From: Ruminococcus sp.
Lineage (GTDB): Bacteria > Bacillota > Clostridia > Oscillospirales > Ruminococcaceae
Length of the DNA stretch: 34,785 bases
Direction of reading: 5' to 3'
NCBI GenBank assembly: GCA_017519415.1
Contig: JAFWSI010000035.1
Location: 1-34,785 of the forward strand
Shown here: in pieces, positions 1 through 34,785 of the stretch
Layout: every line of letters begins with the position of its first letter
Position numbering within the stretch: position 1 is the first letter of the stretch
The notes under the pieces: generated by a model
What the model was told of the DNA's origin: nothing
Seen by the model: only the letters and a program-made list of their open reading frames with translations
Database searches by the model: none
Position numbers and translations under genes: made by a program

Positions 1-34
1 AAGTGTCTTTTTACGCAGAGTCCGTTCCGGCTGA

Positions 35-550
35 TTACAGTTCGATGGTCTCTCCCTCGCGCGCATAGGAGGCCCGGTCAGTCCCGAGCGCCGCCTCCCG
101 CTGCCGCAGAATGAGGTCCGTGCTGTGGGGATCGTGGTGGATCAGCAGCAGGCGGCGGGCCTGCGTGCGTTCCATCAGCTCCAGCCCATTTTCAGCCGTG
201 GACTGGCCGAAGCCCTTTTTGCGCGGATACACCTCGTATGAAAACTGCGCGTCGTACAGCAGCAGATCCGTCCCCTTTGCAAAGGCGGCGAGAGCCTCGT
301 CATGGCTCTGCTCGTGCTCATAATCCGTTGCATAGACGAGGGATCTGCCCCGGTAGCGCAGCTTCAAGATCATGCAGCCGTCCGGGTGATGTCCCGGTAT
401 GGATTCCACCTGGACCTCACCGATCTGCATGCGCTCCGGAAACGTATGGATCCGAAGTGTCGCTTCAACAGCTGCCTTTGCAGCCTTTATGGCGATTGCA
501 GGCGGAGCCCTCATGCTTATGTCGGACAGGCCCGGCAAAAAGGAAGACAT
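35..550 (-). CDS. MBL-fold metallo-hydrolase, C-terminal part only (truncated)
   Basis: This is the second half of a metallo-beta-lactamase-fold hydrolase. Visible metal-site elements are PGHHPDG (His54/His55), YATDYEH (Asp76) and LLIHHDP (His138/His139), in the order usual for the family. Family members are normally about 250-280 residues and begin with a HxHxDH motif; that half is absent here. The reading frame is open up to 550, but the first 30 or so residues do not look like this family. On the other strand the same bases read as the hydrophobic tail of a sortase substrate, so true homology probably begins near 458. No ribosome site supports the Met at 550. Codon use is GC-rich and lacks the ATA isoleucines common elsewhere in the window. 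It is probably a fragment joined by recombination or by an assembly/cloning chimera, not a working gene. Confidence 0.6.
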   Translation of the reverse strand: MSSFLPGLSDISMRAPPAIAIKAAKAAVEATLRIHTFPERMQIGEVQVESIPGHHPDGCMILKLRYRGRSLVYATDYEHEQSHDEALAAFAKGTDLLLYDAQFSYEVYPRKKGFGQSTAENGLELMERTQARRLLLIHHDPHSTDLILRQREAALGTDRASYAREGETIEL

Positions 551-554
551 ATGA
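450..554 (+). CDS. C-terminal tail of a likely sortase substrate (partial)
   Basis: In the frame ending with TGA at 552-554 the sequence reads as a run of about 20 small and hydrophobic residues (AAFAAFMAIAGGALMLM) and then a charged tail, SDRPGKKEDI. This is the layout of a cell-wall sorting signal after its LPXTG box. The LPXTG itself and the rest of the protein are not present; the frame is lost where the MBL-fold fragment begins, around 440-460. The TGA overlaps the ATG of the sortase gene as ATGA, an arrangement typical of translational coupling between a substrate and its dedicated sortase. In Ruminococcus a wall-anchored scaffoldin would be one possible substrate, but nothing here identifies the protein. 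Confidence 0.45.
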   Translation: MRSVASTAAFAAFMAIAGGALMLMSDRPGKKEDI

Positions 555-1081
555 AATCACTTGATAATAAGCGCCCGGCAACTCAGAAGATACTTTTCGC
601 CGCCGGACTGATATTGTTCCTTATCGGTTTCGGGACACTGTCATTTTTCGGCATCAGAAAGGTATGCAGAGAGCTGCACAGGCAGAAGCTCATGAAGGAA
701 AATGCAGTCGTTGAGATAAGCGACCTGAAAATAAAGGCTCCCGTCCTTGAGGGAACGGATAATGCCGTTCTCTCCGAGGGCGCAGGACATTTCCCCGATA
801 CGGGAAGTATCGGAAAGGGAAATTACTGCATTGCCGCCCACAGCAGCACGATATACAAGGAATACTTCAATTCCCTGAAAAAAGCCGAACCGGGAACGGA
901 GATACTGCTCTATGACAGGGATAAGAAAAAGTTCAGATACAGGGTATCGGAAAAATTCATAATCGAGCCCGACGAGACATGGGTGCTCAGGGATCAGGGC
1001 GACGACCGCGTCACCCTCATAACCTGTACAGACGACGGAAAACAGCGCCTTGTCGTTGTGGGACTGCTTTGCAGCGACTGA
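551..1081 (+). CDS. Sortase, probably class D/E type
   Basis: A 176-residue membrane-anchored transpeptidase that would cleave sorting signals and join surface proteins to the cell wall. One N-terminal membrane segment (residues about 14-35) is followed by the catalytic domain. The triad is readable: His97 in IAAHSS, Cys159 in TLITC, and Arg166 in KQRLVVVG. The ELKIKAP-like region (DLKIKAPVLEGTD) and GAGHFPDTG are typical of class D/E enzymes; class B or C is less likely at this size. The start at 551 is chosen because GGAAG lies about 5 bases upstream and because the longer open frame (from 302) only reads through the neighbouring genes. It directly overlaps the upstream substrate-like tail and is followed by a strong terminator. 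Confidence 0.85.
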   Translation: MKSLDNKRPATQKILFAAGLILFLIGFGTLSFFGIRKVCRELHRQKLMKENAVVEISDLKIKAPVLEGTDNAVLSEGAGHFPDTGSIGKGNYCIAAHSSTIYKEYFNSLKKAEPGTEILLYDRDKKKFRYRVSEKFIIEPDETWVLRDQGDDRVTLITCTDDGKQRLVVVGLLCSD

Positions 1082-1087
1082 ACGTAA

Positions 1088-1124
1088 AAAGCAGCATAAG
1101 GTTTATCCTTATGCTGCTTTTATT
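1088..1124. terminator. Bidirectional rho-independent terminator
   Basis: A 14-bp perfect stem (AAAGCAGCATAAGG and its complement) with a 5-base loop lies between the convergent sortase gene and the membrane protein gene. It has T-rich sequence on the plus side and A-rich sequence on the other, so it can serve both transcripts. Confidence 0.9.
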
Positions 1125-2021
1125 TTACATGATGTCGATAATGTAATATATGAAATGATGCCTTATCTCGATATTCCTTGCTTCTTCACTCCATGAGTCC
1201 CTGTTTGCGCACTCCTTCGGATCGAAGTCCATGATAAAACCCGGACTGAGTCTGTTGATCCTGTAGGAATCACAGATCACCATATTCTCAGACACATCGC
1301 TGCTGGTGAAAAGGTTTTTGAAGTTTGCAACGAGACCGGCAGATGAATCATAAAGCTCCTCCTCTTTGACCGTACACTTGGAAGGCGCAGGATCATCCGA
1401 ACTCAGATCCAGAGTCGTTTCTATTTTCAGATATACCGACCCGCCGCTGCTGTTTTTGTATTCCGTATAGTATACGGGATAGATCATATCCATGTTATCC
1501 GAGTAATTATGAACAACCATAGAAGCTGCGCATCTCAGGAGCTCCGCCTCTTCTCCTTTGAAATACTGCTCCTTTGCGGCTTTGTCAACATATTCCAGAG
1601 CGGCTTTGAGCTTTTCCGTGACAGCGCTCTGCTCGTCGGCTCCGTAGGAAGTATAGATATATGTATCGGCCGCCTTTCCGTATTCAGATCTTTTTCCTTG
1701 TCCCACGGCCGATAAATGGATATAGCCTGCTTTCGAACCCACGTACAGTGCGTTCTTGCAGTCGATTATTTCTGCGTCGGGGATATTGGTGTCAAGTATG
1801 GAAAGCTCCACACTGAAGCTGCCGCTGCATTTTACATTGTAAAGCGTATTCCACTGGAACGTATTGTCCGTCACCACATCCTGAAGCCAGTTTTTGGGAG
1901 TGAGCTTAGGTACGTTGCTCACATAGCGGTATACTCCGATACCAAGTCCGGCTGCTGCAAGAAGCACGAGTGCAAGCAGAAGCTTTAAAGTATTGCTGAT
2001 CTTTTTCTTGTTTTTCTCCAT
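1125..2021 (-). CDS. Membrane-anchored extracytoplasmic protein of unknown function
   Basis: A 298-residue protein that I do not recognise. A basic N-terminus (MEKNKKKIS) leads into one membrane segment (about residues 12-32); the remainder should lie outside the cell. It has scattered Tyr/Asp/Ser-rich stretches and a few cysteines, with no enzyme motif I can name. The C-terminus is unusual, ending in an aromatic and hydrophobic run (HHFIYYIIDIM). The start is supported by AGAGGG about 7 bases upstream. A good sigma-A promoter sits about 100 bases ahead on the same strand, and the gene ends at the terminator shared with the sortase gene, so it is probably monocistronic. Confidence 0.75.
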   Translation of the reverse strand: MEKNKKKISNTLKLLLALVLLAAAGLGIGVYRYVSNVPKLTPKNWLQDVVTDNTFQWNTLYNVKCSGSFSVELSILDTNIPDAEIIDCKNALYVGSKAGYIHLSAVGQGKRSEYGKAADTYIYTSYGADEQSAVTEKLKAALEYVDKAAKEQYFKGEEAELLRCAASMVVHNYSDNMDMIYPVYYTEYKNSSGGSVYLKIETTLDLSSDDPAPSKCTVKEEELYDSSAGLVANFKNLFTSSDVSENMVICDSYRINRLSPGFIMDFDPKECANRDSWSEEARNIEIRHHFIYYIIDIM

Positions 2022-2122
2022 ATTAGTCCCTCTTGATAAAATTTTTATGATAGCACGACCGTATCACAACAGAAAAAGCCTTTTAAGCTGTCTCCTGCCG
2101 CAAGCGTTCGGTTATCCTTTCA

Positions 2123-2151
2123 AGTATACCACAAAATCCGCCGGAAAGCAA
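2123..2151 (-). promoter_or_regulatory. Sigma-A promoter for the membrane-anchored protein
   Basis: On the minus strand, TTGCTT (2151-2146), a 17-base spacer and TATACT (2128-2123), with TGG immediately before the -10 (extended -10). Confidence 0.6.
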
Positions 2152-2267
2152 CAAGAACATTATTTTTATAGCATTTTTCCTGCCCTGTCTCTCACCCTTT
2201 GTCCCCATTGTTTTTGTCTGTCATTCAGTTTCCTATCACATAATGCACATATCCGCAGTCTATAATA

Positions 2268-2387
2268 CAAGCATGAAAGGGAGAGAAGCTCACACATCGG
2301 GAGCAGTCCCTTATGACAAAGACATCTTCATTTTTCATATAAACCACCCTAAGGGAAGAGCGCTCGGCAACGGGCGCTTTTTCTTTT
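2268..2387 (+). ncRNA. Candidate small structured RNA ending in a strong terminator
   Basis: TATAAT at 2261-2266 is followed by about 120 bases with no convincing gene and then an excellent intrinsic terminator. Inside, TCCCTTA (about 2309-2315) can pair with TAAGGGA (about 2350-2356), and GCTC/GAGC can form a smaller hairpin. No -35 box matches well, so initiation is uncertain. A terminator this strong with no gene before it is the main argument for a short transcript. I recognise no known RNA family. It could instead be a remnant 3' end. Confidence 0.35.
2356..2387 (+). terminator. Rho-independent terminator with a GCAA tetraloop
   Basis: AGCGCTCG and CGGGCGCT pair over 8 bp (one G-T wobble) around a GCAA loop, followed by TTTTTCTTTT. 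There is no plus-strand gene upstream within 1.2 kb, so it must end a short transcript from the preceding gap. Confidence 0.75.
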
Positions 2388-2414
2388 ATAAGCCGCCGTA
2401 CAGTCATATCATTA

Positions 2415-2443
2415 TTGACATATCCTCAATGCCATGCTATAAT
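2415..2443 (+). promoter_or_regulatory. Consensus sigma-A promoter
   Basis: A perfect TTGACA, 17-base spacer and perfect TATAAT, with TGC before the -10. It starts transcription about 45 bases ahead of the 2495 gene. Confidence 0.85.
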
Positions 2444-2494
2444 ATATTCACAGCATATCCAATGAAAACAACCGATAAACGGAGGATGATAATT

Positions 2495-2956
2495 ATGGAA
2501 AAAAACGTAATGAACCCTGTTGTAGCAGCCTTCTGCGGCCTTCTTGAAAGCCACAACGTACCCTATCAGCTCAACGAGGGCGATGAAAATATGATAAGAT
2601 TTCTCACAAAGCTGCCTCATCACGACGCAACGCCGAACGTATTCATTCACTTCAACCCCGTAAGTCAGGCACTCACACTTGCGCTCAGCAGGATAGCCCA
2701 CTTCACCAGTGTAGGCATGGACATATATATGCTGATGAACGAGTTCAACTCCGACCACGACAATTTCGGCTGCAAGCTTTTCGTTGACGGTGAGGGCTAC
2801 ATGGTAGTGCTCACGGGAGCGATCATCGCAGGTGAAAAGCCTGTGGATCAAATCGAGGATTATCTTAATATTTCCATTGCAGGTCTGGACAAGTACTACG
2901 GAAGAATTATAGAGATCATTAATAAAAACAAAGAAGAGACCGAACAGGTAAAATGA
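2495..2956 (+). CDS. Small cytosolic protein, possibly YbjN-like
   Basis: A 153-residue soluble protein without signal peptide or membrane segments. I chose the ATG at 2495 because GGAGG lies 9 bases upstream and a consensus promoter sits just ahead; the longer open frame from 2243 would cross that promoter and the terminator. The pattern of a short N-terminal helix, then IHFNPVSQALTLALSRI, then NFGCKLFVDGEGYMVVLTG and a C-terminal helix loosely resembles YbjN / type III secretion chaperone-like folds. That resemblance is weak and no function is claimed. The core promoter matches consensus at all twelve hexamer positions, so it may be strongly expressed. Confidence 0.7.
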   Translation: MEKNVMNPVVAAFCGLLESHNVPYQLNEGDENMIRFLTKLPHHDATPNVFIHFNPVSQALTLALSRIAHFTSVGMDIYMLMNEFNSDHDNFGCKLFVDGEGYMVVLTGAIIAGEKPVDQIEDYLNISIAGLDKYYGRIIEIINKNKEETEQVK

Positions 2957-3093
2957 TCGAATTATTTCTGGGATAACATCAGGTATAATCTACGAGCAGT
3001 ATATTTTTATATTGTACAAAATGTAGATTTTTGTTGTGAAAACTGACAAAACTCATCAATACCTCTTCAAAATTATATAGACTTGTGCTAAAC

Positions 3094-3099
3094 TATAAT
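3094..3099 (+). promoter_or_regulatory. Probable -10 box for the CAP-dockerin gene
   Basis: TATAAT lies 35 bases ahead of the start codon. The -35 region is poor, which would suit an activated promoter. A 12-base sequence (TGTACAAAATGT, 3013-3024) about 70 bases upstream recurs inverted ahead of the xylanase gene. Confidence 0.45.
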
Positions 3100-3133
3100 C
3101 AGGAAGTCTATATTCTTTTGAGGAGGTGTTTGT

Positions 3134-3916
3134 ATGAATAAATTCAGAAATATTTCTCTGAGAGCTTTATCGGTAATGCTCTCTGCCATAATATCCGCTG
3201 CTCTTCTTTTCTTTATTCCCGCAGACACCAGCGCCGATACGGACGCAGACCTCAATGCCATGGCCGAGGAGATAATACTTCTCGTGAACGAAGCAAGAAC
3301 GGAAGCGGGTCTCAGGCCTCTCAGGGCTGTGCCTTATCTTAACGATGTAGCCAATGTCCGCGCAAGAGAGTGCATATTCAATTTCGATCACTACCGCCCG
3401 AACGGCGATCTTTTCATAACCGCTCTCGACGACAGTCTCGTTCCCTACTCTATGGCTGCCGAGAACATCGCGGCAGGCTCCTTCACAGCGAAGGACACCT
3501 TTGCCCAGTGGAAAAGATCACTAAATCACTGGAAATCCATAATGAATCCCGAGTATACGCATATCGGTGTGGGCGTGGCCTACGATCAGAACAGCGAATA
3601 CCAGTTCTACTGGGAGCAGTTCTTCGTAGCCTGCGATACCCAGCTCCCCGAGCAGTATATACCGGAAAGAGTAAAGACCGTACCGGTAGGCACGGGCGAT
3701 ATAAACGGCGACAGCGAGATAAACGGCTTTGACATCATAACAATATGCAGATACCTTGAAGGCGATATTGAGCTTAACGAGCTCCAGTTCGAGAGTGCGG
3801 ATATTCTGAAGGACGGTGAAATAACCTCCGCCGATGTGATGCTGCTGCAAAAATACATTCTCGGCGACTGTAAGACTATCCCCATCACCATTGATATGAT
3901 ATTGTCAGGTAATTAA
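3134..3916 (+). CDS. Secreted CAP (SCP/PR1-like) protein with C-terminal dockerin
   Basis: 260 residues: signal peptide (about 1-34), CAP domain (about 43-175), dockerin (about 190-250). The CAP domain shows NEARTEAGLRPL, FDHYRPNG (His86), AENIAAG (Glu110) and HWKSIMNPEYTHIGVGV (His132, His143), the usual cleft residues. The dockerin has two calcium-binding repeats, GDINGDSEINGFD and ADILKDGEITSAD, each followed by a helix. AGGAGG 7 bases upstream fixes the start. CAP proteins are widespread and their bacterial roles are mostly unknown; wall or lipid binding has been proposed for some. Here the dockerin implies delivery to a cohesin-bearing scaffold, so the protein is probably a non-catalytic or unclassified cellulosome component. 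Confidence 0.9.
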   Translation: MNKFRNISLRALSVMLSAIISAALLFFIPADTSADTDADLNAMAEEIILLVNEARTEAGLRPLRAVPYLNDVANVRARECIFNFDHYRPNGDLFITALDDSLVPYSMAAENIAAGSFTAKDTFAQWKRSLNHWKSIMNPEYTHIGVGVAYDQNSEYQFYWEQFFVACDTQLPEQYIPERVKTVPVGTGDINGDSEINGFDIITICRYLEGDIELNELQFESADILKDGEITSADVMLLQKYILGDCKTIPITIDMILSGN

Positions 3917-3961
3917 TTGTACACATTAATTATTGAAAGCTTACTGTTTGCGTATTCATAA

Positions 3962-4005
3962 AAAAGCAGCTGAACGAGGGATATTTCCTCGTTCAGCTGC
4001 TTTTA
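3962..4005. terminator. Bidirectional rho-independent terminator
   Basis: A 14-bp perfect stem, GCAGCTGAACGAGG with its complement, flanked by AAAA on the left and TTTTATTT on the right. It lies between two convergent genes. Confidence 0.9.
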
Positions 4006-4025
4006 TTTACACTTATGATATGCTG

Positions 4026-4835
4026 CTAAGCCGAAAGGCCCGAAACAGTGAAGCCCACCTCAACGGTAGTCCACTCTTTGAAGTCCTTTTCGTCCACTAT
4101 CCTTGCGGAACAGCTTCCGTCGTTCAGCTCCGTGGGAGCGTCAACATTAAAGCCGTTGAAAAGAGCTCCTTCCGCCGTTCTTGCGTCCGCAGGGAGCGCA
4201 TCGTCGCTGACCCACTCGTTATAGATATTCGAGCGTATCTCTCCGCTCTCGGTATTTGTATAGCTTTTCCCTTTAAGGTCGATCTCCCTGCCGTCCACCT
4301 TTACGCTGTTGACGGTTATCACCGCGCTCGGCAGAGCCTTCTCGCCGTCGCTGATGATAACGGCTGCAAAGCCCAGCCCCTGTGGCAGATACTTGCCGTC
4401 GGGGTCGCCCGTGGACTCGTACCTGAAGCCGTTGGTATCGGCGGTAACGCTGACGGTATAGTCGCCGTTGCCTGTGATATGCGCAACGCCCGCCTCGAAG
4501 GAGAGCTGGTTATTGTCGCCCGTATCGCCCCAGTACTGCACCTTCCAGTCCTTGTCGGCGATAGCAAGGTAAGCGTCGCCCGATTCGGCGGCCTCTGCCT
4601 CCTCGAAATCAACCTCCTCTATAGGCACGGCCGTGGGGAGCTCAGGTACTGGCGGGAGCTCCCTCCCGTCCTTGTCCTTTTTACTGTCAGAGGACTTGCT
4701 ACTGCTCTTTGTATCGCCTGCCTGAGAAGCGTCGTCCTTTGAATTTCCCGTTTTTGTCTTCTTGCCGCATGATGCCGCAGTTCCGCATAGCATAACCGAA
4801 GCCAGCAGCAGCGCCATTATCCTTTTCATCTTCAT
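4026..4835 (-). CDS. Surface lipoprotein, beta-rich, function unknown
   Basis: A 269-residue predicted lipoprotein with a lipobox ending at Cys23 (CGTAASC), then a Ser/Lys/Asp-rich spacer (about 27-70) that would hold the folded part off the membrane. The rest reads as alternating beta strands (YLAIADKDWKVQYWGD, AHITGNGDYTVSV, IYNEWV). I have the impression of a family common in gut Clostridia and possibly carbohydrate-binding, but cannot name it. The start at 4835 has AAAGAGG about 9 bases upstream; the longer frame (from 4961) would include the promoter. It is a single gene between two terminator or divergent boundaries. A Gly/Asp-rich stretch (GFRYESTGDPDGKYLP) may be a ligand loop; this is conjecture. 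Confidence 0.75.
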   Translation of the reverse strand: MKMKRIMALLLASVMLCGTAASCGKKTKTGNSKDDASQAGDTKSSSKSSDSKKDKDGRELPPVPELPTAVPIEEVDFEEAEAAESGDAYLAIADKDWKVQYWGDTGDNNQLSFEAGVAHITGNGDYTVSVTADTNGFRYESTGDPDGKYLPQGLGFAAVIISDGEKALPSAVITVNSVKVDGREIDLKGKSYTNTESGEIRSNIYNEWVSDDALPADARTAEGALFNGFNVDAPTELNDGSCSARIVDEKDFKEWTTVEVGFTVSGLSA

Positions 4836-4916
4836 CCCTGAATACCTCTTTCCGTACGGAGCTCCCCGGCGGGAGCCCCGATATATCTCTGTATTACGCG
4901 TTTTTTCACTAATAAT

Positions 4917-4945
4917 ATAATACACGATAGGAGCTCCGACTTCAA
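4917..4945 (-). promoter_or_regulatory. Sigma-A promoter for the lipoprotein gene
   Basis: On the minus strand, TTGAAG (4945-4940), a 17-base spacer and TATTAT (4922-4917). It supports starting the lipoprotein at 4835. Confidence 0.55.
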
Positions 4946-5001
4946 GATACTTATTGACCAAACTTTACCGGAAGCTCAAAAATCTTATTGTATACAATTG
5001 C

Positions 5002-6894
5002 TCAGCTCAGCTCGAACATTCCCGTATACAGCTGATAATACTTGCCGTGCAGGGCGATAAGGTCCTTATGGTCGCCTCTTTCGATGATCCTTCCGTGCTC
5101 AAGCACCATTATCGCGTGGGAATTGCGGACCGTTGAAAGCCTGTGAGCGATAACGAATACTGTTCTGCCCTCCATAAGGGAGTCCATGCCCTTTTCGATG
5201 AGAGCCTCGGTGCGGGTATCGATGGAGCTTGTTGCCTCGTCGAGTATGAGCACAGGCGGGTCTGCGACTGCCGCTCTTGCAATGGCAAGGAGCTGACGCT
5301 GACCCTGCGAGAGGTTCGCGCCGTCCGCAGTGAGCATAGTCTCGTAGCCGTTTTCAAGGTGCTTTATGAAGCTGTCAGCATTTGCCAGTCTTGCAGCCGC
5401 ATATACCTCCTCGTCGGTGGCGTCCAGTCTTCCGTAGCGGATATTCTCCATGACGGTGCCCGTAAAGAGGTGGGTGTCCTGAAGGACTATAGACTGCGAA
5501 CGTCTCAGGTCGTCCTTCTTTATCTTGTTTATATTTATGCCGTCGTAGCGTATCTTGCCCTCTGGCACATCGTAGAAGCGGTTTATAAGATTGATTATGG
5601 TGGTCTTTCCCGCGCCCGTGGAGCCTACAAAGGCTATCTTCTGACCGGGCTTCGCATAGAGGGATATGCCGTTGAGTACGGTCTTGTCAGGCTCGTAGCC
5701 GAACACCACGTCGTCAAACTCCACGTTTCCGCGGACCTCCTTGTAGGTAACGGTGCCGTCAGCCTTATGGGGGTGCTTCCACGCCCAGCGTCCTGTGCGG
5801 CGGTCGGTCTCGGTGATGGTACCGTCGGCAGCTATATCCGCATTCACAAGGGTAACATAGCCCTCGTCAGCCTCGGGCTCCTCGTCTATCACGCGGAATA
5901 TGCGCTCGGCGCCCGCAAGAGCGGTCAGCACCGAATTGAGCTGCTGGGATACCTGTGTTATGGGCATTGAGAATGAACGTGTGAACTGGAGATAGGACAC
6001 CACTGTTCCCACGGTCATGCCGCCGACTCCCTTCACCGCGAAGATACCGCCTATAATGGCAGTTGCGGCATAGTGGATATAGGAGAGGTTGTTCATTATG
6101 GGCATGAGTATATTTGCAAAGGTATGGGCGTGAGTCGCCGCTTCGCAGAGCTCTTCGTTGAGAGCGTCGAATTCCTCGTCAGCCTTTTCCTCGTGGCAGA
6201 ACACCTTTACCACCTTCTGTCCGTCTATCATCTCCTCGATATAGCCGTTTACGGTGCCGAGAGCCTTCTGCTGAGCGATGAAGCCCTTGCTGCTCCGGGA
6301 GCCCACAAAGCCTATCACCCTGAATATGACAAACAGCATGGCAATAACGAGTATGGTAAGCCTCCAGCTGTAAATTATCATCATGGTGAAGACTCCCACG
6401 ATAGTTACGGCTGAGCCTATGAACTGGGCGATACTGTTGCTGAGCATTTCTCGGATAGCGTCGGTATCGTTGGTGTAGAGGCTCATCAGCTCTCCGTGGG
6501 TATGCTTGTCGAAGAAGCGCACGGGGAGCATTTCCATCTTGCAGAACAGGTCGTTCCTTATGCGCATGAGGGTAGTGGTGGATATTTTCATCATCATGCG
6601 CTGATAGAACAGGGAGGAAGCAGCTCCCACAGCGTATATGACTGCCATGACGACAAGAAGGCTTATAAACCGGCTGTATTTCCAGCTGCCGGTCTTCAGT
6701 GCCTCCTCTATATTGTCGATTATGGGCTTGAGCAGATAATTGCCTGCTATACCCGCTCCCGAGCTGAGAGTTATACCGATTACGACGAATACGAACTGTA
6801 TCCTGAAGCCGTACATATAGGTGAAGATACGCTTGAGGGTGGCTATCGTATTTTCCGGTTTGGCCATTGGCCTCTGCTGTGACTTGGGCGGCAT
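5002..6894 (-). CDS. ABC exporter half-transporter, consensus ATP site subunit
   Basis: A 630-residue fused membrane/ATPase subunit of a type IV (MsbA/BmrA-like) exporter. Six membrane helices lie in about residues 25-330 and the ATPase domain in about 390-630. Walker A is GSTGAGKTT (Lys430), the signature NLSQGQRQ, Walker B LILDEATSSID with catalytic Glu553, and the H-loop is IAHRLS (His584). A charged insert of about 35 residues (TETDRRTGRWAWKHPHKADG) joins the two parts, a form I associate with clostridial pairs. The start codon overlaps the stop of the upstream half-transporter by one base (TAATG), so the two are translated together and should form a heterodimer. The substrate cannot be read; drugs, lipids or peptides are all possible. 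Confidence 0.92.
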   Translation of the reverse strand: MPPKSQQRPMAKPENTIATLKRIFTYMYGFRIQFVFVVIGITLSSGAGIAGNYLLKPIIDNIEEALKTGSWKYSRFISLLVVMAVIYAVGAASSLFYQRMMMKISTTTLMRIRNDLFCKMEMLPVRFFDKHTHGELMSLYTNDTDAIREMLSNSIAQFIGSAVTIVGVFTMMIIYSWRLTILVIAMLFVIFRVIGFVGSRSSKGFIAQQKALGTVNGYIEEMIDGQKVVKVFCHEEKADEEFDALNEELCEAATHAHTFANILMPIMNNLSYIHYAATAIIGGIFAVKGVGGMTVGTVVSYLQFTRSFSMPITQVSQQLNSVLTALAGAERIFRVIDEEPEADEGYVTLVNADIAADGTITETDRRTGRWAWKHPHKADGTVTYKEVRGNVEFDDVVFGYEPDKTVLNGISLYAKPGQKIAFVGSTGAGKTTIINLINRFYDVPEGKIRYDGININKIKKDDLRRSQSIVLQDTHLFTGTVMENIRYGRLDATDEEVYAAARLANADSFIKHLENGYETMLTADGANLSQGQRQLLAIARAAVADPPVLILDEATSSIDTRTEALIEKGMDSLMEGRTVFVIAHRLSTVRNSHAIMVLEHGRIIERGDHKDLIALHGKYYQLYTGMFELS

Positions 6895-8621
6895 TATTCA
6901 TCAGCTCCTTTCTGCTGTGAGTCGTATACCTCACGGTATATCTCACTGGTCTGAAGCAGACTTTCGTGAGTGCCTGTGTCCGTTATCCTGCCGCCGTCCA
7001 TTACGATGATGCGGTCGGCGTCCATTACGGAGCTTATGCGCTGGGCGATGATTATGGTAGTGGTATCGGCAAGCTTCTCGCGGAAGGCCTTGCGGATGCT
7101 GCTGTCCGTAGCCGTATCAACAGCGCTGGTAGAGTCGTCGAGTATTATAATCCTGGGTTTTTTCAGCAGAGCCCTTGCGATACACAGTCTCTGTTTCTGA
7201 CCGCCCGAAACGTTGACGCCTCCCTGTCCGAGGTCGGTGTCGTAGCCGTTCGGGAAGCCCATAATGAAATCATGGGCGCAGGCTGATTTGCAGGCGTCTA
7301 TGATCTCCTCGTCGGTGGCGTTCTCGTCGCCCCAGCGGAGATTGTCCCTGATAGTTCCCGAGAAGAGCACGTTCTTCTGGAGCACCATAGCCACCTGATT
7401 CCTCAGGGTGCCGAGAGCGTACTCCCTGACGTCGTGGCCTCCTACGATGACTCTTCCCGCCGTCGCGTCGTAAAGGCGGGGTATGAGCTGCACCAGCGAG
7501 GTCTTTGAGGAGCCCGTACCGCCTATGATACCTATAGTTTCTCCCGACTTTATATCAAGATCTATTCTGTCAAGCACAAGATTGTTCATATCGTCAAAAT
7601 AGCTGAAGCTCACGTTCTCGAAGCGTACGGAGCCGTCCTCCGCGGACACGTTCCCGTCCTCGGGATCCTTTATGGCAGGCTCCTCGCACAGTACCTCGTA
7701 TACACGCTGGAGTGATGCTCTTGACACCACGAACATTATGAAGAGCATGGAGAGCATCATAAGCGACATGAGGATCTGTCCCACATACATGATGAAGCTG
7801 GACAGCTCGCCGGTGCCGATACCGCCGTCCACAGCCATACGGCCGCCGAAAAAGAGTATGGCAACTATGCTCGCATACATTACCAGCTGCATTATGGGCA
7901 TATTGAGTATGACGAGCTTTTCCGCCGCAAACTGTGCAAGGCGGACGCTGTCGGTATTCTCCTCGAAGCGTTTTTTCTCGTAGTCCTCACGGGCAAAGGC
8001 CTTGACTACGCGGATACCGATGAGATTTTCCTGTATCCTGCCGTTCATGCTGTCGTACTGCCTCAGCATTTTCTCAAAGCGCGGGTGAGCCTTTGAGATG
8101 ATGAAGAAGACCGCGAAGCCCAGTGCGGGAATGGCAAAGAGAAACACCAGCGACAGCCGCGCATTCTGCTTTACCGCCATTATTGTGGCACAGGCCAGCA
8201 TTATGGGCGAACGGAACGCCATTCTTACGAACATCATGAAGGCGTTCTGTATGTTTGTTACGTCAGTGGTCAGACGGGTGGTCAGTGAAGCTGTGGAGAA
8301 CTTATCCACGTTTGCAAAGGAAAAGCTCTGGACCCTGCGGAAAAGCGAGCTCCTGAGATTCTTTGCGAAGCCCATGGCCGCCACTGCGCTGAATCTTGCC
8401 GCAAGAGCGCCGAAGCAGAGCGAACAGGCCGCCATGAAGACCATGACTATTCCCATTTTCACAACATAACCAATATCTCCCCTTCTGATACCGTTATCTA
8501 TGATCTTTCCCATTACCATAGGTATGAGGACCTCCATGGCCACCTCACCGATAATGGTCACAGGCGAAAGTATCGCCTCTTTCTTGTACTTTCCGATGTG
8601 TGAGAGTATCGTTCCGTACAT
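6894..8621 (-). CDS. ABC exporter half-transporter, degenerate ATP site subunit
   Basis: A 575-residue partner of the next gene: membrane domain (about 1-310) then ATPase domain (about 325-575). Walker A is GGTGSSKTS (Lys373) and the signature NVSGGQKQR is intact. Walker B reads LDDSTSAVD, so Asp496 replaces the catalytic Glu, and the H-loop reads IAQRIS, with Gln527 instead of His. These are the hallmarks of the non-hydrolysing site of heterodimeric exporters such as TM287/288. The start at 8621 has AGGGG 7 bases ahead. The open frame extends to 8687, but that would lie on the promoter's -35 box, so the longer form is rejected. Confidence 0.92.
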   Translation of the reverse strand: MYGTILSHIGKYKKEAILSPVTIIGEVAMEVLIPMVMGKIIDNGIRRGDIGYVVKMGIVMVFMAACSLCFGALAARFSAVAAMGFAKNLRSSLFRRVQSFSFANVDKFSTASLTTRLTTDVTNIQNAFMMFVRMAFRSPIMLACATIMAVKQNARLSLVFLFAIPALGFAVFFIISKAHPRFEKMLRQYDSMNGRIQENLIGIRVVKAFAREDYEKKRFEENTDSVRLAQFAAEKLVILNMPIMQLVMYASIVAILFFGGRMAVDGGIGTGELSSFIMYVGQILMSLMMLSMLFIMFVVSRASLQRVYEVLCEEPAIKDPEDGNVSAEDGSVRFENVSFSYFDDMNNLVLDRIDLDIKSGETIGIIGGTGSSKTSLVQLIPRLYDATAGRVIVGGHDVREYALGTLRNQVAMVLQKNVLFSGTIRDNLRWGDENATDEEIIDACKSACAHDFIMGFPNGYDTDLGQGGVNVSGGQKQRLCIARALLKKPRIIILDDSTSAVDTATDSSIRKAFREKLADTTTIIIAQRISSVMDADRIIVMDGGRITDTGTHESLLQTSEIYREVYDSQQKGADE

Positions 8622-8658
8622 CTGCATACCCCTTTTCTTATAAAAATACCTGTCTACT

Positions 8659-8687
8659 ATTTTAACATCTATATCCTCTGTTGTCAA
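8659..8687 (-). promoter_or_regulatory. Sigma-A promoter for the ABC exporter operon
   Basis: On the minus strand, a perfect TTGACA (8687-8682), 17-base spacer and TAAAAT (8664-8659), with TGT before the -10. It fixes the first gene's start at 8621. Confidence 0.8.
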
Positions 8688-8756
8688 TCATGACTTTCCC
8701 TCCGTGCCGCGCGGATAACTCCCCGGTCTGTCCGCAGCGGCGGCAGGCAGTTTTCC

Positions 8757-8785
8757 TTGACAAATCCACCCTGATGTATTAAAAT
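8757..8785 (+). promoter_or_regulatory. Sigma-A promoter for the first CPBP protease
   Basis: TTGACA, a 17-base spacer and TAAAAT; TATAAT at 8785-8790 is a second possible -10. Either gives a very short leader that begins at or near the ribosome site GGAGG (8793-8797). Confidence 0.75.
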
Positions 8786-8804
8786 ATAATTCGGAGGTGT
8801 TTCC

Positions 8805-9809
8805 ATGAAAAGATACAGACCAAAACTATTTGACGAGGCCTCTGAGGCCTGTACGTCAAAAGACCTGTTCATCATAATTTTATGCTTCATAGCCGTATTC
8901 ATAGTGACCGCCCTTCTCGAATCAATCTTCCCCGTTATATTTTCCTGGAAGCTCATGCAGGAAGAGCTCGCAAAGCTGGAACTCGGAGGCTCCCTGAGCG
9001 AGGTGTTCGAACAGTCAATGGATGCAGCCACGACCGTGACGGCAAAACCGAAGATAATGATACCCACACTGTTCTGTACGGTATTCGGGATCATCTGTTC
9101 GCTGATATACTGCCGCTGCATAGAGATGAGACATGTCCGCTCAATGGGCGTGGTGAAAAAGAAGGCCGTCCCGAACTATATCACCGGACTGGTGATCGGT
9201 ACGGTAATGATGTCCGCCATAACATTTCTCAACGTAGCGTCAGGAACCAGCAGCTTCTCGCGCTGCACAGAGATCAATTACGGACTGATACTGCTTTACT
9301 TCCTGGGATTTTTCGTACAGGGCATGAGCGAGGAATTCATATTCCGCGGCTATTTCCTGACCTCTCTCGGCGGAGGCGGCCACCATACGGCTCTCGCTGT
9401 CGGCATAAGCTCCATAGCCTTCGGACTTGCCCACGGAGGTAACCGCGGCTTCGGAATATTCCCCTTCTTCAATCTGGTATTGTTCGGAGTCTTCGCGGGT
9501 CTTTACCTGATACTCACAGAGAGTATATGGGGCATAAGCGCCATACATTCCATATGGAACTTTACTCAGGGAAATATCTACGGAATAAGCGTCAGCGGTA
9601 CAGGCAGCAGCCCGTCGGTATTCCGCACCGCAGCCGTTTCAAAAAAGGCCTTCCTGACAGGCGGCGAATTCGGCATAGAAGGCAGCGTCTTCACGACGAT
9701 CGTGCTCACGGCGGGAATCATCATATTGTTTGCGGCCATACATAAAAAGAGTCTCAGAACAGCGCAGCCCGCAGAAACCGAAGTCCCTGCACAGCCGCCC
9801 GGACAATAA
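8805..9809 (+). CDS. CPBP (CAAX/Abi) family intramembrane metalloprotease
   Basis: A 334-residue multi-pass membrane protein of the Abi/CPBP family (related to Rce1-type proteases). The diagnostic motifs are EEFIFRG (Glu176/Glu177, Arg181), FGLAH (His210) and HSIWN (His248, Asn252). About eight hydrophobic segments are visible; the first follows a short cytoplasmic head and a soluble loop of about 60 residues lies between the first two. GGAGG 7 bases ahead supports the start. It is divergent from the ABC exporter operon and convergent with a second CPBP gene. Bacterial CPBP proteins are linked to peptide processing, bacteriocin maturation or self-immunity; the substrate here is unknown. Confidence 0.9.
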   Translation: MKRYRPKLFDEASEACTSKDLFIIILCFIAVFIVTALLESIFPVIFSWKLMQEELAKLELGGSLSEVFEQSMDAATTVTAKPKIMIPTLFCTVFGIICSLIYCRCIEMRHVRSMGVVKKKAVPNYITGLVIGTVMMSAITFLNVASGTSSFSRCTEINYGLILLYFLGFFVQGMSEEFIFRGYFLTSLGGGGHHTALAVGISSIAFGLAHGGNRGFGIFPFFNLVLFGVFAGLYLILTESIWGISAIHSIWNFTQGNIYGISVSGTGSSPSVFRTAAVSKKAFLTGGEFGIEGSVFTTIVLTAGIIILFAAIHKKSLRTAQPAETEVPAQPPGQ

Positions 9810-9834
9810 TCCGGCGTCTCAATAAAAATACAAT

Positions 9835-9874
9835 GCCCCGAAGCGGCAGCAAGTCCGCTTCGGGGCTCTTTTTT
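9835..9874. terminator. Rho-independent terminator between two CPBP genes
   Basis: A 12-bp perfect stem (GCCCCGAAGCGG and its complement) with an 8-base loop, followed by TCTTTTTT. It ends the plus-strand CPBP gene and lies just beyond the stop of the minus-strand one. Confidence 0.88.
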
Positions 9875-9877
9875 CAT

Positions 9878-11065
9878 TCACGATTTGGTGGTAAGTATCA
9901 GAAGAAGCATATACAGCAGCTGAAATACCAGAGCCAGTATGATGCCCACAGAGGTCTTTGCTATTGCTACGCCCCTGCGGCTCTGTGCGGGAGTCGATAC
10001 CGGCAGCGGGCAGCCCTTTCTGAAGCTTATCAGCATGAACAGACCTATGACAGCGCCCAGCAGCATGAGCAGCGAGGCTCCCGTCATCTCGGGCGAGCCC
10101 TCGTCCAGATAGGACGTCAGGGTCACGAGGGTATTCAGGAAGATATGGACTACCACCGACGGAAGTATTGAGTTGTGCTTCATGTCGATATGTCCGAAGA
10201 AAATTCCTACAAGGAAGGCCAGAATGAACTGGGGTATATTTTCATGGGCAAAGCCGAAGAATACAGCCGAGGCGAATATTCCGAACCGCTGATTGGACTT
10301 TGAAAATATCTTCATAAGTGCGCCGCGGAAGAAGAGCTCCTCCGTAACGGGAGCAATGAGACAGGAGTATATCGCCATGATAGCGATACCCAGCCCCGTG
10401 GTGCCGTAATCCGAGTCGCTGATTATCGTGGAATAATCATATTTTGAGAAAATATTCTCTATTCCGAGAGCGGAATAGACCGCCACCGCCCATATGAACA
10501 GCCCCGCAAAGCAGTGCTGCAAGGCTGCGGCAAAGCTGTAATCCCGGGTGTTTATCATATGGGAGGGCTTTATCTTCGCCCATTTCAGGGCAAGAAAGGC
10601 TCCGCTGACATTTATGATGATAAATACTATCATATTCAGCGCCACAAAGGAAGCGCCCTTCTCCATGTAGTGGGAGACCGCTCCCGAAGCCGCCTTGGGG
10701 TTCATCACCGTGAGTATGCCCTTTATGGCGTACATCAGCAGGATCACGAGTATATTTGAACCGAAGAAGTGATACAGTGCCATAAAGCCGCCTATGTTGT
10801 AGTACTTTCTTATAGTCTGTTTTTCCACCTTTACGGGCTCGAAGGGCACCGCGAACTCCGGCATGGTTATCCACGGAAGTATCTCCGCATAGTCGTCCCT
10901 GTACCAGCGGAACTCGGTAGGGTTCCTGAAGGGGTCGTAAGGGTCGGTGCGTCCCGATTCGGTTATTTCCTTCTCCTTGGCGTCAAGGAGCTTGTTAAGG
11001 CGATATATCTCATGATTGAGCGCGGCAAATTCCGCGTTATAGGTCTGTGTTTCGTTGATTTCCAT
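9878..11065 (-). CDS. CPBP (CAAX/Abi) family intramembrane metalloprotease, second copy
   Basis: A 395-residue member of the same family, only distantly similar to the neighbour at 8805. The motifs are EELFFRG (Glu242/Glu243), FFGFAHEN (around residue 280) and HIFLN (around residue 315). The first 90 or so residues are soluble and charged, with a likely coiled-coil (HEIYRLNKLLDAKEKEI), which the other copy lacks. About eight membrane segments follow. AGG lies upstream of the ATG. It has its own minus-strand promoter at 11101-11129. Two convergent, diverged paralogues in 2.3 kb suggest an old duplication or two substrates. Confidence 0.9.
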   Translation of the reverse strand: MEINETQTYNAEFAALNHEIYRLNKLLDAKEKEITESGRTDPYDPFRNPTEFRWYRDDYAEILPWITMPEFAVPFEPVKVEKQTIRKYYNIGGFMALYHFFGSNILVILLMYAIKGILTVMNPKAASGAVSHYMEKGASFVALNMIVFIIINVSGAFLALKWAKIKPSHMINTRDYSFAAALQHCFAGLFIWAVAVYSALGIENIFSKYDYSTIISDSDYGTTGLGIAIMAIYSCLIAPVTEELFFRGALMKIFSKSNQRFGIFASAVFFGFAHENIPQFILAFLVGIFFGHIDMKHNSILPSVVVHIFLNTLVTLTSYLDEGSPEMTGASLLMLLGAVIGLFMLISFRKGCPLPVSTPAQSRRGVAIAKTSVGIILALVFQLLYMLLLILTTKS

Positions 11066-11100
11066 TCAATCCCTGCCTTTCGTTTTTATATCCGAGTATT

Positions 11101-11129
11101 ATTTTACCACAAATCCCGACAAAAGTAAA
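11101..11129 (-). promoter_or_regulatory. Sigma-A promoter for the second CPBP protease
   Basis: On the minus strand, TTTACT (11129-11124), a 17-base spacer and TAAAAT (11106-11101), with TGG before the -10. Confidence 0.65.
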
Positions 11130-11471
11130 GCATATCACAAAAGTTTTGCATTCCTTCCGTTTCGGTAATACCGTGACATATATATCAACATTGGTTTTAT
11201 ATCATAATTTATATCACTGTAAACTATTACGGCTTTTCAGGTTGACGAAAAAGCGGATTTGTACACAGCTTTTGCATATACCACAGGGCTTGTTATATAT
11301 TTTTCATATCGATGAAAGCTCCGGATGTGTAACTTTTTACGCAAAATGTCACACATTTTATGAAATTACACTTTTATGCTAAAAGTGGTAATCTCACAAC
11401 CTATTTTTTGTTCACCTATACGAAATTTGGGCTCATTCCACATTTTGTACACCAAATCTTTATTTTAGGGG
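11130..11471. other. Gene-free AT-rich stretch upstream of the xylanase gene
   Basis: No gene is supported in this stretch of about 340 bases. It is AT-rich, with short runs such as CTTTTGCATA that also occur upstream of the serpin gene. ACATTTTGTACA at 11440-11451 is the exact complement of TGTACAAAATGT upstream of the CAP-dockerin gene. It probably holds regulatory sites for the xylanase promoter. Confidence 0.4.
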
Positions 11472-11500
11472 TTGCATTTGTTCAATTTATAGAGTAAAAT
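11472..11500 (+). promoter_or_regulatory. Sigma-A promoter for the xylanase gene
   Basis: TTGCAT, a 17-base spacer and TAAAAT. The leader is about 70 bases, AU-rich, with a small GATATA/TATATC hairpin before AGGAGG (11566-11571). Confidence 0.65.
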
Positions 11501-11578
11501 GAGTATAACAGCATAAAAATGATATAAATATATCATAACAGTGAACGAAAATATACAAATTAATGAGGAGGAGAATCT

Positions 11579-14500
11579 ATGAAAGTAAAAAGGTTAGTTG
11601 CAGGTATAACTGCTGCAAGCTGTCTTTCTGGGGTATTCACTGTCCTTCCCGAAGTAGTGCAGCGCACTTATGCTGCGGAGATCGTTAGCAACGGCTTCGA
11701 GCGCGACTACGAGGGCTGGCACGGAAGCAACGATCAGGTAGAGCTGATAGCTCAGCCCGCTTCCGGAATCGACATGACCCGCGGCATGAAAGTCACAGGC
11801 CGTACCTCGCCTGAAGACGGCGCCGCTTCGTCAAAGGGACTTTATCTCTTCGGCAGCGACAAATATACCTACAGCGTAAAGGTGTTCAGCAAGACAGCTG
11901 AAAGGTTCCGCCTGAGCCTTATGACCAAGGACGGCGAAACGGACGAGGAGACAGTGGTACAACTCGACTCAAGGAACGTTCCCGCAGGCGAGTGGACAGA
12001 GCTCAGGGCAACCTATGCCGCTCCCAAGGACAGCTACGAGTTCGAGCTCAGGATCACAAACGACTCCACTGAGGATTTCTTCTTTGACGATGTGCTCATC
12101 ACAGGCGATAAGGCAGCCCTCGAAGCACACGCAGCACCCTCAGGCAAGGGTCTCAAGGACGAATTCGCCAATTACTTCCGCGTAGGAAATATCCTGAACG
12201 GCACCACTGTAAATAACAGCGGCATCACAGGTATAATACTCAAGGATCACAACGCACTGGAGTGCGAGAACGAGACAAAGCCCGACGCTACCATCGTTCA
12301 GAACGGCTCATCAAATACGGACGTAAAGGTATCGCTGAACCGCTGCTCCGCTATCCTTGATTTCTGCGTAAAGAACAAGATCGCATTCAGAGGCCACACC
12401 CTTGTATGGCACAGCCAGACACCTGACTGGTTCTTCAAGGAAGGCTTCAGCGACAACGGTTCATGGGTAAATGCATCTACCATGGATCAGCGTATGGAAA
12501 GCTACATAAAGAATATGTTCAACGCATACGCTACACAGTACCCCAGCCTTGAGCTCTACGCATATGACGTATGCAACGAGGTAATCAACGACGGTACTGC
12601 AAATCAGGGCGGTCTCAGACCTACGAACGGCTCAAACGGTCAGAACGGCTCATCTGCATGGGTAAGAGCCTACGGCGACAACAGCTTCGTCGAGAAGGCC
12701 TTCACATTCGCAAGAAAGTATGCCCCCAAGACCTGCAAGCTCTATTACAACGACTATAACGAGTTCGCAAACGACAAGCAGAACTGCATAATCAACACTA
12801 TCCTCAAGCCCCTTATGGCAAAGGGACTCATCGACGGTATGGGAATGCAGTCTCACCTCAACTGCGCTGCAAGCAACGCATGGGGCGACACGAACTCCTA
12901 TCTGTCCGCTATGGACAAATACCTCAGCCTCGGCCTCGACGTTCAGGTAACAGAGCTCGACCTTTCAAGAGACGGCGGTTACTCCGATCAGCAGCAGGCT
13001 GATAAGTACAAGGCTATATTCAAGCACTGCATGGACTGGAACTCCAGCCACCCCAACGGACCAAACGTAACTCTCGTACAGGTATGGGGACCCAACGACA
13101 ATAACTCATGGGTAGGCACCAATCAGGCAGGTCAGCCCAATTATCCCCTCCTCTATACCGGAAGCAATGAGCCCAAGTCGGCCTACAACTCGGTTACAAG
13201 CCTCGTTTCCGACAGTCAGTGGGGCACAGGTATCCCTTATTCGGGACCCGGAAGCTCCGGCTTCGTAGTTGCCGATCCAGAGAAGGACAGCAACGGATAC
13301 TGGTTCCACAGCACATTTGAGGACGGCGACGACAATTGGGTAGGCAGAGGTTCTGCTTCGGTTGCAACAAGCAGCACAGCCAAGTATGCAGGCAGCAAGT
13401 CACTCTACGTTACAGACCGTGCGGATTCATGGAACGGCGCAGCTTACTCGCTGAGCTCCCTCACATTCGATCCCGGCACAGAGTACAGCTTCTCAGTAAA
13501 CGCCTGCTACCTCGACGGAACTGCCGAGACTCAGGAATTCAAGTTCACTCTTCAGTATGAGGATTCAGACGGTACCCACTACGACCAGATCGCACTGGCC
13601 TCCGCTCCCAAGGGCGAATGGGTACAGCTTGCAAATACAAACTACAAGCTCCCTTCAGGCGCATCAAATATGCAGATCTACGTTGAAACAACAGATTCAA
13701 CGAATTACGGCAACTTCTACATCGACGAGGCCATAGGCGCTCCTGCCGGCACAGTCATCGACGGCGCAGGTCAGCCCAAGGTCCGCCACGTCACCCTCGG
13801 CGATCTGAACTTCGACGAGTGCATCAATTCACTTGATATGATCTCTGCAAGAAAGGGACTCTTATCGGGCGGATTCACCGATTCAATGACTCAGAAGGCT
13901 GCCGACGTTGACCAGAACAGGACCTATGAGCTGGCAGACCTTGTTCTTATCCAGGAATTCATCCTCGGAAAGATAACCGAATTTCCTGTAAACAGACCTC
14001 AGGTAGACCTCGATGCTCTTGCTTCCAAGTTCGGCTCTGTAAGCCTTGCAGATTCATGGAAGAAGGACAACGAGAACAATCCTCTTACCACTCAGCGTTT
14101 CGGCGCAGACCCCGGCTGGATGGTATATGACGGCAGACTTTATATCTACACCACAAACGACGCTTTCGAGTATGTAAACGGACGTATCAGAGATAACGAG
14201 TACGAGGTTCGTACCATCAACTGCGTATCTACAGCCGATATGGTAAACTGGACCGACCACGGCGCTATCCCCGTTGCTTACGACCGTGGAGCACTTCCCA
14301 ACGGTGCAGCTAAGTGGGCAGCTCGTTCATGGGCTCCCGATGCAGCATGGAAGATGATAAACGGCAAACCCAAGTTCTTCCTCTACTTTGCAAACAACGG
14401 TTCAGGTATCGGTGTTCTCACAGCAGACAGCCCGACAGGTCCCTGGACAGATCCTATCGGCAAGGAGCTCATCAGCCGCAACACACCTAACTGCGGAAAC

Positions 14501-15469
14501 GTAGCATGGCTCTTCGATCCCGGCGTATACTACGACGAGGAAACAGACGAGGCTTACATCTTCTTCGGAGGCGGTAAGAACGACAACGACGGCACAGGCT
14601 ATGACAACCCCAAGACAGGCCGCTGCGTAAAGCTCGGTTCTGACATGATCTCTATCGAGGGCACACCTCAGACAATGCAGACACCTTACCTCTTCGAGGA
14701 TTCAAGCCTTATCAAGATAGGCAATACATGGTACTATTCATACTGTGCTAACTGGAACGTACCCAACGGTACAAATGTAAACGGCGTAAGCTTCGGCAAC
14801 GCAGACATTCTTTACATGACCAGCACCAATCCTCTGGGACCGTGGACATCCAGCCAGCTCAAGGGTAACGTATTCAAGAATACAGGCACACAGGGTATCG
14901 ACAACGGCGGTAACAACCACCACTCGATAATCTACTTCAAGGGCAAGTATTACGTTGCATACCACTCACGTCAGCAGGAGATGCGTATGAACGGCGGCAA
15001 GGACAGAAACTACCGTTCAACTCAGATCAATGAGGCATCATACAATTCTTCAAACGGCACAATCACATGCCGCGGCGATATGACAGGTGTTAAGCAGATC
15101 GAGAATCTCGATCCCACACAGGTAATACGCGCTTCAACGATGGCTAACGAGTCAAAGGGCATAAGCGTATCAGGTGTAGGCGATACAACAGTAGAGTTCA
15201 AGAAGGGCGAATGGGCTAAGGTAAGTCAGGTAGACTTCTCCAAGGTTCAGAGCGGAGTTCTCACAGCTAAGGCTTCTTCAAAGAGCGGCGCTATCATAAA
15301 GGTAGTTGCAGGCTCAAGAACAGGCAATGCTATCACCTATATCGAAGTACCCGCAGGCGGTTCAATGGAGACTATCGAAACTCCTCTGGCAGATATTCCA
15401 AACGGAGCAACAGATATTTACTTCATCGCCAACGGCGATCTCAGCTTCGACAGCTGGAGCATTTCATAA
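11579..15469 (+). CDS. Bifunctional cellulosomal xylanase: CBM22-GH10-CBM22-dockerin-GH43-CBM6
   Basis: A 1296-residue secreted enzyme for arabinoxylan. Order: signal peptide (1-33), CBM22 (about 35-180), GH10 endoxylanase (about 190-540) with acid/base Glu334 in DVCNEVIND and nucleophile Glu459 in VTELDLS, second CBM22-like module (about 570-720), dockerin (about 738-803), GH43 (about 830-1180), and CBM6 (about 1180-1296). The dockerin repeats are GDLNFDECINSLD and ADVDQNRTYELAD. GH43 active-site candidates are Asp844 (GADPGWM), Asp921 (SWAPDAAW) and Glu1040 (FEDSSL). GH10 cuts the xylan backbone; this GH43 type fits arabinofuranosidase or xylosidase activity. The dockerin sits between the two catalytic halves instead of at an end. 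AGGAGG is 7 bases ahead of the start. Confidence 0.95.
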   Translation: MKVKRLVAGITAASCLSGVFTVLPEVVQRTYAAEIVSNGFERDYEGWHGSNDQVELIAQPASGIDMTRGMKVTGRTSPEDGAASSKGLYLFGSDKYTYSVKVFSKTAERFRLSLMTKDGETDEETVVQLDSRNVPAGEWTELRATYAAPKDSYEFELRITNDSTEDFFFDDVLITGDKAALEAHAAPSGKGLKDEFANYFRVGNILNGTTVNNSGITGIILKDHNALECENETKPDATIVQNGSSNTDVKVSLNRCSAILDFCVKNKIAFRGHTLVWHSQTPDWFFKEGFSDNGSWVNASTMDQRMESYIKNMFNAYATQYPSLELYAYDVCNEVINDGTANQGGLRPTNGSNGQNGSSAWVRAYGDNSFVEKAFTFARKYAPKTCKLYYNDYNEFANDKQNCIINTILKPLMAKGLIDGMGMQSHLNCAASNAWGDTNSYLSAMDKYLSLGLDVQVTELDLSRDGGYSDQQQADKYKAIFKHCMDWNSSHPNGPNVTLVQVWGPNDNNSWVGTNQAGQPNYPLLYTGSNEPKSAYNSVTSLVSDSQWGTGIPYSGPGSSGFVVADPEKDSNGYWFHSTFEDGDDNWVGRGSASVATSSTAKYAGSKSLYVTDRADSWNGAAYSLSSLTFDPGTEYSFSVNACYLDGTAETQEFKFTLQYEDSDGTHYDQIALASAPKGEWVQLANTNYKLPSGASNMQIYVETTDSTNYGNFYIDEAIGAPAGTVIDGAGQPKVRHVTLGDLNFDECINSLDMISARKGLLSGGFTDSMTQKAADVDQNRTYELADLVLIQEFILGKITEFPVNRPQVDLDALASKFGSVSLADSWKKDNENNPLTTQRFGADPGWMVYDGRLYIYTTNDAFEYVNGRIRDNEYEVRTINCVSTADMVNWTDHGAIPVAYDRGALPNGAAKWAARSWAPDAAWKMINGKPKFFLYFANNGSGIGVLTADSPTGPWTDPIGKELISRNTPNCGNVAWLFDPGVYYDEETDEAYIFFGGGKNDNDGTGYDNPKTGRCVKLGSDMISIEGTPQTMQTPYLFEDSSLIKIGNTWYYSYCANWNVPNGTNVNGVSFGNADILYMTSTNPLGPWTSSQLKGNVFKNTGTQGIDNGGNNHHSIIYFKGKYYVAYHSRQQEMRMNGGKDRNYRSTQINEASYNSSNGTITCRGDMTGVKQIENLDPTQVIRASTMANESKGISVSGVGDTTVEFKKGEWAKVSQVDFSKVQSGVLTAKASSKSGAIIKVVAGSRTGNAITYIEVPAGGSMETIETPLADIPNGATDIYFIANGDLSFDSWSIS

Positions 15470-15484
15470 TTCTTTTCGATGTTG

Positions 15485-15522
15485 ATCTGTGCGGTGCATC
15501 TGCACAAAAGCGCCGCACAGAT
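15485..15522. repeat. Long imperfect palindrome after the xylanase gene
   Basis: ATCTGTGCGG (15485-15494) pairs exactly with CCGCACAGAT (15513-15522). A smaller TGCATCTGCA hairpin lies inside. No T-run follows, so it is not a standard terminator by itself; it may protect the 3' end of the transcript. Confidence 0.6.
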
Positions 15523-15567
15523 TGATATAATTCCAAAAATAAATTGTAAGGGACAAATCAGAACAGG

Positions 15568-15598
15568 AAAGCCGTGCTTAGGCAGCACGGCTTTCTTG
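15568..15598 (+). terminator. Hairpin, probable terminator 1 downstream of the xylanase gene
   Basis: GAAAGCCGTGC and GCACGGCTTTC form an 11-bp stem with a 7-base loop, followed by a modest T-rich TTGTTG. It is the first of two consecutive terminator-like hairpins. Confidence 0.6.
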
Positions 15599-15608
15599 TT
15601 GCTATACG

Positions 15609-15640
15609 AAAAAGGAGTACCTCGCGGTACTCCTTTTTTA
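15609..15640. terminator. Bidirectional rho-independent terminator 2 downstream of the xylanase gene
   Basis: AAAAAGGAGTACC and its exact complement (13 bp) surround a TCGC tetraloop and end in a T-run. Symmetric A and T tracts let it serve both the xylanase and spoIVA transcripts. Confidence 0.85.
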
Positions 15641-15714
15641 TGTGCTGTAAGCGATGTACAATTATCAGTTCTGATGATAGTGAGCGAGCTTGCAAGCGAC
15701 AACGTGGCAAGGGT

Positions 15715-15738
15715 GCAGCGTCACGCTGCTCCTTTTTT
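15715..15738 (+). terminator. Third small hairpin with T-run at the spoIVA 3' boundary
   Basis: GCAGCG-TCA-CGCTGC followed by TCCTTTTTT; it touches the stop codon of spoIVA on the other strand. Confidence 0.45.
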
Positions 15739-17212
15739 ACAATATGAAGCAGATAAGTCCCGAACAGCCCTCGTTTATCACGCGCTCCAGCGTCTCCTGA
15801 AGCTTCATCCGCGCGTCCACAGGCATTTTGAACAGCTTGCTGTGAAGCCCCTCGTTCACCAGCTCATGGAGGGACTTCCCGAAGATATTGCTCTCCCATA
15901 TCTTCTTCGGATCGTCGTCGAAGCCGTCCAGCAGGTACATCACAAGCTCCTCGGACTGCCGCTCCGTACCCACGATAGGGCTGATAGTGGTGTTGATATT
16001 GGCTTTCATCAGGTGTATGGACGGTGCGGAGGCCTTGAGCTTCACCCCGTATTTGCCGCCCTGACGTATAATTTTCGGCTCCTCGAGGGACATCTCCTCC
16101 AGTTCGGGCATGACTATGCCGTAGCCCGTAGCTTCCACCTCGGCAAGGGCGGGCTCGATACGCTTGTACTTGCGGCGTATCTCGTTGAACTCCGACAGCA
16201 GGGGCATGAGGTCGCTTTCGCTCTCGATCTCGATACCAGTGGTCTCCCCGAGAATCTTGTAGAACAGACTGTTGTCCAGCTCTGCGGTAATAGTGACGGA
16301 GCCCTTGCCCAGATCTATGCTGCTGATCTCCGCTTTTACCACGTTGGGACACTCCCCCATAGCTGCCGCCGCACCCTCTGCCTCGCGGACAAGGTGTATA
16401 TCCTTTGCGGCGCTGCGTATGCAGTCCAGAATCTCCGACCTGAGCCAGTGTCCCTTATCGAGGCTGTTTATCCAGCGGGCAGTACGGATATTTATCTCCT
16501 TTATGGGGAATGAGAACAGTATTTCCCTCATTATCCCCTTTATATCCTCCTCGCCCAGCTCCAGACAGTTCACGGGTATTACCTTTGCGTCATAGCGCTC
16601 CGTGAGCTGCTCCGCAAGGGCTCTTGCTTCGGGCGAGTCAGGATCGACGGTGTTGAGTATCACCACAAAGGGCTTGCCCAGCTCCTTCAGCTCGCGGATG
16701 ACCCGCTCCTCGCACTCCTCGTACTCATCACGCGGAATATCCGTCACAGAGCCGTCCGTAGTAATGACCAGCCCGATAGTAGAATGGTCGGTGATGACCT
16801 TCTGTGTACCTATCTCCGCCGCCATATTGAAGGGAATTTCCTCGTCGAACCATGAGGTCATCACCATACGGGGCTGCTCGTTCTCGATATAGCCGAGAGC
16901 GCTGGGAACTATATATCCCACGCAGTCAATAAGCCTCACATTGAAGCCAGCACCGCTGCCAAGGTCGATCTGAACCGCCTCCTCGGGTATGAACTTCGGC
17001 TCAGTAGTCATAATGGTCTTTCCCGCCGCGGACTGGGGCAGCTCGTCGAGAGCCCGTTCCCGTTTGAACTCGCTTCTGATATTCGGTATCACAAGGGTCT
17101 CCATGAAGCGTTTGATGAATGTGGATTTTCCAGTCCGCACAGGACCCACAACGCCAATGTAAATATCGCCGCCCGTGCGCTCGGCAATATCGCTGTATAT
17201 ATCTTTAGTCAT
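15737..17212 (-). CDS. spoIVA: Stage IV sporulation protein A, spore-coat ATPase
   Basis: A 491-residue protein, practically the length of Bacillus SpoIVA (492). It hydrolyses ATP and polymerises on the outer forespore membrane as the base layer of the spore coat. Walker A is GPVRTGKST (residues 23-31, Lys29), and the N-terminal TKDIYSDIAERTGGDIYIG is highly characteristic. TTEPKFIPEEAVQ and LIDCVGY follow as in TRAFAC GTPase-derived folds. The hydrophobic C-terminus (ICFIL) matches the membrane-targeting end of the family. AAGGAG is 7 bases upstream of the ATG. It lies directly downstream of a sipL-like gene on the same strand, 56 bases apart. Expression in the mother cell under sigma-E is expected from the family; I see no clear site. 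Confidence 0.95.
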   Translation of the reverse strand: MTKDIYSDIAERTGGDIYIGVVGPVRTGKSTFIKRFMETLVIPNIRSEFKRERALDELPQSAAGKTIMTTEPKFIPEEAVQIDLGSGAGFNVRLIDCVGYIVPSALGYIENEQPRMVMTSWFDEEIPFNMAAEIGTQKVITDHSTIGLVITTDGSVTDIPRDEYEECEERVIRELKELGKPFVVILNTVDPDSPEARALAEQLTERYDAKVIPVNCLELGEEDIKGIMREILFSFPIKEINIRTARWINSLDKGHWLRSEILDCIRSAAKDIHLVREAEGAAAAMGECPNVVKAEISSIDLGKGSVTITAELDNSLFYKILGETTGIEIESESDLMPLLSEFNEIRRKYKRIEPALAEVEATGYGIVMPELEEMSLEEPKIIRQGGKYGVKLKASAPSIHLMKANINTTISPIVGTERQSEELVMYLLDGFDDDPKKIWESNIFGKSLHELVNEGLHSKLFKMPVDARMKLQETLERVINEGCSGLICFIL

Positions 17213-17230
17213 ATCCGGCTCCTTAATTTA

Positions 17231-17265
17231 TATTTGTAGGGGGCGACGTCCCCGACGCCCCGTTG
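17231..17265. repeat. GC-rich palindromic intergenic element
   Basis: TTTGTAGGGGGCGACGTCCC followed by CGACGCCCCG forms a GC-rich inverted repeat of GGGGCG type between sipL and spoIVA. Elements with a TTTGTAGGGGCG start are common between genes of gut Clostridia as I recall. It could fold in the sipL-spoIVA mRNA. Confidence 0.5.
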
Positions 17266-17268
17266 ATC

Positions 17269-18822
17269 TCATGATACGATCGGTATAAGCAGCATGCCGC
17301 CCTTTTCCAGCCTGTCGTCCGAGAGCTCGTTCTCCTCCATTACGGCGGAAACGCTGGTGCTGTAGCGCTTGGCTATATCCCACACGTCCTCGTTTTCCGC
17401 CCCGAAGTAAAGCTTTATGGAGTAATCGCCGTCGCGCTCCTTCCTTGCGGAGTCGTCGACAACTATATCCGTAACTGCGTTTATACGGTCGGCGCTGTAC
17501 ACCGAAAGTCTTACTCCCAGCTCGCTGCGGGCGGTCAGGACCTCGTCCGCAGAGATCTCGTAGGTAGTCTCGCGGACGCTCACCTCGGCATTTACCGAGG
17601 CACCCGAAATATTGTCGGGGAGAGCGATAGTCTCCTCAAATACCTCGTCGCGGTCCGGCATAACGATCATGCCCGACTTATCCTTAGCCGCCATGGAATA
17701 TACCAGCATACCGCTTATCACCACCGAGCTCCCGTCGTCTCCTATACGGGCGTTTATATTCTCGGGACGGCTCCACATGGCATAAACAGTTTTTGGCACG
17801 CTCTCACCCTCGGCTATCCTTGCAGTATGCCGCAGGCTCTCGTCATATACGGCGGGTATCTGCTCCGCCCTTATCTCCGACAGCTCTGCCGTACAGGGAT
17901 AGACCGTTGAAAATGCGTCCTCGGCTATCATGGTCTGAGCCGTCCTTACTGCGCGGCATTCAAGACGGAGCTCCGCCTCGCACCTGAACACCCTGCTGCT
18001 GCCGTCCCTGTCCGCCGCAGCGGAAACGTCGCAGCTCACCATTTCGGGGACCACCCTGCACTCAAAGCTGTCGTCAAGCCCCTCCACATCCATTATCTGA
18101 CTGTAGGACAGGGACAGCTCCAACGGCTCGACAGTGGTCTCTCCGCCGCTGCCTCCCGAATAAAGCACACTTACGTCAACGCTGCCCTTTGCAAGGAGCT
18201 TTCCCGAAATGAGCTTTATCTCGCAGGCGGAGGGACTGCACCGGCAGCTGAGAATATCACCAATATCAGGCTGAGCGGGACTGAGCTCCGCCTCCTCCTC
18301 AATGCGCACGGTCTTTGAGGCGCTGAGGCGCTTTGCGGCGAATTTCACCGGTATCCTTTTCAGCTGAATATTCATGCCCGTGGCGTCGCTGACCACCTCC
18401 TGCTCCTTCTGTCCCGTCACGGAGATCTTTACGGAAACAGCTCCCCGCATATCCAGCCTGCGCTTGTTAACAGCCCTTATGCTCACCTGCTCCGCCTTAG
18501 GAGAGAGCTTTACATCAGAGGGCTCCGCAGAGCCGTCCAGCTCCACCGTCCTTGTGAAGCTTTTACGCTGATCCACGGAATGCACGGAGGAGCCCTCCTC
18601 GCCGCAGTAGAGTATATGTATATCGCATCTGAGCTCATAGGTCAGGCGGCTGCCGCTCAGCGAGCTGTCCGTGACCACTGGAGTGACCTCACAGCGTATA
18701 AGGCGGAAAATATCCGGACAGTAATCGGGAAGTATATAATCCAGTTCGAGAGGCTGCTCCTGCACACCGTCGAAAACGGTCTCCGCGGCAGGAACTGTCT
18801 CCCTGATGAGTTTTAAGTCCAT
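17269..18822 (-). CDS. sipL: SipL-like SpoIVA-interacting protein (DUF3794 repeats plus LysM)
   Basis: A 517-residue protein with DUF3794/SPOCS-type repeats (about 30-125, 165-260 and 330-410; LDYILPDYCPDIFRLI is the clearest) and a C-terminal LysM domain (about 465-515; DVWDIAKRYSTSVSAVMEEN, ending in LLIPIVS). This is the architecture of Clostridioides difficile SipL, which binds SpoIVA through its LysM domain and is needed for coat encasement, the role SpoVID plays in Bacillus. Being next to and upstream of spoIVA strongly supports the call. The start has AAGGAGGT 7 bases ahead. DUF3794-LysM proteins of other function exist, so the symbol is inferred. Confidence 0.8.
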   Translation of the reverse strand: MDLKLIRETVPAAETVFDGVQEQPLELDYILPDYCPDIFRLIRCEVTPVVTDSSLSGSRLTYELRCDIHILYCGEEGSSVHSVDQRKSFTRTVELDGSAEPSDVKLSPKAEQVSIRAVNKRRLDMRGAVSVKISVTGQKEQEVVSDATGMNIQLKRIPVKFAAKRLSASKTVRIEEEAELSPAQPDIGDILSCRCSPSACEIKLISGKLLAKGSVDVSVLYSGGSGGETTVEPLELSLSYSQIMDVEGLDDSFECRVVPEMVSCDVSAAADRDGSSRVFRCEAELRLECRAVRTAQTMIAEDAFSTVYPCTAELSEIRAEQIPAVYDESLRHTARIAEGESVPKTVYAMWSRPENINARIGDDGSSVVISGMLVYSMAAKDKSGMIVMPDRDEVFEETIALPDNISGASVNAEVSVRETTYEISADEVLTARSELGVRLSVYSADRINAVTDIVVDDSARKERDGDYSIKLYFGAENEDVWDIAKRYSTSVSAVMEENELSDDRLEKGGMLLIPIVS

Positions 18823-19040
18823 ATCGATGACCTCCTTGAAATATGCTTTGTGTGATCAATGTCTGTTCAACAGCCCGCAAGGGCAAAATGAGCATGACAT
18901 AAAGAGAAGTGCAGCGCAGATTTCTTATTTTAAAGGAACCTGCGCACCCTGAACAAGGTTCAGGGTAATGACCGCCTGACAGCGGCTATTGAGTTCAGAT
19001 TAATTATATTCGCACAGGGCGGAGGTTATTCCTCGGAATA
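18823..19040. other. Gene-free stretch with several hairpins upstream of sipL
   Basis: No gene is seen. The stretch contains ACCCTGAAC-AAG-GTTCAGGGT (a 9-bp stem), CCGC-CTGACA-GCGG beside it, and the mutually exclusive pairings GAACCT/AGGTTC and GCGCAG/CTGCGC. Read on the minus strand this would be the sipL leader. A weak promoter there is TTGTTC, 18 bases, TAAAAT. The competing pairings could be an attenuator, but no known riboswitch class fits. Confidence 0.35.
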
Positions 19041-19083
19041 TTGACTTTTCATCATGTCCGTACTATAATTGGTGTATACCAAT
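19041..19083 (+). promoter_or_regulatory. Promoter with an overlapping palindromic operator
   Basis: TTGACT, 17-base spacer, TATAAT (19064-19069). ATTGGT-GTAT-ACCAAT (19068-19083) is a palindrome over the end of the -10 and the start point. TGGT..ACCA sites are typical of GntR/FadR-family repressors, so the downstream gene is probably repressed by an unidentified regulator. Confidence 0.6.
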
Positions 19084-19147
19084 CGATAGAGGCACATATA
19101 CGTCATATGGCTTTTCCTCATATCGTCTGACGAAAGGAGCGTTCATT

Positions 19148-19714
19148 ATGAGTGAAAACGGTTATCTGGGCTACAGAGGCTATATTATCAGTGTAAACGG
19201 CAGGATACTTTATGACGCAGGCTTCTGCTGCATTGTACATTACAGCTATCCCGATGACACAAGGTACTATGTCCGGAGCGAATTCCCCGTAAAGAGAGGT
19301 ATCTGCGATACCAGCTGTCCGGAAATATGGACAGGCAGCGAGACCGAGGCGAAATATCTGCTGGACAATCCCGACAAGGTAGTGGACTGGCTCCGAAAGC
19401 GTATCAAGGCTGACCCTAAGTTCAGCGACTATGTGGATAAGCCCATAATCGAAAAGGATCATCAGCTGCCGAATTACGGGGGCCACCCGCAGCTTCTGGC
19501 AAAAACCCCGCAGTATATCATCTTCCGGTGCCACTGGCCGGCACATGAGTACTATGAGCTGAATGCCGAATACACTCCGAGGGGCTGCCACGATTCCGCC
19601 CCCATGTGGGCCTGCCGCATAACAAAGGAACAGGCTGAGGACTTACTCGCTCATCACGAGAAGATAGGACCGCTTTTCGGCGAGATGCAAAACAAATACC
19701 CCTACGGCGGTTGA
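19148..19714 (+). CDS. Unknown cytosolic protein, cysteine- and histidine-rich
   Basis: 188 residues, soluble, no signal peptide; I do not recognise the family. It has unusually many aromatic residues and several Cys/His positions (GFCCIVHYSYP, CDTSCPEIW, FRCHWPAHEYYE, RGCHDSAPMWACR) that could bind a metal. The N-terminus (YLGYRGYIISVNGRILYDAG) reads as beta strands; the C-terminus (KEQAEDLLAHHEKIGPLFGEM) is helical. AAGGAG 8 bases upstream supports the start. It has its own promoter with an operator-like palindrome and its own terminator, so it is a single regulated gene. Confidence 0.75.
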   Translation: MSENGYLGYRGYIISVNGRILYDAGFCCIVHYSYPDDTRYYVRSEFPVKRGICDTSCPEIWTGSETEAKYLLDNPDKVVDWLRKRIKADPKFSDYVDKPIIEKDHQLPNYGGHPQLLAKTPQYIIFRCHWPAHEYYELNAEYTPRGCHDSAPMWACRITKEQAEDLLAHHEKIGPLFGEMQNKYPYGG

Positions 19715-19722
19715 AAGAACAT

Positions 19723-19752
19723 AAAAAGGCAGCTCCTGTGAGCTGCCTTTTT
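19723..19752 (+). terminator. Rho-independent terminator
   Basis: AAAAAGGCAGCTC-CTGT-GAGCTGCCTTTTT, a 13-bp stem. Confidence 0.9.
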
Positions 19753-19809
19753 CAACGCCGTTAATGACTTATCTCTGCAAAGTTCATTACTTTTTTACAA
19801 AGTCGGGTA

Positions 19810-19838
19810 TGGACAAATTAAACAAAATATGGTATAAT
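19810..19838 (+). promoter_or_regulatory. Sigma-A promoter for the Nudix gene
   Basis: TGGACA, 17-base spacer, TATAAT, with TGG before the -10. The leader of about 90 bases can fold AAAGCAGC (19856-19863) with GCTGCTTT (19890-19897), without a T-run. Confidence 0.7.
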
Positions 19839-19935
19839 ATTTGTGAACTACATAAAAAGCAGCGCCTCAAAGCCGCAGAAGCAGGGTGAGCTGCTTTAAA
19901 TTCTGCCCGGTCATACGGACAAGAAAGGATAATAT

Positions 19936-20349
19936 ATGCTTCACGAGAAATCATGCGGCGCCATTGTCTACAGGAAATACCACGGCAATACGGAGATCCT
20001 GCTGATAAAGCATATCAACAGCGGTCACTGGTCCTTCCCCAAGGGACACGTTGAAAAGGGCGAATCCGAGATCGAGACTGCCCGCCGTGAAATAATGGAA
20101 GAGACCTCCATTGACGTCATAATCGATCCCACATTCAGAGAAACCGTTACCTATTCGCCGAAGAAGGATACGGTAAAGGTAGTCGTCTACTTCCTCGCAA
20201 AGGCGAAAAACGTTGATTTTTCGCCGCAGGAGGGCGAGATCGCCGAGATACGCTGGGTCGACATCTCCTATGCTGCGAGCATCCTGTCATACGAGAACGA
20301 CAGAACCATCGTCGCCAAGGCAAAGAGCGCAATCAAGGAAAACCACTGA
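19936..20349 (+). CDS. Nudix hydrolase, Ap4A-hydrolase-like
   Basis: A 137-residue hydrolase that would cleave a nucleoside diphosphate linked to another group. The Nudix box runs from Gly37 to Ile59 (GHVEKGESEIETARREIMEE), with Arg51, Glu52, Glu55 and Glu56 as the metal-binding core and Ser58 replacing the usual Gly. The N-terminal SCGAIVYRK and SGHWSFPKGH are typical of the bis(5'-nucleosyl)-tetraphosphatase branch, so Ap4A or a similar dinucleotide is the most likely substrate; this is inferred. AAAGGA lies about 7 bases upstream. It is monocistronic, with its own promoter and terminator. Confidence 0.88.
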   Translation: MLHEKSCGAIVYRKYHGNTEILLIKHINSGHWSFPKGHVEKGESEIETARREIMEETSIDVIIDPTFRETVTYSPKKDTVKVVVYFLAKAKNVDFSPQEGEIAEIRWVDISYAASILSYENDRTIVAKAKSAIKENH

Positions 20350-20385
20350 AAGGCTTTCCCGACTCTGCAAGACACAATCAAAGCA

Positions 20386-20416
20386 AAAACAGCTCCCTTT
20401 ACGGGAGCTGTTTTTT
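20386..20416 (+). terminator. Rho-independent terminator
   Basis: AAAACAGCTCCC and GGGAGCTGTTTT (12 bp, 5-base loop) followed by more T; it ends the Nudix gene and precedes the convergent serpin gene. Confidence 0.9.
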
Positions 20417-20442
20417 CGTTCATCACAAATATTGTAAGCGCG

Positions 20443-22566
20443 TCAGTCCGTACCGAGCTGAGTAGCAGCTCCCACGAATATCGGCACATTGTTCTTATCG
20501 ACTATCATGTATACGAAGGGCTTGTCAAGACGGATGACAACGTGTCTGATCTTGCGCATTGACATTCCGCCCATGGCAGCGCCTACCAGTGTAGCTGCCG
20601 CCGCCTTTGTTCCCGTCTTTGAGACCTCGATCTTGGTCTTGTGGATCACCTTTTCGATGTATACATTATCCGAGCCCGGAACAGTCTGATCGTAAAGCCT
20701 TGAGAAGTCTGCAAAAGCAGGTGAAAATGCGTCCTTAACACCGAGGTCCTTGAGTATTTCCGGCAGATCGATGGAGTAGTTGTAATCGAACTCCGGTATC
20801 ATTACCTGAAGATCCAGATCATACTCATCCGACTGATAGGGCTTTGTAAGAGCCTCGGAAAGCTTCTCTGAGTCAAGATCCTTTATGTACTGTACAACGT
20901 CCTTGTCTCTCGGCATTATGCCTACGAAGTAGTAATCGTCGTTCATATAGGGCTTCTTGAAGATGTCAGCGTCCTCCGTCTCGTAGTAGAGAGACTCCGT
21001 GCTGCGCATTTCCTTTATGTTATGGGTCACACCGTCAAGATCGGTGAATTTTCCGTCCACAGTTGTATCATACTTCTTTGCCCAGTCCATATCGAAGTAA
21101 AGGGCGTTTATAAGAGCGAGAACGGTGTCTTGAGTGAAGGTGTTCTTGTCGGCGATCTTGGGTATCATTCCGTTGGTATTCTTGTTCACCCAGCTGTTTA
21201 CGTCCTTAACGGTATCCATACCGAAATCAGCCTTATATATCTCTGCCCCGTAGTACCTCTTATTAGCCTCGAGGAAGCTGTCACAGGGTTTGAATGCAGA
21301 AGAATCCTTGCACCATAACGAGTTTGCCACACTGAGCACCTCGCCGCTCTTATCGGGCAGATTGCCGAGATAATATGCCATATACTCGTTTATATCATCA
21401 ATGGAAAGAGTACCTCCGCCGAGCACGTTCTCAAGCTCGCTGAGGGTATTGTTATCGGCGCCGTTGGTTATCATTGACAGTGCCGAGGTAATTGAGAAGG
21501 GCGAGATAAGGAGGTTCTTGTCGTCTCCCTTGGGATCGAAGCTCTTCTTTAGTATATCCACGCCGAACTTCATCTGAGCCGCCGCAAACTTTTCGTCCGC
21601 AGCCTTGCCCTCAGATTGCTGAACGCTGACCGTGTTGTCAAGGCGCACGCTTCCGATCTCGCCGACAGCGTTGAAGCCTGTCTCCTGTCCGAGCAAGAAG
21701 GCGGAGAGCTGTGCGAGATCCTCCTCGCTTATCTCCTCGTCGCCGTCTATATCCGCATTGAGGAACTCCTCGCGGGTCAGCTGTCTTGAAAGAGTGCCGC
21801 TGATGTACTTCTTGTAATCCAGCAGATCGAAGGTATCGACCACAGCGTCATCGTTAATATCTCCGTAATAATGGATCCCCAGGCGCTTTACACTGATGAG
21901 CTTGTCCATACGGTACGACAGATCGGAAGAGCCTATGGTAAAGCCTCCCCAGATATAATTCTCCTTCAGTTTCGGATCAACATCTTCTTCCGGATCAAAG
22001 CCCAGATCGGGATTCAGAAACGGATCGGTCTGCTCCTCGGCACCGGGCGAATTCCTCCATTCGCTGTTCACTGCCGACGCGTCATCATTCCATTCCATGG
22101 TATTCCAGTTGAAACCGTTGCCGGATGAGTCCCAGCCCTCCCAGCCGCTGCTGAAGTCCTGCTCCGAAGGATAGGAAACGATATTGAACTCCCTGTAGAA
22201 ATACCGCGACTCAAAGGTAATATCCACCGCCACGCCAGTCCCGATACTTCTCAGGACGTTAAGATCATCCTCGTCAAGAGCGGAAATATCGAAATAGATA
22301 TTTCTGGCTCCCCAGCCGACATAGTTGTCGTACTGTAAAACAAGTAACGGGGTATCGTATACATTTTCAATACGGACAAATTCATAGCCCGTGAGCTCAT
22401 ATACATACATCTTATTGTCGGTATTGTAGCTGATAGAGCCGTATGCGTCGATGATCTCAGCCGAAGCGTCCGGCATTCTGCCCGGCAGAGCCGTAAATGC
22501 GCCCACAGCAAGAGCCATTGCCAGCGAGCCTGCCATAAGCTTCAGAAATTTCTGTCTGCATTTCAT
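20443..22566 (-). CDS. Secreted cellulosomal serpin with internal dockerin
   Basis: 707 residues: signal peptide (about 1-36), an unrecognised N-terminal region (about 37-230, acidic and Trp-rich near GWEGWDSSGNGFNW), dockerin (about 235-295; GDINDDAVVDTFD and ADIDGDEEISEED), and serpin (about 315-707). LLISPFSITSAL, the FADFSRLYD region and DKPFVYMI are serpin landmarks. The reactive-loop hinge is GTKAAAAT, with P15 at Gly652 and P14 at Thr653. Its small residues mark an inhibitory serpin, which traps a protease by loop insertion. Counting gives P1 near Met665/Gly666, suggesting a subtilisin- or elastase-like target. The start at 22566 has GGAAGGAG 8 bases ahead; the frame's earlier TTG at 22587 is rejected. 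Dockerin-serpins probably protect cellulosomes. Confidence 0.92.
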   Translation of the reverse strand: MKCRQKFLKLMAGSLAMALAVGAFTALPGRMPDASAEIIDAYGSISYNTDNKMYVYELTGYEFVRIENVYDTPLLVLQYDNYVGWGARNIYFDISALDEDDLNVLRSIGTGVAVDITFESRYFYREFNIVSYPSEQDFSSGWEGWDSSGNGFNWNTMEWNDDASAVNSEWRNSPGAEEQTDPFLNPDLGFDPEEDVDPKLKENYIWGGFTIGSSDLSYRMDKLISVKRLGIHYYGDINDDAVVDTFDLLDYKKYISGTLSRQLTREEFLNADIDGDEEISEEDLAQLSAFLLGQETGFNAVGEIGSVRLDNTVSVQQSEGKAADEKFAAAQMKFGVDILKKSFDPKGDDKNLLISPFSITSALSMITNGADNNTLSELENVLGGGTLSIDDINEYMAYYLGNLPDKSGEVLSVANSLWCKDSSAFKPCDSFLEANKRYYGAEIYKADFGMDTVKDVNSWVNKNTNGMIPKIADKNTFTQDTVLALINALYFDMDWAKKYDTTVDGKFTDLDGVTHNIKEMRSTESLYYETEDADIFKKPYMNDDYYFVGIMPRDKDVVQYIKDLDSEKLSEALTKPYQSDEYDLDLQVMIPEFDYNYSIDLPEILKDLGVKDAFSPAFADFSRLYDQTVPGSDNVYIEKVIHKTKIEVSKTGTKAAAATLVGAAMGGMSMRKIRHVVIRLDKPFVYMIVDKNNVPIFVGAATQLGTD

Positions 22567-22611
22567 GAAAAAAACTCCTTCCGTCAAGATTTGAACGTTA
22601 TTTGTGGTTAA

Positions 22612-22640
22612 AGTATAACATTATAATGATAAAATGTCAA
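22612..22640 (-). promoter_or_regulatory. Sigma-A promoter for the serpin gene
   Basis: On the minus strand, perfect TTGACA (22640-22635), 17-base spacer and TATACT (22617-22612), with TGT before the -10. Confidence 0.8.
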
Positions 22641-22751
22641 TGAAATACGTAGTATTTTACCTAAACTTAACAATAGCCCGCAATATATGCAAAAAAGCGC
22701 AATTTTCCGCAACTTTTGCATAAAAAGGTTTATCGCCGGCAGCATTGTCTC

Positions 22752-22781
22752 TTGACGAGCCGCGTCCGCAGGTGCTATAAT
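22752..22781 (+). promoter_or_regulatory. Sigma-A promoter for the esterase gene
   Basis: TTGACG, 18-base spacer, TATAAT, with TGC before the -10; divergent from the serpin promoter. Confidence 0.75.
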
Positions 22782-22809
22782 AGAGAAAAACCGCGGAAGG
22801 AGTGCTGAA

Positions 22810-23679
22810 ATGTCAATAGGAAGTATGATATTCAGGATAATGTGTACCCGCAGCGATAACAAAAGAGACAAGGGACTGACCACGCCTCCCGAGGTGGAGC
22901 GCTTCGACAGTATCAGCTACGGTCCTCATAAAAAATGGCATCTTCTTGACGTATACCGTCCAAAGGATAAGAAAGGAAAGCTGCCCGTCATAGTTAGCTT
23001 TCACGGCGGCGGCTTTGTCTACGGCACCAAGGAGACCTATCAGTTCTACTGCATGGAGCTTGCAAGGCAGGGCTTTGCCGTCATCAATTACAATTACCGC
23101 CTTGCCCCGAAATATCGCCACCCCGCCGCCCTTGAGGACACCAACTCGGTATTTTCATGGCTCATGAAGAACTCTGAAAAATACGGCTTTGATACCGACA
23201 ACATCTTTGCAGTGGGCGACTCAGCGGGAGCGCAGGGCATAGCCCTCTACGCCTGCATACTCACCTCCGGGGAGTACGCGGAAAGGTACAGCTTCACTCC
23301 GCCGGAAGGGCTCTCTGTAAAGGGACTTGCCCTCAACTGCGGCATATACGATGCCGGGACCATGTACGGCGGTCCGAAAAAGCCCGACTTTATCCCGAAA
23401 AACGACAGCGGAGAGGCGCTGAGCGACCTCACAGTGATAAAGCATATCACCAAGGACTTTCCCCCCTGCTATGTAATGACCTCAAATGCGGATATGCTCC
23501 GCGAGGAATCGCCGAAACTCGTCAAAAAGCTGGAGGAAAAAGGAGTGCTCTACAGATACAGGGTCTGCGGCGACGACGAAAACCAGCTCGGCCACGTATT
23601 CCACTGCAACATCAGGAGCGAAGCCTCCGCACAGGCCAACAGCGACGAATGCAGCTTTTTCAGGGAGCTGATGCAATAA
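22810..23679 (+). CDS. Alpha/beta hydrolase, HSL-type esterase
   Basis: A 289-residue carboxylesterase of the hormone-sensitive-lipase family. HGGG (His65 onward, in SFHGGGFVYG) forms the oxyanion hole, the nucleophile is Ser138 in GDSAGAQG, and the likely partners are Asp228 (SNADML) and His262 (QLGHVFH). No signal peptide is seen, so it probably acts inside the cell, for example on acetylated or aromatic esters of imported sugars; the substrate is inferred only from the setting. GAAGGAG lies about 7 bases ahead. It is a single gene between a promoter and a stem-loop. Confidence 0.88.
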   Translation: MSIGSMIFRIMCTRSDNKRDKGLTTPPEVERFDSISYGPHKKWHLLDVYRPKDKKGKLPVIVSFHGGGFVYGTKETYQFYCMELARQGFAVINYNYRLAPKYRHPAALEDTNSVFSWLMKNSEKYGFDTDNIFAVGDSAGAQGIALYACILTSGEYAERYSFTPPEGLSVKGLALNCGIYDAGTMYGGPKKPDFIPKNDSGEALSDLTVIKHITKDFPPCYVMTSNADMLREESPKLVKKLEEKGVLYRYRVCGDDENQLGHVFHCNIRSEASAQANSDECSFFRELMQ

Positions 23680-23710
23680 GAGCCCTCAGCCATCCTATAA
23701 CATAAACAAA

Positions 23711-23738
23711 CTGCCCCGAAGCAATTGCTTCGGGGCAG
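23711..23738. terminator. Hairpin between convergent esterase and regulator genes
   Basis: CTGCCCCGAAGC-AATT-GCTTCGGGGCAG, a 12-bp stem. T-runs are weak on both sides, so termination strength is uncertain. Confidence 0.6.
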
Positions 23739-23744
23739 AGCTGT

Positions 23745-24548
23745 CTATATGGAGCGTATCCTTTCGGCGGAATCGCTTATTTCCGCCCATGAGTAGTCTA
23801 TCATATACTCGCCGTGGTAGGCATTCAGGACAGCAACATTTCCTGCAAAGAGGTCGTAGAGATCGCAGTCCACTGCCTCCTTGTTCACCTGTATCTGGCG
23901 GTTCTGCTTGATTATGACATTATTGAAGCCCGCCGCTTCAATGTCCTTGATAAGATCCGAGACATACTGCGATACCTTTTTGGAGGTGGGTCTGTCGAAA
24001 TCCTCCACCTCGAGGACGTCGGAGGCTATCTCCTTGCTGGTGACAGGGTAGCCGCACTGATCTATGAGGTAGGCAAATATCTCCTTGGAAATGGTGCGGG
24101 AGAAATGCAGGGGCTTGCCGTCACTGCCGAACACACGGAAATTGCCGAAGGTACGCACCTTCAGCTTGCCCGCGGACTTTGTCTCGGGCTCTGCGTGGTA
24201 TCTGAAGTGCTCGAACTCGTTCCTGATGTCCTCCTCGGTATAGGGCTTCATTATGTAGCCGCTGGGACGCATCTGGATAGCTGCAAAGGCGTACTCCGAA
24301 TAGCTTGTAACGAAGACGATATTGCACATGGGTGAATGCTTTTTGAGCTCTATCGCCACCTGTATGCCCGAGATCTTGCCTATGCGTATATCGAGGAAAG
24401 CGGCGTCGAAGGTATCCTTTTCCTCGTATTCAAGGAACTGCGCCGCTCTTCTGAAGGGCACTATCTCCGCGTCGGGACATACCTTCTGCAAGGTGTCCAC
24501 CAGCAGCTGGAGAGCAAATTTTTCATCATCTATCGCCAGAATTTTCAT
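23745..24548 (-). CDS. Response regulator, REC plus SARP/BTAD-like output
   Basis: 267 residues: receiver domain (about 1-120) with acidic Asp7/Asp8, phospho-acceptor Asp53 (AFLDIRIG) and the conserved Lys in IMKPYTEED. This is followed by a winged-helix/BTAD-type output (about 135-267; RTFGNFRVFGSDGKPLHF, then DCDLYDLF and HGEYMIDYSWAE). This is the SARP-like class of regulators, not the LytTR class usually paired with LytS kinases. The start at 24548 has AAAGGAG about 6 bases ahead. It overlaps the end of the kinase gene by 23 bases, so the two are translated together. The operon may be autoregulated through the palindromes upstream of the kinase. Confidence 0.88.
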   Translation of the reverse strand: MKILAIDDEKFALQLLVDTLQKVCPDAEIVPFRRAAQFLEYEEKDTFDAAFLDIRIGKISGIQVAIELKKHSPMCNIVFVTSYSEYAFAAIQMRPSGYIMKPYTEEDIRNEFEHFRYHAEPETKSAGKLKVRTFGNFRVFGSDGKPLHFSRTISKEIFAYLIDQCGYPVTSKEIASDVLEVEDFDRPTSKKVSQYVSDLIKDIEAAGFNNVIIKQNRQIQVNKEAVDCDLYDLFAGNVAVLNAYHGEYMIDYSWAEISDSAERIRSI

Positions 24549-25845
24549 TTGTTTTCTCCTTTGGCACAAGAATTATACATTCCGTTCCCTTGTCGGGAGC
24601 GCTGTTTATTATGAGCTGACCGCCGCACTCGTCCTCAAGGCGCTTGCGGACATTTGCTATACCAACATGGTTCTCGCCGATATTATCGAGAGTATCCATT
24701 TCAAAGCCCGCACCGTCGTCCTTGATGACTATCTTATGGAACTCCTCTGTCTCCTCTGTGGATACGGATACGGTACCGCAGCCGCTTTCCGAGCCCGTGA
24801 TACCGTGCTTCACAGCGTTCTCCACAAGAGGCTGCACCGTAAGCACCGGAAGCATGAACATCTCGTCCTTTATATCGAATTCCACATCAAGGTCATCATC
24901 GAACCTGAGCTTTTCAAGGGAGAGATACACCTTTGTATGCTCCAGCTCCTCCTTTATGCTGACAAGACCGCTTCTGCTCATAGCCTCGAGATTTTTCCTG
25001 AGGTATTTTGAAAAGTCCATGAGAGCGTTCTTTGTCTTTTCCGTATCCTTGTCGCAAAGGTAGATTATGGACGTCAGAGAATTGTACATGAAATGAGGCT
25101 GTATCTGTGAAAGGGACAGCAGACGCTGACTTTTTTCCAGTTCCAGCTCGCTGGTCCTCAGCTTTATCTTTATCTCGCTCTGATAAATGGCAATGAGGTA
25201 GAAGTAATAGATCAGCACGTCTATGGCGACGATCTCGTCCAGCACATCCACCACGAAATAAGCCGCCTCAAGGTAGCAGGTCAGCAGGGTGATGAAGACT
25301 ATGAACACCACAGTTATGCCCTTTTTGATATTCTTCTCCTTGAAAAGGTCTATGGAATACCTCAGGAGGAGGAACAGATATATCATAGCTGCGAAATAGG
25401 GCAGCAGGAACGCAGGACCGTCATGGTATCCGAGTCCGTCGTCATAGCTGAATATGATCTTGGGACCGAAGCCGTTGACTGCCTCAGAAATAATGACCGC
25501 AAGCTCGGGAATGAACATCAGCTTCTTTTGGGTCACGGGAGCTATTACCAGCAGCTCCACATAAGCTATCAGGGGATAGAGGATATGCTCCACCGATGAG
25601 CCCAGATACATGAAGGACTTTGATATGTCATCATGATAGTTGATATACGGGTCGTAGAGTGCCTTCATGAACCACTCCTTCATGGTGGAATTGAAAACGA
25701 TCATAGCCAGCATGATAACGATAATATGTATGTATTCCGTACCGTGGGGACGCTCCTCACGGTTTTCGACGAGCATGACAACGATCCCGAGAATGAGGGC
25801 CGCGGAAATATAATTATAGCTCAGAAGATGCTGAAAGACCTCCAT
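24526..25845 (-). CDS. LytS/YehU-type sensor histidine kinase
   Basis: 439 residues. Six or seven membrane segments (about 1-225) form the sensor, then a coiled-coil (KLRTSELELEKSQRLL) leads to a His_kinase domain with phospho-acceptor His251 in QIQPHFMYNSL, and an HATPase domain with VQPLVENAVKHG (N-box) and IKDDGAGF (G1). The membrane part resembles 7TM receptor-type sensors and lacks a large outside domain. The start at 25845 has AAGGAG 7 bases ahead; an in-frame GTG one codon earlier is less likely. The gene is first in a two-gene operon with the regulator and has a leader of about 190 bases containing hairpins. The signal is unknown. Confidence 0.9.
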   Translation of the reverse strand: MEVFQHLLSYNYISAALILGIVVMLVENREERPHGTEYIHIIVIMLAMIVFNSTMKEWFMKALYDPYINYHDDISKSFMYLGSSVEHILYPLIAYVELLVIAPVTQKKLMFIPELAVIISEAVNGFGPKIIFSYDDGLGYHDGPAFLLPYFAAMIYLFLLLRYSIDLFKEKNIKKGITVVFIVFITLLTCYLEAAYFVVDVLDEIVAIDVLIYYFYLIAIYQSEIKIKLRTSELELEKSQRLLSLSQIQPHFMYNSLTSIIYLCDKDTEKTKNALMDFSKYLRKNLEAMSRSGLVSIKEELEHTKVYLSLEKLRFDDDLDVEFDIKDEMFMLPVLTVQPLVENAVKHGITGSESGCGTVSVSTEETEEFHKIVIKDDGAGFEMDTLDNIGENHVGIANVRKRLEDECGGQLIINSAPDKGTECIILVPKEKTNENSGDR

Positions 25846-25886
25846 CACATCACTCCTTCCCCCGGAGCCGCCCTGTCAGCGGCAGA

Positions 25887-25916
25887 TTAAAGATTTACCA
25901 TAAGATGTGGTATAAT
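25887..25916 (+). promoter_or_regulatory. Plus-strand extended -10 promoter in the regulatory gap
   Basis: TTAAAG, 18-base spacer, TATAAT (25911-25916), with TGG before it. It drives rightward from about 25923, away from the kinase and into a region ending at the terminator near 26195. Palindrome 1 begins inside its -10. Confidence 0.45.
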
Positions 25917-25936
25917 GTTCGGTTACGATCATTATA
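25911..25936. repeat. Palindrome 1 (near-copy of palindrome 2)
   Basis: Half-site TATAATGTTCG, centre GTTA, then CGATCATTATA. It differs by one base from palindrome 2, 113 bases away; the shared repeat continues through ACATAT. Its right arm can also pair with TATGTTATAAT at 25954-25964 (an 11-bp alternative hairpin, 25931-25964). Confidence 0.85.
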
Positions 25937-26023
25937 ACATATAAGCGAAGCGTTATGTTATAATTGTCCGATTGCAGGGAGCAGATCCGTGATCTGCGTA
26001 TCTGCAAGGACATTGAAATAATT

Positions 26024-26049
26024 TATAATGTTCGGTTACGAACATTATA
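26024..26049. repeat. Palindrome 2 (perfect 11-bp half-sites)
   Basis: TATAATGTTCG, GTTA, CGAACATTATA. It covers the -10 and start point of the minus-strand promoter that drives the sensor kinase operon, so it is well placed as an operator. Confidence 0.85.
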
Positions 26050-26072
26050 ACATATTAATTAATGTTTGTAAA
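26044..26072 (-). promoter_or_regulatory. Probable promoter of the kinase-regulator operon
   Basis: On the minus strand, TTTACA (26072-26067), 17-base spacer and TATAAT (26049-26044), with TGT before the -10. The start point falls within palindrome 2. The leader of about 190 bases also holds GCAGATC-CGT-GATCTGC (25981-25997). Confidence 0.6.
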
Positions 26073-26169
26073 GGAGTAACGTGAGTAATTTATATGCAAC
26101 TTTCACAAAAATCCCTGCTGCATTTCCCGAATTTCAAAGCCGGTTCCGTTATTTTGACAAATTTTTCCG

Positions 26170-26195
26170 AAACGCCCCTAAACAGGCGTTTTTTG
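26170..26195 (+). terminator. Rho-independent terminator of a short plus-strand transcript
   Basis: AACGCC and GGCGTT form a 6-bp stem with an 8-base loop, followed by TTTT. It would end a transcript of about 270 bases from the 25911 promoter; no convincing gene lies inside. Confidence 0.55.
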
Positions 26196-26217
26196 TGGAA
26201 CCGCGTGGAACAGGCTG

Positions 26218-26226
26218 TGTTATACT
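26218..26226 (+). promoter_or_regulatory. Extended -10 promoter of the structured RNA
   Basis: TG-T-TATACT without a good -35, as usual for extended -10 promoters. Transcription would begin near 26232. Confidence 0.5.
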
Positions 26227-26231
26227 ATGAT

Positions 26232-26617
26232 CAAGGATATGAGATAAATATAGGCAGAGGAACGTGAGGCGTACAGCGGAAAAACTGCTGAATGGCGCAG
26301 CAGTTCGTAAGCGGTGCGACGGCATCGCTTACAAACGCCTCCGCTCCCACTGTTGGGCGATACGGCAGCACGAGGCTGCAACAAAGGCGGACAGTCCGCC
26401 GAATGAGCCCCATATCCGAAAATGAGGAAAGAAAACATGATCAAATAAGCAAAGGCTGTCCCCGCAGGGATGTGAGACTGCGGCGGCGGCATTATGGCAG
26501 CGGCGACGGCATGCGACCGCTGCAAGGGGTAGAGGTCTTTCGGGGGGAGGATCTGCAATGTTCTTCATTGCTACAAAAAAATACTTTTTGTGCGCAGCAA
26601 TTCGGCTGCGCTTTTTT
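26232..26617 (+). ncRNA. Large structured RNA of unrecognised class, about 385 nt
   Basis: A GC-rich, densely folded, non-coding transcript with its own promoter and terminator. GGATATG (26235-26241) pairs with CATATCC (26411-26417) to close a multi-branched domain. Inside it are GAGGCGT/ACGCCTC (26266-26272 with 26335-26341) holding two hairpins (26283-26305 and 26307-26332, the latter 10 bp), and GCAGC/GCTGC (26365-26379) and GGCGGA/TCCGCC (26386-26400). A second domain has CCGCAG/CTGCGG (26462-26483), GCAGCGG/CCGCTGC (26497-26523), and GCAATG/CATTGC (26555-26571). The loops at 26316-26325 and 26503-26512 share GCGACGGCAT. AGCGGA (26275-26280) may form a pseudoknot with TCCGCT (26340-26345). 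No conserved landmark of RNase P, tmRNA, 6S, SRP or group I/II introns is seen. HEARO/omega-RNA, ROOL or GOLLD types remain to be tested. Confidence 0.6.
26592..26617 (+). terminator. Rho-independent terminator of the structured RNA
   Basis: GCGCAGC and GCTGCGC (7 bp, 6-base loop) followed by TTTTTT. There is no plus-strand gene in the preceding 2.9 kb, so it must end the RNA. Confidence 0.85.
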
Positions 26618-26708
26618 CTTTGTCAGCCTGTCCTCGCAGAGGTCGGGCAGCCCTTCTGCAATATTGTATTCTCATTATGACCGATAGTGTCATAACGCCT
26701 GAAATCCA

Positions 26709-26737
26709 TTGACACTGCGCTGCGGAAATGGTAAAAT
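26709..26737 (+). promoter_or_regulatory. Sigma-A promoter for the GH74 gene
   Basis: Perfect TTGACA, 17-base spacer, TAAAAT, with TGG before the -10. The gene is transcribed separately from the structured RNA. Confidence 0.8.
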
Positions 26738-26798
26738 GAAGTCGCAAAACAGGCATGAAAAAGCTATCCTTGAATAAAAACAGAAAGGAAAGAAGCAA

Positions 26799-29633
26799 AT
26801 GAAAGCATTGAAAAAGACATTGGCGGGTCTTTGCGCTCTCTGCCTCAGCTTCGGCTCCGTGTCCGTACCAGGCACATCGGACAAGGCAGTCACAGCTTCG
26901 GCAGCCTCAAAGGACATCTCCTCCGCAATGGAGTGGGATACTCTAAAAATAGGCGGCGCAGGCTTCGTTTCTGGCATTGTAACGGGAAATAAGGAAATGT
27001 ATCTCCGTACGGACGTAGGCGGTGCGTACAGATACGACTACGACAGAAAAAGGTGGGTGCAGCTCTTCGGCTTTATAAACGAGGACGACAGAGGACTTCT
27101 CAGCTGCAAGGGTATCGCCATTGATCCCAAGGACGATATGACTGCTTACTTCCTCTGCGGCTGCGCATACTTCTCTGACGCAAAGACGGTGATCTTCAAG
27201 ACCACTGACGGCGGCAGGACCTTTACGGGCGTTGACGTCACAGAGCATATACAGGTCCACGGCAACGGCGACGGACGCGAGTGTATCGAGCCTATCGCAG
27301 TTGATCCCGACGATCCCGACACTATCTACGCAGGCGGCGACGTAACCGCAGGCAAGTCCGCACTTATCAAGTCTACGGACGGCGGCAAATCATGGAAGCC
27401 TGTAGAGGGCTATGACGCACTTGGACTTTTCAAGGGTGAGCTGAAATACCCCTCATGGACAGACCACATGGTAAGAGGCACAGAGCCCAGCAAGCTCTAC
27501 AACGAGCAGAACGGCATCGGCTGCGTTTATATCGAGGGCGGCAAGGTATATGTCGGCACCTCCGTAAAGGGACAGGCAAATATCCATGCAGCAAGCGTAA
27601 AGGACGACAAGTTCGAGGCCATCAAGGCGCTTCCCAACGACAACTATCCCCTTTCCATAACCAGCGACCACAACGGAAATCTTTTCTTCACATACATCGG
27701 CGGCCTTGCATTCGCAGGCGGCACAGGCGGCGCATACAAGTACAACATTGCCTCGGGTAAGGCCGAAAAGCTTTCGGTATCCGACAATGCAGTCGGCATG
27801 ATCGAGGTGGACAGAAAGGACCCCAACAAGATGTTTGCACGTACCTGCGGCATATGGTCGGCTCAGTGGTGCGCCGAGGAGTGGATACAGGACGACCCCA
27901 GCACTCCCGAAAATGAAGGCACTATCGCATGGGGCGACTACTTCTTCCGCTCGGATGACGGCGGAAAGACATGGGAGAACATCACTCCCGGCCAGGGCAC
28001 CAGCGACTACTCGACAGGCACGGAGGTCAAGACCTTCAGCTCCCTCCCCCTTGATACAAACGGGTATGACTGGATATACGGCAAGGCCTGCCACTGGGGC
28101 AGCGGTATCCTCATCGATCCCAGAGACCCCGAGGGCGACCGTATCCTCCTCACATCGGGCAACGGCGTTTTCGCCTGCGACAACGCATGGGACAAAAGCG
28201 GCATACAATTCTACTTCCAGCCCGACGGCGTCGAGGAGTGCGTAAGCCTTGACTTCGTGAGCACAGCCGACGGACTTGATCTCTCGGCGATAGGCGACTA
28301 CGACGGCTTCGTTCACGAAACAGCATACGGCATACCTCAGCAGTACAAGCCCAACATGGGCTCCACCTCCGCAATAGCAGTATGCCCTCAGAACACCGAC
28401 GTATGGGCAAGAACTGCCAACGGCGACGGCAACAACACCGGCAGCGGCTACTACACTCTCGACCGCGGCAGGACATGGAAGACCTTCAAGCCTGCCTGCA
28501 CAGGCGGAAAGCTTTCCATTACAGAGCTTTCAAAGGGCAAGTACAGGATAATAAATTCAAGCCCCAAGGGCGCAGTCTCCTACACCGACGACTTCGGCGC
28601 CACATGGAAGACCTGTTCGGGCATACAGGCTTCAAAGACCGTTTATACTCTCGTTGACCCCAAGGACGCCAGGACAGTTTACGCAGCAGGTGCTAAGTAC
28701 AACGAGTACTGGTCATCGGATATGTCCAAGAAGGAGCCTACCTACGACGAGTCACACTACTCATACTACATAAGCGAGGACTACGGCGCGACTTTCACGG
28801 AGACCCGTATCTGCCCCTATAACTGGGAGCTCACATGGAAGTTCGAGGAAACAGGCGACCTTGCATATCTCGGCGACGGCACTGTAGCCTTCGCAGGCGC
28901 AAATCAGGGCGTTTACATAATCTCCGACAAGGGAAAGACGGTTGAGCACCTTGAGAACGTTGAATACGCTAAGTGTATCGGCTACGGCGCTCCTGAAAAG
29001 AGCGGCGGCGTAAACACCCTCTTCATCTACGGCAGACCCGAAAAGGACGACAAGGAGGGCATCTACCGCTCCACAGACGCAGGAAAGACATGGGTGTGCA
29101 TAAATACCGACCACCTTTACGGCGGCACGGGCAACGGCAACTACATTGTGGGCGACATGGACGAATTCGGCAAGGTATATATGTCAACGGTAGGCTGCGG
29201 TATCGTATACGGACAGCTCTCCGACGGCAGCACCAAGCCCCCTGTGACTTCAACCACCACAAAGCCTGTCACTACCACTACAAAGAAGATCACCACGACC
29301 ACAACTACCACATCGTCCGTAACCACAAGTTCGTCCGTCACATTATCTGTCATTAATTTCGAGTACGGGACCACAACAACTGCCGACAAGGACTACAAGG
29401 CAGGCGACGCCAACTGCGACGGCGGAGTTGATATGTCTGACGCAGTCCTCATAATGCAGGCGCTTTCAAATCCCAACAAGTACGGCCTTAACGGCAGCGA
29501 CAGGAACCATATAACGGAGCGCGGCAGAAAGAATGCCGACTGCTCGGGCAGCAGCGACGGTATGACCGTCAATGACGCAACGGCGATACAGAAGTATCTC
29601 CTTGGCGCTGCAGATTCTCTGCCCGTAAAATAA
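26799..29633 (+). CDS. Cellulosomal GH74 xyloglucanase with C-terminal dockerin
   Basis: A 944-residue secreted enzyme: signal peptide (about 1-33), twin beta-propeller GH74 domain (about 40-815), Thr-rich linker (about 820-860), dockerin (about 868-944). The propeller shows many DGGxTW/TF blade motifs (TTDGGRTF, STDGGKSW, SDDGGKTW, STDAGKTW). Candidate catalytic aspartates are Asp72 in YLRTDVGGAYR and Asp500 in IGDYDGFVH, matching the paired Asp of the family. It would cut the glucan backbone of plant xyloglucan. The dockerin repeats (GDANCDGGVDMSD and ADCSGSSDGMTVND) are further apart, with a longer insert, than in the other three dockerins here, so it may bind a different cohesin class. 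AAAGGA precedes the start. Confidence 0.94.
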   Translation: MKALKKTLAGLCALCLSFGSVSVPGTSDKAVTASAASKDISSAMEWDTLKIGGAGFVSGIVTGNKEMYLRTDVGGAYRYDYDRKRWVQLFGFINEDDRGLLSCKGIAIDPKDDMTAYFLCGCAYFSDAKTVIFKTTDGGRTFTGVDVTEHIQVHGNGDGRECIEPIAVDPDDPDTIYAGGDVTAGKSALIKSTDGGKSWKPVEGYDALGLFKGELKYPSWTDHMVRGTEPSKLYNEQNGIGCVYIEGGKVYVGTSVKGQANIHAASVKDDKFEAIKALPNDNYPLSITSDHNGNLFFTYIGGLAFAGGTGGAYKYNIASGKAEKLSVSDNAVGMIEVDRKDPNKMFARTCGIWSAQWCAEEWIQDDPSTPENEGTIAWGDYFFRSDDGGKTWENITPGQGTSDYSTGTEVKTFSSLPLDTNGYDWIYGKACHWGSGILIDPRDPEGDRILLTSGNGVFACDNAWDKSGIQFYFQPDGVEECVSLDFVSTADGLDLSAIGDYDGFVHETAYGIPQQYKPNMGSTSAIAVCPQNTDVWARTANGDGNNTGSGYYTLDRGRTWKTFKPACTGGKLSITELSKGKYRIINSSPKGAVSYTDDFGATWKTCSGIQASKTVYTLVDPKDARTVYAAGAKYNEYWSSDMSKKEPTYDESHYSYYISEDYGATFTETRICPYNWELTWKFEETGDLAYLGDGTVAFAGANQGVYIISDKGKTVEHLENVEYAKCIGYGAPEKSGGVNTLFIYGRPEKDDKEGIYRSTDAGKTWVCINTDHLYGGTGNGNYIVGDMDEFGKVYMSTVGCGIVYGQLSDGSTKPPVTSTTTKPVTTTTKKITTTTTTTSSVTTSSSVTLSVINFEYGTTTTADKDYKAGDANCDGGVDMSDAVLIMQALSNPNKYGLNGSDRNHITERGRKNADCSGSSDGMTVNDATAIQKYLLGAADSLPVK

Positions 29634-29696
29634 TACCTGCTAAAACTCTCCTTTACTGTCAGGCTCAGCATATGTATATGCTGCAACGAAAAAAAG

Positions 29697-29727
29697 CCTC
29701 CCGCGGTATGACCGCAGGAGGTTTTTT
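29697..29727 (+). terminator. Rho-independent terminator of the GH74 gene
   Basis: CCTCC and GCGGT pair with ACCGC and GGAGG across an ATG loop (one C/A mismatch), followed by TTTTTT. A small palindromic hairpin, AGCATATGTATATGCT, lies upstream at about 29667. Confidence 0.8.
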
Positions 29728-29859
29728 GCTGTTTCCGCTCCCTCTCGGGAGAGTGTATTTGTGAACTTTCTGTAAACTTTCTGTGATATACAACCGTTCC
29801 GGGTTGATTCCGGGCAGTTTTTGCACCCCTTACAGGAAGCAGTATCATCAGCTGCCCTG

Positions 29860-30939
29860 TCACTTTACGGTACCTCGTCCGAGAAATTTCCTGATCGCGT
29901 CCTTTGTTTCTTCAAGATCGGGTATATCATTATGCCCGGCGTTCTTTACTGTGATGAACCCGGCTCTGTCAAAGCATTCGCCGAGTCTGCGGCTGTGGCG
30001 GAAGCTTATCACCTCATCGTCCTCCGAGGCGATGATCAGCACGGGCTCTGCCACCGAATGGGCATAAACGTCGCTTTCAAAGCGGTTATGTATCAGCGCT
30101 TTCAGAGGACCGTGGAAGATATTGAGGTTATCGTTGTAAACATTGGTCATATTATCATAGGGAGCAATGAGGATAAGCGTTTCCGTATCGTAATTCGCAG
30201 CAGCATAGGTCGCAGCTCCGGTACCCAGGCTGAAGCCCATAAGGTACACCCTGTCGTATGACGAAATTATCTGCGGCATGACAGTATCCACCATGCGGAA
30301 TATGGCTTTCTCGCCGGGTCTGCCCGGACTCTCGCCGTATCCGGGATAATCCACGCACAGCACCTTGTGTCCTCCGAACATATCAGCGGCGTTATCCATG
30401 CACCAGCTGCGAATGGCAAGGGCGCTGAACTGAGCGTTGCCGCCGAAATATACCACAACGGACCCGTCGCTGTCCTTCGGGCTCCAGAGCCAGCCGACAT
30501 AAGTATCGCCCCCGGAGCCGAAAACTTCACGGCTGCATTCGGGATCCTCCTCAAGTATCTGTTCTATGCCCTCTCCTCTCCGAGGTATGAAAAGAGCATA
30601 ATCCTGACCGAACCACACTAAAAGTACGGCTGCCGCTATAACGCAGATGACGGCTGCGGCCGCCTTCAAGCCGGTATGCTTTTTCTCCGGCCCGGACTTT
30701 TCGGCTGCGGGTTCAGAGCTGCGGAGCTTTTTCCTTATCCTGAGCTCAGGCACAAGCAGGACGGCAAACAGTATCAGCGCCACGGCAGCGCGGATAAGGA
30801 TTATCCCGCTCAGAGGCATGCTGCCGAACTCCTGTCCGTTCCTCAGGGTCATTGCAGTCAGCGCTATAAATCCAATTATTACGGCAAAACGCAGTATTTT
30901 CAGTATATGTCTTATTACAGGCAGCTTTCTTTTATCCAT
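29860..30939 (-). CDS. Membrane-anchored alpha/beta hydrolase (BEM46-like)
   Basis: 359 residues. Three N-terminal hydrophobic segments (about 10-30, 43-62 and 90-112) precede an alpha/beta-hydrolase fold with nucleophile Ser237 in GFSLG. A candidate acid lies in SEDDEV and the base in NAGHND. CVDYPGYGESPG is a typical family strand and turn. The hydrolase domain should sit on one face of the membrane; its substrate (peptide, lipid or sugar ester) cannot be read. It starts 15 bases after the stop of the DUF4317 gene, so it is probably co-transcribed, but no convincing ribosome site precedes the ATG. Translation may depend on coupling. Confidence 0.82.
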   Translation of the reverse strand: MDKRKLPVIRHILKILRFAVIIGFIALTAMTLRNGQEFGSMPLSGIILIRAAVALILFAVLLVPELRIRKKLRSSEPAAEKSGPEKKHTGLKAAAAVICVIAAAVLLVWFGQDYALFIPRRGEGIEQILEEDPECSREVFGSGGDTYVGWLWSPKDSDGSVVVYFGGNAQFSALAIRSWCMDNAADMFGGHKVLCVDYPGYGESPGRPGEKAIFRMVDTVMPQIISSYDRVYLMGFSLGTGAATYAAANYDTETLILIAPYDNMTNVYNDNLNIFHGPLKALIHNRFESDVYAHSVAEPVLIIASEDDEVISFRHSRRLGECFDRAGFITVKNAGHNDIPDLEETKDAIRKFLGRGTVK

Positions 30940-30954
30940 TGCACCGGTAAAAGC

Positions 30955-32082
30955 TTACAGAGTGACCGGCAGGCCGTTTATCTCGATAGTTGGGTCGTCA
31001 ATATCGATAAGAAGACATCTTCTTCCGTCCACCACGCTGGTGCGGACCTTGTCCGCCGCAGAGGGCTTTATATTCACCGTGATACCTGGCGAAGTAATGA
31101 CCGCCTTGTTCTCCACGAGATTTGCGGCGGTGAGCGCCGCGGTACCGCAGACCTTCTGATATACGGGCTCCACCATATCGGCTCTTTCCTCGGGAAGCCC
31201 CACGTCAACGAGTATATCCCTGAGTCTGACATTATCTATGACAGCCCTGTCTGTATCGTCCTTGCTGTCCTCAACGACCTCCTGTATCTTCTCGTTGACC
31301 GTCTTAATGAGCATATAATCCAGGTCGTCGCCCACAACGTTCTTGAGTATGCTCTGGAAGCTGTTCTTCTCGCTCACCGCGGACATAACGAAGGAGCAGC
31401 CGAGAACGTTCTCCACTACGGATACGTTAGGCGACTTCACATTCTTTGTATAGTACATAACATGGTTTATATCGGAGCTGCGGTTGCTGAACACGGGATA
31501 TAGGAAGCCGTCCGACGGAGCCTTGCTGATGATAAGCTCTGTATTCTGCTTCTTTGTGATCTCGTTGCCCGTGCTGTCGAACACGAAGCCGTCCTTGCTT
31601 GTGTTCACGGGACAGATAGCCGTGAGGATATACTTGTACAGCTCGTCCTCGCCCTCCGCGAACTCGTCGTTCCTGTCCTTTCTGCGGACAGTATATGTAC
31701 AGTAGGCGGTTATCACGGCAAAGGGACCCGTATACGCGATATTGTTCGCGATATGGCTGAGGAACTCTTCGCAGGCTGTGTCGTCCTTCAGCTCCGAGGT
31801 CAGCAGGGTATAGAGGATATTCTGAGGCTGACCCTCGTCGTAGGCCTCGTTGGGGAACTCATACTCCACAAAGGACCTGCCCACGTTGGTATTGAGCACC
31901 TTTTTGAGAGTCTCATCGTAAACATCGTGCTCCTCAGCGGGCATGGTGAGACAGGAACTCACATTATGGCAGCGGACGTTCTTATCCGCGTCTATAAAGG
32001 CGGTGAGCACTCTCTCCATTATAAAAAAACCGCTCTTGTCGGAAAAATTCTTCTTTATTTCTGCCGTTTCCTTTTTATTCAT
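30955..32082 (-). CDS. DUF4317 family protein
   Basis: 375 residues, soluble, no signal peptide. It matches my memory of the DUF4317 family, found widely in Firmicutes and without known function; MNKKETAEIKKNF at the start and the IVENVLGC-like central stretch (VVENVLGCSFVMSA) fit. A C-terminal beta-rich part (ITVNIKPSAADKVRT, IEINGLPVTL) follows helical regions. I chose 32082 because AAAGGAAAAGG lies just ahead; the frame opens at 32109. It is first in a likely two-gene unit with the alpha/beta hydrolase. No clear promoter is seen. Confidence 0.75.
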   Translation of the reverse strand: MNKKETAEIKKNFSDKSGFFIMERVLTAFIDADKNVRCHNVSSCLTMPAEEHDVYDETLKKVLNTNVGRSFVEYEFPNEAYDEGQPQNILYTLLTSELKDDTACEEFLSHIANNIAYTGPFAVITAYCTYTVRRKDRNDEFAEGEDELYKYILTAICPVNTSKDGFVFDSTGNEITKKQNTELIISKAPSDGFLYPVFSNRSSDINHVMYYTKNVKSPNVSVVENVLGCSFVMSAVSEKNSFQSILKNVVGDDLDYMLIKTVNEKIQEVVEDSKDDTDRAVIDNVRLRDILVDVGLPEERADMVEPVYQKVCGTAALTAANLVENKAVITSPGITVNIKPSAADKVRTSVVDGRRCLLIDIDDPTIEINGLPVTL

Positions 32083-32201
32083 TATCCTTTTCCTTTCTTC
32101 TCGGAACAAAGCCGCCCGTGCAGGAGCTTATATGCACCTGTCCTGACAGTCCTTCCGAAGACTCACAGCTGTTTTCCGCTGAAACGACACTCTGCGCAAA
32201 A

Positions 32202-32225
32202 TAAAAAACCTGTAGAACTTACAGG
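32202..32225 (-). terminator. Rho-independent terminator of the clpC-cohesin operon
   Basis: On the minus strand, CCTGTA-AGTTC-TACAGG followed by TTTTTTATTTT. A larger bulged hairpin (GAGGG and GACCCTT pairing, about 32272-32300) sits closer to the gene and may add stability. Confidence 0.7.
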
Positions 32226-32309
32226 CGTGTCCTTTCGGGTAAAAAACAAAATTTCATTGAAGAAGTTTAAGAGGGGACCCTTTTCAGAAGGGTCTCCCTC
32301 ATAAAATAC

Positions 32310-33002
32310 TCATTTCACCGTAATACTGCCCTCGGTGAGATGCTCGAAGGCGAACTTCTCGAAGGACATATCGTTTTCAAAATTGCGGAACATATCCGAC
32401 TCCATGTAATAGTAGCCCAGCTTGTACACAGCTCCGGGCTGAGCGTTATCGGGCACCTTGAAGTAGAAAGTTGCAATATCGCCGTCCAGTCCGTCGTTTT
32501 CCTTGAAGATAGTCGCAAAGAATACCGAGCGGAGATGCTTCTTTATAAGCTCGTCATGGAGATTTCTGCGCCAGTCTCTTGCTTCAAAGCCCATATTGAG
32601 CTCGCAGGCGTCGCCCACCTTGTACTTGGGCACCAGATCCTCCTCGTTGCGGAGCTGACACTCCAGCACATCGGGATATGTTATGTGTATACCGCACATA
32701 TTCCATTTCTGCTGAGCGCCTCTTACAGAGACGGTCACCTCCGCGATCTCGCCGGCAGAAACGGTGGTATCGCTTATCTTTATAAAAGGTCCCCCGTCAA
32801 TATCGGGGACATCCGCGTACTTCTGACGCATGAGCTCCATGCTGTCGGATACGCTGCCCTGATTTCCCTGAGCTGAGCCCCCGCTGCCCGATACGGCAGT
32901 ACCGCCGCTCTTCGGCGTGCTTTTCTTTGTGTCGGAGCAGCCCGCCGCACAGGACAGAGCCAGCGACAATGCAAGAGCGGCTGCTGCGAATTTATGCTTC
33001 AT
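32310..33002 (-). CDS. Lipoprotein with a single cohesin-like domain
   Basis: 230 residues. The lipobox ends at Cys22 (SCAAGC), followed by a Ser/Gly/Lys-rich spacer (about 23-60) and one beta-sandwich domain (about 72-230). The domain follows the cohesin pattern: a first strand and turn (IKISDTTVSAGEIAEVTVSV), GIHITYPDVLE at the position of the 'yD..vLe' strand, RSVFFATIFKENDGLDGDIA for the 'v.flf....g..dGvla' stretch, FYFKVPDNAQPGAVYKL, and a closing GSITV. Cohesins bind dockerins, so a lipid-anchored one would fix cellulosomal enzymes to the membrane. The start is in-frame with AAAGGAG 10 bases ahead and overlaps the end of clpC by 11 bases. The cohesin call is by eye; a generic Ig-like domain is the alternative. 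Confidence 0.62.
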   Translation of the reverse strand: MKHKFAAAALALSLALSCAAGCSDTKKSTPKSGGTAVSGSGGSAQGNQGSVSDSMELMRQKYADVPDIDGGPFIKISDTTVSAGEIAEVTVSVRGAQQKWNMCGIHITYPDVLECQLRNEEDLVPKYKVGDACELNMGFEARDWRRNLHDELIKKHLRSVFFATIFKENDGLDGDIATFYFKVPDNAQPGAVYKLGYYYMESDMFRNFENDMSFEKFAFEHLTEGSITVK

Positions 33003-34785
33003 CTTCCGGCTTCTCCTTTCTTCCCTCAACGAAGAGCTCACCGTCCCTGACGGAGATCTCTATCCTGTCAACCTCAGAGGCGTGCTCGATGATTATATCA
33101 GCCACCTTGTCCTCAATATCCTGACGGATAACGCGGCGAATATCTCTTGCGCCGTAGGGCTTTCCGAAGGATTTCTCGGCGATGAGCTCAAGAGCCTCGC
33201 GGGTATATCCGAGAGTTATGTTCTTTTCGGCAAGGGGCTCCTTCATCTCGTCGAGAGTAAGAGCTGCAATGTCGGCGTAATTCTCCTTTGTGAGATCCCT
33301 GAACACGACTATCTCGTCGATACGGCTTATGAACTCGGGGCGGAGGAAGTCTCTCAGACCCTTCATGGCCTTATCGCGGGTTATCTCGTTTTCCGTGCGG
33401 TTGAAGCCCACGCCTATGCTCTTGTCGGTAGAGCCTGCGTTGGAGGTCATGCAGATTATTGTATTTGCAAAGTTTACCGTTCTTCCGTGAGCGTCGTCCA
33501 CCTTGCCCTCGTCAAGTATCTGCATGAGTATATTCATAACGTCGGGATGTGCCTTTTCTATCTCGTCAAAGAGTATAACGGAATAGGGCTTGCGGCGCAC
33601 CTTTTCGGTGAGCTGTCCCGCCTCGTCGTAGCCTACATAGCCGGGGGGCGAGCCTATCATTCTCGCAACGGAATGCTTTTCCATATATTCCGTCATATCC
33701 AGTCTGATAAGCGGGTCGGGAGAGTCGAAAAGCTCCTCCGCCAGCACTTTTACAAGCTCCGTCTTGCCCACGCCCGTAGGTCCCACGAATATGAAGGAAG
33801 CGGGTCTGCGGCGCTTGCTGAGCTGAACTCTCGTGCGCTTTATGGCTCTTGTGAGAACTCCCACAGCCTCGTCCTGACCGAGGACTCTCCTCTTGAGAGC
33901 CTCCTCGAGCCTTGCTATCTTCAGGAATTCGTTCTCGGCTATCTTGCTTGCGGGGATACCCGTCCAGCGCTCAACGACCTTGGTGACGTCGGACTCCTCC
34001 ACGCTGACGTTTTCTGCCTTTTCCCTGAGCTTATCCTCGTTCTCGCGGAGGTGTATGAGCTTGCCCTTCACCTCTGCAAGAGCCTTGTAATCTATCTCTT
34101 CCTCCTCGGACAGGTATTTTTCCTTATCCTGGAGCTCCTTTACTTCCTTCTTGTACTTCTCGTACTCGCCTATTTCGGGAGAGCGTATGGAAGCGTACGC
34201 GCAGCTTTCGTCCAGAAGGTCTATGGCTTTGTCGGGCAGGAAGCGGTCTGTGATATAACGCTCGGAGAGCACCGCGCACACTCTCACAAGGTAATCGGAG
34301 ATATGCACTCTGTGGAACTGCTCGTAGTATTTCTTTATTCCCACCAGTACCTCAACGGTCTCCTCAATGGTAGGCTCGTTTACGGTAACGGGCTGGAAAC
34401 GGCGCTCGAGAGCGGAGTCCTTTTCGATGTACTTGCGGTACTCGCCGAAGGTGGTAGCTCCTATGACCTGCACCTCGCCTCTCGAAAGAGCGGGCTTGAG
34501 GATATTTGCAGCGTTCATGGAGCCCTCGGAATCTCCTGCGCCCACAAGGTTGTGCACCTCGTCGATGAAGAGTATTATATTGCCCTCGCGCTTTACCTCG
34601 TCAACAAGACCCTTCACACGGCTCTCGAACTGTCCGCGGAACTGAGTTCCCGCAACGAGAGCTGTGAGATCAAGGAGGTAGAGCTTCTTGTCCGTAAGGT
34701 TGAAGGGCACATTGCCCTCGTTTATGCGCAGAGCAATACCCTCTGCGATAGCGGTCTTGCCCACGCCGGGCTCGCCGATAAGGCA
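32992..34785 (-). CDS. clpC: Clp ATPase, ClpC type (N-terminus outside the window)
   Basis: 597 residues are visible; the gene continues past the right edge. The fragment begins in the first P-loop ([16 protein letters not shown]), then shows Walker [15 protein letters not shown], a short middle coiled-coil (about 200-260), the second P-loop [10 protein letters not shown], Walker [13 protein letters not shown], and the C-terminal D2-small domain. The short middle region favours ClpC over ClpB, and IGVGF is in the place of the ClpP-binding loop. ClpC unfolds proteins for ClpP and is part of general protein quality control. The downstream cohesin-like gene overlaps its 3' end by 11 bases, so they share a transcript. 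Confidence 0.92.

What the first reader, a model, noticed from the sequence alone, without database searches (positions are those of the whole stretch)
26232..26617. Large folded RNA of unknown class before the GH74 gene
About 385 bases hold at least nine helices, a closing stem, two loops with the same GCGACGGCAT, an extended -10 promoter and a terminator, but no reading frame of note. GC content and pairing are far above the flanks. Known large RNAs that I can test by eye (RNase P, tmRNA, 6S, SRP, group I/II introns) do not fit. It could be a new structured RNA or a free-standing relative of HEARO/omega-RNA, ROOL or GOLLD.
Basis: partly seen in the sequence, partly recalled or inferred. Interest (0 to 1): 0.75.

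Follow-up and report, generated by a model that had tools for sequence, protein, structure and literature searches.

The report
Sensor-linked structured RNA in Ruminococcus
Next to a bacterial sensor system in fibre-digesting rumen bacteria sits a conserved, folded RNA gene that the sensor probably switches on; the copy in this window keeps the gene's ends but has a different, larger middle, and what the RNA controls is still unknown.

Summary
The region looks like a real stand-alone RNA gene, and it has orthologues. Between a divergent histidine kinase/response regulator pair and the GH74 gene it carries a perfect direct repeat GTGGAAC-3-GTGGAAC, an extended -10 nine bases on, about 385 nt folding far better than shuffles (z -5.5), and a terminator. 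Rfam finds nothing.

The kinase has close orthologues in 19 of 125 genus genomes, this one included. Those 19, and none of the other 106, hold the repeat. The RNA gene lies there in 18 of 18 with readable upstream DNA. In 18 of the 19 its core is a shared fold with an invariant GGGGG loop and covariation. The window is the exception: promoter, leader and tail match, but its middle matches neither that model nor other DNA searched.

Best reading: the response regulator activates a regulatory RNA, an arrangement like agr/RNAIII, VirSR/VR-RNA or FasX. Activation, transcription and targets are inferred; pairing with the GH74 start and a terminator switch found no support. HEARO, ROOL and GOLLD are not supported.

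The parts
23745..24569 (-). response regulator; likely start Met at 24548; receiver plus probable winged-helix DNA-binding domain
   Evidence: Response_reg E 1.7e-16, Trans_reg_C 15.0 bits below its cut-off of 26.2; Trans_reg_C in 14 of 16 orthologues at E<=1; 84-88% identical orthologues
24526..25848 (-). membrane histidine kinase (His_kinase PF06580 + HATPase_c)
   Evidence: Pfam; 6 hydrophobic segments in the first half
26044..26072 (-). promoter-like site of the kinase gene (TTTACA-17-TATAAT)
   Evidence: a consensus match only
26195..26211 (+). direct repeat GTGGAAC-CGC-GTGGAAC, proposed response-regulator box
   Evidence: pattern found in 19 of 125 genus genomes, exactly those with the close kinase orthologue
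26218..26226 (+). extended -10 element TGtTATACT; no -35 match in the consensus scan
   Evidence: 9 nt from the box in 19 of 19 loci; not listed by the sigma-70 two-hexamer scan
26232..26617 (+). the RNA gene (start site inferred, about 26233)
   Evidence: folding z -5.54; promoter and terminator
26231..26252 (+). conserved 5' leader (GGATATGA...)
   Evidence: blastn of 26200-26252 in 3 other genomes; R1 matches 26238-26252 at 7.6 bits only
26263..26343 (+). three-way junction: stem plus two hairpins (26283-26305, 26307-26332)
   Evidence: mean pair probabilities 0.88, 0.82, 1.00
26365..26400 (+). two hairpins
   Evidence: mean pair probabilities 0.98, 0.89
26455..26523 (+). two long hairpins of the second half
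   Evidence: mean pair probabilities 0.97, 0.98
26533..26554 (+). hairpin with a G-rich loop (G run 26542-26547)
   Evidence: mean pair probability 0.92; whether it stands in for the GGGGG loop of the orthologues is a guess
26553..26617 (+). 3' tail with TTCATTG (26564-26570), hairpin and terminator, homologous to the orthologues
   Evidence: alignment z 7.9 to L024, above 3 for 13 of 17 orthologues
26592..26617 (+). intrinsic terminator
26709..26737 (+). promoter-like site of the downstream gene (TTGACA-17-TAAAAT)
   Evidence: a consensus match only
   Evidence: Sortilin-Vps10 and BNR families; glycosylhydrolase model below its cut-off; the GH74 name itself was not tested

Best explanation
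A stand-alone regulatory RNA that is the output of the two-component system beside it. The kinase senses an unknown signal; the phosphorylated response regulator binds the GTKGAAC direct repeat in place of a -35 box and, with an extended -10, switches on the RNA; the RNA ends at its own terminator. It then acts after transcription, most likely by base-pairing with mRNAs elsewhere through exposed segments such as the invariant G-rich loop of the usual form. Shown from sequence: the gene's anatomy, its orthologues, the covarying core, and the genome-by-genome match of box, kinase and RNA. Inferred: transcription, binding and activation by this regulator, and action in trans. The window's copy is a derived form that kept promoter, leader and tail but changed its body.
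For: 19 of 125 genus genomes hold a close kinase orthologue and exactly those 19 hold the box; 0 of the other 106 do, and the pattern read backwards is found nowhere. Box 7+3+7, then 9 nt to the -10, in 19 of 19 loci. RNA gene present at the kinase in 18 of 18 loci with enough upstream DNA. Regulator, kinase, box and GH74 in the same order in 16 of 16 named loci. R1 core in 18 of the 19 kinase genomes, E<=1e-19. Covariation: 28 cells changed on both sides (0 of 500 shuffles), covariation score 0.235 (0 of 500); on the model-fitted alignment 40 cells (0 of 500). Invariant GGGGG loop, mostly unpaired (0.38-1.0 in 17). No frame shared by all orthologues. OmpR/PhoB-family regulators bind direct repeats (PMC4832192, passages). 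Known parallels: RNAIII, FasX (PMC7602753, passages), VR-RNA (PMC4963840, PMC4691137, passages).
Against: No expression or binding data. The regulator's DNA-binding domain is a weak match, PDB matches cover mainly the receiver, and its predicted model is unusable (pLDDT 41). The spacer is 3 bp, whereas the PhoP of the paper needs 4. Covariation is not above shuffles within group A alone; the number of pairs changed on both sides is reached by 7 of 500 shuffles and further pair types by 155 of 500, and the second hairpin pairs in only 54-64% of cells. The minus strand of the orthologues also folds better than shuffles (mean z -2.46 against -3.38). No target found: pairing with the GH74 start gives mean z -0.67. 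The window's own RNA lacks the conserved core and GGGGG-loop motif, so it may do something else.
Confidence: 0.6

Rival explanations
1. A cis-acting leader (riboswitch or attenuator) of the GH74 gene: the junction domain is a sensor and the terminator its switch.
For: Same direction as GH74 and next to it in 16 of 16 named loci; a conserved junction domain followed by a terminator; seven-pair matches between the terminator's 5' arm and the core in some orthologues, lowest z -2.4.
Against: GH74 has its own promoter-like site beyond the terminator. Pairing of the terminator arm with the core is no better than shuffles on average (mean z -0.50 over 18). The stretch between core and terminator is not conserved. 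GH74 is in 117 of 125 genomes while the box is in 19.
Confidence: 0.12
2. An RNA that works by binding a protein (sponge or scaffold, in the manner of CsrB or 6S RNA) rather than by pairing with mRNAs.
For: An invariant purine-rich GGGGG loop on a conserved stem in 17 of 17 aligned orthologues; no support for pairing with the one mRNA tested. The comparison with CsrB and 6S is recalled.
Against: No Rfam match to known protein-binding RNAs; no repeated loop motif of the CsrB kind was looked for; the window's copy lacks the loop motif.
Confidence: 0.15
3. A messenger for a small protein.
For: 131-aa and 112-aa frames in the window. In 9 of 17 orthologues a frame of 24-80 aa opens at the same ATG in the conserved leader.
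Against: That frame is missing in 8 of 17, its length varies threefold or more, and its letters differ after the leader. No Pfam match for the window frames; the 131-aa frame runs past the terminator.
Confidence: 0.05
4. In the window only, a decayed or invaded locus: an unrelated structured stretch replaced the RNA's body and it no longer works.
For: No match of the body to the R1 model, to five orthologues (mid-part z -1.7 to 0.1) or to a sample of 396 family genomes. A dispersed repeat has entered the same intergenic stretch.
Against: Promoter box, -10, leader and tail are kept, and the repeat is more perfect than in the orthologues. The body folds better than the orthologues (z -6.2 against a mean of -3.4). 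It is single-copy in its genome.
Confidence: 0.08

Closest known systems
RNAIII of the Staphylococcus aureus agr locus
   Same: Structured RNA, transcribed divergently from the genes of the two-component system that controls it (PMC7602753, passages)
   Different: No Rfam match; no agrB/agrD-like genes recognised among the ORFs scanned; RNAIII also encodes a peptide, no shared frame here; the kinase and regulator belong to other families than AgrC/AgrA by their Pfam matches (the AgrC/AgrA families are recalled)
VR-RNA of Clostridium perfringens (VirS/VirR)
   Same: RNA under a two-component system, 386 nt from start to terminator, in a Gram-positive anaerobe (PMC4963840, PMC4691137, passages); the window RNA is about 385 nt
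   Different: The VirR motif and spacing differ (CCAnTT-15-CCAGTT in PMC4963840); vrr is not beside virSR there; no sequence comparison with VR-RNA was made
FasX of group A Streptococcus (FasBCA)
   Same: Small RNA gene in the locus of its two-component system (PMC7602753, passages)
   Different: [quoted passage not shown] no sequence comparison beyond Rfam
HEARO, ROOL and GOLLD RNAs
   Same: Only size and dense folding
   Different: No Rfam match at the gathering score or among the 8 matches at E<=10; no phage or plasmid match

Membership tests
Locus-linked RNA output of a two-component system (RNAIII, VR-RNA, FasX as a functional kind) | RNA gene under a promoter with the system's binding site | tested here: inconclusive
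   Conserved direct repeat found in exactly the 19 of 125 genomes with the system and fixed spacing to the -10; binding not testable here
Locus-linked RNA output of a two-component system (RNAIII, VR-RNA, FasX as a functional kind) | Stand-alone structured transcript with its own terminator | tested here: met
   Folding and terminator in the window and terminators in 18 of 18 loci, by sequence only
Locus-linked RNA output of a two-component system (RNAIII, VR-RNA, FasX as a functional kind) | Regulates target mRNAs in trans | tested here: inconclusive
   Only the GH74 start region was tested, without support; no genome-wide target search was possible
RNAIII as a sequence family | Match to the curated RNA model | tested here: not met
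   No Rfam family at the gathering score; that RNAIII is among the Rfam models is recalled
The Ruminococcus RNA family defined here (model R1) | Core fold with GGGGG loop | tested here: not met
   Window: 7.6 bits, leader only, no match in G000; 18 other kinase genomes meet it
The Ruminococcus RNA family defined here (model R1) | Same promoter, leader, tail and place in the genome | tested here: met
HEARO / ROOL / GOLLD | Match to the curated RNA model | tested here: not met
Riboswitch or attenuator of GH74 | Alternative pairing with the terminator | tested here: not met
   mean z -0.50 over 18 sequences; a simple test that cannot exclude it
OmpR/PhoB-family response regulator | Receiver plus winged-helix effector domain | tested here: inconclusive
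   Receiver clear; Trans_reg_C below cut-off, best E 0.027; model too poor
OmpR/PhoB-family response regulator | Binds direct repeats | not testable with these tools
   A direct repeat is present; binding needs an experiment

The most novel reading that the evidence does not exclude
A two-component system in rumen fibre-degraders whose main dedicated output is an RNA with fixed ends and an exchangeable body: promoter, leader and tail are kept across species while the structured middle that would carry specificity is rebuilt (group A, group B, and a wholly different form of about 300 nt in the window). That would be a modular effector RNA evolving by body replacement, tied to plant-fibre metabolism.
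Probability: 0.2. Interest if true: 0.72.

Novelty: new member of a known kind. Interest (0 to 1): 0.5.

Why it matters
It offers a signal-controlled RNA gene in cellulolytic rumen Ruminococcus and ties it to one kinase, one regulator box and one locus, so each step can be tested. Three literature searches on R. flavefaciens (listings only) showed no described small RNA of its own, which is weak evidence because most subscription papers are not held. The window's copy raises a clear question: can the body of a regulatory RNA be replaced while its promoter and ends stay?

Tried and rejected
RNA pairing with the GH74 start region: 17 loci scored, mean z -0.67 against shuffled targets, from +1.3 to one outlier at -5.2 (L012), so not supported; the 18th (L013) was dropped because the script recognised no GH74 start within 1500 nt. 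The idea that conserved TTCATTG pairs with start codons was dropped for the same reason and for its middling accessibility (0.16-0.66 in 17 orthologues, 0.29 in the window). Terminator switch: mean z -0.50 over 18. Small protein: no frame shared by all. Phage or plasmid origin: no match at E 1e-5. Distant kinase paralogues: in 11 loci (L028-L038) no RNA-like block upstream; single windows reach z -3.1 to -4.7 in two of them, L035 and L036 (25 shuffles each). Weak R1 hit in G016 (E 1.5e-4, 61 nt, L137): set aside as probable chance, as it lies by a gene start and G016 has no box. The structure prediction of the regulator was too poor to use. The kinase tree has a weak root.

Full report
OBSERVATION. 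The stretch 26232-26617 looks like a well-bounded RNA gene. It folds to -157.3 kcal/mol, z -5.54, 0 of 100 shuffles as good. Thirteen helices of 3 or more pairs have pair probability above 0.5, and 10 of them a mean above 0.8. An extended -10 lies at 26218-26226 and a terminator at 26592-26617. Rfam gives 0 matches at the gathering score and 8 at E<=10, all far below their gathering scores. Corrections: the long closing stem is in the minimum-energy fold only, and the repeated GCGACGGCAT runs across stem and loop in both places. GC is higher than upstream but not than in the downstream gene.

SURROUNDINGS. On the other strand lie a membrane histidine kinase (24526-25848) and a response regulator (23745-24569). 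The kinase's promoter-like site points away from the RNA. It has its own promoter-like site at 26709-26737, beyond the RNA's terminator.

RELATIVES. blastn with 26200-26640 over 125 genus genomes found, besides itself, only the first 53 bases in 3 genomes. The kinase was the better bait: 39 of 125 genomes hold a match at E<=1e-30; 19 of them, this one included, hold a close orthologue (E below 1e-180, 64-71% identical to the window's), and the other matches are at 30-45%. In named records these are R. flavefaciens strains and rumen Ruminococcus bins; that scan kept 80 of 151 relatives, 16 of them close. In 18 of the 19, enough upstream DNA was held, and all 18 show box, extended -10, leader, TTCATTG and terminator. 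The 19th (G069) is split between contigs: its kinase contig ends inside the RNA and its core is found on another contig beside GH74. In 16 of 16 named loci the order is regulator, kinase, box, GH74.

THE BOX. GTKGAACNNNGTGGAAC occurs in 19 of 125 genomes, exactly those 19; the pattern read backwards occurs in none. There are 27 places: 20 at the RNA locus (G069 twice, at two contig ends) and 7 elsewhere. Of these 7, four lie upstream of one gene that has a promoter of its own nearby, one (G118) lies 7 nt before a TATAAT ahead of a probable secreted product, one (this genome, contig C69) has no clear -10, and one seems to lie inside a coding region (judged by eye). At the RNA the box ends 9 nt before the -10 in 19 of 19. 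In the window the two halves are identical. OmpR/PhoB-family regulators bind direct repeats; PhoP of that paper needs 7-bp motifs with a 4-bp spacer and binds a 3-bp spacer about 20-fold worse (PMC4832192, abstract and passages). Here the spacer is 3 bp. That this regulator binds this box is inference; its effector domain is a weak winged-helix match.

THE USUAL FORM. Seventeen orthologues (11 of group A, 6 of group B) were aligned over their first ~130 nt; the window and the partial L025 were left out. For a structure of a 5' hairpin, an outer stem, an inner stem and two hairpins (one with an invariant GGGGG loop), 13 of 35 pairs have a change on both sides (7 of 500 shuffles as high), 28 cells do (0 of 500), the covariation score is 0.235 (0 of 500), but further pair types are not raised (155 of 500). 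On an 18-row alignment fitted to the model, which leans towards it, 16 of 35 pairs and 40 cells, 0 of 500 for all five measures. Within group A alone there is no clear excess (94 of 500 and 87 of 500; covariation score 28 of 500). The second hairpin is weakly supported (54-64% of cells paired). The shuffles do not keep relatedness, so these numbers are not probabilities. Model R1 finds 19 of 125 genus genomes: 18 at E<=1e-19, all with the kinase, and one weak hit that I set aside. In a sample of 396 family genomes it finds one, of the same genus. Both searches used strict filters and scored few candidates per genome.

THE WINDOW'S FORM. The window's genome is the one of the 19 without an R1 match. 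With filters off only the leader scores, 7.6 bits. The last 65 nt align to L024 with z 7.9 and to 13 of 17 orthologues with z above 3; part of this is the shared terminator. The middle does not align to the 5 of 17 orthologues tried and was not found elsewhere in its own genome, in the genus, in a family sample of 396 (two candidates scored per genome) or in the phage and plasmid collections. It folds more strongly than the orthologues (z -6.2 against a mean of -3.4; minus strands -5.0 and -2.5), and it too begins with a three-way junction. In the kinase tree it is a long branch among lineages with the usual form, so its body looks derived; supports are 0.8-0.9 and the root is weak.

FUNCTION. 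Best reading: the RNA output of this two-component system. Known parallels are RNAIII, divergent from the agr operon, and FasX at the fas locus (PMC7602753, passages), and the 386-nt VR-RNA of VirSR (PMC4963840 and PMC4691137, passages). Action in trans is inferred. Pairing with the GH74 start (17 loci, mean z -0.67) and a terminator switch (18 sequences, mean z -0.50) found no support. A frame from the leader's ATG is open in 9 of 17 orthologues (24-80 aa) but missing in 8 and unlike beyond the leader. GH74 is in 117 of 125 genomes and the box in 19, so the neighbour need not be the target.

NOVELTY. (listings only; 15 of 35, 7 of 7 and 6 of 37 papers shown) showed no small RNA of R. flavefaciens itself; one search returned no paper; some searches sought parallels. 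Most subscription papers are not held. I file it as a new member of a known kind, with the window's changed body as the unusual part.

Noticed in passing
window 25911-26055: About 1.3 units of a 113-bp repeat (TTCGGTTACGANCATTATAACAT core) between the kinase start and the kinase promoter. With up to 2 mismatches the core occurs at 7 places in this genome: 2 here, 3 in contig C41 spaced 113 bp, 1 in C69, 1 in C44.
   Followed up: partly
L156 (G118:C2:352039-352055): A second copy of the regulator box, GTTGAACTTTGTGGAAC, 7 nt before TATAAT, ahead of a gene with a signal-peptide-like start: a possible protein-coding member of the same regulon.
   Followed up: partly
L139, L146, L148, L158: GTGGAACTTTGTGGAAC in the same place upstream of one orthologous gene (MTDKEFRKLK...) in G008, G022, G059 and G011, well upstream of that gene's own promoter-like site.
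   Followed up: partly
window 26675-26695: TTATGAC-7-GTCATAA just upstream of the GH74 promoter-like site; a similar block with GTCATAA kept is seen in the orthologues printed. Possible operator of another regulator.
   Followed up: no
window 20443-22587 (-): A protein with a dockerin domain and a serpin domain, i.e. a protease inhibitor that could dock to a cellulosome.
   Followed up: no
window 32310-33041 (-): Weak cohesin match (E 6e-4, below its cut-off) in a 243-aa ORF.
   Followed up: no
L016, upstream region shown: GC-rich repeated sequence inserted between the RNA terminator and GH74 in one orthologue (R. flavefaciens ND2009).
   Followed up: no
G022:C21:109664-112342: The GH74 orthologue there shows one stop codon inside the match.
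   Followed up: no
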